Assembly (NCBI RefSeq): GCF_014960965.1
Contig: NZ_CP063169.1
Coordinates: forward strand, 343,581-407,580
DNA: 64,000 nucleotides
Reading direction: 5' to 3'
From: Ruania alkalisoli
Lineage (GTDB): Bacteria > Actinomycetota > Actinomycetes > Actinomycetales > Beutenbergiaceae
The translations under genes and the position numbers were made by a program. Position 1 is the stretch's first letter. Each line of letters starts with the position of its first letter. Below, one piece after another: positions 1-64,000 of this stretch. Below the pieces are notes generated by a model, which was given only the letters and a program-made list of their open reading frames with translations, had not been told where the DNA came from and searched no databases.

Positions 1-1295
1 TCATCTCCTGGACGAACTACTCCGAGCAGGAGATGCTGAAGTTCACCACGCAGGAGCCGTTCGACTCGGCCCTCGAGGCGACGTGGCTGAACCTGGCACA
101 GCTCCTGTCCGACGGGGCACTCGCGGACATGACAGAGCTCTGGGAGAGCGGCCGGTTCGAGAACCTCAACGCCACGATCGATGAGCGCATGGTGGAGTAC
201 GCCAAGTACCAGGGGAGCCTCTACACGATCCCGCTGGTCGCGAACTTCACCAGTCCGCCCGGGTTCGTGATCCGCCAGGACTTGGCCGACAAGTACGGCA
301 TCGGTGAGATCACCGACTACGAGACTCTCGAGAAGTTCCTCTATGACGTCAAGCAGAAGGATCCCGATCTCATCCCCTTCGGGCTCGACGCAGGATATGT
401 GAACAACACCGTGGTGCCCAACCCGGTCGCGCTGTTCAATGCGCAGTCGTGGGACGACCCGGCCAAGTGCGTCCAGCTGCTCGGCACCCACTTCGAGGGG
501 TCGGACCTGACCCCGGTGCCGTTCTGGGAGCAGCCGGACATCCTCGAGTCGCTCGATCGCATGCGGCAGTACTACCTCGACGGCATCCTGAACGAGGACG
601 CGCTGACCCTCGACATGAGCGCGGTCCGCAGCCTATTCGCCCAGGGAAGGTACGCCTCGACCACTGCCGGTGCAGACGGCCTCACCAGCCCCACCTTCGG
701 ACCCGTCGCCGACAACGTCGAGGGAGCAGCGATCGCCCAGGTCTTCCCCTTCACGGCCGGCCTGGACGCCGTCATCCCGGCCACCTTCCAGGCGGCGAAC
801 AACATGGTCGTGCCCGCCTATGCCGAGACGTTGGAGGAGGTTTTCGAGATGATGGATTGGCTCTCTGTCCAGGAGAACCACGACCTGCTCTCGTACGGCA
901 TCGAGGGAGAGGACTGGGAGGCGACAGGCGAACACTCCTACGAACAGATCAGCGGCTATTCGTTCCCCGCGTTCGCGATGTCGTGGCGCACGCCGCTCGA
1001 GCGCGGTCTGGCCGGCGCGGTCGAGAGCGACCGCGCATGGGTGGAGTGGACCCGCGACTTCGAGAACTTCACGGCCGACCACCTCGCAGGCTTCTATTTC
1101 GACTCCTCCGCAGTGGCCTCAGAGCAGGCGCAAGTCAACGCCGTCTTCGACGAGTACGTCCTTCCGCTGTACGCCGGTGTCAAGGACGTCCAGCCGGGGC
1201 TCGACGAAGCGCGCAGCGCGATGGAAGACGCCGGCTACGAGACAGTCGTCGAGGAGTACCGCCGTCAGGCCACCGACTATCTCGCTGGCTCCTGA
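1..1295 (+). CDS. ABC transporter extracellular solute-binding protein, 5' partial
   Basis: The reading frame is already open at the first bases of the window, so the N-terminus, signal peptide and lipobox lie upstream; at least 430 residues are visible. The sequence reads like a family 1 (sugar-type) binding protein. It has an early segment resembling the hinge region, aromatic-rich stretches, and a C-terminal run typical of the closing helices. It should deliver a carbohydrate to a membrane permease pair, which is not in the window and is probably encoded just upstream. The next gene starts 40 bases downstream on the same strand and encodes a beta-mannosidase-like enzyme, which suggests an oligosaccharide substrate. 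Family assignment is fairly safe; the ligand is unknown. Confidence 0.75.
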   Translation, partial: ISWTNYSEQEMLKFTTQEPFDSALEATWLNLAQLLSDGALADMTELWESGRFENLNATIDERMVEYAKYQGSLYTIPLVANFTSPPGFVIRQDLADKYGIGEITDYETLEKFLYDVKQKDPDLIPFGLDAGYVNNTVVPNPVALFNAQSWDDPAKCVQLLGTHFEGSDLTPVPFWEQPDILESLDRMRQYYLDGILNEDALTLDMSAVRSLFAQGRYASTTAGADGLTSPTFGPVADNVEGAAIAQVFPFTAGLDAVIPATFQAANNMVVPAYAETLEEVFEMMDWLSVQENHDLLSYGIEGEDWEATGEHSYEQISGYSFPAFAMSWRTPLERGLAGAVESDRAWVEWTRDFENFTADHLAGFYFDSSAVASEQAQVNAVFDEYVLPLYAGVKDVQPGLDEARSAMEDAGYETVVEEYRRQATDYLAGS

Positions 1296-1335
1296 TCGCG
1301 CCGGAACCGGACCCACGACCCCACCCCGATAGGAC

Positions 1336-3288
1336 ATGATGCTCAGCACCATCTGGCTCGACGGCGAGGACTGGACGCTCCTCGGCTGGCGTCGCAACGA
1401 CTGGGAGCTGGCGAGGACGCCGGCGGCGGACAAGGTGGCCAACCCGGACGTGGCCCCGGTGGCGATGCCGATCCCGGGCTCGGTCCGTGGCGCGCTGCTC
1501 AGTGCCGGCGTCATCGCGGATCCGACGATCGGTCTGCAATCCCGGGACGCGGAGTGGGTTGAGCACCGCGACTGGGAGATCCGACGGCAGTTGCCCGACG
1601 GGCTACTCGGCGGCCACGACGGTGAGGCACAACTGTGGCTGCACTGTGCCGAGCTCGACTATGCCGGGGCAGTTCTGCTCGGCGATCGGGAAGTCGGGCG
1701 GTTCCAAGGCAGCTTCGTCCCTCATGAGTTCGACCTGACCGAGCCGTACGAGGACGGCGAACGGACGCTACGGATCATCCTCACCGCAGCGCCGGATGGT
1801 CTGGCGCAGAACGGGTGGACCTCCCGGATCCGGGCATTCAAGCCGCGTTTCAGTTACGGCTGGGACTGGACTCCTCGGATGGTTTCGGCGGGGATCCCGG
1901 GCCGGGTCCGGCTCGAGCAGCGGCCACGGGAGGGCGCGCGGCTTGTCGTCAGCGCTCGGGGTGACGTCGATGTCTCCCGTGAGACGGCGGTCCTGGAGGT
2001 CGCGGCCCGTGCCGTGGGCTCCAGGGCCGCGGAGGGCAGTGCCACCGTCGAGGTGCTGCTCGACGGCGAGGTCGTCGGCACGGGCCCGGCACCTGCACTC
2101 GATCTGCGCGTCGACGTGCCGGCCGATCGCTGGGAGCTGGCTGGTCGTGGCGAGCAGCCGTTGTACGAGTGTCGCGTGCGCCTTGTTTCCGGCGGCGGCT
2201 TGACCCTCGACGAGACGGTCCAGCGCCTGGGCTTCCGGAACGTCTCCTGGTCCTCGCCCGAGGGGGCCCCGGCCGACGCTGACACCTGGCTCTGTTCGGT
2301 GAACGGCACACCCATGTTCCTCGCCGGGGTCAACTGGGTGCCGATCCGGCCGGACTACGCCGATGTCACCGAGGCCGACTATCGGCTCCGGCTGCAGCAG
2401 TATCGGGAACTGGGTTTCGCGATGGTCCGGGTGTGGGGAGGGGCGGGCCTCGAACGCCCCATCTTCTATGACCTGTGTGACGAGCTGGGGCTGCTGGTCT
2501 GGCAGGAGTTCCCGCTGTGCTCCTCTGGTCTGGACAACGAGCCGCCGAGCGATCCGGAGTTCATCACCGATCTGGTGAGAGTCGCTGAGAGCTACGTGCA
2601 GCGCATCGGGCACCACGCGTGCCTCGCGCTGTGGGGCGGCGGGAACGAGCTGACCCGGGTGGACGAACCCGCGGTCCCTGGCTCGCCGCTGACGAGTGAC
2701 CACCCGACCCTCGGGGCACTCCGCCGCGTGATCGCCGCCGAGGATCCGATGCGCAGATACATCGCCACATCCCCGACCGGTCCCCGCTTCGAGGCTGACG
2801 CAGCCGAGTTCGGACTGGGCCTGCACCACGACGTGCACGGTCCCTGGGAGTTCACCGGGACCAAGGAAGAGTGGCAACAGTACTGGGACCACGACGACGC
2901 CCTGATGAGATCCGAGGTGGGCGTCGTCGGCGCATCGTCCATGAGCCTGCTGGAACGGCACGGGCTGCTCGAGGCGAGCTCGGGGGCAGAGTTGCGACAG
3001 TTGTGGACCCACACCTCCGGATGGTGGTTGGCGCCGCTCGACGACTGGTTGGAGGAGGGGCACGACCTGTCGGAGCTGCCGCACTGGATCGAGCGAAGTC
3101 GGGTGCGCCAGGCCGAGATGCTTGCCTACGCGGCGCAGCGCAGCAAGGACAGGTTCCCCCAATGCACCGGCTTCTTCGTCTGGCTCGGCCATGACACCTT
3201 TCCGTGCGCCGTGAGTCTGTCGCTCCTCGACTATGACGGCGAGCCGAAGCCAGCCGCGCGCGCACTGGGTGAGGTCTTCACGGACTGA
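1336..3288 (+). CDS. Glycoside hydrolase family 2, beta-mannosidase-like
   Basis: A 650-residue cytoplasmic protein (no signal peptide). The N-terminal half looks like the GH2 jelly-roll and immunoglobulin-like domains, and the C-terminal half is a TIM barrel. The motif WGGGNEL carries the likely acid/base Glu438, and RSEVG carries the likely nucleophile Glu527; both motifs match the beta-mannosidase branch rather than LacZ or glucuronidase. At 650 residues it is shorter than many family members (about 800-850), so the C-terminal beta domains seem reduced or absent. It would release beta-linked mannose (or a close relative) from oligosaccharides imported by the preceding transporter. The start is one of two adjacent ATG codons; there is only a weak AGGA upstream. 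Confidence 0.82.
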   Translation: MMLSTIWLDGEDWTLLGWRRNDWELARTPAADKVANPDVAPVAMPIPGSVRGALLSAGVIADPTIGLQSRDAEWVEHRDWEIRRQLPDGLLGGHDGEAQLWLHCAELDYAGAVLLGDREVGRFQGSFVPHEFDLTEPYEDGERTLRIILTAAPDGLAQNGWTSRIRAFKPRFSYGWDWTPRMVSAGIPGRVRLEQRPREGARLVVSARGDVDVSRETAVLEVAARAVGSRAAEGSATVEVLLDGEVVGTGPAPALDLRVDVPADRWELAGRGEQPLYECRVRLVSGGGLTLDETVQRLGFRNVSWSSPEGAPADADTWLCSVNGTPMFLAGVNWVPIRPDYADVTEADYRLRLQQYRELGFAMVRVWGGAGLERPIFYDLCDELGLLVWQEFPLCSSGLDNEPPSDPEFITDLVRVAESYVQRIGHHACLALWGGGNELTRVDEPAVPGSPLTSDHPTLGALRRVIAAEDPMRRYIATSPTGPRFEADAAEFGLGLHHDVHGPWEFTGTKEEWQQYWDHDDALMRSEVGVVGASSMSLLERHGLLEASSGAELRQLWTHTSGWWLAPLDDWLEEGHDLSELPHWIERSRVRQAEMLAYAAQRSKDRFPQCTGFFVWLGHDTFPCAVSLSLLDYDGEPKPAARALGEVFTD

Positions 3289-3388
3289 GTCAGCGGCCCT
3301 CACGCATTCCCCGTGCCCAGCGGCCCCGGTCGCACGGCCAGTCGCTCAGGGCCCACCGATTGGTATGACCGCACCAAGGAGATTTCGA

Positions 3389-5878
3389 ATGGACCACCAA
3401 CTCGCCGACGCTCCGGCCGCCAGAGCGCTGCGACAGACCGGGCCTGACCAGCAGCGCTCGCTGAGCGTGCCCAACAGTCGCATCGTGCTCAACCCACAAA
3501 ACTTCTTTGCCGAGGCCAGCGAGGTCGAGCAGAACTGTGCCCCGTCGCTGCCGCTCGGACTCGGGTACTACGCCCACGACCAGGCATTGTTCCTGCCTCG
3601 GTTCCTCACCCTGTGGGCCGTGCCGCGCAATCCGACGCCTCCCGTGCCGGTGTGCGAGTATCTCGACGCTGCGCACTGGAGTGCGGGACCGGACATCCGG
3701 CTGCACGCGGACGGCACCGTACTCGAGGCAGCGATCGCCGCAGCGCACGCACACAGCGGGTCGATTCGGCGGCGAATCCGGGTCGATCCCGCGCGCCCGA
3801 TCCTGCGGGTGGGTATCGGATCGGTACATGGCCAATGGGCGCTGCGCCTGCGCAACGATGCGGGCCGCACTATCCACGTGCAGGACGGTGCGGCCACGGT
3901 CGGCCTGCACCGCTACGACCTCGCCGCGCTGCTCGGCGACACGGACGGCTGCGATGTGGAGCTAATCCTGGAGCTCCTCAGCGCCGGGGCATCAGTGCGG
4001 GTCGAGGAGATGGCGCTGGTCCCGGAGCGGGATGAGTCCATTGCCGGGGCGCGGCAGTTCAGCACCGACTGGTCGCCGGGCGGCCTGGGCTTCGCGGCCG
4101 ACTATCCCGGGGGGGGAGCGCTGCACGGCAACGACGTTTTCGTCGGCGAGCACGGCGTGCTCCGCGAGGTGACCCTCGACCATCGCCTGGGTGAGAGCGC
4201 CACCCTCGTAGTGGCCGGCGAGTACGTCGGTGACGTCGAACTCGACCATGCAGCTGGTGTGGTCCGGTTGCGCGCCCCGCACGCGTACCTGGCCGTCACC
4301 GTTCCGAACGGGTCGCAGATCCGCTACTACGCCGACGAGACCGAACTTCAAGCCGGTGGTCCGGGCTCGGCCGAACCGCGCGCGAGGACCGGGCTGTGGG
4401 CGGTCACCATCGCACCGGACGTCGGGTCGTTCCGCCTCGGTTGCGGCTTCTCGCCCACTGACCCCGACGGAGCCGCGCAGGCGGCCACGACTGCTGCTGC
4501 GCACTCCGCCGACGAGCGCGCCGAGCACTGGGACTCGTTCTGGGACGGCGTGCTCGCGCGGGTCCCGCACCCGCACTCGTTCTCGCTGCTTGGCCTCTCC
4601 GACGACGAGGGAGTGGGTCCGCAGGACGTACGGGCGGCCTACTACCGAGCATTCCTCGGGCTGTACGCGAATGTGTTGCCGGCGCAGCCGGAGAGTGGGT
4701 ACCACCACCCCACCGTGGCCACCGGCAAAGGGTCGATGTGGAACTACGGCGCGCCGGGCGCACGCACCGCCGCCGCCTGGGAGACGTTCCTGGCGATCCA
4801 GTTCCTCGCGTACGTGGATCCGGAGGTGGCCTGGGCGTCGTTCCACGGGCTGATGACGCTCGTTGTCGAGGACGGCTCACTCGCCGGGGAGGGCCTGCCC
4901 AGCCGCAAAGCCCAGACGGCGTGGATCCTGTTCGCGCTCACCGGAGACCGCGACGCTCTCGCCGCCCACTACCCGGCGCTGCGCCGACTGCTGCACTGGC
5001 AGGCCCAGCACCCGCGATGGGTCTACGGCGACTACGACTACCTCGGCGAACAGGACGCGGAGTTCATGACCTCGGCGGTGATCGATCTCGGGTTCGCCCA
5101 GCAGATCGCTGCAGTGCTCGGTGAAGCCGCCGACGTGGCGAGATATGAGGAACGACGGACCGCACTGCTTGCCGATTATGCGGCGCACTGCTTCCGGGGC
5201 GTGGAACGCGCGGCGATCCAGCACTGGTTCCCGGATGACCCGGCCTGCGGACCACGAGGTGGTTGCGAGGGGCTGGGTTTGCAGGTAGCGATGGGCCTGG
5301 CGATCGACGGCCTGCCGGACTGGCAGCGCGCATCATTGCTCGCCCGGTTCGACGCCCAGTTCGATCCGCACGATCAGCTCGGGGGCTTCGACGTCGTCAA
5401 ACACTCCAACCTCGGGTACACGGTGGATGGGCTGATGCTCAGCGGCAGATGGGAGCAGGCCCAGACGCTGGCGAATATCGCTCTCCGGGACGTGCTGCGG
5501 AGCGGATCCTTCGCCGAGGTGTACGACCGGAGCGCGTCCGGGCCGCGGCCCGGAGGCGTGCGGCCCTCGATCTTCGGCATGACCCAGGTCATCGACACGG
5601 TCTGGCTGAACAATGGAGTCCGGATGGACGGCGGGGCGCCCCAGGTCATCGGACTTCCGGACGTGCGTGGCGGGCTCGACGGTGTGCGTGTGGGATCGCG
5701 CACCTGGCAGGTGGAGGTAGACGTTCCCCGCGGTGGTGCCTGGCTCACCGACGCCACCACCGGGCAGCGACAAGCATTCGCCCTCCCCACGGGATCCAGC
5801 GTCCCCATCACTGCCAGCAGCCATCTCGAGACGGCGATGCCTGCGCCGCGCACACCGACCCCCGCCGCCCACGAGTAG
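3389..5878 (+). CDS. Six-hairpin (alpha/alpha)6 glycosidase-like protein
   Basis: 829 residues if it begins at the ATG at 3389, which has AAGGAG eight bases upstream. The frame stays open further upstream into the end of the beta-mannosidase gene, but that part has no good start. The N-terminal ~370 residues look like beta-sandwich domains. The C-terminal part is helical with alternating Trp, Asp and Gly-rich motifs (for example MWNYGAPGARTAAAWE and YLGEQDAEFMT) resembling the catalytic toroid of GH37/GH63/GH78-type enzymes. I cannot place it in a named family. No signal peptide is seen, so it probably acts on imported oligosaccharide. It is followed after 13 bases by another protein of the same fold class. 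Confidence 0.65.
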   Translation: MDHQLADAPAARALRQTGPDQQRSLSVPNSRIVLNPQNFFAEASEVEQNCAPSLPLGLGYYAHDQALFLPRFLTLWAVPRNPTPPVPVCEYLDAAHWSAGPDIRLHADGTVLEAAIAAAHAHSGSIRRRIRVDPARPILRVGIGSVHGQWALRLRNDAGRTIHVQDGAATVGLHRYDLAALLGDTDGCDVELILELLSAGASVRVEEMALVPERDESIAGARQFSTDWSPGGLGFAADYPGGGALHGNDVFVGEHGVLREVTLDHRLGESATLVVAGEYVGDVELDHAAGVVRLRAPHAYLAVTVPNGSQIRYYADETELQAGGPGSAEPRARTGLWAVTIAPDVGSFRLGCGFSPTDPDGAAQAATTAAAHSADERAEHWDSFWDGVLARVPHPHSFSLLGLSDDEGVGPQDVRAAYYRAFLGLYANVLPAQPESGYHHPTVATGKGSMWNYGAPGARTAAAWETFLAIQFLAYVDPEVAWASFHGLMTLVVEDGSLAGEGLPSRKAQTAWILFALTGDRDALAAHYPALRRLLHWQAQHPRWVYGDYDYLGEQDAEFMTSAVIDLGFAQQIAAVLGEAADVARYEERRTALLADYAAHCFRGVERAAIQHWFPDDPACGPRGGCEGLGLQVAMGLAIDGLPDWQRASLLARFDAQFDPHDQLGGFDVVKHSNLGYTVDGLMLSGRWEQAQTLANIALRDVLRSGSFAEVYDRSASGPRPGGVRPSIFGMTQVIDTVWLNNGVRMDGGAPQVIGLPDVRGGLDGVRVGSRTWQVEVDVPRGGAWLTDATTGQRQAFALPTGSSVPITASSHLETAMPAPRTPTPAAHE

Positions 5879-5891
5879 GACTCAGCCGACC

Positions 5892-7340
5892 ATGACCCTC
5901 ACCGACGTGGATGTTGCCGCGATCGAGACCGCCATGTCCACCGGAGCACCCACCGGCCCGGACGCGCCGCCCCGGCGCCTGCCGCCCACGCTGACGAGCT
6001 CGGCCACGGGCCTCGACCGACTGTACGAGGAGGCGCTGCACAACGTGTTCGTGGTGAACACGCTGCGCGATAGCAACGGCCCCTTCGTCCGTGCTGGCGG
6101 TGGCTACCCCACGCCGTGGACGCGCGATGCGGCGATCAACTCATGGAGTGCGCTCTCACTACTCGCGCCCGGACTGGCCGAAGCGACGTTGCGAGCGGTG
6201 ACCGAGTCCAGCGCAGCCGGTCCGATCGTGGCCCAGGACGACCAGTGGTGGGACCAGGCGATCTGGGTGGTGGCGGCGCGGCGGCACGCCTCGCTCACCG
6301 GGAATCGTGAGTTCGCCCGATGGGCGTACCAGGTGGGGCAGAACACCCTGGAGACGCTGGAGCAGTACCTCGATCCTCGATGGAATCTGTACACCGGACC
6401 TGCCGTCATGCAGGACGGGGTGGCGGGCTTTCCTCTGCCAGACGGCGCGAAGGAGTCCACGGCGTTCGTGCTCGATTACCCCTGGGCGCGCTCGCTCATG
6501 TGCTTATCGACGAACCTCATCTATGCCGCAGCCTTCGACGCGCTCGCCGCTCTCGCGCACCTCCTCGGAAAACCGACGACGCACCTGAGCGCCCGGGCGG
6601 ACGGCATCCGATCGGCCATCGAGGAGCACCTGTGGACCGAGCGAGGTTACGCCTACCTTCGCCACACTGATGGCCGGCTCGAGCACTACCAGGAACTACT
6701 GGGCCTGGCCTTCGTTCTCGAGCACGGGGGTATCGATGATGACCGGGTGCGCAGCATCGTCACGGGCATCCATCGCTGCAAACGCGGTATCCCGCTCGTG
6801 TGGCCACACTTCCCGCGGTACGACGATGAGCGACCCGGCCGCCATAATGTCGCCTTGTGGCCGATGGCAACGGGACAGTGGGCCGTCGCTGCGGCCTATC
6901 GGGGGCAGGCCGCCGCATTCAGCGAGTCCTGGCACGACCTGTGCCAGCTGATCGAAGGTTCCGGCGGTGAGTACTACGAGCTCTACTCCGCCTCCGACGG
7001 CGCGGTGCACGGCGGGTGGCAGATCGGGCAGTTGTGGGCTTCCGAGCCGCACCAGACGTGGAGCGCCACCGCGTTCTTGCGCATGGTGCACGAGGGTCTG
7101 CTCGGTCTCAGGGTGAGCCAGGACGGACTGCGTCTCGCCCCGACCCTTCCCGATGGGGTCGAGGACGTCACTGTGCGCAACCTGCGGATCCGGCAGGCTC
7201 GTCTGACCGTTGAGGTGACCGGTCACGGGAACCGGGTCGAGTACGTCTCTGTGGATTCGATAGTGCGTGATGACCCGAACCGGCCGATCCCGCTTGCGGA
7301 ACTCAGCGGTGACCACATCCTGCGCGTGCAGGTACGGTGA
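5892..7340 (+). CDS. Six-hairpin glycosidase-like protein (glycogen-debranching or MGH1-like fold)
   Basis: 482 residues from the ATG at 5892, chosen because upstream in-frame codons overlap the previous gene. It has a run of helical hairpins with motifs such as YPTPWTRDAAINSW near residue 70, DDQWWDQAIW near residue 120 and GGWQIGQLWASEPHQTWSA near the C-terminus. These are reminiscent of the catalytic domain of amylo-alpha-1,6-glucosidases and related (alpha/alpha)6 enzymes. The specificity cannot be read from sequence. It is the last gene of the cluster beginning with the solute-binding protein, so it likely completes degradation of the same oligosaccharide. Soluble; no export signal. Confidence 0.65.
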   Translation: MTLTDVDVAAIETAMSTGAPTGPDAPPRRLPPTLTSSATGLDRLYEEALHNVFVVNTLRDSNGPFVRAGGGYPTPWTRDAAINSWSALSLLAPGLAEATLRAVTESSAAGPIVAQDDQWWDQAIWVVAARRHASLTGNREFARWAYQVGQNTLETLEQYLDPRWNLYTGPAVMQDGVAGFPLPDGAKESTAFVLDYPWARSLMCLSTNLIYAAAFDALAALAHLLGKPTTHLSARADGIRSAIEEHLWTERGYAYLRHTDGRLEHYQELLGLAFVLEHGGIDDDRVRSIVTGIHRCKRGIPLVWPHFPRYDDERPGRHNVALWPMATGQWAVAAAYRGQAAAFSESWHDLCQLIEGSGGEYYELYSASDGAVHGGWQIGQLWASEPHQTWSATAFLRMVHEGLLGLRVSQDGLRLAPTLPDGVEDVTVRNLRIRQARLTVEVTGHGNRVEYVSVDSIVRDDPNRPIPLAELSGDHILRVQVR

Positions 7341-7471
7341 CGCCGGAGCCGGCCATGTCCGCGCCCAGCAGGACCGGGGGCTACCGGACCCATCCAAACG
7401 GTAGATGCTGGACTCCTAGGAGCCGCGACGAGGTTGACCCTGGGGCGGCGGGAAGGCACAGCAAACGTGGC

Positions 7472-7477
7472 TAGGGT
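7472..7477 (+). promoter_or_regulatory. -10 box of a probable leaderless promoter
   Basis: TAGGGT lies exactly six bases before the ATG of the dehydrogenase gene. In actinobacteria a TANNNT box at this distance normally puts the transcription start on the A of the start codon. There is no Shine-Dalgarno sequence between them, which agrees with leaderless translation. Confidence 0.55.
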
Positions 7478-7483
7478 GGTGGA

Positions 7484-10372
7484 ATGGCGAACCCGTCCCT
7501 GAACGCAGACGTCCTCGAGCAGGTGAGGGCCGCCGTCGCCCCGGACGCCTGGAGCACCGCACCGGCGGACTTGGCGGGGATGGCGCATGACGCCTCCCAC
7601 TACCTGCTCCGCCCACGCGCGGTCGTCACGCCGCAGAGCTTTCCCGAGCTGGTCGCCGTCCTCACCTCCGCCCACCGGGCCGGGCAGCCGGTGGCCTTCC
7701 GTGCCGGGGGAACCTCCCTCTCCGGTCAGGCCGGGACCGACGGGATCCTTATCGATGTCCGCCGCCACTTCGATGCCGTCGAGGTGCTCGATGGTGGGGA
7801 GCGGGTGCGGTGCGGGCCCGGTGCGGTGCTGCGCCGGGTCAACGCGATGCTCGCCAGGCATCGTCGCAAACTCGGCCCGGACCCGGCCAGCGAGATCGCC
7901 TGCACCATCGGCGGTGTGGTCGCGAACAACTCCTCGGGCATGACCAGCGGCATCGCCGCGACGGCGTATCACACGATGGAGTCGATCCGGTTCGTGCTCC
8001 CCTCCGGCACGGTGGTCGACACTGCCGACCCGGGCGCTGATGCGCATCTGCGCGACCGCGAGCCGGAGCTGCATACCGGCCTGCTGCGGCTGCGCGACCA
8101 GATCCGCACCACACCGGCCCTGCGGCGCACCGTCGAGCACCAGTTCTCGATGAAGAACACCATGGGCTACGCCCTCAACTCTTTCCTCGACCACGATGAG
8201 CCTGCCCAGATCCTCGGCCATCTCATGGTCGGCTCGGAGGGCACCCTCGGGTATGTCGCCTCCGTGGTGCTGCGCACCGTCCCCGTGGCTACTGAGCACG
8301 CCACCGCGCTGCTCGTGCTGGACTCGGTGGACCGTGCTACCGACGCGGTGGCGGGCCTGCTCGGAGCGGGTGCCAAGGCGGTCGAGCTCATGGACGCCGC
8401 TGCCCTGCGGGTCGCGCAGGACCTGCCCGCCGCCCCCGACGTGATCCGTGACATCCAGGTGAAGGCGCATGCGGGCCTGCTGGTGGAGTTCCAGACCACC
8501 GATGCCGGCGAGCTCGCTCAGCAGGTCGCCGCCGCCGGCCCGGTGATCGAGGCGCAGCGGCCGACCACACCGGCCGCGCTGACCGCCGATCCGGCCCAGC
8601 GCTCGGCACTGTGGGTGGTGCGCAAGGGCCTGTATGCCGCGGTCGCCGGGGCGCGCCGGCCGGGCACCACCAATCTGCTGGAGGATGTCGCAGTCCCTCC
8701 GGAGGCACTGACCGCCACGGTGCAGGGGCTCATCGGGCTCTTCGGCCGCTACGACTACGACGACGCGGTCATCTTCGGGCACGCGCGGGACGCGAATCTG
8801 CACTTCATGATCACCCCCAACCTGGATGATCCCGCCGAACTGGCGGGCTACGAGGCGTTCACCGAAGACATGGTGGACCTCATCCTCGGAGCGAACGGCA
8901 CTCTCAAGGCCGAACACGGAACCGGACGCATCATGTCCGCCTACGTGCGCCGTCAGTACGGGGACGAGCTGTACGCCGTCATGGGCGAGATCAAGCGGCT
9001 CTGCGACCCGCGGGGCATCCTTGCTCCCGGGGTGCTTCTCGACGACGACCCCCGCGCCCACGTGCGCCACCTCAAGGTGGTGCCCACCGTCAACGGCGCC
9101 GTGGACCGGTGCGTCGACTGCGGCTTCTGCGAGCCAGCCTGCCCGTCCCGGAACACCACCACCACGCCCCGGCGCCGGATTGCGCTGCTGCGGGAGGCGG
9201 ACATTGCCGGTGCTGCCGGCGATGAGGCTACGCGGGAGGCGATCGAGTCCGCCTACTCCTACGACGCAGTGGACACCTGCGCCGCCGACTCCTTGTGCGC
9301 CCGCGCTTGCCCCGTGGACATCGACACCGGTGCGGTGATGAAGTCCTTCCGCGCCGAGCGGCATGGGGCGTTCGCTCAGCGGGCCGGGAGCACGGTGGCC
9401 AGCGCGTGGGCGCCGCTCACCTCGGTGCTGCGCACCGGTCTCACGATTGCCGACGGCGTCCCTTCTTCCCTGCTCGCGGGCGTCACCTCCGCAGCGCGCA
9501 CCGTGCTGCCGCATGAGCTGCTGCCCGCTGTGGGTGAGGATCTGCCCGGCCCGGGGCGCAAGCGCAGCGACCTGGGCGTGCCCGAGACGGGTGGAGCGAG
9601 TGTGCCGGACGTGGTGTTCTTCCCCTCCTGCACCGGTGCCCTGTTCGGGCCGGCTACCGGGGATGTGGGGGCTTCGACGGCGATGCTCGAGGTGTGCGAG
9701 CGGGCGGGGCTCCGGGTCGAACTCGTGCAGGGTATCGACGGGCTCTGCTGCGGCACGCCGTGGGCGTCGAAGGGGTTCACGCAGGGTCAGAACACGATGG
9801 CGGCACGGGTGGCGGATGCTGTGATCGCGGCGACCGACGGCGGACGGGTTCCGCTGGTGTGCGATGCGGCCTCCTGCACGCACGGGATCGCTGATCTGGG
9901 CGGCCATCTCGACCCCGTGCGCGCGGCACTGTGGGACGAGATCGAGGTTCTCGACGCCGTCACCTATGCCCGGCGGGAAGTGCTGCCCCGGCTGGAGGTG
10001 CCGGACGACGCGCGCCTGGACTCCCTGGTGCTGCACCCCACCTGCTCGACCGAGCACCTGGGCACCGGAGCTGACCTGACGGCCGTGGGGGAGGCCGTAG
10101 CGCGCGAGGTGACGGTGCCGCCGTCATGGGGGTGCTGCGGGTTCGCCGGGGACCGGGGAATGCTGCACCCGGAACTGACCGCGGGGGCGACCGAGGCGGA
10201 GGCGAGAGAGGTCGCCGAGGTCGTGGCGACGATCGAGGCAGCGGGCGGGCCGGCTGATCGGACGGCGTTCGCCTCCTGCAATCGGACCTGCGAGATGGGC
10301 ATGAGCCGCGCCACGGGTCAGGACTACGAGCACGTGCTGGAGACGCTGGCCAGGGTGACCCGGCCGGCGTAG
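7484..10372 (+). CDS. FAD-linked and Fe-S D-lactate dehydrogenase-type oxidoreductase
   Basis: A 962-residue fusion. The N-terminal ~90 residues are the start of an FAD-binding PCMH domain (AFRAGGTSLSGQAG), followed by the FAD-oxidase C-terminal domain to about residue 520. Next come two 4Fe-4S motifs (CVDCGFCEPACP near 543 and CAADSLCARACP near 598) and two CCG-type cysteine-rich modules (CCGTPW near 754, GCCGFAG near 883). This order is that of bacterial D-lactate dehydrogenases that pass electrons to the membrane quinone pool; glycolate or 2-hydroxyglutarate are alternative substrates. No transmembrane segment is obvious, so membrane association would be peripheral. It is a single-gene unit with its own leaderless promoter and a strong hairpin after the stop. 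Confidence 0.85.
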   Translation: MANPSLNADVLEQVRAAVAPDAWSTAPADLAGMAHDASHYLLRPRAVVTPQSFPELVAVLTSAHRAGQPVAFRAGGTSLSGQAGTDGILIDVRRHFDAVEVLDGGERVRCGPGAVLRRVNAMLARHRRKLGPDPASEIACTIGGVVANNSSGMTSGIAATAYHTMESIRFVLPSGTVVDTADPGADAHLRDREPELHTGLLRLRDQIRTTPALRRTVEHQFSMKNTMGYALNSFLDHDEPAQILGHLMVGSEGTLGYVASVVLRTVPVATEHATALLVLDSVDRATDAVAGLLGAGAKAVELMDAAALRVAQDLPAAPDVIRDIQVKAHAGLLVEFQTTDAGELAQQVAAAGPVIEAQRPTTPAALTADPAQRSALWVVRKGLYAAVAGARRPGTTNLLEDVAVPPEALTATVQGLIGLFGRYDYDDAVIFGHARDANLHFMITPNLDDPAELAGYEAFTEDMVDLILGANGTLKAEHGTGRIMSAYVRRQYGDELYAVMGEIKRLCDPRGILAPGVLLDDDPRAHVRHLKVVPTVNGAVDRCVDCGFCEPACPSRNTTTTPRRRIALLREADIAGAAGDEATREAIESAYSYDAVDTCAADSLCARACPVDIDTGAVMKSFRAERHGAFAQRAGSTVASAWAPLTSVLRTGLTIADGVPSSLLAGVTSAARTVLPHELLPAVGEDLPGPGRKRSDLGVPETGGASVPDVVFFPSCTGALFGPATGDVGASTAMLEVCERAGLRVELVQGIDGLCCGTPWASKGFTQGQNTMAARVADAVIAATDGGRVPLVCDAASCTHGIADLGGHLDPVRAALWDEIEVLDAVTYARREVLPRLEVPDDARLDSLVLHPTCSTEHLGTGADLTAVGEAVAREVTVPPSWGCCGFAGDRGMLHPELTAGATEAEAREVAEVVATIEAAGGPADRTAFASCNRTCEMGMSRATGQDYEHVLETLARVTRPA

Positions 10373-10393
10373 AAGCGGCGCCACACCGAACAA

Positions 10394-10458
10394 CCGAGAA
10401 GGGGCCGAACTTTCGGCCCCTACTCGGTTCAGGGGTGCAAAGTTCGGCCCCTTCTCGG
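10394..10458. terminator. Bidirectional terminator-like inverted repeat between convergent genes
   Basis: A 19-base arm at 10394-10412 is matched perfectly by its reverse complement at 10440-10458. A middle copy at 10413-10427 can also pair with the first arm (GGGGCCGA with TCGGCCCC, then ACCGAG with CTCGGT). Two mutually exclusive hairpins are therefore possible. The element lies between the end of the dehydrogenase gene and the end of the membrane-protein gene on the other strand, so it can stop transcription in both directions. Confidence 0.7.
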
Positions 10459-10520
10459 GGTCGGTTGGCGCGGATCGACCGTCGAGCCGGAGCCGAGGTC
10501 GGGCCAGTCACCTCGTGCGC

Positions 10521-11174
10521 TCAGGCGTAGGTCGTGCGGCCCTGGTCGAACCAGGCCCTTGCGCGGAACAGCAGACCGCATGCGACCGCAACCCAGACCA
10601 TGCCGACCACTCCCGCGCCTCCAGCCTCCATGATCATGCTGATGATGCTCATGATCAGGTAGATCGCCCCGAGCGCCAGCAGACCGTACAGCCCGACCTT
10701 GCTGCGCCGGAACGCCAGGATTGCCAGCACGATCGCGGCGATCCCGATCACCAGCATGACGCCTCCGAAGACGGGCATCATGTCGACGAATTCGCTGGTC
10801 ATCCCGGCATCCATCAGTTCGTCGGCCACCCCAGAGGCGCCGAGCAGGACGAAGCCGATCACCACCAGGATGGCGCTGCCCACCCAGGTCATGATCGCGG
10901 CCGCGGTCACGCCGCCCGGTCGCGCATCTGACGCGGTGGAACCGGAGGTGCCGTAGCTGCCGTACTCACCCATGGCCGGTGCCGTCGGAGCGACGGGCGG
11001 CATCGGCCGATCAGTACCGGGACCTGGCACCTGCGCAGCGTAGGGCGGTGCTGCGGGAGGCACCTGGGGTGCGTTCGGGTCGGTCTGGCCGGGGCTGGTG
11101 CCGTAGCTCGGTTGATTCGGGTCCGGTCGCTGCTGTGCGTTGTATGGGTCGTTCGGCTGATTTGGATACGACAT
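10521..11174 (-). CDS. Small proline/glutamine-rich membrane protein
   Basis: 217 residues. The first ~85 residues are low-complexity, rich in Pro, Gln, Asn, Gly and Tyr (MSYPNQPNDPYNAQQ), as in many actinobacterial membrane proteins with a disordered cytoplasmic tail. Four hydrophobic segments follow at roughly 92-115, 126-148, 155-178 and 183-203, ending in a short charged tail. It resembles small DUF4064/DUF4190-like proteins of unknown role. No enzymatic motif is seen. It has its own upstream region and ends at the shared terminator; no functional partner can be inferred. Confidence 0.75.
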   Translation of the reverse strand: MSYPNQPNDPYNAQQRPDPNQPSYGTSPGQTDPNAPQVPPAAPPYAAQVPGPGTDRPMPPVAPTAPAMGEYGSYGTSGSTASDARPGGVTAAAIMTWVGSAILVVIGFVLLGASGVADELMDAGMTSEFVDMMPVFGGVMLVIGIAAIVLAILAFRRSKVGLYGLLALGAIYLIMSIISMIMEAGGAGVVGMVWVAVACGLLFRARAWFDQGRTTYA

Positions 11175-11242
11175 GTGTGGTCACCCTCTTCGTTCTCGTT
11201 CTGCCACGGTACGGCCACCGAGCGGGGTCTGCCATCGGCACT

Positions 11243-11261
11243 GCGGGGGAGAAGTCCCCGC
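11243..11261 (-). terminator. Possible terminator hairpin after the PCMT-like gene
   Basis: GCGGGG and CCCCGC form a perfect six-base stem with a seven-base loop, in the 220-base space between the PCMT-like gene and the next gene, both on the minus strand. There is no T-run, so this is only a candidate. Confidence 0.35.
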
Positions 11262-11394
11262 CCGTCTCCGCCACGCGGTGGATCCTGGCTCCCATCGGGA
11301 CCTACCGTGACGTCGCACACTTGATCCCGTGAGTCGGCCCGATGGCACCGTCACCCGGGCGCCGTATCTCCCGACGCCAACGTCCCCGAGCAGC

Positions 11395-12009
11395 TCAACC
11401 TCCGCCGTCGGGAACGACCAACGGAACGAACCGGTACTGGCCTGCCGTCCGGCAATGGAAGGACTCCCCGGCCCGGTCGACCACGGTCATCGTGGTGCCG
11501 ACCGGGATCACCATCCGGCCGCCGTCGCAGAGCTGATCCAGAAGCGCTGGCGGAAGCGAAGGCGTCGTGGCGGAGACGAGGATGCGTTGGTACGGCGCCC
11601 CTTCCGGACGGCCCAGCACATCTGGGTGAGCGCTGTGGATCCGAGCCCACGGCACCCCCGCGGCACGCAAGTTCTTCCTGCCCATCCGTACCAGGGCCGG
11701 ACGCACCTCCACCCCGTCCACCAGACCCTGCGGACCCACCAGGTGCGCGAGCAGCGCCGTGGTCCAGCCCGAACCGCTGCCGAGGTCGAGCACGCGGGCT
11801 CCGCGGGGCACCGCAAGCAGCGCCAGCATCTGCCTGACCGTGCTCGGCTGGGAGCAGGTCTGCCCCTCGCCCAAGTGCACCGGCCGGTCCTCGCCGGCCT
11901 CAGCCTGTGCCGCGGACGGCAGGAACAACTCCCGTGGGGTAGCTGCAAACGCGGCGTCCAGCGCAGCGTGCGGGGTCGTCTCGAGATCGTCGACGTTGTC
12001 CATGCTCAC
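11395..12009 (-). CDS. Protein-L-isoaspartate O-methyltransferase family protein
   Basis: 204 residues. A segment with GQTCSQPSTVRQMLALL precedes the SAM-binding Rossmann motif VLDLGSGSGWTTALLA near residue 95, then an acidic loop (VDGVEVRP) and a PVGTTM motif near the C-terminus. This order matches PCMT enzymes, which methylate isoaspartyl residues in aged proteins to start their repair. The conserved PCMT motif usually reads GxTISxP; here it is GQTCSQP, so the enzyme belongs to a divergent branch or has another methyl acceptor. Cytoplasmic. It lies downstream of the dioxygenase-like lipoprotein gene on the same strand with a 204-base gap, so co-transcription is uncertain. Confidence 0.8.
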   Translation of the reverse strand: MSMDNVDDLETTPHAALDAAFAATPRELFLPSAAQAEAGEDRPVHLGEGQTCSQPSTVRQMLALLAVPRGARVLDLGSGSGWTTALLAHLVGPQGLVDGVEVRPALVRMGRKNLRAAGVPWARIHSAHPDVLGRPEGAPYQRILVSATTPSLPPALLDQLCDGGRMVIPVGTTMTVVDRAGESFHCRTAGQYRFVPLVVPDGGG

Positions 12010-12213
12010 TTCCTGGATCTCAGAATACCGGCGACGCTCAGCAGCCTCCTTCCGAGGCGCTCACATCGGTGCCTTGAACGAGTCCGACATCTCGCGTTCA
12101 GCTAGCGAGTCACTGATCGGCGAGACCGCGTTCACCGAGCGTGCAGTGGTCGCGATCGGCACCCCCTGCCTCGTGACGTTACTCCTGACCCGGCAGCGCT
12201 CGCGGCGCTGCTC

Positions 12214-13185
12214 TCAGGCGTCCTCGCGGACCGTGGGTGCGTCGCCGGTGCCGCCCGGGGCTCGGCCTCCTTCGTTTCCGCCTGCCGGTGCACCACCACC
12301 GCCGCCCGCGTCGGTGGTGGTGTCCACGCCAACGGCCAGAGTCACCGTGTACCCGGCAGCGACATCCCCGGTGACGGTGGCGAGCTGGCTAGCACCGCCG
12401 TCGTCGGAGAAGACGTTGTCCGAGTCCAGGCTGACGCGGGCGAGATTGTCCACCGACGCCTCGTACCCCGCCTCGGCGTAGACGGTTTCGCAGACGTCCT
12501 GAGGGAGGGCCACCTGCGAAGTCGCGATGACGTTGGCGACATCGGTGATGCTCTCCTGGTCCGGATACACCTCGAAGTGGATGTGCGGCCAGCGTCCGTC
12601 GTAGCAGGCCGGGAAGATGCTGGTGTAGCTGACCAGGCCCGCCTCGTCGGCGATCTGTACCCCGCGCAGGAAGTTCTCCTCGGTCACGCCTTCGGAGTAC
12701 ATCGAATACCCACCCTCACGGGTGCAGTGCCACACGTACACCGCCACACCTTCGAAGGGTGCGCCGTCGTTGGCGAGGTCCACGATGGTCAGGTCGAGCG
12801 TCATCGGCACTCCCTCGGCCACCCCTGAGGACTCCCCGATGCTCGTCGTGATGTCACTGCGCACGATGCCGGATTCCTGCAGTACATCGGGCCCATTCGA
12901 GCCGTCGCCGGGGTAGGGGCCTGCCGTCTCCTCCGGGATCTCGGTCAGTGCGTCGGTACTGGACGTGGTGCTGCCCGCCGTGCCGCCGCCCGAACCATCT
13001 GTTCCGGTGACGGCGCTGCAGGCAACCAGACCGAGTCCGGCGGCACCGGCTCCGAAAGCGCCGAGCATCGTCCGCCGCGACATCAGCGTGGCCACGTCGA
13101 AAGCGAGGCCCTGATCCACGACCTCCTCGTTCTGGTGGGGCAGTACCCGGCCCTCGTAGGTCCGCAGCGTCGGGGTGGAACTCAT
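12214..13185 (-). CDS. Intradiol ring-cleavage dioxygenase-like secreted lipoprotein
   Basis: 323 residues from the ATG at 13185, which follows GAGGAG. After a ~34-residue leader the sequence SRRTMLGAFGAGAAGLGLVAC has twin-arginine and lipobox character, so export through Tat and lipid anchoring are likely. A Ser/Thr/Gly linker follows. The catalytic-like domain carries TAGPYPGDGSNG, YVWHCTREGGYSMYSEG and CYDGRWPHIHFEVYP: these supply the two Tyr and two His that bind Fe(III) in intradiol dioxygenases (catechol or protocatechuate cleavage). Exported versions exist in actinobacteria with unknown substrates. A C-terminal Gly/Ala-rich tail follows. No aromatic pathway genes are adjacent. Confidence 0.8.
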   Translation of the reverse strand: MSSTPTLRTYEGRVLPHQNEEVVDQGLAFDVATLMSRRTMLGAFGAGAAGLGLVACSAVTGTDGSGGGTAGSTTSSTDALTEIPEETAGPYPGDGSNGPDVLQESGIVRSDITTSIGESSGVAEGVPMTLDLTIVDLANDGAPFEGVAVYVWHCTREGGYSMYSEGVTEENFLRGVQIADEAGLVSYTSIFPACYDGRWPHIHFEVYPDQESITDVANVIATSQVALPQDVCETVYAEAGYEASVDNLARVSLDSDNVFSDDGGASQLATVTGDVAAGYTVTLAVGVDTTTDAGGGGGAPAGGNEGGRAPGGTGDAPTVREDA

Positions 13186-13315
13186 GGCGATCTCCTCGCA
13201 ATCGTGACTGTCGGTGATGACGCCAGACGCTAGAGCGCGCAACTGCGGTCCTTCCGGGAGAACGCTGGGAAGTTGCTGAGCCCGGCCGGGGATCGCTACA
13301 AGGCCCGTAAGGGTG

Positions 13316-13834
13316 TCATCGGCTGGGCGCGCCGGCTCCCAGGATCCGGCGAAGTTCCGCCGTGTATCGCGGGCCCAGATCCACCTCACGGCCGTGGTGG
13401 CGCCAGGTGATGAGATGCTCCGGCGAGAAGCGACGGGCGCACGTCGCGCAGGCCATCGGCCGCGTGGGCCGGCGATAGCGGTGGTGCACATGACCGGCGC
13501 GGCAGTGCCCCTCCCATGGGGCCGGCGGTGCGGGCGCATCCGCCGGCAGGCACCGCTCGCCACTGGCGCCGATCTGGACGGCGATCGCCCGCCACCGGGG
13601 TCCGTGGCCAGTGCGGGGGCCGGCCAGGGCGTGGGCGATCTCGTGCAGCACGGTGTCCCGGACCGCGGATTCCTCCAGTAGCGGGATGAGGTGGCGGCTC
13701 AGGCTGATCGTGCGCCGGTCGTAGCGGCACAGTCCGGCCCGCCGGCGCGCAGAGTCCAGCGTCAGCCGCCAATCGGTCAGACCGTGCTGGTCGAGCAGGT
13801 CACGCCCCAGAGTGAGGGCTGCGTTCAGGTCCAC
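13316..13834 (-). CDS. SprT-like zinc metalloprotease-fold protein
   Basis: 172 residues starting at a GTG with GGAGG three bases upstream. The motif VLHEIAHALAG (HExxH) near residue 63 is the zinc-binding site, with a further His after it (GHGPRWRAIA). A C-terminal zinc-ribbon-like part has CRAGHVHHRYRR and CATC. This is the SprT-like/Spartan architecture; in eukaryotes such proteins cut DNA-protein crosslinks, while bacterial roles are little known. It lies between the hrpA terminator and the dioxygenase-like gene, all on the minus strand. Confidence 0.75.
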   Translation of the reverse strand: MDLNAALTLGRDLLDQHGLTDWRLTLDSARRRAGLCRYDRRTISLSRHLIPLLEESAVRDTVLHEIAHALAGPRTGHGPRWRAIAVQIGASGERCLPADAPAPPAPWEGHCRAGHVHHRYRRPTRPMACATCARRFSPEHLITWRHHGREVDLGPRYTAELRRILGAGAPSR

Positions 13835-13875
13835 GTGCCTCCGCCTATCGTTGCGCTCTGATTGTCAGGGACGGT

Positions 13876-13913
13876 ATCGGTACCCGCCGACATCGAGCCA
13901 CGCGGGTGCCGAT
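13876..13913 (-). terminator. Terminator-like hairpin after hrpA
   Basis: ATCGGTACCCGC and GCGGGTGCCGAT form a 12-base stem with one G-T mismatch and a 14-base loop, about 30 bases after the hrpA stop in the direction of transcription. Confidence 0.45.
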
Positions 13914-13944
13914 CTCGGTTCGCGGGTGCCCCACCGCGCAGCGC

Positions 13945-16900
13945 TCAGGCCTCCGCGAGCGCCTTGCGCAGTCGTTTCGGTGAGACGGGTTCGCTGGTGC
14001 CGAGTTGCTGGGCGAAGAAGCTCACGCGCAACTCTTCCAGCAGCCACCGCACCTGCTCGAGCCGGAGGCGCCGGGCCGGGTCGTGTTCGGCGCTGCGCGT
14101 CGCCGCCCACCACGCATCCCGCAGCTCACCGAGTTGCCAGGCCAGTGTCGCGTCCCGCCCGGGGTTCTCGGCGGCCTTCTGCAGGCGTACGACGGCGGAA
14201 CGTAGGTACCGAGGCAGGTCGCCCAATCGTTCGGGCGGGGTGGTGGTGAGGAACCCGTCGTGGATGAGCGCCGCCTGCTGGTCTCGCACATCGGTGAGCA
14301 CGTCGAGCAGCGTCATCGAGGTGGTCGCCTTGATCTGGGCATCCAGTTCCCGGGAGACCGTCAGGGTGTCTGCAGCGATGCCGGCGAGGCGGTGGGTCTC
14401 GTCCTCCAGTTGGTCGCGCAGGCCGGTGACGAGGGTCTCGAACGCGGACCGGGTGCGCAGCCCCGCCAGGTCGGTGCCGGCGGTGAGGGAGGCGAGTGCC
14501 GCGCGCTGTAGCTCGGTCACCAAGGCGTCGGTGCTCGCGTACGGGCTCGCGGCCAGGGCCAGGGAGCGCTGGGCGTCCCATCGGGAGGTCACCCGGCTGG
14601 TGGGGAGCACCAGCCGTTGCAGGAGGAGCGCCCTGATGCCTTCGCGGTGCTGCAGTGCCTGCTCGCCCGCGTCGGTCAGCACGGCGAGCCGGACAGAACT
14701 GACGGCCCTGGGGAACTCCGTGCCAGATAAGGCACGGAGTCGCCGTGGGCCGTCGGTTGTGTCCGCGGCTTCGTCCACCAGGGCCGGGTAGCCGCGCACC
14801 TCCAGCCCGCCCGGGCCGGTGGAGGTGACCGATGCCGGGATGGCATCGATCGATGGCCAGTCGGCCAGACCGGTTTCCTCGGCGAGCCCCGGGGTGAGCC
14901 CAGCACCGGCTGGGGTGGAGGAGCCAGCAGTCTGGGCCTGACCTCGGCCGCGATCACCGCCGCGCCGATCACCGTTCCTGCGGTCCTTCGGCAGCGGGCG
15001 ACCGGCCTCCCGCAATGCGCCTCGTACGGCGGAACGGACGGCGTCGGCGGACTCGCGGGCAAGCCGGCGCTGCAGGGCCGCCAGATCGCTGCCGGTACCG
15101 AGCACAGCGCCACGCTCTGACTCCACCTGGAAGGTGACCTGCAGGTGGGCCGGGATACGGGAGGTGTCCACATCATCGGGACGTACCTCGACCTCGCGCA
15201 CCTGCGCCGCGGCGGCGGCGAAAGCTCCCAAGAACGAGGGGTCGCCGTCGGGGGCCACCTGAGACCACGCGGGCAGGCGCGCCACGATCTGGGCCGCGAC
15301 GTCCGGGGCGGGCACCAGCTGGCGCCGGATCGGCTTCGGCAGTGCGCGGATTGTGGCGACCGTCAGCTCCTCCACCAGCCCGGGCACCAGCCAGTCGAAG
15401 CCTTCCGGTCGCACCTGGTTGAGCACCGCGACGGGGATGTGCACGGTGATGCCGTCGGTCTCGGTGCCGGGCTCGAACTGGTAGGTCAGCGGCAGCGTGA
15501 GATCGCCCTGGCGCCAGATGTCGGGAAAGGCATCCGGGTCGAGTTCATCGGCCTGCGGGAGCAGCAGGTCGGTGGTGAAGGTCAGCAGGTCCGGGGTCTC
15601 ATGGCGGACCTTCTTCCACCAGGAGTCGAAGTGCGCCGCCGTGGTGACCTCGCGAGGGATACGCGCGTCGTAGAAGTCGTAGATGCCCTGATCATCGAGC
15701 AGCAGATCGTGGCGGCGCTCGCGGGCGGCCAGCGACTCCGCCTCCGCGAGGATGCGGGCGTTCTCGGCCACGAACGCGTGGTGGGAGCGCCAGTCGCCCT
15801 CGACCAGCGCGCGGCGGATGAACATCTCCCGCGCGACCTCGGCGTCGATCCGGCCGAGCGGCACCATCCGATCGGTGACGATTGGTACTCCGTACAGGAG
15901 CACCTTCTCCTTGACCATCGCGGCGCCGCGCTTGGCCGACCAGACGGGCTCGTTGTGGACGCGCTTGACCAGGTGCTCGGCCAGGGGTTCGGCCCATTCG
16001 GGTTTGATCCGGGCCACGGTGCGGGCGAACAGCCGCGAGGTCTCCACCAGTTCCCCGGCCATCACCCAGGCGGGGTTCTTCTTCGCCAGATGGGAGCCGG
16101 GGAAGATGACGAACCGGGTGCCGCGCGCGCCGGCGTACTCGCGGCGGCGTTCGTCCCAGGCGCCGATGTGGGAGAGCAGCCCGGCGAGCAGGGCCTGGTG
16201 AATGGAGTCCGCCTTCTTCTCCGCCTGTTCCTTGGTGTCGAGGTTGCGGTCGTGCCGGTCAGAGTCGTTCGAGCCCATCGGCAGCTTCAGTTGCTTGACC
16301 ATCTGCCGCAGCTGGGAGTGCACGTCCTGCCACTCCCGGATGCGCAGGAAGTGCAAGTACTCGGCCTTGCACTGGCGGCGGAATGCCGAGGAGGACAGTT
16401 CTCGCTGCTGCTCGCTCAGATAGCGCCAGAGATTCAGGATGGCGAGGAAGTCGGACGTGGGGTCGGCGAAGCGGCGGTGCTTCTCGTCGGCGGCTTGCTG
16501 GGCCTCGGCCGGCCGCTCACGCACGTCCTGCACGGACATCCCGGCCACGATCACCATCACCTCGCGCAGGCAGCCCAGGCGTGCAGCCTCGGTGATCATC
16601 CGCCCCATTCGCGGGTCGATGGGCAGATGGGCGAGCTGGCGTCCGACGGTGGTCAGCTGGTTCGTTCGAGGATCGATCGCGCCCAGCTCGTGCAACAGCT
16701 GCGTGCCGTCGCGGATCGCCCGCGGGTCGGGGGCGTCGAGGAAGTCGAAGGCGCTGATCTCACCGAGTCCGGCGGCGGCCATCTGCAGGATCACCGATGC
16801 CAGCGAGGTGCGCAGGATCTCCGGTTCGGTGAACTCGGGGCGCCCGGAGTAGTCGCGCGCCGAGTACAGCCGGATGCAGATGCCGTCCGCGACTCGCCCG

Positions 16901-18258
16901 CAGCGCCCGGCCCGCTGGTTGGCGCTGGCCTGGCTGACCGGTTCGATCGGCAGACGCTGGACTTTGGTGCGGTTGGAGTAACGGGAGATGCGGGCGGTAC
17001 CGGTGTCGATCACGTACCGAATCCCCGGCACGGTCAGGGATGTCTCGGCCACATTGGTGGCGATCACGATCCGCCGGGTGGTGTGGGCCTCGAACACCCG
17101 GTGCTGCTCGGCGGCCGAGAGCCGGGCATAGAGAGGCACCACCTCGACGGCGTTCGCCGCGTGGGCGGACTGCCGGGCGGTGCCTGCTTTCACGTAGCGC
17201 GTGCCGAGGTGGGAGGCGAGGGCGTCGGTGGCATCGCGGATCTCGCGTTCGCCGGAGCAGAACACCAGGATGTCACCGGGGCCTTCGGCCATCAGCTCAT
17301 CGGCGGCGAGGCAGATGCCGGTGGACTGGTCGATGGCGTCCTCGCCCTCGGCGACCCACGGCTCCGGTGACGTCTCGGGAGAGGAGGCTGCTGTGTCACT
17401 GTCGGCGGGTCCGTCTGCGTTTTCCACATCGGGCACGAGCGGCCGGTAGCGCACCTCGACCGGATACGTGCGCCCGGAGACCTCGATCACCGGGGTCTCA
17501 CCGGCGGCCTTCGCGAAGTAGCCGGCGAACCGTTCGGAGTCGATCGTGGCGGAGGTGACGATCACCTTCAGGTCGGGGCGCTGGGGGAGGAGCTGGTGCA
17601 GGTACCCGAGCAGGAAGTCGATGTTGAGGGAGCGTTCGTGCGCCTCGTCCACGATGATCGTGTCGTAGCGGCGCAGCAGCGGGTCGCGCTGGATCTCGGC
17701 GAGCAGGATCCCGTCGGTCATCACCTTGACCAGGGTCTGCTCGGAGACCTGGTCGGTGAAGCGCACCTGGTACCCCACAACCCCGCCGAGGGGGACGGAG
17801 AGCTCTTCGCTGAGGCGTTCGGCCACCGTGCGTGCGGCGATCCGGCGCGGCTGCGTATGCCCGATGGTGCCGTGAATACCGCGGCCGAGCTCCAGGCAGA
17901 TCTTCGGGATCTGCGTGGTCTTGCCGGAGCCAGTGGCGCCGGCCACGATCACCACCTGGTGGTTCCGGATCGCCGCGGCGATGTCCTCCACGCGCGCGCT
18001 CACCGGCAGCTGGGGCGGGTAGGAGATGGCCGGCCGGGCGGCCTCCCGGGTGGCGATCAATTCCGGCGACGGCGGCCGGTAGCCCTGGTGTTTCGGGTTC
18101 GGCCTGCGCTGAGGGGCACCTGAGCGGCCGCGGCGGGGGTTGCCGGAGCGGCCGCGGCGCCTGGGCTGCTGATTCGGGCGCGCAGGTTCGGGGCGGGGGT
18201 TAGTCTCGCTCACTCGTTCGGTGGGTCGGGGGCGGGAGTCTGGACGTGCTCTGCCCAT
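13945..18258 (-). CDS. hrpA: ATP-dependent RNA helicase HrpA
   Basis: A DEAH-box helicase of about 1,437 residues. Walker A GATGSGKTT is at ~106-114, the DEAH box (IIVDEAHERS) near 204, then SATID, and the RecA2 motifs TNVAETSLTVPGI and QRAGRCGR. The HA2 and OB-fold regions and the long C-terminal DUF3418 part follow, matching the length of full HrpA. The N-terminal ~80 residues are Arg/Pro/Gly-rich and poorly conserved, so the start is uncertain: I chose the ATG at 18258, but GTG codons at 18345 and 18213 are in frame. HrpA works on RNA and ribosomes, including collided ribosomes. Single-gene transcription unit. Confidence 0.93.
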   Translation of the reverse strand: MGRARPDSRPRPTERVSETNPRPEPARPNQQPRRRGRSGNPRRGRSGAPQRRPNPKHQGYRPPSPELIATREAARPAISYPPQLPVSARVEDIAAAIRNHQVVIVAGATGSGKTTQIPKICLELGRGIHGTIGHTQPRRIAARTVAERLSEELSVPLGGVVGYQVRFTDQVSEQTLVKVMTDGILLAEIQRDPLLRRYDTIIVDEAHERSLNIDFLLGYLHQLLPQRPDLKVIVTSATIDSERFAGYFAKAAGETPVIEVSGRTYPVEVRYRPLVPDVENADGPADSDTAASSPETSPEPWVAEGEDAIDQSTGICLAADELMAEGPGDILVFCSGEREIRDATDALASHLGTRYVKAGTARQSAHAANAVEVVPLYARLSAAEQHRVFEAHTTRRIVIATNVAETSLTVPGIRYVIDTGTARISRYSNRTKVQRLPIEPVSQASANQRAGRCGRVADGICIRLYSARDYSGRPEFTEPEILRTSLASVILQMAAAGLGEISAFDFLDAPDPRAIRDGTQLLHELGAIDPRTNQLTTVGRQLAHLPIDPRMGRMITEAARLGCLREVMVIVAGMSVQDVRERPAEAQQAADEKHRRFADPTSDFLAILNLWRYLSEQQRELSSSAFRRQCKAEYLHFLRIREWQDVHSQLRQMVKQLKLPMGSNDSDRHDRNLDTKEQAEKKADSIHQALLAGLLSHIGAWDERRREYAGARGTRFVIFPGSHLAKKNPAWVMAGELVETSRLFARTVARIKPEWAEPLAEHLVKRVHNEPVWSAKRGAAMVKEKVLLYGVPIVTDRMVPLGRIDAEVAREMFIRRALVEGDWRSHHAFVAENARILAEAESLAARERRHDLLLDDQGIYDFYDARIPREVTTAAHFDSWWKKVRHETPDLLTFTTDLLLPQADELDPDAFPDIWRQGDLTLPLTYQFEPGTETDGITVHIPVAVLNQVRPEGFDWLVPGLVEELTVATIRALPKPIRRQLVPAPDVAAQIVARLPAWSQVAPDGDPSFLGAFAAAAAQVREVEVRPDDVDTSRIPAHLQVTFQVESERGAVLGTGSDLAALQRRLARESADAVRSAVRGALREAGRPLPKDRRNGDRRGGDRGRGQAQTAGSSTPAGAGLTPGLAEETGLADWPSIDAIPASVTSTGPGGLEVRGYPALVDEAADTTDGPRRLRALSGTEFPRAVSSVRLAVLTDAGEQALQHREGIRALLLQRLVLPTSRVTSRWDAQRSLALAASPYASTDALVTELQRAALASLTAGTDLAGLRTRSAFETLVTGLRDQLEDETHRLAGIAADTLTVSRELDAQIKATTSMTLLDVLTDVRDQQAALIHDGFLTTTPPERLGDLPRYLRSAVVRLQKAAENPGRDATLAWQLGELRDAWWAATRSAEHDPARRLRLEQVRWLLEELRVSFFAQQLGTSEPVSPKRLRKALAEA

Positions 18259-18419
18259 TCTCCCTGATGTGTCAGCACCTTTTCCTGACAGTGCTCGCTC
18301 GTGCCGGTGCGAGCCACACTGCCGGCTGTCCACGGTCTCCGACACCGTGTGACCTGCTTCACCACCATATCGACGTCGGATCTCGGAACAGGGGCGGTGT
18401 GAGGGGTGTTGGGCCTGTT

Positions 18420-19766
18420 GTGAGATCCCCTGCGCCGAACGCCTCCCCCGCGTCAGAGCCGACCGCCCCCGCTGTGCCCATCCAGGAGCGACTCGGGTTC
18501 GGATTCGTGCTACTGCTCAGCGCGCTCGTGGCGGTCGGACCCCTCACCATCGACCTCTACCTCGCCGCATTCCCGCAGATCGTGACCGATCTGCGCACCA
18601 CGCAGGCGAGCGTCCAGCTGACGATGACCGCCACGCTGGCAGGTCTCGCCGTCGGGCAGATCGTGATCGGCTCGCTCTCGGACTCCTACGGTCGCCGCCG
18701 CCCGATGCTCATCGCGCTGGTGGTGTACGTGCTCGCCTCGGTCGCGATCATCGGGGTACAGAGCATCGAGCTGCTCACCGTGCTGCGGGTGGTGCAGGGC
18801 ATCACCGGCTCAGCCGGGATGGTGCTCGCCCTCGCTGTCGTCCGCGACAGGTTCGGCGGGATGGGCATCGGCACGGTGATCTCCCGGCTGATGCTCGTGG
18901 TCGGTGTCGCACCGATCCTCGCCCCCACGCTCGGTGCCCAGATCCTGCACTTCGGCAGCTGGCGGATGATGTTCGCCGTGCTGGCCGTCTTCGGGTTGGT
19001 GCTGTTCGCCGTCGCCGCCATCTTCCTCAAGGAGTCACTCCCACCGGAGCGCCGCCGCAGCGCCGGAGTCGGGGCAGCGCTGGTGTCCTACCGTTCCCTG
19101 CTGACCGACTGGTCCTTCATCGGTGCGGTGCTCATGGGAGCGATGTACATGGGCGCCCTGTTCACCTACGTTTCCTCCTCGACCTTCGTCTTCCAGGAAG
19201 GTTTCAACCTGACGGCGAGCGAGTTCGGCTACATTTTCGGCGCCGGGGCGCTCGCGGTGACCATCGGGTCCCAGATCAACGGTGCACTCGTGCGCAGGGT
19301 GCGTCCCGAGAGGATCGTGACGGCGGCCATCACCACAGGCTGGGCGCTCTCCCTGGCGCTGTTCGTGGTGACGCTCGCGGTTGCCGAGGGTGAGGGCTTC
19401 TGGTTGCTGCTCGCCTTCCTCATCCCGACGCTGGGCACCGTGGGTTTCGTGATGCCCTCGGTTCCAGCGATCGTGCTCGAGCACAACGGCCACCGGGCCG
19501 GGTCAGCCGCCGCGCTCAATGGCGCCATGGGGTTCGTCATGGGAGCCCTCATCTCCCCGGTCAGCGGACTGCTCGGGGGAACGGCCCTGGCGATGGCGAC
19601 CGTGATGTTCGTCGTCATCAGCATCGCGGGGATCCTGTTGCTGGCCATGCGGCGGCAGTGGCGCCGAGCCGAGCGTGATCGTGTGGCGGCCCTCTCGGCC
19701 GCCGTCTCGGAGCGGGCAGCGCAGGAGGGGCCGGTGGATGTCGAGCGGGAGGCCGTCGGTCGCTGA
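18420..19766 (+). CDS. Bcr/CflA-type multidrug efflux MFS transporter
   Basis: 448 residues from a GTG at 18420 (the frame is open upstream, but the sequence there is not protein-like). Twelve hydrophobic segments can be counted. The loop GSLSDSYGRRRPM after TM2 is the MFS motif A, and VRDRFGGMGIGTVISRLMLVVGVAPILAPTLG around TM4-5 matches the Bcr/CflA drug/H+ antiporter subfamily (motif C). It exports drugs or metabolites using the proton gradient. It is divergent from hrpA, with which it shares the upstream region. Substrate unknown. Confidence 0.87.
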   Translation: MRSPAPNASPASEPTAPAVPIQERLGFGFVLLLSALVAVGPLTIDLYLAAFPQIVTDLRTTQASVQLTMTATLAGLAVGQIVIGSLSDSYGRRRPMLIALVVYVLASVAIIGVQSIELLTVLRVVQGITGSAGMVLALAVVRDRFGGMGIGTVISRLMLVVGVAPILAPTLGAQILHFGSWRMMFAVLAVFGLVLFAVAAIFLKESLPPERRRSAGVGAALVSYRSLLTDWSFIGAVLMGAMYMGALFTYVSSSTFVFQEGFNLTASEFGYIFGAGALAVTIGSQINGALVRRVRPERIVTAAITTGWALSLALFVVTLAVAEGEGFWLLLAFLIPTLGTVGFVMPSVPAIVLEHNGHRAGSAAALNGAMGFVMGALISPVSGLLGGTALAMATVMFVVISIAGILLLAMRRQWRRAERDRVAALSAAVSERAAQEGPVDVEREAVGR

Positions 19767-19784
19767 GACGACCTCCCACCGGTG

Positions 19785-20846
19785 TCAGCCCGTTGTGGTG
19801 GCGACCGGCCGCGGACCGAGCGCTGCCGACCCGAGCAGCCGGCCGTGGGTGATGCGGTCAAGGTTGCGTGCGTAGATGCGGTGGCGATCAGCCTCGCCGA
19901 TGTCGAGCGCATCGATGATCCGGATCATTTCGCGGATGTACATCGGGCCGCCCTCGGGATCGAAGGGGCAGTCCGAGGCGAACAGGACCCGCTCACTGCC
20001 GAAGAACTCCAGCCCGCATCGTGTGCCGATCGCCGAACCGGAGAGTGCGGTGTCGGCGTAGAAGGAGCGGAAGTAGTCGATCGGCTCCTGGGTGAGAGCG
20101 TCCAGGGCGGCTCGGGGCCCGTCACCGTGGGTGCGGCTACCGAACTGATCGGCCCATCCCAGTCTGATCCGCCCCTCCAGGAACGGGATCATCGCCCCCA
20201 TGTGGTGGGTGATGATCGCCAGATTCGGGTAGCGTTCGAGCACGCCCGAGAAGACGAGCCGGGCCATGGCGGCGCTGCTCTCGTACGGCCACCCGAGTGC
20301 CCACCAGATCTCGTACTGTGAGGTCTCCTCGGTGGCGTAGTCGGGCGTCTTGGCTGATCTCGTCGGATGCAGCCAGATCGGTAAGTCGCGCCGCGACATC
20401 TCGGCATAGAGCGGCTCGAAGCCGGCGTCGTCGATGGGCAGCCCGTTCACGTTGGTGAACATCTGCACCCCGACCGCGCCGAGGGTGTCGATCGCGTAGT
20501 GCAGCTCCGCCAGTGCGGCCGGCACATTGTTCAGCGGCAGCGAGGCGACGAAGGCCGGAAACCGGCCCGGGTGCTCTTCGACCAACTCGGCGAGGGTCTC
20601 GTTGGCCAGGCGAGCCAGTGCCGCTGATTCCTCGGGAGGGGCCAGCAGCTCGATGGGTGGTGACGAGAGAGTGAGGACCTGCTGGTACTCCGGCCCGAAC
20701 TCCTCCATCATCGCCAGTCGGGCCTCGATGTCGTGCAGCGCTGGCAGGTCGAGCCATCGGGTCAGCGCACGTGGGTCGGTCACCAGTTCCCGCATCGCCG
20801 CGAAGTAGCGCGGCGGGAGCACGTGACTGAACGCATCGATCTTCAT
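19785..20846 (-). CDS. Amidohydrolase (ACMSD-like) family metal-dependent hydrolase/decarboxylase
   Basis: 353 residues starting MKIDAFSHVLPPRY. The family's usual HxH near the N-terminus is replaced by FSH, which is seen in some ACMSD-like proteins. Later metal-site motifs are visible: LPIWLHPTRS, IITHHMGAMIPF and FASDCPFDPEGG with the catalytic Asp. Relatives cleave or decarboxylate aromatic-derived acids (ACMSD, resorcylate decarboxylase). Its ATG overlaps the stop of the upstream permease by four bases (ATGA), so it is translationally coupled as the last gene of the ABC operon. It presumably acts on the imported compound. The exact reaction is not predictable. Confidence 0.82.
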   Translation of the reverse strand: MKIDAFSHVLPPRYFAAMRELVTDPRALTRWLDLPALHDIEARLAMMEEFGPEYQQVLTLSSPPIELLAPPEESAALARLANETLAELVEEHPGRFPAFVASLPLNNVPAALAELHYAIDTLGAVGVQMFTNVNGLPIDDAGFEPLYAEMSRRDLPIWLHPTRSAKTPDYATEETSQYEIWWALGWPYESSAAMARLVFSGVLERYPNLAIITHHMGAMIPFLEGRIRLGWADQFGSRTHGDGPRAALDALTQEPIDYFRSFYADTALSGSAIGTRCGLEFFGSERVLFASDCPFDPEGGPMYIREMIRIIDALDIGEADRHRIYARNLDRITHGRLLGSAALGPRPVATTTG

Positions 20847-21661
20847 GACTTCTCCTTGCTCGTATCCGGCACCCAGCCGGTCAGTGCCCGGTCGACCATC
20901 TGGACGAGTCCGACAGCGCCGAGGGCCACGACGATGATCACGATCAGCACTGCGAGCACCGCTGCTCCGTCAAAGGACTTTCCTGCCTGGGTGACAAGCC
21001 GGCCCAGCCCGGTCACGGCGATGAACATCTCACCGTTGATCATGCCGAGGACGGCGCGCCCCATCCCGAGCCGGATTCCAGCGAGCATCGTCGGGAGGGC
21101 AGCCGGGACGATCACCCGGGTGACGAGCTGCCACTCCGAGGCGCCGTAGCTGCGTCCCATCTCCAGCATCGATGCCGGAACGTTCTGTACGGCTGAGGCG
21201 GTGTTGATGATCATCACGAAGGTGGAGTACATGACCACGACGGCGATGATCGAACCCTGCCCGGCGCCGAAGATCGAGAAGAAGATGGGTGCGAAGACCA
21301 AGGACGGTGCTGTCAGGAGCGCATAGACATAGACGCCGAGGGCTGCACGCACCCGCCAGTACCGGCCCATAGCCGTTCCCACGACGACTCCGATGACCAG
21401 TGAGATGGTGAAGCCGGCCACGAGGTTGCTGAGGCTGACCGCGAGGTTCCCGACGATGTCGCCCCGGCCGATCATCTCCATGAGCGTGCCGACCACGACC
21501 GTGAACGGCGGGAAGAACGGGAGCGCGAACACGCGGCCGACCAGTTCCCAGACGAGTACGCCGAGAGTCAGGGACAGGGCGCTCATTCCGACACCGCCCA
21601 GCCGGAATCGGGGAACGGAGCGGGAGGTGCGCGGCGTGGTGCTCTGTGCGATGGCGGTCAT
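20843..21661 (-). CDS. ABC transporter permease, NitT/TauT type
   Basis: 272 residues with about six membrane helices and the BPD-type EAA motif around MLEMGRSYGASEWQLVTRVIVPAALPTMLAGIR (residues ~163-195), typical of SsuC/TauC-like permeases. The first ~20 residues are basic and polar. It overlaps both neighbours by four bases (the ATPase gene upstream and the amidohydrolase gene downstream). A second, non-identical permease gene lies upstream in the same operon, so the membrane part is probably a heterodimer. Confidence 0.88.
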   Translation of the reverse strand: MTAIAQSTTPRTSRSVPRFRLGGVGMSALSLTLGVLVWELVGRVFALPFFPPFTVVVGTLMEMIGRGDIVGNLAVSLSNLVAGFTISLVIGVVVGTAMGRYWRVRAALGVYVYALLTAPSLVFAPIFFSIFGAGQGSIIAVVVMYSTFVMIINTASAVQNVPASMLEMGRSYGASEWQLVTRVIVPAALPTMLAGIRLGMGRAVLGMINGEMFIAVTGLGRLVTQAGKSFDGAAVLAVLIVIIVVALGAVGLVQMVDRALTGWVPDTSKEKS

Positions 21662-22452
21662 CGCACGGCCTCGACGTCACGATGCTCGCTGTGCATGGAT
21701 CGCAGTTGGTCCCACAGGTGCGCGGTGATCTCGGTGTACTCCCGCGATCGCTCGAGCCCACCGACGTCGCTGGACCGGGGCCGTGCGAGCGGGACCTCGA
21801 CGATCTCGGAGATCTGCCCGGGCCGGGCACTCATCAGCACCACCCGGTCGCCGAGCAGGACTGCCTCCTCCATCGAGTGCGTCACGAACACGACGGTGAG
21901 CCGGTTGCGCTCCCAGATGCTGAGCAGCTCCTCCTGCAACAGTCGGCGGGTCTGCTCGTCGACGGCGCCGAACGGTTCATCCATGAGCAGGATCTGCGGA
22001 TCGACCGCGAGTGCCCGCGCGATGCCGACCCGTTGCTGCATACCACCGGAGAGCTCACCGGGCCGCTTGGACTCGAAACCGGACAGGCCCACCATCTCGA
22101 TGAGTTCCTGAGCCCGCTCTTCCCGGGCGCGGCGTTCGGTACCCCGCAGCCGTAGTCCGAAGCACACGTTGTCCATGACCGTGGCCCACGGCAGGAGTGC
22201 GAAGTTCTGGAACACCATGCTGCGATCCGGGCCCGGCCCGGTCACAGCCTTGCCGTCGATGGTGATCGTTCCCCCATCCCAGCCCTGCAGGCCGGCGATC
22301 ATCTTGAGCATCGTCGTCTTGCCGCAGCCACTGGGGCCGAGCAGGGTGAGGAACTCGTTGTCGTTCACCGTCAGGTCCACACCACCGAGGGCGTGGACGG
22401 GTGTGCCGTCCTGGCTGGTGAAGGTCTTGGTGAGCTGATTGATCTCGATCAT
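21658..22452 (-). CDS. ABC transporter ATP-binding protein, NitT/TauT type
   Basis: 264 residues from the ATG at 22452, which has AGGAAAGG upstream and overlaps the preceding permease stop (ATGA). Walker A GPSGCGKTTM, Q-loop MVFQNFALLPW, signature LSGGMQQRVGIARAL, Walker B ILLMDEPFGAVDE and the switch VTHSMEEAVLLGDRV are intact. These details match the SsuB/TauB subfamily that energises uptake of sulfonates, nitrate, pyrimidine precursors or aromatic acids. Works with the two permeases and the lipoprotein of the same operon. Confidence 0.9.
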   Translation of the reverse strand: MIEINQLTKTFTSQDGTPVHALGGVDLTVNDNEFLTLLGPSGCGKTTMLKMIAGLQGWDGGTITIDGKAVTGPGPDRSMVFQNFALLPWATVMDNVCFGLRLRGTERRAREERAQELIEMVGLSGFESKRPGELSGGMQQRVGIARALAVDPQILLMDEPFGAVDEQTRRLLQEELLSIWERNRLTVVFVTHSMEEAVLLGDRVVLMSARPGQISEIVEVPLARPRSSDVGGLERSREYTEITAHLWDQLRSMHSEHRDVEAVR

Positions 22453-23267
22453 GAACGTGCCTTTCCTGCCGAGGGCGCCCAGGGGGCGATCCGCCGTTCC
22501 AGCCAATGGGCGGCGGAGATGAGGACGAGTGCTTCGGCGATGATCGCCACGATCACCGCGTACAGGGCCGGGCCGTTGAAGCTCCCGCGGTACTCGAGGA
22601 TGAGGCCGCCTAGGGCCAGGGAGACCATGAGCAGCTCCACGATCACCATCCCGGTGACCGCTCGGCCCAGTCCGAGCCGGATCCCGGTCATGATCGACGG
22701 CAGCGCTCCGGGCAGCAGGATCTCCCGCCAGATCTGCGCTTCACCTGCGCCGAAAGTGCGGGCCATCTGTATCAGTGAAGGATCCACCTGCCGGATGCCT
22801 GCCCGGACATTGACGACGATCATCACCACCGCGAACAACGTCACCAGGATCACCCGGGAGAGGAGGCCGAATCCGACGGACATCACCAGCAGCGGGATGA
22901 TCGCTGCCATGGGGGTGACGAGCAGGATGTTGAGGTAGACGTTCGAGAGCCGTTCGAGGGTGCGGAACCGGCCGAGCACGATACCGGTCGGAACTCCGAT
23001 GGCGACGGCCGCGGCGAAGCCGAGGACCAGCGCCTGGTTGGAGACGACGAACGCCTCCCAGAACTCGGCGCTGGCAAACGTCGGCACCAGTGCTGTCACG
23101 GTCTCGGTGAAGGTCGGCACCAGCAGGCCACCGAAGTACGTGCCGTAGATCTGCCAGCCGATCGCGAAGAGGGCGAACGTCAGGATCTGGTAGGTGAGCG
23201 GTCTGTCCAGGCGGCTCAGCACCATCGACCGGTCAGGTCGTCCGGGTTCATGCGTGAGGCTCGTCAT
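22449..23267 (-). CDS. ABC transporter permease, NitT/TauT type (second)
   Basis: 272 residues with six predicted membrane spans and an EAA-loop region DPSLIQMARTFGAGEAQIWREILLPGALPSIMTGIR. It is clearly related to, but different from, the other permease of this operon. Its start overlaps the stop of the binding-protein gene (ATGA) and its stop overlaps the ATPase start. Together the two permeases probably form the channel. Confidence 0.88.
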   Translation of the reverse strand: MTSLTHEPGRPDRSMVLSRLDRPLTYQILTFALFAIGWQIYGTYFGGLLVPTFTETVTALVPTFASAEFWEAFVVSNQALVLGFAAAVAIGVPTGIVLGRFRTLERLSNVYLNILLVTPMAAIIPLLVMSVGFGLLSRVILVTLFAVVMIVVNVRAGIRQVDPSLIQMARTFGAGEAQIWREILLPGALPSIMTGIRLGLGRAVTGMVIVELLMVSLALGGLILEYRGSFNGPALYAVIVAIIAEALVLISAAHWLERRIAPWAPSAGKARS

Positions 23268-24304
23268 GAGGCGTTCTCGATGAAGGAGAGGTCGGCCACA
23301 TCCTCAGCGGAGAGTTCTCCGACCACGCCGGCACCGACGAAGAAGTCGATCGTGCCCTGGACGTTCTCGGGTGTGAGCGCAGCGGCGTCGAAGAGACCGC
23401 GCTCGACGTAGGTCTCGGCGATCCGCTGCAGGTTCTCGTCTCCGACGATGCCCAGATGTTCCTCCGCGAGGGTCACCAGGAGCGCCGGGTCGGCGTTGAT
23501 CTCGGCATGGGTATCGACCAGCGCGTCGACGAACGCCTGCGCGAGGTCCGGCTGGTCGGCGAGGAAGTCGGAGTTCGCGTAGACCGTCTGCGGATGCAGG
23601 TCCGGCAATGAGGTGCCGAAGTTCGCGAGCTCGTGCAGGTCGGCATCGGTGGTGCCGGCCAGGGTGACCACGTCGGAAACCTCGAGCGCGGTGGCGCTGA
23701 TCTCGCCGGTGACGAGCGCCTGCGCCCGCACTTCGGAGCCGCCGATCACCAGATACTCCGGTTCACCGGCTGTGCACTCCTGCGCCACCCAATCGCGGAC
23801 CATCGCCGTGGCTACCGCACCCTCGGAGAAGATGCCGACCGGCTCACCGACGAGGCTGTCGCAGGAGGTCAGGTCGGACTGGCTGTAGATGGCCCACTGG
23901 TTACCGATCACGTCGGCGATGATCTGGATGGGCGATCCGCGCTCAGCCGCGATGAGAGCAGGGCTCGTTGCCTCGGCCGAGATCTGGTAGTCGCCTTGTG
24001 CCAGCCCTTCGATGGCGAGCTCGGGCTCGGCGAGCTCGACGATGTCGATCTCCATCCCGTCCTGGCGCAGCTGCTCGGCTGCGGCCATCAGCGGCACGGT
24101 CGTGAGGTCGGGCTCGATCAGCGCGAGCGTGAAGCCGTTGTCGTCGCTGCCCGAGGTGGAGCAAGCGGCGAGCGCTGCTGCCAGCGCTCCAGCCGCGAGT
24201 GCGGCGGGGATGCGACGCGAACGAGATCGATCCCGGCTGGAAGGGGAGTGGGCTGGCGCGCTTGTGGCGCTGGTCATCGCGTAGGTAGGAGAACTCTGGG
24301 ACAT
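23264..24304 (-). CDS. ABC transporter substrate-binding lipoprotein (NMT1/SsuA-like)
   Basis: 346 residues. An N-terminal ~35-residue polar/basic stretch precedes a signal sequence with lipobox LAAALAAC, so it is a membrane-anchored lipoprotein. The mature part (FTLALIEPDLTTVPLMAAAEQL, AIEGLAQGDYQISAEATSP, VGIFSEGAVATAMVRDWV) has the pattern of NitT/TauT binding proteins, which bind small anionic ligands. The start could also be the in-frame ATG at 24277, nearer the signal peptide. First gene of the five-gene operon, placed just after a LacI-type operator. Confidence 0.85.
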   Translation of the reverse strand: MSQSSPTYAMTSATSAPAHSPSSRDRSRSRRIPAALAAGALAAALAACSTSGSDDNGFTLALIEPDLTTVPLMAAAEQLRQDGMEIDIVELAEPELAIEGLAQGDYQISAEATSPALIAAERGSPIQIIADVIGNQWAIYSQSDLTSCDSLVGEPVGIFSEGAVATAMVRDWVAQECTAGEPEYLVIGGSEVRAQALVTGEISATALEVSDVVTLAGTTDADLHELANFGTSLPDLHPQTVYANSDFLADQPDLAQAFVDALVDTHAEINADPALLVTLAEEHLGIVGDENLQRIAETYVERGLFDAAALTPENVQGTIDFFVGAGVVGELSAEDVADLSFIENAS

Positions 24305-24342
24305 CGTCGTCGCCCTTCGTCGTTAGTGGACGAGCGACACGT

Positions 24343-24362
24343 TAGCGGGATCGATCCCGCTA
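24343..24362. promoter_or_regulatory. LacI-family operator in front of the ABC/amidohydrolase operon
   Basis: TAGCGGGATCGATCCCGCTA is a perfect 20-base palindrome with a central CG, as typical of LacI-family operators. It lies between the LacI-type gene and the first gene of the ABC operon, about 40 bases before the latter's start codon. Its core GGGATCGATCCC recurs upstream of the regulator gene. Confidence 0.75.
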
Positions 24363-24364
24363 GG

Positions 24365-25396
24365 TCAATCGTGACGACGAGGTGAGGTCACCGATTCACG
24401 CGAGACCAGGTGGGGTGCGCGCCTGGTGATCGGCTCACCGTCGGTCGCGGCTGCGCCATCCAGGAGCCTGCTGACGGCGTCCGCCGCGATCTGCGCGAAC
24501 GGTACGGCCAGTGAGGTTAGGGGAGTGGCGAGGTGGGCCGCGATGGGGGTGTCGTTGTAGCCCACCAGCGACAGGTCCTCCGGCACCCGCAGCCCCGATC
24601 GCAGGGCGGCTGAGATCAGCCCGACGGCGAGACTGTCGTTGGCAGTGAACACCGCCGTCGGAACCTCGGCCAGTGCCAGGAGCAGGTGTCCGGTGCGCAC
24701 CCCCGCCTGCATGCTGAAGTCCGTCTCGTGGATCAGCTCCGGCGGTGCGCTGAGCCCGGCTTCGGTCATGGCCCGCAGGTAGCCCGCGCGGCGCCCCTGA
24801 GACGAGGAGGCGTACGGAGCGCCACCGACGAAGGCGATGCGCTCGTGTCCGGCTTCGATCAAGTGCCGGGTTGCCATCCAGCCGCCGGCTTCGTCGTCCC
24901 CGAGGGCGGACGGGCTCTCGCCGTCGGTGCGCAGGGCGAGGCAGAAGGGCACGCCGCGTTCACGTAGCTCCAGCAGGAGCGGGTCCGCACCGTCCGTACG
25001 TGCTGTGGTCACGATGAAGCCATCGACGCGCTGGTCCAGCAGCGCCCGCCCCCGCTCGAGCTCGGCTCGGTGGTCATCGTCGGTGGTGACGACTGTCGCC
25101 TGGCATCCGCGCTTGGCGCACTCGGCCACGATCGCCTCGTAGAGCATCGCCATGACGGTGTCGGTCAGGCGCGGGACGACGACCCCGATCAGCCCCGTTC
25201 GTTGCCGCCGGAGATTGGCCGCGCGGGAGTTGGGGACGTAGCCGTGCGCTGCCGCGATCGCCCGCACGCGTTCTGCCCGTGCGCCTCCGACGGGGGCGAC
25301 GCGATCAAGGGCGCGCGAGGCGGCTGATCGGCTCACCCCCGCCAGGCGTGCGATGTCGGCCAGCGTCAGTGGTTTGGAGTCGTTGCTGGAGCTCAC
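24365..25396 (-). CDS. LacI-family transcriptional regulator
   Basis: 343 residues. The N-terminal helix-turn-helix LTLADIARLAGVSRSAASRALD is followed by a hinge (AANLRRQRTGLIGVVVPRL) and a periplasmic-binding-protein-like effector domain (DQRVDGFIVTT, IAFVGGAPYASSSQGRRAGY, FTANDSLAVGLI). It is encoded directly before the ABC/amidohydrolase operon on the same strand, with matching palindromes before itself and before the operon. It therefore most likely represses both and is released by the transported compound or a product of it. Confidence 0.92.
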   Translation of the reverse strand: MSSSNDSKPLTLADIARLAGVSRSAASRALDRVAPVGGARAERVRAIAAAHGYVPNSRAANLRRQRTGLIGVVVPRLTDTVMAMLYEAIVAECAKRGCQATVVTTDDDHRAELERGRALLDQRVDGFIVTTARTDGADPLLLELRERGVPFCLALRTDGESPSALGDDEAGGWMATRHLIEAGHERIAFVGGAPYASSSQGRRAGYLRAMTEAGLSAPPELIHETDFSMQAGVRTGHLLLALAEVPTAVFTANDSLAVGLISAALRSGLRVPEDLSLVGYNDTPIAAHLATPLTSLAVPFAQIAADAVSRLLDGAAATDGEPITRRAPHLVSRESVTSPRRHD

Positions 25397-25412
25397 CAGG
25401 TATTCCCTTCCA

Positions 25413-25428
25413 TCGGGATCGATCCCGA
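25413..25428. promoter_or_regulatory. LacI-family operator upstream of its own regulator gene
   Basis: TCGGGATCGATCCCGA is a perfect 16-base palindrome sharing the core GGGATCGATCCC with the operator at 24343-24362. It is 17 bases upstream of the regulator start codon, which points to autoregulation. Confidence 0.75.
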
Positions 25429-25549
25429 AGCGACGGCCAGTCTGCCATCAGTGTGAGGGCCGAGGTGAGGTCCTGGCACGACGGAGCCGTCACAGTGGAC
25501 CCGGCCGATCGTCGTCGGGGCGTCGTTGCTGCTCGGGCTGGGACGGCTC

Positions 25550-26560
25550 TCAGACGAACCGGATCGACTGCTGCAATCGTGTGCGCTGGTCGAAGAGCTG
25601 GTCCTCGGTGAGGATCTGCACCCCGGGGAGGCCGACGGTCAGCGTCCCGGCCAGCGCGCTGCGGCGGATGGCGAACCTCGGCACCCGGCGGCCCGTCCCC
25701 AGGGGGAGCAGCAACGTCTCCAGCTGATCGTCCGCAACGACCACGAGGATTGCATCCAGGCGCACTCGCCACCGCTTCGTCACGCGTGCTCGCCGGCTGA
25801 GCGCTTTCACCGGACGGGCCTTCTCCGGCAGTCCGGCGCTCGCGAGATCGCGTCCCTTGCGGCGCACCGGAGCACCCCAGTCCTCGGACTGCACCACGAA
25901 GAGCCCCGTCGGGCCCAGCACGACGTGGTCGAGCTTGGCCGGATCGGTTGCGGGAGCGCTCGCATCCGCGCTCCAGCCGTCGTGGCCAAGCGCTGTGGCG
26001 ACATCGTGCCAGACGGTGAAAGCCGAGCCCAGCTCGGCCAGCCGCTTGGCCGTCGCCTCCTCGGCGAGGGCATCGGCGAGGGCGTGCCGGATCTCCTGGG
26101 GTGCGCGGGCGACCAGATCAGGAGCGTAGGGGTTCTCGACCGTGACGCCTCGTCCGACCCACTCCCGAAGCAACGTCAGATAGCGCTCCCGGGACCATCC
26201 GCCTGGGTGACCGTAGGTCCGGGCCTTCGGGCGCGGGCGAGTGCCACCCGGGGTGCGGCCTGCTGTCCACACTCGAGGGCCGTCGTCGGGGCTGCTTGCG
26301 GACGGGGCCTCGCTTCCACGGGGGCGGGGTCGAGCGCTGGCGGTGGTGCTCGAGCGGGCGTCGTAGCGGCGCCGGGCGGCCGGTGTTCCCACGAGTTCCC
26401 AGGCCAGCTGGACCTCGTGGAAGAGCTCTGCGCTGCCTCCGGTGTCGGGGTGAGTTTCCCGCAGGCGCCGACGGTAGGCGCGGCGCAGGTCCTCGGCAGG
26501 TGCGTTGTGGGGCACCCGGAGGATCTCGTACGCGGTGCCACCGCGGGACTGCTCGCTCAC
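25550..26560 (-). CDS. J-domain protein with C-terminal NERD-like domain
   Basis: 336 residues. Residues ~8-68 form a DnaJ-type J domain with the HPD motif (RLRETHPDTGG) that activates an Hsp70 ATPase. A Ser/Pro/Arg-rich linker follows to about 150. The C-terminal half (LDHVVLGPTGLFVVQSEDWGAPV) looks like a nuclease-related (NERD) domain with the LDHVV Asp in place. No zinc-finger or substrate-binding domains of classical DnaJ are present. Actinobacterial proteins of this type are uncharacterised; the architecture suggests chaperone recruitment to a nucleic-acid-related target. It follows the LacI gene region on the same strand but appears separately transcribed. Confidence 0.75.
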   Translation of the reverse strand: MSEQSRGGTAYEILRVPHNAPAEDLRRAYRRRLRETHPDTGGSAELFHEVQLAWELVGTPAARRRYDARSSTTASARPRPRGSEAPSASSPDDGPRVWTAGRTPGGTRPRPKARTYGHPGGWSRERYLTLLREWVGRGVTVENPYAPDLVARAPQEIRHALADALAEEATAKRLAELGSAFTVWHDVATALGHDGWSADASAPATDPAKLDHVVLGPTGLFVVQSEDWGAPVRRKGRDLASAGLPEKARPVKALSRRARVTKRWRVRLDAILVVVADDQLETLLLPLGTGRRVPRFAIRRSALAGTLTVGLPGVQILTEDQLFDQRTRLQQSIRFV

Positions 26561-26633
26561 GTGTGCAGTACGCCCCTTCGTGCCCGGAAATTGTCGCCCT
26601 CAGGCTACCTGGGGCTGGCCGCGACGCCGTCCG

Positions 26634-27518
26634 TCACCAGGCGTCCAGGTGTCGGTGGTGGGCGCCGGGCGGCGGGGTGTACTCGGTCCGGTCGGACTCG
26701 TCGAGATAGGTGCGCGCGAATGTCAGCGACGCCTCCAGGTCGTCCACGCGCTCGGCCGCTGTACGGGCGCGCCGGGTCTGGATCTCGATCACCACGTCGC
26801 CTTGGAAGTCGCGCCGGGTCAGCTCGCGCAGCAGTTCCCGGCAGGGCTGATCGCCCCGTCCGGGCACGAGGTGCTCGTCCATCATCGACGCCGTGCCGTC
26901 GGCCAGGTGCACGTGCGCCAGCCGGTCTGCGAATACGTCGAGGAGGTCGAGACTGCTCTGCCGGGCCACGGCGGCGTGCGAGACGTCGAGGGTCACCTGG
27001 TCGTAGTCGTGCTCAGTCGGGTCCCAGCCAGGCAGGTAGGCCTTCATCTCGCGGTTCGCGCCCCGCCACGGGTACATATTCTCGACGGCGATCGTCAGGT
27101 CGTCCTCGGCGTTGACCTCGCGTACGTGCTCGGCGAAGCCCCGGGCGTAGCGGTACTGCCAGCGGAACGGCGGATGGACCACCACCGTGGGTGCGCCGAG
27201 GGCCCGCGCAAGTTCGGCGGTGCGGTCGAGCTTCTCGCGCGGGGAGGGCCCCCACACCCGGCGGGAGAGCAGCAAGGTGGGAGCGTGCACGCTCGTGACC
27301 GGCAAGTCGAAGCGGTTGCTGAGCCGCTCCAGGTGCGCGACATCCTGGCTGGTCGGATCGGACCAGACCATCAGCTCCAGCCCGTCGTAGCCGAGCTCGG
27401 CGGCGATCTCGAAGGCGTAGGGCGTCTTGCGCGGGTAGACGCTGACGCTGGACAGGGTCACCGGGATGCGCCGGGGCGACTGAGGTGCGGACGTGGTGTC
27501 CGGGTTCTCGTCGGCCAT
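26634..27518 (-). CDS. Sugar phosphate isomerase/epimerase-like TIM-barrel protein
   Basis: 294 residues from the ATG at 27518. The AP-endonuclease-2/xylose-isomerase-like fold is shown by YDGLELMVWSDP, PVTSVHAPTLL, APTVVVHPPFRW, LTIAVENMYPWRG, VTLDVSHAAV, LAHVHLADGT and VVIEIQTRRA, which supply the usual Glu/His/Asp metal ligands. Members are sugar isomerases, epimerases, dehydratases or endonuclease IV-like proteins, so the exact role is open. It is divergent from the haem-uptake operon and is not obviously part of it. Soluble. Confidence 0.8.
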   Translation of the reverse strand: MADENPDTTSAPQSPRRIPVTLSSVSVYPRKTPYAFEIAAELGYDGLELMVWSDPTSQDVAHLERLSNRFDLPVTSVHAPTLLLSRRVWGPSPREKLDRTAELARALGAPTVVVHPPFRWQYRYARGFAEHVREVNAEDDLTIAVENMYPWRGANREMKAYLPGWDPTEHDYDQVTLDVSHAAVARQSSLDLLDVFADRLAHVHLADGTASMMDEHLVPGRGDQPCRELLRELTRRDFQGDVVIEIQTRRARTAAERVDDLEASLTFARTYLDESDRTEYTPPPGAHHRHLDAW

Positions 27519-27608
27519 GCGCCCAGGGTAGCCCCGGCTCCTGGGAATCGCCTGGGAGGTGGGTGTGCGTCTCGACGGCCGGAGAGTCGTAGTTTCACAA
27601 CGCGTGCT

Positions 27609-27636
27609 TTGCGTATTCCCGGATCGCGTGTATAAG
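27609..27636 (+). promoter_or_regulatory. Promoter of the haem-acquisition operon
   Basis: TTGCGT (-35) and TATAAG (-10) are separated by 16 bases, about 85 bases before the HtaA start codon. Iron-box-like palindromes begin directly after the -10. Confidence 0.6.
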
Positions 27637-27666
27637 GTGAGGCTGTCCTCACTTAGGCAAACCTTA
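27637..27666. promoter_or_regulatory. DtxR/IdeR-like iron box, possibly double
   Basis: TTAGGCAAACCTTA (27653-27666) matches 12 of 14 bases of the DtxR/IdeR core TTAGGCTAACCTAA. Directly before it, GTGAGG-CTGT-CCTCAC (27637-27652) is a perfect inverted repeat that may be a second half-occupied site. They cover the expected transcription start, so an iron-loaded DtxR-type repressor would block the promoter. The factor itself is not in the window. Confidence 0.6.
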
Positions 27667-27719
27667 TTGATCTCACGCGTTCGATCGCGCTGCTGATCCC
27701 CAACATCTCTGGAGACGTG

Positions 27720-29975
27720 ATGCCCCCATCTGCTGTCGCGCGCGGTCGAGGCCTGTTGGCCGCGATGCTCGCGCTCGTCCTGAGCATGCTCGGCCTGACC
27801 GTGGCCACTCCCGCAGCCGCTGCGACCGGAACCGTGACCGATGCCTCCGTCAGCTGGGGCGTGCGTGCGTCCTTCGTGAACTATGTGCTCGGACCGATCG
27901 CCCACGGGTCGATCGAGACGGACGGTGTGAGCGAGTCCGGCGGCATCTTCACGTGGAGCGGTGGAGCAGGTGCCGTGGACACCGAGGAGCAGACTGCCTC
28001 AGCAGCGAGCACCGGCTCGGTGCGATTCACCGGTCACGATGGTCAGCTCGACCTGACCGTGGCGGACCTGCGCGTGGAGGTCGGTCCCGAAGCCGCCTAC
28101 CTGGTGGCCGACTTGACGTCCAAGGCGATCGGAGCGAGCGAGGCCACGGTGATGACCGGGGTGCAGGTGGCCACGATCGATTCTGCGGCCATCACCTTCG
28201 GGGCTGAGGACGTGGCGGCCACCGGTGCGGCCACCACCCTGACGGCCGCGGGTGCCGAGGCGTTCGCGGGCTTCTACGAGGCGGGTGAGTCGATGGACTC
28301 TGCGAGCTTCGTGCTGCCGTACACGGTTGATGAGCCGTCTGAGCCGTCTGAGCCGTCTGAGCCGTCTGAGCCGTCTGAGCCCACGGAGCCGACCGACCCG
28401 AGTGAGCCGACGGAGCCGACGGAGCCGACGGACCCGACGGACCCGACGGACCCGACGGACCCGACGGACCCGAGTGAGCCGTCTGAGCCCACAGACCCGA
28501 CCGACCCGAGTGAGCCCACGGACCCGACCGGTCCCACAGATCCCACCGATGACGATGAGAACCTCAGCCTCACTGTCACCGACAGCACCCTGACCTGGGG
28601 CATCAAGGACTCCTTCGTCTCTTACATCCAGGGACCGATCGCGCACGGCTCGATCGAGACCTCCGATGGCGTGACCTTCAACGGATCCGTCTTCTCCTGG
28701 ACCGACGGCACCGGAACCGCTGACGACGAGTCCCAGACCGGTCTCGTCGCCTACCCCGGTGAGATCCGGTTCACCGGGCACGGCGGTCTGCTCGACCTCA
28801 CCATCTCCGATGTGCGACTGCGCCTCGACGGCCCGGAAGCGGGCACCATCGTCGCCACGCTGGTGTCGAAGGCGCTCAGCTCCGGCGAGTACGAGACCTA
28901 CATCGGTGTGGACCTGGCCACCCTCTCGTTCGAGTCCGGCGCGATCGCCCTCGATGTGCCGGCACGGGTCTCGGGCAGTGGCGGCACCGCCAAGTCCCCG
29001 TTCGTGGCGCCGGTGGTCCGGGCTCCCGCGGCTGCGACCGGCACCCTCGCCGTGAACGATGCGGTCGCCGAGCTGACCGCGGACGGTGCGCAGGCCTTCG
29101 CGGGCTTCTACGAGCCCGGCACGGCCCTGGATCCGGTGAGTGCCTCCGGGCAGCTCAGTGCCGAGTCCGAGCAGACCGAGGTTCCTGACCCGGTCGACCC
29201 GGGGACGCCGTCAACGGATGGCTCCTCCGGTGACCAGACCGCAGACTCCGACGGGGACGGCTCGAACGAGGAGAACGGCACCGGCGACGAGAGCCCAGGC
29301 GGCAGCACCGACGTCGAGGAACAAGTGTGCGTGGCCAACGCGGTCTCCGGTGCGAGCCTCACCTGGGGCCTGAAGTCGAGTTTCCGCAGCTACATCTCCG
29401 GCGGCATCGCCAACGGAGGCTGGGACCTGGCCGGTCCGATCTCCGACGTCTCCGGCGGATGGCGATGGACCGGCGGCTCCGGCAGCATCAACACCAGCAC
29501 GCTCACCGGCACGGTCTCCTTCGGCGGCTCGCTGCACTTCACCGGTCACGACGGCGTTCTCGACCTGACCCTGAGCAACCTGGTGCTGCGGATGACCGGA
29601 CCCACCAGCGCCACGCTCTACGCCGACGTCACCTCCAGCGACATGGAGGGCAACCCCGGCTCCTACCCCGGTGTCGCGTTCGCATCCGTCGCCTTCCCCG
29701 CCACTTCGGCCTCGGGCGGCAGTGTGAACGTCACCGCAGCGACGACGACGCTCACCTCGGCCGGTGCCGAGGGCTTCGCCGGGTTCTATGAGGCGGGGAC
29801 GGCGCTGGATGCGCTCGCCTTCGAGCTCCCGGTCGGCGGTGAGGTGGAGTGCTCGGCCGCGACCGGCACGCTCGCCGAGACCGGTGCCGAGCCCAGCGGG
29901 CTGCTGGCGGTGGCGGGCGTCATGGTGCTGCTCGGTGCGGTCGTGCTGGTGCGCCGCCGCGCGATGCACAGCTGA
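27720..29975 (+). CDS. Cell-wall HtaA-domain haem-binding protein (three domains, LAETG anchor)
   Basis: 751 residues from the ATG at 27720 (GGAGA upstream). A signal peptide ends near AAAATG. Three HtaA-type domains begin WGVRASFVNYVLGPIAHGS, WGIKDSFVSYIQGPIAHGS and WGLKSSFRSYISGGIANG (around residues 40, 294 and 545); each keeps the SFxxY tyrosine expected to bind haem. The first two are joined by a long (E/D)P(S/T) triplet repeat. The C-terminus has LAETG, a hydrophobic span and VRRRAMHS: a sortase signal of the LAXTG type used by class E sortases. It would capture haem at the cell wall and pass it to the HmuT lipoprotein encoded next. Confidence 0.88.
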   Translation: MPPSAVARGRGLLAAMLALVLSMLGLTVATPAAAATGTVTDASVSWGVRASFVNYVLGPIAHGSIETDGVSESGGIFTWSGGAGAVDTEEQTASAASTGSVRFTGHDGQLDLTVADLRVEVGPEAAYLVADLTSKAIGASEATVMTGVQVATIDSAAITFGAEDVAATGAATTLTAAGAEAFAGFYEAGESMDSASFVLPYTVDEPSEPSEPSEPSEPSEPTEPTDPSEPTEPTEPTDPTDPTDPTDPTDPSEPSEPTDPTDPSEPTDPTGPTDPTDDDENLSLTVTDSTLTWGIKDSFVSYIQGPIAHGSIETSDGVTFNGSVFSWTDGTGTADDESQTGLVAYPGEIRFTGHGGLLDLTISDVRLRLDGPEAGTIVATLVSKALSSGEYETYIGVDLATLSFESGAIALDVPARVSGSGGTAKSPFVAPVVRAPAAATGTLAVNDAVAELTADGAQAFAGFYEPGTALDPVSASGQLSAESEQTEVPDPVDPGTPSTDGSSGDQTADSDGDGSNEENGTGDESPGGSTDVEEQVCVANAVSGASLTWGLKSSFRSYISGGIANGGWDLAGPISDVSGGWRWTGGSGSINTSTLTGTVSFGGSLHFTGHDGVLDLTLSNLVLRMTGPTSATLYADVTSSDMEGNPGSYPGVAFASVAFPATSASGGSVNVTAATTTLTSAGAEGFAGFYEAGTALDALAFELPVGGEVECSAATGTLAETGAEPSGLLAVAGVMVLLGAVVLVRRRAMHS
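28330..28551 (+). repeat. Tandem EPS/EPT/DPT triplet repeat coding for a linker
   Basis: Nine-base units such as GAGCCGTCT and GACCCGACG repeat about two dozen times and encode a Pro/acidic/Ser-Thr linker between HtaA domains 1 and 2. Such an extended spacer probably helps span the cell wall. The near-identical units make length variation by slippage likely. Confidence 0.85.
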
Positions 29976-29977
29976 CG

Positions 29978-31108
29978 ATGCGCATCCCACGTAGCCTGCG
30001 ATGCCTGATCGCCGCCGTCCTGGCGCTGGTCACCCTCACCGGGTGCACCGGCGCCGGGACGGCGGCCGGCCCAGCCGGGTCCTCGCCCTCGGTCTCGCCT
30101 GCGTCACCGTCCTCTACCTCGTCACAGTCACCCTCGTCGCCGTCGGAGGATCCCGACGGCGCAGCCTCACCTGGACCGGACCCGCGCACCCTCGTAGGCC
30201 CCTCCTCCGCGGCCGCCCTGCCCGAGGTGGAGCCGGTCGCCGAGGGCGCCTCCCCGCAGCTTCCGGTCACCACAACCGGAGTGGACGGCGTGGATGCCAC
30301 GTTCACCGACATCTCACGGCTTCTGGCGCTCGACCTCTATGGCACTCTCACCGAGACCGTCATCGGGCTCGGCCTCGGTGACAGGCTCGCCGGCAGGTCG
30401 ACCTCCAGCACCGAGGCCTCGATCGCGGACCTGCCGGTCGTCACGCAGAACGGTCATGAACTGAGCGTCGAGGCCATCCTCGGGCTCGACCCGACGGCGG
30501 TGATCATGGACACCACGATGGGACCGCCGGAGGTGCCCGAGCAGTTGCGCGCAGCCGGGATACCCGTGCTCGTCGTTACCTCCGAGCGTGGGGTGGACCT
30601 GATCGCCGACCAGATCACCACGGTGGCGCAGGCGCTCGGAGTTCCGGAGGCCGGGAGCGCGCTCGTCGATCGGTTCGACGCTGATCTCACCGAGGCCCAG
30701 GTGTACGTGGAGCAGGTGGCCGGCGACTGGGATCCGCTGCGGATGGTCTTCCTCTATGTGCGCGGGACCGGAAGCGTGTTCTTCGTGATGGGTGAGGGGT
30801 CCGGCGGTGACGACCTGATCGAGCACATCGGCGGGATCGACGCCGCCACCGACGGCGGGGTCAGCGACATCGCACCCGCCACGGCCGAGGCTGTGATCGC
30901 GCTCCAGCCGGAGGTGATCCTTACGATGACCGGTGGTCTGGAGTCCACCGGGGGTGTGCCGGGTCTGATCGAGCGGCCCGGCATCGCGCAGACGCCGGCG
31001 GGGGCCAGCGAGCGGGTCGTCGACGTGGCCGACGGTGATGTGCTCTCGTTCGGTCCCTCGTTCCCGGCGGTCCTGGTCGCCCTGGCCGACGCGGTCTACC
31101 AGCCGTGA
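29978..31108 (+). CDS. hmuT: Haemin ABC transporter substrate-binding lipoprotein
   Basis: 376 residues from the ATG at 29978, three bases after the HtaA stop. The signal peptide ends with lipobox LVTLTGC, followed by a ~75-residue Ser/Pro/Gly-rich tether. The binding domain has ITRLLALDLYGTLTETVIGLGLGD-like sequence, the VSRL-region equivalent of HmuT/FecB-type proteins, and helical-hinge features. It would accept haem from the HtaA protein and dock on the HmuU permease. Its stop overlaps the permease GTG start. Confidence 0.87.
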   Translation: MRIPRSLRCLIAAVLALVTLTGCTGAGTAAGPAGSSPSVSPASPSSTSSQSPSSPSEDPDGAASPGPDPRTLVGPSSAAALPEVEPVAEGASPQLPVTTTGVDGVDATFTDISRLLALDLYGTLTETVIGLGLGDRLAGRSTSSTEASIADLPVVTQNGHELSVEAILGLDPTAVIMDTTMGPPEVPEQLRAAGIPVLVVTSERGVDLIADQITTVAQALGVPEAGSALVDRFDADLTEAQVYVEQVAGDWDPLRMVFLYVRGTGSVFFVMGEGSGGDDLIEHIGGIDAATDGGVSDIAPATAEAVIALQPEVILTMTGGLESTGGVPGLIERPGIAQTPAGASERVVDVADGDVLSFGPSFPAVLVALADAVYQP

Positions 31109-32190
31109 CCGTGGCGACCAGGCCGCTCGGTCGGCACGGTGGGGTCGGCGTGAAGGCGAGCTCCGCCGTCGTGGGCCGGCGCACATCCCGGGCGACGGTG
31201 ACCGCGGTGGTGCTGGTGGCGACGATCATCGCCCTGTCGATCGTGTCGCTGCACCTGGGGCAGTACCGGATCTCGCTGCCTGAGGTGGCCGACAGCCTGT
31301 TCGACCGGGTCGGGTTGGGTGACGGGGCGTCGTCCATGGCGGACGGCGTGCTCTGGGACGTGCGCCTGCCCCGGATCCTCGCCGGGCTGCTGGTAGGGGC
31401 CGGCCTCGGGGCGGCCGGGGCGATCACGCAGGGCCTGTTCGGCAATCCACTGGCCGAGCCGAGCGTCGTGGGTATCACCTCCGGCGCCGGGGTCGGCGCC
31501 GCTGCGGCGACGGTCCTCGGAACGGCTGCGACCATGACATTCGTGGTCCCGGTCGCCGCATTCGCCGCCGGTATCGCGACCACGATGCTCGTCTGGGTGC
31601 TCGCCGGATCGGTCCGCGGCGGCGGAACTGTGGCGCTGGTCCTGGTCGGGATCGCGGTCAACGCCGTGGCGGGAGCGGCGTCGTCGTTGCTGATCTTCCT
31701 CGCTGACAGCACCAGCCGGGAGGCGGTCGTCTTCTGGCAGTTGGGTAGCCTCAACGGCGCGATGTGGTCTGATGTCCGGGTCGCCGGTCTCCTCGTCGGT
31801 GCCGGTCTGGTCTGGGCGCTCTTCCTCGCCCCCGGCCTGGACTCGCTCGCGCTCGGTGAACGCGCCGCCGCGCACACGGGCCTGGATCTTCGCAGGTTCC
31901 GGATTCAGGCGGTCCTCGTGGCCGCCCTGCTGACCGCGGCGGCCGTGGCGGTGGCGGGCATCATCGGCTTCGTCGGTCTGATCGTGCCGCACCTGCTGCG
32001 CTTGGTCGTCGGACCTCGCCAGCGTTCCATTCTCCCGCTCTCCGCGCTCGGTGGAGCCGCCCTCATCGCCGGCAGCGACCTCGTGGCGCGCACCACTGTG
32101 CCCTTCGTGGACCTGCCCATCGGTGCGCTCACCGCCGTCGTCGGTGGCCCCGTCTTCTTCTTCCTGCTACGCACGCGGATCTCGGCATGA
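31105..32190 (+). CDS. hmuU: Haemin/iron ABC transporter permease (FecCD family)
   Basis: 361 residues starting at GTG within the GTGA overlap with hmuT. It has about ten hydrophobic segments and FecCD signatures: DVRLPRILAGLLVGAGLGAAG, GNPLAEPSVVGITSGAGVG, the LGERAAAHTGL loop and GFVGLIVPHLLRL, which form the coupling region to the ATPase. It forms a homodimeric channel for haem with HmuT and HmuV. Confidence 0.92.
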   Translation: MTVATRPLGRHGGVGVKASSAVVGRRTSRATVTAVVLVATIIALSIVSLHLGQYRISLPEVADSLFDRVGLGDGASSMADGVLWDVRLPRILAGLLVGAGLGAAGAITQGLFGNPLAEPSVVGITSGAGVGAAAATVLGTAATMTFVVPVAAFAAGIATTMLVWVLAGSVRGGGTVALVLVGIAVNAVAGAASSLLIFLADSTSREAVVFWQLGSLNGAMWSDVRVAGLLVGAGLVWALFLAPGLDSLALGERAAAHTGLDLRRFRIQAVLVAALLTAAAVAVAGIIGFVGLIVPHLLRLVVGPRQRSILPLSALGGAALIAGSDLVARTTVPFVDLPIGALTAVVGGPVFFFLLRTRISA

Positions 32191-33038
32191 GCAGGATCGA
32201 GCTCGACGGCGGCCCCGCCCTGGATGTGCCCGTCACCGGGGGTGGAGGTACAGCGGCGCGCACCGGCCCAGCGGTTCGGGTCGAGAACCTCAGCGTCGAC
32301 CGGGGCTCGCGGCGGGTGCTGGACGGCGTCAGCCTGGCGGCCGTGCCAGGTACGGTGACCGCCGTCATCGGACCGAACGGCAGCGGGAAATCCACCCTGA
32401 TCGGTGCGATCGCCGGTGACGTTCCGCTCGCCGACGGCCGGGTGTGGGTGGCCGGCCGGAACGTGCACAGCATGCGCCCGGCCGAAGCGGCGCAACGACG
32501 GTCGGTCTACACCCAAGAGACAGCCGTCTCCTTCGACTACTTCGGTGCCGAGATCGTCGCGCTCGGGCGGCGGCCCTGGCGCTCGCAGGAGACTGCGGCC
32601 GAGCGCGAGGCGATCGTCGCCGCAGCGCTGGACGAGACCGAGATGGCGCAGGCATCGCGCCGTCGGGTGCTCACCCTCTCCGGTGGTGAGCGGGCACGGG
32701 TGCAGCTCGCTCGGGTGCTGGCCCAGGATGCGGCGGTGGTGCTGCTGGACGAGCCCACCGCAGCGCTCGACCTGCGCCACCAGGCACTCGTGCACCGGTT
32801 GTGCCGCGACGTTGCGGCTGCCGGCGGCACGGTCCTGGTGGTGCTGCACGACGTCGATGCGGCGCTCGCGGTGGCAGACCAGGTGCTGTTGCTCGATGAA
32901 GGTCGGGCAGTGGTGCAGGGGTCACCGGCTCAGGTCAGGGCCGAGCATCTCGAGCACGTCTACGGCTATCCCGTCGACATCGTGACCCATCCGGTCGACG
33001 GGCGCCGTCTGGTGCTCCCGCGGCGGGTTCGGCACTGA
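32187..33038 (+). CDS. hmuV: Haemin ABC transporter ATP-binding protein
   Basis: 283 residues, ATG overlapping the hmuU stop by four bases. Walker A GPNGSGKST (62-70), signature LSGGERARVQLARVL, Walker B VVLLDEPTAALD with Asp188/Glu189, and a switch His in VVLHDVDAALAVAD are all intact. The N-terminal ~30 residues are an extra low-complexity stretch. Last gene of the haem operon; the next gene is convergent, 22 bases away. Confidence 0.92.
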   Translation: MSRIELDGGPALDVPVTGGGGTAARTGPAVRVENLSVDRGSRRVLDGVSLAAVPGTVTAVIGPNGSGKSTLIGAIAGDVPLADGRVWVAGRNVHSMRPAEAAQRRSVYTQETAVSFDYFGAEIVALGRRPWRSQETAAEREAIVAAALDETEMAQASRRRVLTLSGGERARVQLARVLAQDAAVVLLDEPTAALDLRHQALVHRLCRDVAAAGGTVLVVLHDVDAALAVADQVLLLDEGRAVVQGSPAQVRAEHLEHVYGYPVDIVTHPVDGRRLVLPRRVRH

Positions 33039-33059
33039 GCCGGGAGTGCCTCGACATGC

Positions 33060-37571
<4,512 letters not shown>

Positions 37572-37577
37572 CTGCGC

Positions 37578-37607
37578 TTGACATCAACTGTGTGCTGTAT
37601 ACAGAAT
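37578..37607 (+). promoter_or_regulatory. Promoter of the sugar ABC transporter operon
   Basis: A consensus TTGACA (37578-37583) is followed after 18 bases by CAGAAT (37602-37607), which matches four of six -10 bases. The GntR-type palindrome lies in the spacer and over the -10, an ideal position for repression. Confidence 0.6.
37595..37604. promoter_or_regulatory. GntR-type operator (CTGTATACAG) before the transporter operon
   Basis: Identical 10-base palindrome to the one at 33995-34004. It overlaps the predicted promoter of the solute-binding-protein gene. Confidence 0.7.
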
Positions 37608-37641
37608 ACAAGCACTGAAACCCAGACCAAAGGTGGTTCCC

Positions 37642-38964
37642 ATGTCTCAGTCCGTGACGCGCTCCCGCACGCGCATCCGAACCCACGGCGCCGTGGCCGT
37701 GCTCGCCGCCGGCACCTTGCTCCTCAGCGCGTGCAGCGGCAGCGGAAACAGTGGTGGCGGCTCCAGTGACGGCAGTTCCACCGTCACCTGGTCCACCTGG
37801 GGCAGCCCGGAGGAGCTCGAGCGCTTCGAAGGCTTCAACGAGCAGTTCATGGCCGACCACGAGGACATCACCGTGGAATTGCAGCCGACCGCCGGCTACA
37901 GCGACTACCACTCCAAGTTGCTCGCCCAGCTCACCTCGGGCACGGCGCCTGACGTGTTCTACGTGGGCGATGACCGGATCGGTGAATTCGTCGACGCCGG
38001 TGTGCTGCTGCCGCTGAGCGACCTGATGGACTCCGATGCCAGTCAGACCCCGGTGGACGCATTCAACCCGGGCGTGCTCGGCGCCGGGCAGACCGAGGAT
38101 GGCGAGATCTACGCCGTGCCGAACGACGTGAACCCGGACGCCCTCTGGTACGACAAGGAGGCGCTCGCCGCCGCCGGGATCACCGAGGACCCGGCCGAGC
38201 TGGCCGCCAACGATGAGTGGACCACCGAGACGTTCCTGGAGATGAACGACAAGCTCGCCGAGGCGGGCCTGATCGGCTCTATGTACTGGAATTACTACGG
38301 CACCCACTGGAGCTGGGTCTCCTCCCAGGGGGGCACCGCCTACGACGAGAGCGGCACCTTTGTCGGCAACACGGACGCCACCACGGTGGACGCGGTGCAG
38401 ACTTTCGCCGACTACATGCAGGACGGCACCTTCGTGGTGGCCGACACCATGCCGGAGGGCGCCGGAGCGGACTCGGAGTTCGTGACCCACGGCGCCGGCT
38501 TCTTCGCCCAGGGTCGCTACACGATCGGCACGCTGGAGGAAGCCGGGGTGGCCGAGTCCTACGACATCGTGCGCTGGCCGACCCCCGACGGCACCGCCGC
38601 CCCGACCACCGTGGCCGCCTCCTACCTGGTGATCAACGCCGACACCCCCGACCCCGACGCCGCCTTCGCGTTCTGGACCGCCTACCTCTCCCAGGAGGGG
38701 CAGGAGTTCCGGCTCTCCGAGGGTGGGAACGCCGTCCCCTCGATCGAGGGCGCGGACGACGTGGTGCTCGCCGACGGGTACCCCGAGCACGCACAGACGT
38801 TCCTCGACATGCGCGACATGGGCTTTGCGAACTATGCCGCTGAGTCCACCGTGCCGGGCCTGAGCACTGACATCAACGAGGCCATGCTGAACCTGTACCA
38901 GGGTGCCGGCGGCACCGCGCAGGAGACGCTCGACCAGATCGCCGCTCTCGCCGCGGACGGCTGA
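37642..38964 (+). CDS. Sugar ABC transporter substrate-binding lipoprotein
   Basis: 440 residues from the ATG at 37642 (AAAGGTGG upstream). The signal sequence AVLAAGTLLLSAC gives a lipobox, followed by a Gly/Ser tether. The mature protein (VTWSTWGSPEELERFEGFNEQF, LLAQLTSGTAPDVFYVGDDRI, YAVPNDVNPDALWYDKEAL, ARQGRYTIG-like FAQGRYTIGTLEEAG) is a family 1 extracellular sugar-binding protein. It works with the two permeases encoded next. The shared ATPase (MsiK-type) is not in the window, as is usual in actinobacteria. Promoter controlled by the TGTATACA operator. Confidence 0.92.
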   Translation: MSQSVTRSRTRIRTHGAVAVLAAGTLLLSACSGSGNSGGGSSDGSSTVTWSTWGSPEELERFEGFNEQFMADHEDITVELQPTAGYSDYHSKLLAQLTSGTAPDVFYVGDDRIGEFVDAGVLLPLSDLMDSDASQTPVDAFNPGVLGAGQTEDGEIYAVPNDVNPDALWYDKEALAAAGITEDPAELAANDEWTTETFLEMNDKLAEAGLIGSMYWNYYGTHWSWVSSQGGTAYDESGTFVGNTDATTVDAVQTFADYMQDGTFVVADTMPEGAGADSEFVTHGAGFFAQGRYTIGTLEEAGVAESYDIVRWPTPDGTAAPTTVAASYLVINADTPDPDAAFAFWTAYLSQEGQEFRLSEGGNAVPSIEGADDVVLADGYPEHAQTFLDMRDMGFANYAAESTVPGLSTDINEAMLNLYQGAGGTAQETLDQIAALAADG

Positions 38965-38980
38965 GGCGACCGCCGCGCTG

Positions 38981-39922
38981 ATGACTGCTTCGACTCCTGC
39001 CCCGACTGCCCGCCCGGCGGCGCCGAGGGAGCTCCGTGGGGAGCCCACCTGGCGCCGCCGGCGGCGGCGGTGGGGGCTCGCCTTCGTCGGGCCGCAGGTG
39101 CTCGGCATGACGATCTTTGTGGCCCTGCCGTTCGCCGGGAGCATGGTGCTCGCCTTCGCGGACTGGAACGGGCTCACTGAGCTCAGCTGGGTCGGGTTCG
39201 ACAACTTCCGCGACCAGTTGACCAGCCCCAAGTTCGGCCGTTCGATCCTGAACACCCTGCTGATCGCCCTGATCACCGTGCCGATCGGGCTCGGCCTGGC
39301 CGTCACCATCGCGGTGGCGTTGGAGAAACTGAAGGTCCGCACCCTCTATCTGCTGCTGTTCTTCGCCCCCGTGGTCACCTCCCAGGTCGCGGTGGCCACG
39401 ATCTGGCAGCAGCTGTTCCGCGCCGACGGGATCGTCTCGGGCTGGATCGCCCGGGTGCTGCCCATCGACCCACCGAACTGGCTCGGCGACCCGCGGTTGG
39501 CGCTCATCGCGGTGTGCATCGTGACCGTGTGGGCCTCGCTCGGTCTGAACGTGGTGATCTTCCTCGCCGGACTGCAGAACGTCCCGCCCACTGTGGTGGA
39601 GGCCGCCCGGATCGACGGCGCCGGCCCGGTCGCCTTGTTCTGGCGGATCCGGCTGCCCTTGCTGAGTCCGATCATGTTCTTCTCGTCAGTGATCGCGTTC
39701 ATCAGCTCACTGCAGACGTTCGACCTGGTGTTCATCCTGACCGACGGTGGCCCGCAGGACGCCACCCGCACGATCGTGCTGCACATCTACGACGTTGGCT
39801 TCGGCAGGTTCCAGTTCGGCCTGGCCAGCGCCGCCTCGATCATTCTGCTGGGCATCACCTTGGTGATCACCGCGGCGCAGTTCGGGGTGCAGAAGTACTT
39901 CGTGCACTACGAGGAGGACTGA
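38981..39922 (+). CDS. Sugar ABC transporter permease (MalF-like)
   Basis: 313 residues. The first ~40 residues are Pro/Ala/Arg-rich and cytoplasmic, then six membrane helices. The EAA loop reads VPPTVVEAARIDGAGPVALFWRIRLPLLSP, and a conserved end segment is FTDGGP-like ILTDGGPQDATRTIVLHIY. The start is an ATG 16 bases after the binding-protein stop with little Shine-Dalgarno sequence. Pairs with the following permease. Confidence 0.92.
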   Translation: MTASTPAPTARPAAPRELRGEPTWRRRRRRWGLAFVGPQVLGMTIFVALPFAGSMVLAFADWNGLTELSWVGFDNFRDQLTSPKFGRSILNTLLIALITVPIGLGLAVTIAVALEKLKVRTLYLLLFFAPVVTSQVAVATIWQQLFRADGIVSGWIARVLPIDPPNWLGDPRLALIAVCIVTVWASLGLNVVIFLAGLQNVPPTVVEAARIDGAGPVALFWRIRLPLLSPIMFFSSVIAFISSLQTFDLVFILTDGGPQDATRTIVLHIYDVGFGRFQFGLASAASIILLGITLVITAAQFGVQKYFVHYEED

Positions 39923-39929
39923 GGGCCCG

Positions 39930-40796
39930 ATGACTGCTGTCTCTGTGACTGCCCCGAGCAATCGCCGCCGCGTACCGGCCACCACGGTGGTACTGCACAC
40001 CCTGCTGATCGTGGGCGGCCTGGCCATGGTCTTCCCCTTCATCTGGATGATCCTGACCAGCCTGAAGACGCTGCCCCAGCTGCTCGCCGAGCCTCTCAGC
40101 CTGCTACCGGACCCGCTCACGGGCGAGAACTACCCGGAAGCGCTCAGCGCGATGCCGTTCGGCCGGGCGTATCTGAACTCGGTGTACATCGCAGGTCTGA
40201 TCATCGCCGGCACCCTGGTGACCGCCTCGATGGCCGGGTACGCCTTTGCACGCATCCCGTTCCGCGGCTCCAAGGCCCTCTTCATCGGCTTCCTCGCCAC
40301 CCAGATGATCCCCAAGCAGGTCACTCTCGTGCCGTTCTACCTGCTGATGTCGAGACTCGGCTGGGTGGACTCGCACCTCGCGCTGATCGTGCCGGCGATG
40401 CTGGCGAACCCGTTCGCGGTGTTCTTGATGCGTCAGTTCGTGCTGAGCTTGCCGAAGGAACTGGACGAGGCTGCCACCTGTGACGGTGCCGGCCCGGTGC
40501 GCACCTTCTTCGCGGTGGTGCTGCCGAATCTGCGGCCCGGGCTGAGCGCGCTGGCGATCATCGTGGCGCTGGACACCTGGAACAACTTCCTCTTCCCGCT
40601 GGTGCTGCTGAACTCTACCGAGCTGTTCACCGTGCCGCTGCTGCTCGCAGGCTTCGAGGGGCAGCACGGCGGGGTCAATTACGGCCTGGTGATGGCAGCC
40701 AGCGCGGTCTCCACGGTGCCGGTGCTGATTCTGTTCGTGATCGCGCAGAAGCGGATCCTGAACTCGATGGCCACGTCCGGGCTGGGTGGTCGTTGA
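39930..40796 (+). CDS. Sugar ABC transporter permease (MalG-like)
   Basis: 288 residues, six membrane helices, EAA loop LPKELDEAATCDGAGPVRTFFAVVLPNLRPGL, and the family features WMILTSLKT near the N-terminus and DTWNNFLFPL near the C-terminus. GAGGG precedes the ATG. Its stop overlaps the start of the hydrolase gene (TGATG), so all four genes from the binding protein on form one operon. Confidence 0.92.
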   Translation: MTAVSVTAPSNRRRVPATTVVLHTLLIVGGLAMVFPFIWMILTSLKTLPQLLAEPLSLLPDPLTGENYPEALSAMPFGRAYLNSVYIAGLIIAGTLVTASMAGYAFARIPFRGSKALFIGFLATQMIPKQVTLVPFYLLMSRLGWVDSHLALIVPAMLANPFAVFLMRQFVLSLPKELDEAATCDGAGPVRTFFAVVLPNLRPGLSALAIIVALDTWNNFLFPLVLLNSTELFTVPLLLAGFEGQHGGVNYGLVMAASAVSTVPVLILFVIAQKRILNSMATSGLGGR

Positions 40797-42529
40797 TGGA
40801 GGGACTCGATCTGGACGCCATCCCCCTCTCCCTGCCCGGCTCCCGGCTGTTCCTCACCGCTGAGGCCGAGGGTGTGGTGCTGCACAGCGCCGAGTACGAA
40901 CGGTCCCGCACCGAGGTCCGGCTGCTGGAGGCCGTGCAGGTCCTGGCCCCCGACGGCGCACCTCGCGCCCTCGACCTGATCGAGCCGGGGGTGCTGGCCT
41001 GGGGGCCGGTCACGCTCACCTTCGCCGGCGAGCGTGCCCTCTCCCTGGGATCGGCCGATGGCGCGGGCATGCGTCTGCGCGCTCGCATCCCGGCCCGGAT
41101 GGGCCTGGTGGTGCAGGAGTGGCCCGACGGCGTCCTGATCAGGACTGATCTGCGCGTCGCCTCGCGGGTATGGGTCCGTGGGGCGCGTCTGGACGAGGCG
41201 ACCGGTGATCTGCTGGCCGACGGCCCGGTGACCGTGCACCTGGATGAGCCGCCACCGGCACCCGCGTCGGAGCCATACCCGCGGCCGGATCCAGCCACGC
41301 ACCAGCGTCACCTCGCCGCCACCCGAGCCACCTGGGCCGAGTGGTTGGCCCGCTGCCCCCGGGTGCGCGAGGACCTGGCCCCGATGGCCGTCCTGTGCTG
41401 GTACGTGCTGGGCGCGAACACGGTCCGCCTCGGCGCCGACGGCGGGGGAGGGCTGGGTGTGGTGCCTGCGCTGCGCGGCTACGCCGGCGTCTGGCAGTGG
41501 GACGCCTACTTCATCGCTAGCGGCCTGCGGCATGGCGCCCCGGCGCTCGCGGCCGAGCAGCTCAACCTGGTGCTCGGCACGGCCCGTCCGGACGGCCAGC
41601 TGGTGGACGTGGTCCACGACGACGGCGTGCTCGCCTCCTCCGACGATCTTCCGCCCGGTGACCTGGAGAACCTGCGCCGGCTCGCCTCCCCGGTGGCCGA
41701 CCCGGACGACCCGGTGGCCCTGACCAAGCCGCCGCTGGCCGCATGGGCGCTGGCCCGGCTTGCTGACGGTCCGCACCCGCCCGAGCCCGCCTGGCTGGAC
41801 CGTCAGATGGAGCGGGTACTCGCCTCCCAGCGCTGGTGGTTCGCCACGCAGGACACCGACGGTGACGGCCTGCCCGAATACACCCACCCGTATTCCTCCG
41901 GGCTGGACGACTCGCCCGTCTTCGACGCCGCGGTACCCCTGACGTCCCCGGATCTGGCCGCCTATCTGGTGGTGCAGGACCAGCTCCTCGCTGATTGGGC
42001 CCGGCGGACGGGCCGCCCCGAGGTCGAGGCCGAATGCCGCGCCCGGCGCACGGCCACCCGGGCGGCCCTGCTCGGACTCTGGGACGGGACCCGGTTCCGC
42101 GCCCGCGGCCACCACGGCACGGTCGAGACCGAGACCATCCTGGAGCTGCTGCCCCTGCTCATCGGTGACCTGCCGGCGGACCTGACGGACGCCGTCGTGG
42201 GCCGCCTGGGCGATCACTTCGCCGCCCCGGTGGGCGTACCCACGGTGGCCACGGACGATCCGGACTTCGACCCGGATCAGATGTGGCGCGGCCCCAGCTG
42301 GGTGAGCACCAACGCGCTGCTCGCGCTCGGGCTGCGGGCCAGCGGCCACCCGGACGAGGCTCGGTGCGTTGCCGAGGCGACCGTGGCGATGGTGGTCGGT
42401 GCCGGTGGGCCGCACGAGTACGTCAACCCCGTCACAGGCGACAAGCCCCCTCGTGCGGTCACCGCATTCTCTTGGTCGGCCGCACTGTACGTGGACCTGG
42501 CGGTGGCGCTCACTGAAGGCTCGTTGTGA
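40796..42529 (+). CDS. GH63/MGH1-like (alpha/alpha)6 glycoside hydrolase
   Basis: 577 residues. After an N-terminal beta-rich part of ~165 residues, the (alpha/alpha)6 barrel shows clan GH-G motifs: VWQWDAYFIASGL, TKPPLAAWALARL, YTHPYSSGLDDSPVFD, MWRGPSWVSTNALLALGL and PHEYVNPVTGDKPP. These match GH63 glucosidases and mannosylglycerate-hydrolase-like enzymes, with the catalytic Asp in LDDSP and Glu near the end. Cytoplasmic. Coupled to the transporter, so it acts on the imported saccharide together with LacZ. The exact linkage is not deducible. Confidence 0.8.
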   Translation: MEGLDLDAIPLSLPGSRLFLTAEAEGVVLHSAEYERSRTEVRLLEAVQVLAPDGAPRALDLIEPGVLAWGPVTLTFAGERALSLGSADGAGMRLRARIPARMGLVVQEWPDGVLIRTDLRVASRVWVRGARLDEATGDLLADGPVTVHLDEPPPAPASEPYPRPDPATHQRHLAATRATWAEWLARCPRVREDLAPMAVLCWYVLGANTVRLGADGGGGLGVVPALRGYAGVWQWDAYFIASGLRHGAPALAAEQLNLVLGTARPDGQLVDVVHDDGVLASSDDLPPGDLENLRRLASPVADPDDPVALTKPPLAAWALARLADGPHPPEPAWLDRQMERVLASQRWWFATQDTDGDGLPEYTHPYSSGLDDSPVFDAAVPLTSPDLAAYLVVQDQLLADWARRTGRPEVEAECRARRTATRAALLGLWDGTRFRARGHHGTVETETILELLPLLIGDLPADLTDAVVGRLGDHFAAPVGVPTVATDDPDFDPDQMWRGPSWVSTNALLALGLRASGHPDEARCVAEATVAMVVGAGGPHEYVNPVTGDKPPRAVTAFSWSAALYVDLAVALTEGSL

Positions 42530-42533
42530 CTCC

Positions 42534-43184
42534 TCAGTCGGCGGCCGGCTCGGCCACCTCGAGCAGCCGCTGCGTACCGCCCGCCCAGTTGTTCGCGAGC
42601 GCCTGCTTCGCGCCTTCGACGTCTCCCTCGGCCAGGCACGTGGCGATGGCGGCGTGCTCCTCGGTACGGCGAGCAATGAGCTGCTCGTCGTTGACGAGCA
42701 GGGCCTCGTACCTGTGCATCGTGGCCCGGACGTTCTCGATCACGACCAGCAGCCGCTGGTTCGGGCAGACCGAGAGCATGTGCCGGTGCCAGGAGTCATC
42801 TCGCTGGTTCAGAATGGCGTGCTGCACCGTCTCCTCGGCGAAATCGTCGGACATCGTCTGTAGCTCTGCCCCGATCCGGCGCAGGTCGTCGATATCGCTG
42901 AGATCGAGGGCCAGGCCCTCCAGGGTGGAGAGCACGGGTGCCAGCTCGACCAGCTCGGTCGCGCTCAGCGGCAGGAAGCGGAAGCCCCGGCCAGACTCGC
43001 TGGCGATCTGTCCTTCACCTTCGAGGGCGATGAGGGCTTCACGCAGCGGCGTGCGGGAGACACCGAGCTCGGCCGCGAGCTGGACCTCGTTGATCTGCTC
43101 ACCTGGCTTCACCGAACCCGTCCGCATGCGATGCAGGATCTCCTCGCGCACCTGGGCGCGCAGCGCGGAGCGCTTGATGACCAT
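42534..43184 (-). CDS. GntR-family (FadR/FCD) transcriptional regulator
   Basis: 216 residues from the ATG at 43184, with AGGAGGA five bases before it. The N-terminal winged helix carries INEVQLAAELGVSRTPLREALIALEGEGQI, and the C-terminal FCD domain has the metal-ligand pattern (HRHMLSVCPNQRLLVVIENVRA, EEHAAIATCLAEGDVEGA). FCD regulators respond to carboxylic acids. It is convergent with the transporter operon (four-base gap) and divergent from the gcvPA-like operon. The three TGTATACA sites nearby are its probable targets, making it the local regulator of the island. Confidence 0.9.
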   Translation of the reverse strand: MVIKRSALRAQVREEILHRMRTGSVKPGEQINEVQLAAELGVSRTPLREALIALEGEGQIASESGRGFRFLPLSATELVELAPVLSTLEGLALDLSDIDDLRRIGAELQTMSDDFAEETVQHAILNQRDDSWHRHMLSVCPNQRLLVVIENVRATMHRYEALLVNDEQLIARRTEEHAAIATCLAEGDVEGAKQALANNWAGGTQRLLEVAEPAAD

Positions 43185-43290
43185 GCTGTCCTCCTGTGGT
43201 GGTGCCGGCTGGAGTGCCGACCGGCGACCGGCGAGCATCCTGCGCCTCATCCTAGGAGCGGGACGGTTCTCGTGTCGCTTCGTCGTGTAA

Positions 43291-43298
43291 TGTATACA
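43291..43298. promoter_or_regulatory. GntR-type operator (TGTATACA) between gntR and gcvPA-like genes
   Basis: The TGTATACA core is followed by AAATACAG, similar to GAATACAAG after the site at 37595. It lies in the 170-base divergent region about 57 bases before the gcvPA-like start, so it may control that operon and perhaps the regulator gene. Confidence 0.65.
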
Positions 43299-43354
43299 AA
43301 ATACAGTGGACGTGACAATCGATGGACGCCGCCGTCCGAGGGAAGTGATGACTA

Positions 43355-44752
43355 GTGACCACACCGTTCGTGCACCCCTACCTACCGAACAGCGCCCCCG
43401 AAGTGCGGGCCGAGATGCTCGCCGCCGTGGGCGCGGAGTCGGTGGAGGAGTTCTACGCCGACATCCCTGCCGCTCTCCGGCTCACCGGTGACCTGGACCT
43501 GCCTGAGCCCTTGGTTGCCGAGGCCGACCTGAGCCGGCACGTTCGTGGCATCCTCGGCAAGAACCGCACCCGGCTGTCCTTCCTCGGCGCCGGCACGTAC
43601 CACCACCACGTGCCCGCCGTCGTGGACGAAGTGATCGGCCGCAGTGAGTTCCTCACCGCCTACGCCGGTGAGCCGTACGAGGACCACGGCCGCTTCCAGG
43701 CACTGTTCGAGTACGCCTCGCTCCTGGCCGAGCTGCTCGAGGTGGAGGTGGTGAACGTGCCCACCTACGACAGCCTGCAGGCGACGGCCACCGCCCTGTC
43801 CATGGCCGTGCGCGCCACCGGACGCACCCGCATCCTGGTCGCCTCCGACGTCCGCGCCGACGTGTTGAGCAAGGTGGAGGACTTCATCCGCCCGTATGCG
43901 AGCCTCGAGCACGTGCCCACCGTCGATGGCATCGCCGACGTCGCCGCAGTGACCGCACTCCTCGGCGACGACGTGGCCGCCGTCTGGGTGAGCACCCCCT
44001 CGGCCACCGGCGCGGTGGAGACTGCGATGACGCAGCTCGCCGAGGCGACCCACGCCGTCGGCGGCCTGCTGGTGGCCCAGACCGACCCGATCGGCCTCGG
44101 GGTGCTCACTCCGCCGGCCGCCCAGGGCGCCGACATCACCTGCGGTGACATCCAGTCCCTCGGCATCCACGCGTGGTTTGGCGGCGGCCACGCCGGCTTC
44201 GTCGGCGTGGCCGACGATCCGCGGCTCGTGATGGAGATGCCGCACCGGTTGTTCGGTCTCGCCTCCACCTCGGTGGAGGGTGAGTACGGCTTCGGGGACG
44301 TCGCCTGGGATCGCACCGCCTTCGCCCACCGCGAGGAGGGGAAGGAGTGGGTGGGCACCGCTGCCGCCCTGTGGGGGATCGCCGCCGGGGTGTATCTGGC
44401 ACTCATGGGACCGCAGGGGATGGTCGAGCTCGGTGAGACGCTGCTGGCCCGCACCGCCTACGCCCGGAAGGTGCTCACCGCCCTGCCGGGGGTGAGTGAG
44501 GCCGACGGCGCCGTGCACCTGCGCGAGTTCGTCCTGCACCTGCCCCGCCCGGCCGCCGAGGTGGTCGAGGAGCTGCGCGCGAAGGAGATCGAAGCCGGTG
44601 TGGTGCTCGGCGAGCACGAACTGCTCGTGTGCGTCACCGAGATGACCACGCAGGCCGATATCGACCTGCTCGCCCGTGAGCTCGGTGCCGTTCTCGGCAC
44701 CGCTACTGACGCCACCACCCACACCCCCGTCCTCGAGGAGGTCGCCCGATGA
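43355..44752 (+). CDS. Divergent glycine dehydrogenase (P-protein) subunit 1-like, GcvPA family
   Basis: 465 residues from a GTG at 43355. Overall it aligns with GcvPA: VEEFYADIPAALRL, FLGAGTYHHHVPAVVDEVIGRSEFLTAYAGEPYEDHGRFQALFEYASLLAELLEVEV, then GADITCGDIQSLG. However, otherwise invariant motifs are changed: TPYQPEISQGTLQ is replaced by AGEPYEDHGRFQ, YDGATA by YDSLQA, and the REQHIRREKATSNICTNQ stretch by TAFAHREEGKEWVGTAAA. This makes normal glycine-cleavage function doubtful and points to a related PLP decarboxylase or dehydrogenase for another amino compound. The stop overlaps the start of the partner subunit (ATGA). Confidence 0.8.
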   Translation: MTTPFVHPYLPNSAPEVRAEMLAAVGAESVEEFYADIPAALRLTGDLDLPEPLVAEADLSRHVRGILGKNRTRLSFLGAGTYHHHVPAVVDEVIGRSEFLTAYAGEPYEDHGRFQALFEYASLLAELLEVEVVNVPTYDSLQATATALSMAVRATGRTRILVASDVRADVLSKVEDFIRPYASLEHVPTVDGIADVAAVTALLGDDVAAVWVSTPSATGAVETAMTQLAEATHAVGGLLVAQTDPIGLGVLTPPAAQGADITCGDIQSLGIHAWFGGGHAGFVGVADDPRLVMEMPHRLFGLASTSVEGEYGFGDVAWDRTAFAHREEGKEWVGTAAALWGIAAGVYLALMGPQGMVELGETLLARTAYARKVLTALPGVSEADGAVHLREFVLHLPRPAAEVVEELRAKEIEAGVVLGEHELLVCVTEMTTQADIDLLARELGAVLGTATDATTHTPVLEEVAR

Positions 44753-46332
44753 GTCTGCCGATCGCCACCAAGCCCGCCCTGCGCCGCTTCCACCAGGCAC
44801 GCTGGGACGAGCCGATCGTGTTCGAGCTGGACGCCCCGGGGGAGCGCGGTGTGCTGCCACCTCAGGTTGAGCCCGGCGTGCGGGAGACCGTGGGCGACGT
44901 GCTCGCCGACCTGCCCGAGTCCCTGCGTCGCCCTGCTCCGCCGACGCTGCCCCGGATCGGGCAGGCCCGGGTGCTTCGGCACTACCTGCGCCTGTCCCAG
45001 GAGAATCTCGGCGCGGACCTGAACGTCGACGTCGGCCAGGGCACCTGCACGATGAAGTACGCCCCCAAGGTGAACGACCAGCTGGTTGCCGACCCCGGTC
45101 TGCGGGACGTGCACCCGCTGCAGGGTGAGGAGTCGGTGCAGGGGGCGCTGGAGATCCTGTGGCGCACCGAGCAGGCGCTGACGGCGATCTCCGGGATGGA
45201 CAGGGTGAGCCTGCACTCCACCGGCGGCTCGAGCGCCATCTGGACGAACGTGGCGATGATCCGCGCCTATCACGCCTCCCGTGGTGAGGCCGAGCAGCGC
45301 GACGAGGTGATCACCACGATCTTCTCCCACCCCTCGAACGCCGCCGCGGCCGCCGTGGCCGGCTACAAGGTGATCACCATCCACCCGGACGCCGACGGCT
45401 ACCCGGATCTGGACGCGCTCAGGGCGGCCCTGTCCGAGCGGACCGCGGCGATCATGGTGACCAACCCGGAGGACACCGGGATCTACAACCCCCGGATCGT
45501 CGACTGGGTGGAGGCGGCGCACGCCGTCGGGGCGCTCGCCTCCTACGACCAGGCGAACGCGAACGGCATCCTCGGCATCACCCGCGCCCGGGACGCCGGT
45601 TTCGACGTGTGCCACTTCAACCTGCACAAGACCTTCGGCACCCCGCACGGGTCCGGCGGTCCCGGTGCCGGGGCGAACGGGGTGGCCGAGCACATGGCGC
45701 CGTTCCTGCCCGGGCCGATGGTCGAGCGCGACGGCGACCGGTTCCGTCTGGCCGCCGGCGGTGAGCTGTCCATCGGTGCGGTCTCGGCGTTCTACGGCGT
45801 GATCCCCACCATCGCCAAGGCCTACGCCTGGATCGCCGCCCTCGGCGCGCCCGGACTGCGGGCCGTGGCCGAGACCGCGGTGCTGAACAACAACTACCTG
45901 ATGAGCAAGATCCTCGCGATCCCAGGTGCCTCCGCCCCGTACGCGACGGGAAGGCGCCGGGTGGAGCAGGTGCGCTACTCCTGGCAGGAGCTGTACGAAG
46001 ACACGGGCATCACCTCCGAGGAGATCGGGGTGCGGGCCGCCGACTACGGCACCCACTACTGGACAAGCCACCACCCGTACGTGGTGCCGCAGCCGTTCAC
46101 CCTGGAGCCGACCGAGTCCTACTCCATGGCCGAGCTGGACGAGTACGCGGCCATCCTCGCGCAGGTGGCTCACGAAGCCCGGACGGACCCGGAGATGGTG
46201 CGTACCGCACCGCACAACCAGACCGTGCATCACACCCATCACGACGACCTGGACGACCCGGACCGGTGGGCGGTCACCTGGCGCGGCTACCTGCGCAAGT
46301 ACCCCGACGCCCCCCAGCACCGCCGACCGTGA
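44749..46332 (+). CDS. Divergent glycine dehydrogenase (P-protein) subunit 2-like, GcvPB family
   Basis: 527 residues. It keeps the PLP lysine (Lys294 in HFNLHKTFGTPHG), the pre-lysine Gly-rich GPGAGANGVAEH and the TNPEDTGIYNP and DQANANGIL motifs of P-protein. The usual YPLGSCTMKYNPK loop is changed to DVGQGTCTMKYAPK (~residues 94-106), and AYxRxLGxxGL to AYAWIAALGAPGL. A long His/Asp-rich C-terminal tail follows. It pairs with the preceding subunit. Canonical GcvT, GcvH and Lpd genes are absent from the neighbourhood. Confidence 0.82.
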   Translation: MSLPIATKPALRRFHQARWDEPIVFELDAPGERGVLPPQVEPGVRETVGDVLADLPESLRRPAPPTLPRIGQARVLRHYLRLSQENLGADLNVDVGQGTCTMKYAPKVNDQLVADPGLRDVHPLQGEESVQGALEILWRTEQALTAISGMDRVSLHSTGGSSAIWTNVAMIRAYHASRGEAEQRDEVITTIFSHPSNAAAAAVAGYKVITIHPDADGYPDLDALRAALSERTAAIMVTNPEDTGIYNPRIVDWVEAAHAVGALASYDQANANGILGITRARDAGFDVCHFNLHKTFGTPHGSGGPGAGANGVAEHMAPFLPGPMVERDGDRFRLAAGGELSIGAVSAFYGVIPTIAKAYAWIAALGAPGLRAVAETAVLNNNYLMSKILAIPGASAPYATGRRRVEQVRYSWQELYEDTGITSEEIGVRAADYGTHYWTSHHPYVVPQPFTLEPTESYSMAELDEYAAILAQVAHEARTDPEMVRTAPHNQTVHHTHHDDLDDPDRWAVTWRGYLRKYPDAPQHRRP

Positions 46333-47525
46333 TCAACGCTGCCGCACCTCGGCTGGGGTTGGTGGTCAACCCGGTCGCCGGCCTTGGTGGACCGGCCGGG
46401 TTGAAGGGCAGCGACGGCGCCGCGATCCAGGCCGCTGCCCGTGCCGCTGGGGTGCGGGCGCGGGCGGGCGAGCGAGCCCGACAGGCGCTGGAATCCCTCC
46501 CTGCCGGGACGCCGGTGCTCACCGGGCCCGGCGACCTCGGCGAGGACGTGACGCGCGAGGCCGGGATGGTGCCGGTCCCGGTCGACCTCCCCGACCCAAC
46601 CGGGACCGGCGCGGACACCCGAGTAGTTACCGCGGCCCTGGTGGCGGCCGGTGCGGAGCTGGTGCTCTTCGCCGGTGGCGACGGGACCGCCCGGGACGTG
46701 GCTGCCGGGCTCACGGTCTCGGGATCGAGAATCCCAGTGCTCGGGGTGCCAGCCGGGGTGAAGATGTACTCGGCGTGCTTCGCGGTCTCCCCACAGGCCG
46801 CCGGGGCGCTCGCGGCTGACCTGCTCGTCGGCGCCGCCACACTGGTGGATGCGGAGGTGCTGGACGTGGACGAGGAGCAGGTCCGCACCGGGCGAGTGGA
46901 CCCCAGACTGTTCGCCCTGGTCCGCACACCGGCGCACCCCCAGCGTTCCCAGGGCCGCAAGGTCGCCACCCCCACCGGTGACGGCGCGGCCGTGGCCTCC
47001 GTGGTGGCCGGGCTGGCCGCCCAGCTACGCCCCGGGGTGACCTACCTCGTCGGCCCCGGAGGCACCACGGCCGCCCTGCTGCGGCACCTCGGTCTGAGCG
47101 GCACCCCATTGGGCGTGGACGTGCTGCGCGACGGTGAGCTGCTCGCCACGGACATGGACGAGACCACGGCACTGGCCGCCGTCGGGGCATCGCCCGAGGG
47201 GACCGGCGGGACAGACGGCCATGACAGGCCAGGGGCGGGAGTCGTCGTCGGGGTGGTCGGCGGACAGGGGTTCCTGTTCGGCCGCGGCAACCAGCAGCTC
47301 TCCGCGCGGGTCCTGACGGCGGCCCTCGGCGATGCTGATCACCTCGCCCGCGACCGCCTCCTCGTCGGCGCCACCGAGCGCAAGCTCACCGAGCTCGGCG
47401 GCCGGCCGCTCCTGATCGACACCGGCGAACCGGGCATCGATCTTGCTCTGTCCGGCATGCTCCGGGTGACCACCGGGCCCGGACGCACCAGCATGTACCC
47501 AGCAACCGCAGCGAACGGAGTATGA
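46329..47525 (+). CDS. ATP-NAD kinase-fold protein (AcoX-like)
   Basis: 398 residues from a GTG that overlaps the gcvPB-like stop by three bases. It has GLVVNPVAGLGGPAGLKGSDG at the N-terminus, the GGDGTARDVAAG motif near residue 120 typical of NAD/diacylglycerol/sphingosine-kinase folds, then PVLGVPAGVKMYSACFAVSP. This corresponds to the AcoX-type branch of the family, whose biochemical role is unproven; it often sits with dehydrogenase genes. It could phosphorylate a metabolite or a nucleotide cofactor. Co-transcribed with the P-protein-like genes and the dehydrogenase that follows. Confidence 0.82.
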   Translation: MINAAAPRLGLVVNPVAGLGGPAGLKGSDGAAIQAAARAAGVRARAGERARQALESLPAGTPVLTGPGDLGEDVTREAGMVPVPVDLPDPTGTGADTRVVTAALVAAGAELVLFAGGDGTARDVAAGLTVSGSRIPVLGVPAGVKMYSACFAVSPQAAGALAADLLVGAATLVDAEVLDVDEEQVRTGRVDPRLFALVRTPAHPQRSQGRKVATPTGDGAAVASVVAGLAAQLRPGVTYLVGPGGTTAALLRHLGLSGTPLGVDVLRDGELLATDMDETTALAAVGASPEGTGGTDGHDRPGAGVVVGVVGGQGFLFGRGNQQLSARVLTAALGDADHLARDRLLVGATERKLTELGGRPLLIDTGEPGIDLALSGMLRVTTGPGRTSMYPATAANGV

Positions 47526-47527
47526 CC

Positions 47528-48289
47528 ATGAATGACCTCACCGGCAAGACTGCCATCGTCACCGGGGGAGCTGGCGGGATCGGCTCGGCCACCGCCCGCG
47601 CGTTCGCCGCGGCGGGTGCGCAGGTGGCCGTGGTGGACCTGGATGGCGAGGCCGCTCAGGCCGTGGCTGACGCCATCGTGGCCGACGGCGGTCGCGCCCT
47701 CGCCATCGAGGCGGACGTCTCTGACGAGGCCGCTGTGACTGCGCTGGTGGACCGGGTGCAGGTTGAGCTCGGCGGGATCGACGTGCTGTTCAACAACGCC
47801 GGCATCATCCGCCGCACCACCGCCACCGAGCTGGACGCCGACACCTGGGACCTGGTGATGGCGGTGAACGTGCGCTCGATCTTCCTGCTGTGCAAGTACG
47901 TGGTGCCGGTGATGGCCGCGGCCGGTGGTGGATCGATCGTCAACACCGGCTCCGGCTGGGGTCTCAAGGGCGGCGGCCGGGCACTTTCCTACTGCGCGTC
48001 GAAGGGTGCCGTGGTGAACATGACCCGGGCGCTCGCGATCGACCACGGCCCGCAGGGAATCCGGGTGAACTCCATCAATCCCGGCGATGTCGACACCGGG
48101 ATGCTGCCCGACGAGGCCCGCCAGCTCGGCCAGGACCCCGCCGAGTTCCTCGCCGAGTCCGTGGACCGGCCGCTGGGCCGGATGGGTCAGCCCGAGGAGA
48201 TCGCCGCGGCTGTGGTGTGGCTGGCCAGTGACGCCGCCTCCTATGTGACCGGCGCGGCGCTCGTGGCCGACGGGGGCGGGATCGCCTGA
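47528..48289 (+). CDS. Short-chain dehydrogenase/reductase
   Basis: 253 residues from the ATG at 47528, which has GGAG seven bases upstream; an ATG at 47522 is in frame but too close to it. The Rossmann motif TGGAGGIGSATARAFA, acidic VVDLD after beta2 (NAD preference), NNAG, Ser of the NTGSGW strand, the YCASK catalytic pair and PGDVDTGM are intact. It probably oxidises a sugar or polyol or reduces a keto intermediate of the pathway encoded by this island. Confidence 0.9.
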   Translation: MNDLTGKTAIVTGGAGGIGSATARAFAAAGAQVAVVDLDGEAAQAVADAIVADGGRALAIEADVSDEAAVTALVDRVQVELGGIDVLFNNAGIIRRTTATELDADTWDLVMAVNVRSIFLLCKYVVPVMAAAGGGSIVNTGSGWGLKGGGRALSYCASKGAVVNMTRALAIDHGPQGIRVNSINPGDVDTGMLPDEARQLGQDPAEFLAESVDRPLGRMGQPEEIAAAVVWLASDAASYVTGAALVADGGGIA

Positions 48290-48416
48290 GCATCAAACTG
48301 CCCGCTGCCGAATCTCACGAGGGCGGCCTGGATGTCGATTCCGTGCCTGTCGACGACACTCATGCCGCGCTCGCGTAGTCCCCGCCCGGCAGTCGCATCT
48401 GCTCGGCGTCCGACGT

Positions 48417-48422
48417 TAGGTT
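48417..48422 (+). promoter_or_regulatory. -10 box of a possible leaderless promoter for the mutarotase-like gene
   Basis: TAGGTT lies seven bases before the ATG at 48430. A weak GAGG is in between, so leaderless or leadered translation are both possible. It suggests that the gene is expressed separately from the dehydrogenase gene 140 bases upstream. Confidence 0.35.
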
Positions 48423-48429
48423 GAGGCGT

Positions 48430-48762
48430 ATGACTATCGCCCTGCATTCACGCCTCAAGGACGGCCACGAAGAAGCCTACGAGCGCGATCACCAGCGGAT
48501 CCCGGACGATCTCGCGGCCGAGTTCGCACGGCTGGGCATCCACGAGTGGCGGATCTGGCGTAGCGGCCGGGACTTGTTCCACCTGGTGGAGTGTGACGAC
48601 TTCGAGGCGGCGATGATCGCCCTGGAGACCAGCCCGGCGAACGCGCGGTGGCAGGAATTCATCAACCAGCACCTGGAAGGGTTCGCAACCTTCACCGACG
48701 GCCCCGCCGGTACCGCGGTGCCGCAGGTGTGGACGCTGAGCGAGCAGGTCAGCACCAACTGA
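48430..48762 (+). CDS. L-rhamnose mutarotase-family protein
   Basis: 110 residues, the size of RhaM/YiiL proteins. The family pattern is clear: ALHSRLKDGHEEAYERDHQRIPDDLAAEF with the catalytic His/Tyr region, HEWRIWRSGRDLFHLVECDDF and a C-terminal Trp-rich end. Such dimeric ferredoxin-like enzymes interconvert anomers of 6-deoxy-hexoses (rhamnose or fucose). It is on the same strand as the catabolic operon, 140 bases after the dehydrogenase gene. A sugar released by LacZ or the GH63-like enzyme would be a plausible substrate. Confidence 0.8.
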   Translation: MTIALHSRLKDGHEEAYERDHQRIPDDLAAEFARLGIHEWRIWRSGRDLFHLVECDDFEAAMIALETSPANARWQEFINQHLEGFATFTDGPAGTAVPQVWTLSEQVSTN

Positions 48763-48842
48763 GCAGCGATCCCGACCTCGTCTCGTGCGGTCGCATGCCA
48801 CACTCAGGCTTCGACGGCACCTGGTAGACCGGAGGAGCGGGC

Positions 48843-50048
48843 GTGGAGATCGCGTTGGTCTCGTTGTTCTGGATCATGCTGGCGGCCGTCCTGGCCCCGG
48901 TGATCGCCTCGGCGATTCCCCGGCGTGCGGTTCCCGAGGTGGTGCTCCTCATCGGCGCCGGCATCGTGCTCGGGCCGCAGGTGCTGGATCTGGCAGGGAC
49001 TGCGCACGGGGTGGAGCTGGTCCGCGAGCTGGGCCTGGGGATGCTGTTCCTACTCGCCGGGTACGAGATCGAGACCGAGGAACTGACCAGCCACCGCGGG
49101 AAGCGGTCGGTGCTCGTGTGGGTGGTGTGCTTCGGGTTAGCCGTAGGCGTTGCCGGGGCCGCCGGTCTGTTCGCGGACTCGGCGGTGGCTGGATTCTCCG
49201 TCGCGATCGTGCTGTGCGCGACTGCGCTTGGCACCCTCATGCCGATCCTTCGTGAGAGTGGCCTCACCGGCACCCCGGTGGGGCGTGCCGTGATGAACCA
49301 CGGCACCATCGGGGAGGTCGGGCCAGTGCTCGCCATGGCGATCCTGCTCGGTGCACGCGGCACAGTCGCATCCCTCGGGGTGCTCGCGGTGTTCGTTGTG
49401 GCCGCGGTGCTGATCGGCAGGGTGCCGTTGCGAGCCCAGCGCGTCTCGTCGAAGGTTCTGCAGGTCATCCGGTACAAGTCCGAGAGCACCTCCCAGACCA
49501 CTGTCCGCGCGACCATGCTGCTGCTCGCGGCCCTGCTCGCCGTGGCCGCAGTACTGCAGCTGGACATCATCCTCGGGGCGTTTGCCGCCGGATTCATCCT
49601 GCGGCGGGTGCTGCCCAGTGGCGATGAGGCTCTGGAGCGCAAGTTGGAGGGCTTCGGGTACGGCTTCCTGATCCCGGTGTTCTTCGTGACCTCGGGGATG
49701 GCGATCGATCCGGGTGCGGTCGCGGGAGCGCCGGGCCTGCTCGCGATCCTGGTGGTCGCGTTGCTGCTGGTGCGCGGGCTGCCGGTGTTCCTCGGTGAGC
49801 GGTTCGTTGGTGCAGACCGCCTCGGTACTCGTGAGGCGGCCCAGGTGGGTCTCTACTCGGCGACGAGTCTGCCAATCATCGTGGCAGTCACCCAGGTGGC
49901 CGTCTCCGCTGAGGCCATGCCGGCTGACGTGGCGTCTTTACTCGTGGCGGCCGGGGCAGTGAGCGTGTTGGTGATGCCGTTGGTGGCCGGTGCGCTCGGC
50001 GGCTCAGAACAGGGCCAACACCTCGCTCCGGTCCACCGCCGCGAGTGA
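48843..50048 (+). CDS. Cation/proton antiporter (CPA2, KefB-like)
   Basis: 401 residues from a GTG with GGAGGAG upstream. About eleven to twelve hydrophobic segments are seen, with GYEIETEEL and the MNHGTIGEVGPVLAMAILL region (helix 5-6 with the acidic ion-binding residues) typical of Na+(K+)/H+ exchangers. There is no RCK/TrkA-N domain, so it is the transport module alone. The last 45 bases overlap the convergent hydrolase gene end. Confidence 0.85.
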   Translation: MEIALVSLFWIMLAAVLAPVIASAIPRRAVPEVVLLIGAGIVLGPQVLDLAGTAHGVELVRELGLGMLFLLAGYEIETEELTSHRGKRSVLVWVVCFGLAVGVAGAAGLFADSAVAGFSVAIVLCATALGTLMPILRESGLTGTPVGRAVMNHGTIGEVGPVLAMAILLGARGTVASLGVLAVFVVAAVLIGRVPLRAQRVSSKVLQVIRYKSESTSQTTVRATMLLLAALLAVAAVLQLDIILGAFAAGFILRRVLPSGDEALERKLEGFGYGFLIPVFFVTSGMAIDPGAVAGAPGLLAILVVALLLVRGLPVFLGERFVGADRLGTREAAQVGLYSATSLPIIVAVTQVAVSAEAMPADVASLLVAAGAVSVLVMPLVAGALGGSEQGQHLAPVHRRE

Positions 50049-51098
50049 GTCGTGCCGCCACCGCGGTCTCTGATCACGATCCACCAGCACAGCTCGCACC
50101 CCTTCGATGAAGTCCTGGGCGGGGGCGCCGTTCATGAAAGCCGTCCCGAGCCGGAGATCCTGCGCCAGGACGTCCGCCACGGTCGGGAGCTGGGCAGCAC
50201 GCCTGATCGCTGCCAGGGCCACGGCCACGGAGAACGGGCAGCGGGAACGCAAGGTGGCGGCGGCGCTCTGGGCCTCCGGCTCCTGCCGGGCGTCCAGGCG
50301 GGATTCGATCGTGGCCGCGTCCTCGCCCTCGAAACTGGCGTCGATCCACGGTCGCTGAGCAGCCAGGTCGCTATGAGGCTCTGGCCGTGACGGTCCGATC
50401 AGCACCGACAGCGGCGCACCCGTGGCCCAGTGCGCGCACAGGTCCTCCCAGGCGCCGGTCTCGATCATCGCGTCGGCCAGCCCGACGGCGATCGCGTCCG
50501 ATCCCGTGATGCTCACCCCGGTCAGGGCGAGGTAGGTGCCGAGCTCACCAGGGGCCCGCGACAGCGGGAAGAGCGCCCCGACGTCGGGGAAGAACCCGAT
50601 CCCCGTCTCCGGCATGGCCACTTGCGTGCGTGGCGTGACCAGGCGGAGCGAGGCATGCCCGGCGAGACCGATTCCCCCGCCCATCGTCACACCGTCCATG
50701 AACGCCACCACCGGGAGCTCGGCCTCGGCAATGAGTTGATCCAGCTTGTACTCGGCGCGCCAGAACTCCACCGCCCGATCGACGCCTGCTGCCCGCTCGG
50801 TGTCGCCGTACCGATGGCCGGCCAACAGCCCGTCGTGTATGGCGCGCACGTCACCCCCGGCGCACAGGCCGCGCTCCCCGGCACCATCCAGCGCGACAGC
50901 CTGCACGGATCCTTCCGCGGCCCAGCGGCGCAGCTGCGCCGTCATGGCCGTCACCATCTCGAGAGTGAGCGCGTTGATCGCTCGCGGCCGGTTCAACCGG
51001 ATCCGGCCCAGAGCGCCCTGCCGGGCGACCAGTACGTGCTCGCCTGCCGGGGCCCAGGTGAGGTCGCGCTCCGCGGGGCCGGCGTTGCTGGTGGCCAT
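50004..51098 (-). CDS. Enoyl-CoA hydratase/isomerase family, 3-hydroxyisobutyryl-CoA hydrolase-like
   Basis: 364 residues. The crotonase fold is shown by IRLNRPRAINALTLEM, GLCAGGDVRAIHDG (oxyanion loop) and MDGVTMGGGIGLAGHASLRLVTPRTQVAMPETGIGFFPDVGA, where the PETGIGFFPDVG motif is that of 3-hydroxyisobutyryl-CoA hydrolases. The enzyme frees 3-hydroxyisobutyrate during valine breakdown. The C-terminal HIBCH extension (SRCPFSVAVALAAIRRA) is present. Its 3' end overlaps the antiporter gene in opposite orientation. Confidence 0.87.
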   Translation of the reverse strand: MATSNAGPAERDLTWAPAGEHVLVARQGALGRIRLNRPRAINALTLEMVTAMTAQLRRWAAEGSVQAVALDGAGERGLCAGGDVRAIHDGLLAGHRYGDTERAAGVDRAVEFWRAEYKLDQLIAEAELPVVAFMDGVTMGGGIGLAGHASLRLVTPRTQVAMPETGIGFFPDVGALFPLSRAPGELGTYLALTGVSITGSDAIAVGLADAMIETGAWEDLCAHWATGAPLSVLIGPSRPEPHSDLAAQRPWIDASFEGEDAATIESRLDARQEPEAQSAAATLRSRCPFSVAVALAAIRRAAQLPTVADVLAQDLRLGTAFMNGAPAQDFIEGVRAVLVDRDQRPRWRHDSLAAVDRSEVLALF

Positions 51099-51117
51099 GG
51101 CGTGCTCCTTTCCCGCG

Positions 51118-51260
51118 CGGAATCCGACGTCGATCTGGCGGTTCGGATGGCCGCATCACCACCGTATCGACGTGTGAACTCCGGAGGGCCGGAAATTGCG
51201 CGTCAATCTGGCGGTTGCGCCGGGTTGGCTCAACGACCAGATCGACGTTGAATTTCGGAG
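51118..51260. repeat. Tandem pair of imperfect inverted repeats
   Basis: Unit A: arms 51119-51146 and 51154-51182; unit B: arms 51189-51221 and 51227-51258. Each left arm carries GTCGATCTGGCGGTT or a near copy (GTCAATCTGGCGGTT), and each right arm a complementary AC(C)..TATCGACGT or CAGATCGACGTTGAATTTCGG. The four arms are variants of one ~28-base sequence. The element fills most of the space between the hydrolase start and the SAM riboswitch. A related single arm is at 18357-18386. It looks like a chromosomal REP-type palindrome family. Confidence 0.65.
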
Positions 51261-51357
51261 GTTCCCCGCCTGTGAGGTCGGACCCGTATGGACTCGTGAT
51301 CTCAGTCGGTGATACGCGGTGGAGACGGAGAACGAGACCGGTAGCATCAAACGCACA

Positions 51358-51454
51358 CCATCCAGAGCGGCTGAGAGTCCTGGCTCGACGACGCCGCAGC
51401 AACCCCTCAACGGAAGCCTCCCGCGGGGAAGGGTGCTACAGCCAGGTTCGATGG
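51358..51454 (+). ncRNA. SAM riboswitch (S-box, SAM-I clan) of the metF-metE region
   Basis: The sequence shows the S-box pattern: CCATC (51358-51362) pairs with GATGG (51450-51454) as P1. AGAGCGGCTGAGAGTCC is followed by GACGCCGCAGCAACC, with GCGGC/GCCGC as P2. A GC-rich P3 covers ~51412-51428. Then comes AAGGGTGCTACAGCCAGG, the conserved GGTGCTA near P3/P4. It lies 70 bases before metF. SAM binding would lower expression of methyltetrahydrofolate and methionine synthesis. Which subclass (SAM-I or a SAM-I/IV variant) applies is not certain. Confidence 0.8.
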
Positions 51455-51524
51455 AGTTATCGATGCAGGCACAGTGTTTCCGTTCCGTGGCGCGCACGCC
51501 ATACCCGACCGGCGGTGACCGGAC

Positions 51525-52433
51525 ATGACCACCGCCACTCTTTACCGCAGCCCGCGGGCCACGCCCAGTGTCTCGTTCGAGCTCTACCCGCCGCGCACCC
51601 CGCGCGGGCGGGAGACGATCGGCCGCACCATCGGCGCGCTCGCCAGCCAGATCCCGGACTACTTCTCGATCACCTACGGTGCCTCGGGCTCCACCAGGAC
51701 CACGTCCCGGGAATTGATCTGCCGCGTTCTCGACGACACCCCGGTCACGCCGCTCGCGCACCTGACGTGTGTGGGGGCCAGTGCCGAGGACCTGTCCGAG
51801 TATGTCGCCACGCTGCTCGAAGCAGGGGTACGGGACTTCCTCGCGCTCCGGGGCGACCCGCCCGCTGGGGAGCCCGACTGGCAGCCGCACCCGCAGGGCC
51901 TGACGCGCGCCAGCGAGCTGGTCCACCTGCTGCGTCAGACCGCTCGCGAGCACCTCGGCGACGAGGGAGACGAGGTCAGCATCAGCGTGGCCACCTATCC
52001 GGGTGGCGCCTACGCCGACGACGGCACGCCCATGATCGCCCGGGACGACGTCGCGGCGCTGCTCGAGAAGCAGGCCGCGGGGGCGGACTTCGCGATCACC
52101 CAGCTCTTCTACGACGCGCGCCACTACGCCGAGCTGGTGCGCCAGGCCCGCGCCGCCGGGGTGCATATCCCGATCGTTCCCGGTGTGCTCCCGCTCACCG
52201 ACCCGAACCGGCTGCGCCGGATGGTCGAGCTGACCGGTGTGCCCGTGCCACCCGACCTGCTCGACCATCTGGACTCAGCCGCCGACAAGGACGAGGCCTA
52301 CCAGCGCGGTCTCGCCGCCAGTGTCCGTCTCGTGCACGAGGTCGTGGAGACCGGTGCGCCGGGCATCCACTTCTACACCTTCAACTCCTCGCGAGCAGTG
52401 CTCGACCTGCTACGCGAGTCCGGTCTGCGCTGA
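51525..52433 (+). CDS. metF: 5,10-methylenetetrahydrofolate reductase
   Basis: 302 residues, the size of bacterial MetF. TIM-barrel features: VSFELYPPRTPRGRE, with the catalytic Glu; YFSITYGASGSTRTTSRE; AHLTCVGASAED; DFLALRGDPPAG; and the FAD-binding GADFAITQLFYDARHYAELV and PIVPGVLPL. It makes 5-methyltetrahydrofolate for MetE, encoded next. Preceded by the SAM riboswitch, which fits methionine feedback. Confidence 0.93.
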   Translation: MTTATLYRSPRATPSVSFELYPPRTPRGRETIGRTIGALASQIPDYFSITYGASGSTRTTSRELICRVLDDTPVTPLAHLTCVGASAEDLSEYVATLLEAGVRDFLALRGDPPAGEPDWQPHPQGLTRASELVHLLRQTAREHLGDEGDEVSISVATYPGGAYADDGTPMIARDDVAALLEKQAAGADFAITQLFYDARHYAELVRQARAAGVHIPIVPGVLPLTDPNRLRRMVELTGVPVPPDLLDHLDSAADKDEAYQRGLAASVRLVHEVVETGAPGIHFYTFNSSRAVLDLLRESGLR

Positions 52434-52512
52434 GACAAACCCCCCTGACCGGTCGGCTCCACGGCTGATCGGTGATCCGTCACACCCATCACACCCCACC
52501 CACGCCCGGCGG

Positions 52513-52567
52513 CGAACGCTGGGTTGCTCGGCTTCCAAGCCTCGAATGCCGAGCAACTCAGCGTTCG
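52513..52567 (+). repeat. Hairpin repeat between metF and metE
   Basis: Twenty-base arms at 52513-52532 and 52548-52567 pair with one G-T-type mismatch, loop 15 bases. It is placed between the metF stop and the metE Shine-Dalgarno sequence, so it can act as a terminator or attenuator. The right arm shares 23 identical bases (52548-52570) with 54947-54969 after metE. Confidence 0.7.
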
Positions 52568-52599
52568 GCCCCCGGGATGCCAACCCCACCGGAGGATCC

Positions 52600-54894
52600 A
52601 TGTCCCAGCCCACCCACCCCACGTTCCCCGCCGCCACGATCCTCGGCTACCCCCGCATCGGCCCGCGCCGCGAGCTCAAGCGGGCGCTCGAGTCGTTCTG
52701 GTCCGGCACCACCACCGAGACCGACCTCGCCACCGCTGCCGCCGGGCTCCGGGAACGTACCCGCACCCACCTGACCGACCTCGGCCTCGACCCGCAGACC
52801 GCGGCGATCCCCTCCGACTTCAGCTACTACGACCAGGTGCTCAGCACCGCCGTCGCCGTCGGTGCCATCCCCGAGCGGTTCGGGATCGACGCCTCGGCCT
52901 CCATCAACCTCGCCGACTACTCCCGGCTCGCCCGCGGCGACGCCGAGACCGCGCCGCTCGAGCTGACCAAGTGGTTCGACACCAACTACCACTACCTGGT
53001 GCCGGAGATCGGCCCGGACACCCCACTGCAGTACGTGCCCGGCTCGGGGCCGGTGGCGGAGTTCGTCGAGGCCAAGGAGGCTGGTGTGCACACCCGGCCG
53101 GTCGTCGTCGGGCCGGTCACGTTGCTTGCCCTGGCGAAGGGCACCGATCCGCTCGCCCGGCTGGACGAGCTCGTGGCCGCCTTCCAGAAGCTGCTCGTCG
53201 AACTGGCTGAGACGGGCGCCACCTGGGTGCAGTTCGACGAACCCGCCCTGGTCAGCGACAACGGCACCATCCCCGCCGCGCAGCTGAACGACGCCGCCGA
53301 CCGCGCCTACCGCGCCCTCGCCGCCACCGCTGACCGCCCAGGCATCCTCGTCGCTGCACCCTACGGCGACCTCCGCGAACGCTTCGCCACCCTCGCCGGT
53401 ACCGGCGTGGAGGCGATCGCCCTCGATCTGGTCAAGGGTGAGATTCCCGACGACGGCGCCCTCGCCCAGGCGCGTGGCCTCACCCTGGTCGCGGGGTTGG
53501 TGGACGGTCACAACGTCTGGCGCACTGACCTTCACGCTGCCGCCGAGCGCTTGCAGCGGCTGCGCACCGCCCACGATGGTCCGGTCAGCGTGGCGACGTC
53601 TACGTCGCTGCTGCACGTGCCGCACACGGTGGCCGACGAGACCGACCTGCCCGAGCAGCTGCGTTCTTGGCTGGCGTTCGCCGACGAGAAGGTAGGCGAG
53701 GTGCTGGCCCTGACTGCCGGACCCGAGGCCGCGGCGGAGGCGTTCGCCGCCTCGCGTACTGTCCGCGCGGACCGTGCGAGTGCCCCGGGTGTGCGCCGCG
53801 AGGACGTCCGACGGCGTACCGGCGCCCTGACGGCGGCCGACACCGAGCGGGCGGACGCCTCCGCCCGGGCAGCAGCCCAGCAGGAGCGCCTGAATCTGCC
53901 GCCGTTGCCGACCACCACCATCGGGTCATTCCCGCAGACCTCCGACCTGCGCCGGGCCCGGGCCCAGCGCCGCAAGGGTGAGATCAGCGACGAGCAGTAC
54001 ACCGAGGTGATCCGCGGCGAGATCGCCCGGGTGATCGAGCTGCAGACCGAACTCGGCCTGGACGTGCTCGTGCACGGGGAGCCGGAGCGCAACGACATGG
54101 TGCAGTACTTCGCCGAGTTGCTCGACGGGTTCGCCGTCACGCAGCACGGGTGGGTGCAGTCCTATGGGTCGCGGTGCACCCGTCCGTCGATCCTGTGGGG
54201 AGATGTCTCCCGCCCGGCACCGATGACGGTGGAGTGGACCCGGTACGCGGCCTCGCTCACCGGCAAGCCCGTCAAGGGCATGCTCACTGGCCCTGTGACG
54301 ATCCTGGCGTGGTCATTCGTACGTGATGACCTTCCGCTCGGGGAGGTGGCCGACCAGGTGGCGCTCGCCCTGCGGGACGAGGTCGCGGACCTGGAGGGGG
54401 CCGGCATCGGCGTGATTCAGGTGGACGAACCGGCCCTGCGGGAGCTGCTGCCGCTGCGCGCCGAGCAGCACCAGGCCTACCTGGACTGGTCCGTGCGCTC
54501 GTTCCGGCTGGCGACCTCCGGTGCTGCCCCGCACACCCAGGTGCACACGCACCTGTGCTACTCCGAGTTCGGCGAGGTGATCGACGCGATCGACGGCCTC
54601 GGGGCCGATGTCACCTCGCTCGAAGCCGCACGCTCGGCGATGGAGGTCGTGCCCGAACTGGCGCAGGCCGGGTTCTCCCGCGGCATCGGCCCGGGTGTAT
54701 GGGACATTCACTCCCCGCGCGTACCGAGCACCGAGGAGATCGTCGACCTGCTGGGCCGTGCACTGGCCGCGGTGCCGGCGCAGCAGCTCTGGGTGAACCC
54801 GGACTGCGGCCTGAAGACCCGCGGGTATGACGAGACCACGGCGTCGCTGCGGAACCTGGTGGCGGCCACTGAGCGGGTGCGCGCCGCCCTGTAG
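52600..54894 (+). CDS. metE: Cobalamin-independent methionine synthase
   Basis: 764 residues, full length, ATG at 52600 with GGAGG. The double TIM barrel begins ILGYPRIGPRRELKRALESFWSG. The N-terminal half carries WFDTNYHYLVPE. The catalytic half has TTTIGSFPQTSDLRRAR and the zinc ligands His649 and Cys653 (HTHLCYSEF) and Cys736 (NPDCGLKTRGY). It transfers the methyl group of 5-methyltetrahydrofolate to homocysteine without B12. It follows metF and is probably under the same SAM riboswitch through read-through, but hairpins flank it on both sides. Confidence 0.95.
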   Translation: MSQPTHPTFPAATILGYPRIGPRRELKRALESFWSGTTTETDLATAAAGLRERTRTHLTDLGLDPQTAAIPSDFSYYDQVLSTAVAVGAIPERFGIDASASINLADYSRLARGDAETAPLELTKWFDTNYHYLVPEIGPDTPLQYVPGSGPVAEFVEAKEAGVHTRPVVVGPVTLLALAKGTDPLARLDELVAAFQKLLVELAETGATWVQFDEPALVSDNGTIPAAQLNDAADRAYRALAATADRPGILVAAPYGDLRERFATLAGTGVEAIALDLVKGEIPDDGALAQARGLTLVAGLVDGHNVWRTDLHAAAERLQRLRTAHDGPVSVATSTSLLHVPHTVADETDLPEQLRSWLAFADEKVGEVLALTAGPEAAAEAFAASRTVRADRASAPGVRREDVRRRTGALTAADTERADASARAAAQQERLNLPPLPTTTIGSFPQTSDLRRARAQRRKGEISDEQYTEVIRGEIARVIELQTELGLDVLVHGEPERNDMVQYFAELLDGFAVTQHGWVQSYGSRCTRPSILWGDVSRPAPMTVEWTRYAASLTGKPVKGMLTGPVTILAWSFVRDDLPLGEVADQVALALRDEVADLEGAGIGVIQVDEPALRELLPLRAEQHQAYLDWSVRSFRLATSGAAPHTQVHTHLCYSEFGEVIDAIDGLGADVTSLEAARSAMEVVPELAQAGFSRGIGPGVWDIHSPRVPSTEEIVDLLGRALAAVPAQQLWVNPDCGLKTRGYDETTASLRNLVAATERVRAAL

Positions 54895-54902
54895 CTGCGA
54901 TA

Positions 54903-54975
54903 CCCCACGGCCGAACGCTGACCTGTTCGGCGTTTCGTGCTCGAACGCCGAGCAACTCAGCGTTCGGCCGTGGGG
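54903..54975 (+). terminator. Long hairpin terminator after metE
   Basis: Arms of 32 bases (54903-54934 and 54944-54975) pair with three mismatches and a nine-base loop, eight bases after the metE stop. It belongs to the same repeat family as 52513-52567. Confidence 0.7.
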
Positions 54976-55030
54976 GTGGGTGAGTGTGGGGGAGGTGGGC
55001 CCTGGTGGGCGGGGCATGGCACCACGCCGC

Positions 55031-55036
55031 TAGGGT
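55031..55036 (+). promoter_or_regulatory. -10 box before the YtxH-like gene
   Basis: TAGGGT is placed about 33 bases before the ATG, giving a short leader with GGGAGG as ribosome-binding site. Confidence 0.45.
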
Positions 55037-55068
55037 GGTGCGCACACCGAACGCAGCTGGGAGGACGC

Positions 55069-55407
55069 ATGAACGGCAAGATCGCTTTCGTCATCGGCGC
55101 CGGTATCGGCTACGTACTCGGCACCCGTGCCGGCCGCGAGCAGTATGAGCGGATCAAGGGCGCCACCCAGTCCGTGTGGCAGAACCCGAAGGTGCAGGAG
55201 CAGGTCAGCGCTGCCGAGGAGCGCGTGGGCTCGGTGATGCGCGAGCAGGGTGCGCAGATGACTGACAAGGCCGCTCAGGTGGTCAAGGACCGGATCGCTG
55301 GATTCACCGGCAATGGCTCGGGTTCTGCAGCCAGCCCGGGGAGCACCCCTGCCGCCGGGGGCGCGACTCCCGGTTCGACGAACACCGAGGCGGACGACCG
55401 CGGCTGA
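55069..55407 (+). CDS. YtxH-like small membrane-associated protein
   Basis: 112 residues. KIAFVIGAGIGYVLGTRAGREQYERIK is the hydrophobic N-terminal segment plus charged motif of YtxH/YtxG-like proteins. A helical amphipathic stretch to ~80 (WQNPKVQEQVSAAEERVGSVM) and a Gly/Ser/Ala-rich tail follow. Such proteins are membrane-anchored general-stress proteins of unknown function. Own promoter and Shine-Dalgarno; single-gene unit. Confidence 0.75.
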   Translation: MNGKIAFVIGAGIGYVLGTRAGREQYERIKGATQSVWQNPKVQEQVSAAEERVGSVMREQGAQMTDKAAQVVKDRIAGFTGNGSGSAASPGSTPAAGGATPGSTNTEADDRG

Positions 55408-55486
55408 ATCGACGGTGCCGCCCACGGCTGGGCGCGACACCACAGCGGTCGCCTGCGCAGCCGGTTGAGACCAACCTCCCTCGCGC

Positions 55487-57811
55487 TCAGCGGTGGCGTG
55501 GCCGCCGCTCCCGGGCGCCATCACACAGCCGCAAGAACGCCCCCACCGCAGCGAGGTCCGTGGGGTTGGAGGGAATGCGGCGCGTGAGCGTGGCCGAGCG
55601 AATCACGATGGTGGCCCATCGTGACGCACCGATCGCCGCGCCCCAGCGCTCGACCGAGAGCAACTCCGCCAGGTGACCCCGCACGTCCTGTTGTGTGGAG
55701 GCGGCCAGTGAGCAGATCACGACGGCGGCCCGTGCGTTCCCGAGTTCGTCCACCGTTCCGATACGCACGTCAGCAAGGCCGCCATCAGCCTCACCCAGAT
55801 CGCCGCCGATCTGTGCTGCCTGCTCGGCCGACGACGTCACCACCAGGATGTCCGATGCGGCGAGTGAGTGGCTCCCAGCCTCAGTGGTGAAGGCCCGGCC
55901 GATGAGAGACTCCACCTGCGCCACCACCTCAGCCGACTCTGGCGCCGACCGGACGCTGCTGCCATGGTGAGTGAGGTTCACCTGGTGCAGTCCCGGAGCC
56001 AGGCCATCGAGGCTGTGGACCGGCGAGGCTCCCGCACCTAGCATCGGCTGGGGTGAAGGCGCCCCGTCAGCGGGAGTGCCTCCCGCTCTGGCGGCACGAC
56101 GGTCCGCCGGTGCGGACTCACCCTCAGCCTCCGTCGGAGCACCCACCGCCTCCGTCGGACCACCCACCGCCTCCGTCGGACCACCCACCGCCTCCGTCGG
56201 AGCACCCACCGCCTCACCCGGGCCGAGCGCCGCCCGCTGAGCGAGCAGCCAGTCCCGCAGGCGGAACGTGGACAGGCAGTCATACCGGTTGTAATCGGCC
56301 AGCTCGTCCAGCCGCTCGGCGAACCCCGTCTCGTCGCCGGCCTCTCGCAAGGCGCACGCCGCCTCGTAGGCGAGCACCGAGTCGGCGCCAGTGGTGACGC
56401 CGTCGTCGTCGCGGAGCATGGCGCCCATGTAGAGCGGTTCGAGCTTCTTCAGCGAGTACGAGGACTGCGAGACCCGCACCGACGCCTTCACCGTCCGGTA
56501 CAGATCGACGAATACACCCCCGTCGAGCAGCTCGTTCACCTCCGCCACACCGACGTCGTGCCGCCGGGCCAGGGCCCGCAGCGTGTACTGCTCATACCCG
56601 GCGTAGTGATACACGTGCATCCCCGGGAATCGTGCGCGGCGCTCGCGCAGATAGGCGAGGAAATCCTCCAACGCCCGCCCCTCAGCGGACCGATCATGCG
56701 CCCAGAACGTCACGTACGATCCATCGGTTTCCATCAGGCCGAACAGGTACTCCAAACCCCAGACGCTCCGATCCGCGTCCACCCACAGCGGGTCGCCCTC
56801 GAAATCGAAGAACACATCGCCCGGATCCGGCGCGGGCAACTCGTCCAACCGGGCCCGATCCAGGGTCTCACTGAAGACCTGCGGCGCTCCCGCAACCGCG
56901 GCCTCCTCCTGCCGCCGTTGCAACACCGCCTGTGCGTGCAGGCCCGCCCACGTGCGGGCGTCCACCCCTGTCGGAGCCCGATCGGCCGCGGCGACGGCGT
57001 CGATTGTCTTCAGCCCTGCCTGGCGGAGGGCCTCCCGGTGCCGCGTGCGCACACCCCAGATCATCCGCACGTCCCGGGTGCGCTCGATCTCGGCCTTGCA
57101 GTGGTCGCACCACAGGCAGGCGGTGTACCAGTCCTCGCCCCAGCGCACCGGGCCGCCGTCGGCGTGGTGCCGATCGAGCAGTTGCTGTGTGTGCCTGCGC
57201 AGCTCGCGATAGACGGCCACACTCGCCGCCGTCTCGTGCTCGGTCTGCGAACCGTCGCCGAGAAGGAGGCGCAGATTCTCTGCGACCGGGACCTGCAGCC
57301 GTTGCACCTGATCGGCATAGGCAGCGAGCTGCAGTACCGCCTTCGGCTTCGCCGAACGCGCGAGCTTGGTGTCCACGACGGCGTAGCGCGCCATCTCGTC
57401 GACCTCCCCTTCGCGCACCAGGAAGTCGGCACGGCCGTGGAACCGGCCGTCGAAGAATCCACCCTGGTAGATCACGTCCGCCCCGGCGTGCATCGCGGCG
57501 ACGGTCGCGTCCTGCTGACGAGCGAGAGCCGCTGGGGAGAAGTCCAGGTCGGCGGTGCCATCAGAACCCGGCACACGTTGGTCGCTGATCTCGACGACCC
57601 CCGCACCGAACCGCTCCTGATACCCGGCCAGCACCGTCGCCTCGTGCTCACGCCCCAGACGAGCGGCCCGATCGCGGAGGGGGTCCGTGCTCTCGAGCCT
57701 GGGCACCCGTCCCAGCCGTTCATCGAGGCGGCGCAGCAGCTGGAACTCGCACTCGTGGGCGATCGCCAGGTCGGTGGCGCTGTAGACGAGAGTGTCGCCG
57801 GTCAGGAACAC
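55487..57811 (-). CDS. TM0106-family RecB-like nuclease with degenerate helicase part
   Basis: 774 residues from a GTG at 57811 preceded by GGAGAGGAGGG. The N-terminal RecB-type nuclease (VYSATDLAIAHECEFQLLRRL, RFHGRADFLVREG, AVVDTKLARSAKPKAVLQLAAYADQV) and the RNase H-like domain (VFFDFEGDPLWVDADRSVWGLEYLFG, HVYHYAGYEQYTLRAL, YNRYDC) are intact, as are cysteines of a 4Fe-4S-type site. The usual ~600-residue AAA/SF1 helicase half is replaced by a tandem VG(A/G)PTEA linker and ~200 residues resembling only the last helicase motifs (RIGTVDELGNARAAVVICSLA), without Walker A. Probable DNA-processing enzyme; helicase activity looks lost. Confidence 0.82.
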   Translation of the reverse strand: MFLTGDTLVYSATDLAIAHECEFQLLRRLDERLGRVPRLESTDPLRDRAARLGREHEATVLAGYQERFGAGVVEISDQRVPGSDGTADLDFSPAALARQQDATVAAMHAGADVIYQGGFFDGRFHGRADFLVREGEVDEMARYAVVDTKLARSAKPKAVLQLAAYADQVQRLQVPVAENLRLLLGDGSQTEHETAASVAVYRELRRHTQQLLDRHHADGGPVRWGEDWYTACLWCDHCKAEIERTRDVRMIWGVRTRHREALRQAGLKTIDAVAAADRAPTGVDARTWAGLHAQAVLQRRQEEAAVAGAPQVFSETLDRARLDELPAPDPGDVFFDFEGDPLWVDADRSVWGLEYLFGLMETDGSYVTFWAHDRSAEGRALEDFLAYLRERRARFPGMHVYHYAGYEQYTLRALARRHDVGVAEVNELLDGGVFVDLYRTVKASVRVSQSSYSLKKLEPLYMGAMLRDDDGVTTGADSVLAYEAACALREAGDETGFAERLDELADYNRYDCLSTFRLRDWLLAQRAALGPGEAVGAPTEAVGGPTEAVGGPTEAVGAPTEAEGESAPADRRAARAGGTPADGAPSPQPMLGAGASPVHSLDGLAPGLHQVNLTHHGSSVRSAPESAEVVAQVESLIGRAFTTEAGSHSLAASDILVVTSSAEQAAQIGGDLGEADGGLADVRIGTVDELGNARAAVVICSLAASTQQDVRGHLAELLSVERWGAAIGASRWATIVIRSATLTRRIPSNPTDLAAVGAFLRLCDGARERRPRHR
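56127..56210 (-). repeat. Four 21-base tandem repeats inside the nuclease gene
   Basis: Four 21-base units start at 56127, 56148, 56169 and 56190, differing at one base. They encode VG(A/G)PTEA units at the place where the helicase domain would begin, and fit a recent expansion at a deletion junction. Confidence 0.85.
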
Positions 57812-58658
57812 GCGCGTCCCTCCTCTCCTGGCTCGCACCGAAGACCCGGTGCCCGTGCGAGGAGGCTACCGGCGCGGACCGACAGTGGGGGCAGCGGGCC
57901 GCCGACATCACCTCCTCACCCACTGCCTCGGTGTGCCCGGCTCCCGCGGCTCGCGCCGACGATGCACCGACTGGACAGTCCCCGCCCAGCACCTCCTGCA
58001 ACGTGGCGAGCTCGGTCGCTGACACTCCCAGCCCATAGGCGTCCTTGACCAGGATCTGCTGGACCACGTACGCGCAACGGAACCCTCGGTTCGGCGGCAG
58101 CCAGCCCGCAGCGTCGGCGGCGCCCTTGGCCTGGTTCGCTGCGCCGTCAACGGGGATGAGGTTCGCCGGATCGTTGGCGAATGCCAGTGCGTGCCCTGGC
58201 AGCCAATGCGATGCTCCCTTCCGCCACGCATCCGCGAGCGCGACCACGTGGTCGATCTGAACCGCCGCACTGGTCGAGGGACCACGTCGGAAGTCGATGA
58301 CATGGCCGGTGTACGGATCGTGCAGGCGCCCGGATTCCACGACGCAGTTCACGATCGGATCGCGCACCTGCGTGGTCAACCACCTCCCCAGCACGTCGTT
58401 GCGAGTGTCGCAGCCGTTGCCGTCCACGTCGGCCCACGGGTCGCCGAAGAACTCCCGTTCGTACTCGGTCAGTGGCAGCGGCTCTACCACCGCCAGGCCA
58501 GGTAAAGCCGCGCGAGCGGATTCCAGCGCCGCCGTGGGAACCGGCGTGGGAGTCGGTGAGGCCACCTGCACCCACCAACGGGGGACCACCCAACCGGCCG
58601 CGACGAGAAGGAGCGCCACCGCGACCACGGTGACACTGCGCCGTCGGGACCCTGCCAT
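57720..58658 (-). CDS. Secreted or membrane-anchored HNH endonuclease-like protein (DUF1524-type)
   Basis: 312 residues. A signal anchor VTVVAVALLLVAAGWVVP is followed by a Pro/Thr linker and the domain with DVDGNGCDTRNDVLGRWL, VQIDHVVALADAWRKGA (HNH His), NDPANLIPV and NQAKGAADAAGWLPP. This is the DUF1524/GmrSD-C-like HNH nuclease family found as exported proteins in actinobacteria. The family core ends near residue 230 (LGGDCPVG). The remaining ~80 residues are Arg/His/Pro-rich and overlap the start of the next gene by 92 bases, so they probably arose by loss of an earlier stop. Confidence 0.75.
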   Translation of the reverse strand: MAGSRRRSVTVVAVALLLVAAGWVVPRWWVQVASPTPTPVPTAALESARAALPGLAVVEPLPLTEYEREFFGDPWADVDGNGCDTRNDVLGRWLTTQVRDPIVNCVVESGRLHDPYTGHVIDFRRGPSTSAAVQIDHVVALADAWRKGASHWLPGHALAFANDPANLIPVDGAANQAKGAADAAGWLPPNRGFRCAYVVQQILVKDAYGLGVSATELATLQEVLGGDCPVGASSARAAGAGHTEAVGEEVMSAARCPHCRSAPVASSHGHRVFGASQERRDARVPDRRHSRLQRHRPGDRPRVRVPAAAPPR

Positions 58659-58755
58659 GAGCGACAGGCTGGACTACCGGCACGCGCCCTGCAGGCCCGA
58701 GAGGGGTGGGTTGTGGACGGAGCGTCCAGTGGGGGGTGAGTGCAGCAGGCAGGCG

Positions 58756-58793
58756 GCGGTCCGGACGACTCGGGGGAACGTCGTCCGGACCGC
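58756..58793 (-). terminator. Terminator hairpin after the surface-protein gene
   Basis: GCGGTCCGGACGAC (58756-58769) and its exact complement (58780-58793) form a 14-base perfect stem with a ten-base loop, 57 bases after the surface-protein stop. Confidence 0.7.
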
Positions 58794-58850
58794 CTCTGGA
58801 TGGTCCTGTGATCAGCTCTGATAGCTCAGTGGCCCACCATCAGCTGCCCA

Positions 58851-61127
58851 TCAGCCCTGCCGTGCCCAGCGACGCCGGGAGATGACCGCCAGGAGCAGGC
58901 CACCGGTCAGGGTGACCAGTGCCAGTGCGGCCAGATCCAGCGATCCTGCACCGGTGGACGGCAGTTGTGGCCCGGCCGTCACTTGCGGCACCTGCGTCTG
59001 CGGGCACTCCGGGTCCGCAAACGTCACCTCGTACGTCGCCTCGGTCGCCGAGACGAGTGTCCACCCTTCCGGCCAGCCGGCGGGCATTCCCTCATGGTCC
59101 ATCGGGGCGTGCCCGATCGGTGCTCGCGCGGGAAGAGCCCGACCACCGGAGGTTGCCGCGGTCGGCGCCATCATGGACTCGCCCGGGTCAGCCCACTCGT
59201 AGCCATCGGCGAGGGTGGCCGTGACCGTGACCGTCTGTCCCGGCTCGTACGGGCCGTCCGGGTCCACCGTGTAGGTGACCCCGGCCGTCTCGACCAGAGA
59301 CAGGGTCGGCGGGGCGCCGGCTCCGTCGAGGCAGTCACCGTCATCGATCGACGGCGGCTCCGGCAGTGTCGGGATGCAGGCGACCTCCTCGAAGGTCACC
59401 TCGGTGACCGCCGTGAGATCGTCGACGACGGTCCACATGTCGTCGACGTCGCCCCAGACGTAGCCCTCGGCCAGCGATGCCGTCACCTCCACCGTCTGCC
59501 CGGACATGTACGGCGCTTCCGGATCCGCGGTGTAGGTGATGCCGGGTGTGTCTGCGAGGGTGAGTGCCGGGGGAACCAGGTGCCCGTCCGTGCAGATGGC
59601 CTGGGCGAGCGCCGGGGACTGCGGAGCGGTCTCCAGGCACACGATCTCGACCACAACCGACTCGGTGACCGACGTCTTGGCCTGCAGGAGCGTGGCGGTG
59701 TTGTCGAACGTGTGCTCCCCGCACTCGTTCGTCCCGAAGTCCGACCAGTTGAACGTCCAGTCGTAGGTGACCATGCCACCCTCGGGAGCGGTGAACGTCT
59801 CGTTCAGGGTGCCGTTGATGTCGCTGATGTCCTCCAAGTCCATCGTGGCGCCGAACTCGTTGTCCGGGTCGCCCCAGGTGATAGCAGCTGGCGCGGGGTC
59901 GTAGCTCGCCTCGGCGGTGAAGATGCTCACCACGCTCTGGCCGGTGACCGCGCTGCCGACCTCCTGGGAGTACGTGCATGTGACGCTCTCGCCCGGGTCG
60001 AGCGTGGGTGTCAGCGGCGCGCAGTCGAGGTCAGGGTGGTAGTCGCCCTCGCTCGTCTCCAGCACGTGCGAACCATCGAAGGTGGCGGTGGTGTCCCCGG
60101 TGTTCTCGATCCAGATCGTTCCCGAGACCACGTGGTTGAGATCGGTGTACCCGTCGTAGCCGACGTCGATCGTCCACATCACCGTGCCGCTGGTCGGGCC
60201 GTGCTCCTCGTGCGGGTACAGCGTGAGTTCGGTGACGTCGGCCCACTTGTCCAGCGTCCAGTGATGGGCGCGATCGAAGCTGGTCTCCACCTCCTGGGTG
60301 ACGGTCAGCTCTTCCTCCTCGCTGTAGCAGAACGTGACGTGGCTGATCTCGTGCTGGCCTCCGATACTCCGGACACCGCCTGACCCGCCCGCGAGCACGT
60401 GCGAGTCGGTGCTGGCCTTGACGAGAATCCCGTCGACTGCTGGATCGGCGGTGAAGGAGAAGCTGAAGCCGCTCGTGAAAGTGACGCTCAGCGCGACGTC
60501 GAGGTCACTCGGCTCCCACGGGCCGGTGGGGTAGGTGTAGCTGCCTTCACCGGTGTCGAGCTTGACCCCGTAGTCGAAGCCAGCTGCCTGACACTCGGCT
60601 GTGGGATTCCCGCTCGGCGGGTCGATCTCCTCGATCTCCTCAACCTCGATCGCCTGCAGCTCCGCGTCCTCAGTGGTCGCTTCCTCGGTACCGCGGGCTT
60701 CGGGTGCCTGCGCCGCACCGGACTCCTCCTCGACGGCCGGCTCGGGTTCACTGTCCGGCTCTTCAGCCGGCTCCTCGGCCGGAACCTCCTCAGCGGGCGG
60801 TTCCTCGGCTGGCTCTTCGTCCGGCGGCGGTGCTGCGGGCTCTTCTTCGACGATGGGCTCGGGCTCCTCGGCCGGTGGCTCTGGTGCTGGGGGCTCCTCC
60901 GCCGGAACGGACTGAGGCTGCACTGCCTCCTGCGTCTGCTCCTCGGTGGATTCGGTGGTCGTAGCGGCGCTCTCCTCGGCGACGACCGCGGGCTCCTCAC
61001 CCGTGGTCTCAGCCCACACCGCGCTGGCCCCGGCGGTCATGGCGAGGATCGCTGCCATGGCACCGCCGAGGAGGACTCCGGCCGGACGGCGACGGGCCGT
61101 GCCGGGACGTGAAAATGCGTGTCTCAT
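58851..61127 (-). CDS. LPXTG-anchored surface protein with Glu/Pro-rich stalk and repeated domain
   Basis: 758 residues from the ATG at 61127 (GAGGAGA upstream). A signal peptide ends around VWAETT. Residues ~45-150 are a Glu/Pro-rich stalk (EEPPAPEPPAEEPEP pattern). Then come beta-rich domains and two tandem ~85-residue modules sharing PPxLxLxxTxGxTYTxDPxxPYxxGQTVxVTAxLAxGYxW (around 525-600 and 610-720). The C-terminus has LPSTGAG, a hydrophobic span and RRRWARQG, a sortase signal. Likely a cell-wall adhesin or structural protein. Single gene, ends at a strong terminator. Confidence 0.82.
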   Translation of the reverse strand: MRHAFSRPGTARRRPAGVLLGGAMAAILAMTAGASAVWAETTGEEPAVVAEESAATTTESTEEQTQEAVQPQSVPAEEPPAPEPPAEEPEPIVEEEPAAPPPDEEPAEEPPAEEVPAEEPAEEPDSEPEPAVEEESGAAQAPEARGTEEATTEDAELQAIEVEEIEEIDPPSGNPTAECQAAGFDYGVKLDTGEGSYTYPTGPWEPSDLDVALSVTFTSGFSFSFTADPAVDGILVKASTDSHVLAGGSGGVRSIGGQHEISHVTFCYSEEEELTVTQEVETSFDRAHHWTLDKWADVTELTLYPHEEHGPTSGTVMWTIDVGYDGYTDLNHVVSGTIWIENTGDTTATFDGSHVLETSEGDYHPDLDCAPLTPTLDPGESVTCTYSQEVGSAVTGQSVVSIFTAEASYDPAPAAITWGDPDNEFGATMDLEDISDINGTLNETFTAPEGGMVTYDWTFNWSDFGTNECGEHTFDNTATLLQAKTSVTESVVVEIVCLETAPQSPALAQAICTDGHLVPPALTLADTPGITYTADPEAPYMSGQTVEVTASLAEGYVWGDVDDMWTVVDDLTAVTEVTFEEVACIPTLPEPPSIDDGDCLDGAGAPPTLSLVETAGVTYTVDPDGPYEPGQTVTVTATLADGYEWADPGESMMAPTAATSGGRALPARAPIGHAPMDHEGMPAGWPEGWTLVSATEATYEVTFADPECPQTQVPQVTAGPQLPSTGAGSLDLAALALVTLTGGLLLAVISRRRWARQG

Positions 61128-61388
61128 CAGGTCTCCTCAGGACGTGATCTCGTCCGCCGGAACGGTTGGCCGGTGATAGGGGCCGACGTCCAGCAGGCAC
61201 TGTCCTTCGCATAGTCCTCTCGGCATATGCCCCGGATACATGCCGAAAAGTCGCTACCTGGGTGATCTTTGAACGGCCGCGCAGGGTGAAGAGGGTGATG
61301 GTGCAGGGTGACGTATGCCACCGACCAGCGCGTTCGTTCCAGGGCCTCGTCCTGGCCCGGCGATCAGGAAGGCTGGGACACTGGAGTC

Positions 61389-62471
61389 ATGACCGGATCC
61401 GTCGTCGACGAACAGCCTCAGCGCGCTCAGGTGCGCCGCTGGCGCCGCTACCTTGCCGAGGAGCGCGCCGAGGCAGCCGTGTACACCCAGCTGGCTGCTC
61501 GTCGCGAAGGGGAGGAGCGAGAGATCCTGCTGGCGCTGGCGAGTGCCGAAGGCCGGCACGCGGCCCACTGGGAGCAGCTGCTGGGCGACCAGGTCGGCCG
61601 GCAGCGCCCACCGTCATTGCGCTCCCGGCTGCTGATCAGCCTGGCCCGCCGGTTCGGGTCTGTCTTCGTCCTCGCGCTCGCCCAACGAGCCGAAGGCCGG
61701 TCCGAGTACGCCGGCGACGACCACGCCACACCGGCGATGGCAGCGGACGAACGCATCCATGAAGAGGTCGTCCGATCGTTGGCGATGCGCGGCCGCGCCC
61801 GGATGTCCGGGACCTTCCGGGCGGCCGTGTTCGGCATGAACGACGGACTCGTCTCGAACCTCGCCCTCGTCCTGGGTATCGGCGCCTCCGGAGTCGGGAC
61901 GACCGCCGTCCTCGTGGCCGGTGTGGCCGGTCTTCTCGCCGGGGCGCTCTCGATGGGGGCCGGGGAGTACGTCTCCGTTCGCTCCCAACGTGAGCTGCTG
62001 GAAGCCTCCACCCCCAGCCCCCAGGCGCATGCCGCCGTCGGTGATCTGGACGTGAACGCGAACGAGCTGGCCCTGGTCTACCGGGCCCGGGGCATGTCGG
62101 CCGAGGACGCCCAAGCCCGTGCCGAGGAGCGGCTCGCCACCTACAACCCGACCGTTCCACCGCGGCGGGTGGCACCGCACTCGCTCGAGGAGATCGGTTC
62201 GGCGTGGCACGCCGCCCTGTCCAGTTTTGCCTTCTTTGCCTCAGGTGCGATCATCCCCGTCCTTCCCTACCTGTTCGGGCTGACCGGTTTGACCGCCGTG
62301 GCTCTCGCCAGCGGCATGGTCGGCCTGGCGCTCGTGGTCACCGGCGCAGCCGTCGGGGTGCTCTCCGGCGCCTCCCCGACCCGACGGGCGCTGCGGCAGC
62401 TCGCCATCGGATGGGGTGCTGCGGGTGTCACCTATCTCCTCGGGCTGGCGTTCGGTACCACGGTCGCTTGA
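61389..62471 (+). CDS. Ferritin-like/VIT1 fusion membrane protein (EVIT/MbfA type)
   Basis: 360 residues from the ATG at 61389. The first ~130 residues form a rubrerythrin/ferritin-like four-helix domain with ExxH motifs (EAAVYTQLA and LASAEGRHAAHWEQLL). The C-terminal part is a VIT1/CCC1 module with GMNDGLVSNLALVLGIGASG, SMGAGEYVSVRSQRELLEAS and three further helices. Relatives such as MbfA and Pcl1 export or store iron or manganese. It would limit intracellular iron while the haem operon imports it. No iron box is seen in front. Confidence 0.85.
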   Translation: MTGSVVDEQPQRAQVRRWRRYLAEERAEAAVYTQLAARREGEEREILLALASAEGRHAAHWEQLLGDQVGRQRPPSLRSRLLISLARRFGSVFVLALAQRAEGRSEYAGDDHATPAMAADERIHEEVVRSLAMRGRARMSGTFRAAVFGMNDGLVSNLALVLGIGASGVGTTAVLVAGVAGLLAGALSMGAGEYVSVRSQRELLEASTPSPQAHAAVGDLDVNANELALVYRARGMSAEDAQARAEERLATYNPTVPPRRVAPHSLEEIGSAWHAALSSFAFFASGAIIPVLPYLFGLTGLTAVALASGMVGLALVVTGAAVGVLSGASPTRRALRQLAIGWGAAGVTYLLGLAFGTTVA

Positions 62472-62553
62472 GTACTCCCGCCCCGGTGGTGAGTCCGCCC
62501 GATCGGCGTGACACTGGTGGTGTCAGAACCACCGCTCACGACGGGAGGTCACG

Positions 62554-62739
62554 ATGAAGGCTGCAGTGGGCGACCAGGTGGTCGTCGCGTCCGCACACAC
62601 CGACGTTCCGGCGCGCGAAGGGGAGGTCGTCGAAGTCTCTGACGACGGTCAGCCGCCCTGGCGCGTGCGCTGGGCCGAGGATGAGCACGAGTCCGTCTAC
62701 GTACCGGGACCGGATACCTTCGTCCGGCGCCAGGAGTAG
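62554..62739 (+). CDS. DUF1918-family small protein
   Basis: 61 residues from the ATG at 62554 with GGGAGG upstream. VGDQVVVASAHTDVPAREGEVVEV and PPWRVRWAEDEHESVYVPGPDT are the DUF1918 pattern, an SH3-like beta barrel of unknown role common in actinobacteria. Often found near stress genes. No partner can be assigned. Confidence 0.8.
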   Translation: MKAAVGDQVVVASAHTDVPAREGEVVEVSDDGQPPWRVRWAEDEHESVYVPGPDTFVRRQE

Positions 62740-62829
62740 CGCGAGGGCGCCCGCTGACCTCTCACCCGCTGGTGGCTCGACGCCTGTCTGACCTACGAAC
62801 GGCAAGCTGACCCACCCGACGGCGGTCGC

Positions 62830-63906
62830 TCAGTCCGCCCTCGGTGTGTCAGGTGGCGTGGGGTTGCCTGCCCCGCCCAGGACGGCGCTGAGTTGCGGCG
62901 CAAGGTCGAATCCATCTGCGCCGCTGACCTCCGGTGCCGGACCGGAGCGACCCCGCTCCCCGGGTTCGACGCTCGGCAGCGGGCTACCGTGGGCGAGCAC
63001 CTGTTCGCCGGGGGTCAGCTGGCGGATTGCGATCGCCGCGACTCGGCCCGGGTAATCGCGGGCGAACTCCCGGTAGATCGAGGGATCGTGCTGGCCGTCG
63101 TCACCTACCAGAACCCACCGCATGTGGGGGAACTCCGCGGCCAACCGGCGTAGCGCCACGCGCTTGTGCTCCTGCCCGGAGCGGAACCATCCGGTATTGG
63201 TCGGCCCCCAGTCGGTCATCAGCATCGGGCCGGCCGGGAAGGCGTGGCTGCGCAGGAACTGCACCAGGGTCGGCATGATGTTCCAGGCCCCGGTAGAGAG
63301 GTAGAACAGCGGGGTGTCCGGGTGCTCGGACTGCAGCCGCGTGTACATCTGCGCCATACCAGGCACCACGTGCCGGGCGCTGCCGTGGCGCACGAAGGTG
63401 TTCCACAGGGCGATCAGCGGTCGTGGGACGAGCGTGACGAGAGCGGTGTCGTCGATGTCGCTGACGATCGCGAGCGAACTGGACTCATCCACGATCCGTA
63501 CCCGCGCCGTGGTCGGCGTGGCCGCCTTGGCCCGGACCTCGACGTCATGCCAGCCAGCCGGTAGATCGTGCCCGGCCACCACCAGATCCAGGTAGCCGCT
63601 GCGGTCGGTGAGCGCCTGATGCTCGACGCCCCCGACGGTGACGGTCACCGGGATGTAGGAGACCGGAGCGCTCAGGTAGGAGCGCCAGCCACGCCGCTCC
63701 ATCAGGTCCTCGACCAGTTGGACCGGTCCCCGGGTGGCGAGCCGGGGCCGGGACAGCACCACCCGGGCGAGCACGCGGACCATGTCCCGGTTCCCGTAGC
63801 CGATATAGGAAATCGTGCGTGGTCGCCAGCCTCGCCTCCGGAGGAACGGGATGAGCCGGCGATGGAACTCGTCCTCGAAACGGGCGGCCACATGCGTCGA
63901 GGACAT
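62830..63906 (-). CDS. App1-like phosphatase (DUF2183) domain protein
   Basis: 358 residues. The N-terminal ~140 residues are a beta-rich domain (RGWRSYLSAPVSYIPVTVTV). Then the HAD-like motif VSDIDDTALVTLVP (DxDxT) near residue 152, FYLSTGAWNIMP and LVGDDGQHDPSIYREFA correspond to the catalytic core of phosphatidate phosphatase App1. The C-terminal ~50 residues are Pro/Gly/Ser-rich. In yeast App1 dephosphorylates phosphatidate; bacterial substrates are unknown. No signal peptide. The last 94 bases of the window hold no further gene that I can support. Confidence 0.83.
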   Translation of the reverse strand: MSSTHVAARFEDEFHRRLIPFLRRRGWRPRTISYIGYGNRDMVRVLARVVLSRPRLATRGPVQLVEDLMERRGWRSYLSAPVSYIPVTVTVGGVEHQALTDRSGYLDLVVAGHDLPAGWHDVEVRAKAATPTTARVRIVDESSSLAIVSDIDDTALVTLVPRPLIALWNTFVRHGSARHVVPGMAQMYTRLQSEHPDTPLFYLSTGAWNIMPTLVQFLRSHAFPAGPMLMTDWGPTNTGWFRSGQEHKRVALRRLAAEFPHMRWVLVGDDGQHDPSIYREFARDYPGRVAAIAIRQLTPGEQVLAHGSPLPSVEPGERGRSGPAPEVSGADGFDLAPQLSAVLGGAGNPTPPDTPRAD

Positions 63907-64000
63907 GACCCCAGGCTAGGGGATGGCCCATTGGCTCGCGGGATGAGGCGGACCGCGGTCGGAGTTCATCCCACGACGGCGCAACCCACCCGGCCGGGAA

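What the first reader, a model, noticed from the sequence alone, without database searches (positions are those of the whole stretch)
43355..47525. Non-canonical glycine-dehydrogenase-like pair with an AcoX-like kinase-fold partner
GcvPA/GcvPB-like proteins keep the PLP lysine but have lost or changed YPLGSCTMKYNPK, TPYQPEISQGTLQ, YDGATA and REQHIRREKATSNICTNQ, which are nearly invariant in true P-proteins. No GcvT, GcvH or Lpd gene is present. They are translationally coupled with an ATP-NAD-kinase-fold protein and an SDR, and are under a catabolic regulator. I infer a PLP enzyme for a different amino substrate: possibly a new reaction.
Basis: partly seen in the sequence, partly recalled or inferred. 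Interest (0 to 1): 0.78.

Follow-up and report, generated by a model that had tools for sequence, protein, structure and literature searches.

The report
Glycine-decarboxylase look-alike in a glycoside regulon
A pair of proteins that databases would label as glycine dehydrogenase is really a separate, widespread enzyme family that usually travels with an unstudied kinase-like protein, and in this genome it seems to be switched together with sugar-cutting enzymes, so it probably processes an amino compound freed from a sugar conjugate such as the one on collagen.

Summary
Window 43355-48289 encodes four 4-nt-overlapping genes: a GcvPA-like (PA'), a GcvPB-like (PB'), an ATP-NAD-kinase-fold protein (KIN) and an SDR. 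It is not the glycine cleavage enzyme: the genome has a separate gcvT-gcvH-gcvP locus with two glycine riboswitch aptamers. PB' and PA' each form one clade (SH-aLRT 100 and 99), with near-fixed changes around a retained PLP lysine. KIN lies in 77 of 89 PA'PB' loci; gcvT/gcvH in none. In a 396-genome phylum sample KIN and PB' occur in the same 3 genomes. New here: a palindromic motif found at only three places in the 4.45-Mb genome ties the operon to a GH2 beta-galactosidase and an ABC importer with a GH63-type glycosidase; 16 of the 30 closest loci carry both glycosidase kinds, 0 of 59 others. Best reading: a lipoyl-independent PLP enzyme plus kinase that break down an amino aglycone released from an alpha-Glc/beta-Gal conjugate. 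My leading guess for it is 5-hydroxylysine from collagen. Substrate, reaction and operator binding are inferred, not shown. Databases name this family glycine dehydrogenase.

The parts
33060..33980 (-). DHDPS-family gene, divergent from the beta-galactosidase and sharing its operator
   Evidence: PF00701 106 bits; DHDPS homologues in 8 distant-clade PB' loci and in L031
33989..34003 (-). putative operator copy 1 (TGTATACA at 33996-34003; 15-mer with 2 mismatches)
34027..37119 (+). GH2 beta-galactosidase, EbgA/LacZ type, no signal peptide apparent by eye
   Evidence: PF02836 358 bits; PRK10340 1165.6 bits, cut-off 1284; start GTG 34027 inferred
37116..37571 (+). EbgC/YhcH-like small subunit; start inferred
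   Evidence: PRK10202 79.7 bits, below cut-off 146; PF04074 below cut-off
37596..37610 (+). putative operator copy 2 (TGTATACAGAATACA)
37633..38964 (+). carbohydrate-type ABC solute-binding lipoprotein
   Evidence: PF01547
38903..39922 (+). ABC permease 1 (true start probably downstream)
   Evidence: ORF; relatives; not scanned against Pfam itself
39930..40796 (+). ABC permease 2
   Evidence: PF00528
40793..42529 (+). GH63-like (MGH1/YgjK type) glycosidase, no signal peptide apparent by eye
   Evidence: PF22422 202 bits; PRK10137 YgjK-type 55.9 bits, far below cut-off 625; weak YgjK match in PDB
42534..43184 (-). FCD-type GntR regulator
   Evidence: PF00392 and PF07729; start
43291..43305 (+). 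putative operator copy 3 (TGTATACAAAATACA) between regulator and PA'
43355..44752 (+). PA', GcvPA-like subunit without the canonical YTPY and H-protein-interface motifs
44749..46332 (+). PB', GcvPB-like PLP subunit (K294)
46329..47525 (+). KIN, ATP-NAD/diacylglycerol-kinase-fold protein
47522..48289 (+). SDR oxidoreductase
   Evidence: PF13561; SDR scoring 245 bits or more to it in 22 of the 29 nearest loci

Best explanation
PA' and PB' form a heteromeric PLP enzyme of P-protein fold that no longer works with lipoyl H-protein. With the kinase-fold KIN and an SDR it degrades a polar amino compound. In this genome it is the last stage of one regulon: an ABC importer takes up a small glycoconjugate, a cytosolic GH63-type alpha-glycosidase and a GH2 beta-galactosidase strip the sugars, and the freed amino aglycone is processed by KIN, PA'PB' and the SDR; an FCD-GntR repressor binds three operators and is released by an intermediate. 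Shown by sequence: fold and PLP lysine, family-level loss of P-protein motifs, absence of gcvT/gcvH nearby, presence of a separate canonical gcv locus, the KIN association, the glycosidase association, the three-site motif. Inferred: that the motif is the regulator's operator, that the glycosidases are cytosolic and cut these sugars, that KIN phosphorylates a hydroxyl of the amino substrate, and that PA'PB' then eliminates phosphate and ammonia or cleaves/decarboxylates at C-alpha. Most likely aglycone (about 0.35): 5-hydroxylysine from the collagen unit Glc-alpha-1,2-Gal-beta-O-hydroxylysine. That would make KIN a hydroxylysine kinase and PA'PB' a phosphohydroxylysine lyase, analogous to but unrelated in sequence to the animal route (recalled).
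Against: No biochemical data; no substrate is named by any database hit. Ten of the 30 near loci (Chloroflexi, Bathyarchaeota, Caldithrix, Holophagaceae; some with short flanks) have neither glycosidase, so the glycoside front end is seen only in Actinomycetota plus one Chloroflexi locus (L058, beta-galactosidase only). Distant clades have other neighbours (class III aminotransferase, SSADH, 3HCDH, amine oxidase, AMP-ligase, CoA-transferase), so the family may cover several substrates. The motif was absent, even with one mismatch, before the importer in the 4 Nonomuraea/Kitasatospora loci examined. No aldehyde dehydrogenase is among the regulon genes listed. The window GH63 is only weakly YgjK-like. 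The YgjK preference for Glc-alpha-1,2-Gal and the animal hydroxylysine route are recalled; the two papers are not held. KIN is not found in G118 nor for L074, L060, L062, L104, and only a 24.8-bit match for L067. The PB' model is under pLDDT 50 at 84-102 and 300-304, so T99 and the lysine loop are not placed by it.
Confidence: 0.55

Rival explanations
1. PA'PB' is a second, divergent glycine decarboxylase that borrows H- and T-protein from the canonical operon.
For: Scores above NCBIfam cut-offs for GcvPA/GcvPB; PLP site and fold kept; GcvH present in 28 of 29 such genomes searched.
Against: Active-site Tyr loop and predicted H-interface replaced across the relatives compared; 0 of 89 loci near gcvT/gcvH; no glycine riboswitch in the window or 8 loci; motif shared with glycosidase operons; canonical P clearly present in 29 of 31 genomes.
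Confidence: 0.07
2. KIN is a dedicated NAD kinase that supplies NADP to the SDR, and PA'PB' acts on an unphosphorylated amino acid (decarboxylase or C-C lyase).
Against: KIN stays with PA'PB' where no SDR of this type (over 60 bits) is in the stretch (e.g. L066, L069); equal fold match to lipid and sphingosine kinases; a dedicated NADP supply in an operon would be unusual (general knowledge).
Confidence: 0.2
3. The aglycone is not hydroxylysine but another amine carried on an alpha-Glc/beta-Gal sugar (amino sugar, sphingoid base or amino alcohol), processed kinase first, then PLP lyase.
Against: A carbohydrate-type ABC importer and glycosidases without apparent signal peptides suit a small polar solute. 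Ceramidase-like genes were not searched for.
Confidence: 0.25

Closest known systems
Split glycine decarboxylase P-protein, GcvPA/GcvPB (Thermus 1WYT/1WYU)
   Same: Two-subunit fold type I PLP architecture, PLP lysine, Asp/His/Asn around PLP; PB' best PDB sequence match 1wyt_B 283.8 bits; P-proteins top the fold matches
   Different: Separate clade; Tyr loop and H-interface motif replaced; no gcvT/gcvH linkage in 89 loci and no glycine riboswitch in the 9 stretches scanned; usually with KIN
ATP-NAD kinase family, including AcoX of acetoin operons (called a predicted NAD kinase in a passage of PMC9676059)
   Same: PF01513/PF20143, GGDG invariant in 47 rows
   Different: No PDB relative at E<=0.001, best profile match E 0.044; partner is a PLP enzyme; relation to AcoX not tested
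Animal hydroxylysine kinase plus 5-phosphohydroxylysine phospho-lyase (recalled)
   Same: Proposed chemistry: kinase then PLP lyase
   Different: Unrelated protein families on both steps (recalled); chemistry here untested
Sugar regulons with GH63 YgjK-type and EbgA/GH42 beta-galactosidase enzymes
   Same: ABC importer, alpha- and beta-glycosidases, GntR-type regulator gene
   Different: Here one shared motif also precedes PA'-PB'-KIN-SDR

Membership tests
GcvPA/GcvPB glycine dehydrogenase (P-protein) | Scores above curated family cut-offs | tested here: met
   433.7 vs 364 and 552.3 vs 441 bits
GcvPA/GcvPB glycine dehydrogenase (P-protein) | PLP lysine in LHKTF and PLP-stacking/anchoring residues | tested here: met
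   K294, D267, N270, H194 in 86/86
GcvPA/GcvPB glycine dehydrogenase (P-protein) | Active-site Tyr pair YTPY in the PA part (human Y161, Y164) | tested here: not met
   second Tyr aligned to a gap in 79/79 PA'; first kept in 50/79
GcvPA/GcvPB glycine dehydrogenase (P-protein) | REQHIRR(E/D)KATSNICT motif with predicted H-protein interface | tested here: not met
   replaced across the family, e.g. C->G334 79/79, A->G329 63/79
GcvPA/GcvPB glycine dehydrogenase (P-protein) | Falls within the canonical clades | tested here: not met
   PB' 86 rows one side of a branch, SH-aLRT 100, stem 1.16; PA' 79 rows, 99; PB' attaches next to the split canonical forms
GcvPA/GcvPB glycine dehydrogenase (P-protein) | Linked to gcvT/gcvH | tested here: not met
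   0 of 89 loci vs both genes in 12 of 20 canonical loci
GcvPA/GcvPB glycine dehydrogenase (P-protein) | Glycine decarboxylation onto lipoyl-H-protein | not testable with these tools
   needs assay
ATP-NAD kinase / AcoX | NAD-kinase domains and GGDG motif | tested here: met
   PF01513 61.3 bits, PF20143 50.4 bits, both above cut-off; GGDG invariant in 47 rows
ATP-NAD kinase / AcoX | Orthology to AcoX of acetoin operons | not tested
   no AcoX reference sequence was compared
ATP-NAD kinase / AcoX | Phosphorylates NAD | not testable with these tools
   needs assay
Collagen disaccharide / hydroxylysine catabolism (proposed) | alpha-glycosidase and beta-galactosidase share a control motif and neighbourhood with the PLP enzyme | tested here: met
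   three-site motif; 16 of 30 near loci carry both; co-regulation itself not measured
Collagen disaccharide / hydroxylysine catabolism (proposed) | Enzymes act on Glc-Gal-hydroxylysine and hydroxylysine | not testable with these tools
   needs assay

The most novel reading that the evidence does not exclude
PA'PB' plus KIN is an unrecognised amino-compound catabolic core spread over bacteria and archaea and hidden in databases as glycine dehydrogenase. In Actinomycetota it completes a pathway for the collagen unit Glc-alpha-1,2-Gal-beta-O-5-hydroxylysine, with KIN as a hydroxylysine kinase of NAD/lipid-kinase fold and PA'PB' as a phospho-lyase (or decarboxylase): a new reaction for the P-protein architecture.
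Probability: 0.3. Interest if true: 0.85.

Novelty: new variant of a known kind. Interest (0 to 1): 0.68.

Why it matters
Annotation calls these genes aminomethyl-transferring glycine dehydrogenase (so in all seven annotated plasmid records examined), so glycine metabolism is over-predicted wherever they occur. The two-subunit P-protein architecture is known for one reaction only (general knowledge); a second, lipoyl-independent one would be new chemistry. The regulon gives a concrete substrate class to test, and if the hydroxylysine reading holds it would explain how some actinobacteria use collagen glycans.

Tried and rejected
Backup glycine decarboxylase: made unlikely. GcvH absence as a test of H-independence: useless, GcvH was in 28 of 29 genomes. 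Literature: eight paper searches aimed at the module or AcoX (two were swamped by acyl-CoA oxidase papers) and two at P-protein structure listed no paper on this module; I saw listings only, apart from passages of PMC7259800 and PMC9676059, and most subscription papers are not in that library. Carnitine-, hydroxyproline- and lysine-type readings of the distant-clade neighbours were considered and not pursued, because the neighbours vary between loci. Foldseek for KIN gave no match at E<=0.001; the VIA list is a second look only. One search returned nothing because its queries were empty; one search repeats it correctly. In the PB tree one canonical split row (L167) came from an over-long ORF and was labelled fused; it was left out of the residue counts. 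Rows covering under 85% of the query were left out of trees and counts. An earlier count said 13 canonical loci with GcvT and GcvH; recounting one search gives 12. The 579 stretches were not checked for canonical members and are not used as a family count.

Full report
What is there. Window 43355-48289 holds PA' (465 aa), PB' (527 aa), KIN (398 aa) and an SDR (255 aa), joined by three 4-nt start/stop overlaps. A divergent FCD-GntR gene lies at 42534-43184. NCBIfam accepts PA' and PB' as GcvPA and GcvPB; the closest solved relatives by sequence are the two Thermus P-protein subunits, and the PB' model (pLDDT 77.8, with 84-102 and 300-304 under 50) matches P-proteins first (ranks 1-19).

It is not the glycine cleavage enzyme. 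I searched 31 genomes with PA'PB': the window's own, G005, and 29 reached through 30 loci chosen among the 80 (one not held). Of these, 29 have a clear second, canonical P-protein; G008 has a contig-edge fragment and G035, a Bathyarchaeota MAG, none. GcvT at E<=1e-50 is found in 30 of 31 (G008 weak) and GcvH in 28 of 29 searched. In the own genome gcvT, gcvH and gcvP lie in one stretch (L149) with two adjacent glycine riboswitch aptamers. Glycine riboswitches were found in 5 of 8 canonical loci scanned, in none of 8 PA'PB' loci, and not in the window. Of 20 canonical neighbourhoods fetched, 12 have GcvT and GcvH, one GcvH alone, 7 neither, and none KIN; of 89 PA'PB' loci (window included) none has GcvT or GcvH and 77 have KIN.

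A distinct family. In trees PB' (86 rows) and PA' (79 rows) each lie on one side of a branch, SH-aLRT 100 and 99; these are quick trees without bootstrap, and PB' attaches beside the split canonical forms. Against 19 (PB) and 20 (PA) canonical rows, PB' keeps the PLP lysine, D267, N270 and H194 in 86/86 but has T99, D242, N381 and W361 in 86/86, N247 in 85/86 and E406 in 81/86. PA' has a gap at the second Tyr of YTPY in 79/79 and has lost the motif that a docking study predicts as H-protein interface (PMC7259800, passages seen; numbering carried over with a constant offset of 43 on 6i33). In genome searches there is a gap in score: PB' 620-904 bits, the next, canonical, proteins at most 426.

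The regulon. TGTATACA occurs three times in 64 kb (expected 0.05; 0 of 100 shuffles reach 3): between GntR and PA', before the ABC-importer/GH63 operon, and between a DHDPS-family gene and a GH2 beta-galactosidase with an EbgC-like partner. Extended to TGTATACARAATACA with up to 2 mismatches, it is found in the whole genome only at these three places (4 rows, one an overlapping palindromic reading; the third site has 2 mismatches; reversed control 0). The octamer occurs once in 11 of 19 related loci examined and not in 8. In the 7 actinobacterial ones of those 8 a one-mismatch form lies upstream of PA' or beside GntR, which is weaker evidence; in the Chloroflexi locus L058 the only one lies inside a permease gene; and before the importer in L048, L053, L057 and L059 no form with one mismatch was seen. 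That the GntR protein binds the motif is inferred.

The glycosidases. Of the 30 loci with PB' nearest the window (window included) 20 carry a beta-galactosidase, 16 a GH63-type enzyme, 16 both, and 18 a related sugar permease; of the other 59, none, none, none and 4. The window and L058 use GH2; the other 18 use GH42; some carry an MGH1-like GH63 and others a true YgjK (L050: 616 bits to PRK10137, cut-off 625; 481 bits to solved YgjK). Unrelated enzymes filling the same two slots argues that the activities matter. Ten loci of this group (seven Chloroflexi, one Bathyarchaeota, one Caldithrix, one Holophagaceae) have neither, so the glycoside is one feedstock of a wider core. In distant clades neighbours include amine oxidase, class III aminotransferase, SSADH, 3HCDH, CoA-transferase, AMP-ligase and DHDPS.

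Reading. A PLP enzyme needs an amine, the shared motif links it to enzymes for alpha-glucosides and beta-galactosides, and a kinase is coupled. The common natural conjugate that fits is Glc-alpha-1,2-Gal-beta-O-5-hydroxylysine of collagen (recalled, as is the Glc-alpha-1,2-Gal preference of YgjK; papers not held). Animals degrade hydroxylysine by kinase and PLP phospho-lyase (recalled), so I propose the same logic with unrelated proteins. My probabilities: not glycine cleavage 0.93; part of the glycoside regulon 0.9; KIN and PA'PB' act on the released amino aglycone 0.55; aglycone is hydroxylysine 0.35.

Noticed in passing
window 51355-51457 (+): SAM riboswitch (RF00162, 56.3 bits) just upstream of an ORF at 51525-52433 that looks like methylenetetrahydrofolate reductase (MetF; recognised by eye, family not searched).
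   Followed up: no
G018, G019, G031: These genomes hold two PA'-type matches each besides the canonical P-protein (about 210 and 179, 170 and 170, 206 and 161 bits), hinting at more than one substrate in the family.
   Followed up: no
L029 8998-11074 (Peptoclostridium acidaminophilum plasmid): A KIN relative lies beside a class I/II PLP aminotransferase-like gene and near hydG, without PA'PB' in the stretch.
   Followed up: no
L031 (Natronosalvus plasmid): KIN is unlinked from PA'PB' (L026) on the same archaeal plasmid, near ornithine-cyclodeaminase, aminotransferase, DHDPS, SDR and CoA-transferase genes.
   Followed up: partly
L096, L023: Primary-amine oxidase (921.7 bits in L096; annotated in L023) near KIN-PA'-PB' with a permease and AMP-ligase, suggesting an amine intermediate in that clade.
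   Followed up: no
G268, G397, G450, G460, G479, G597: Canonical split GcvPB matches run past one in-frame TAG near the C-terminus in these genomes; may only be alignment past the stop.
   Followed up: no
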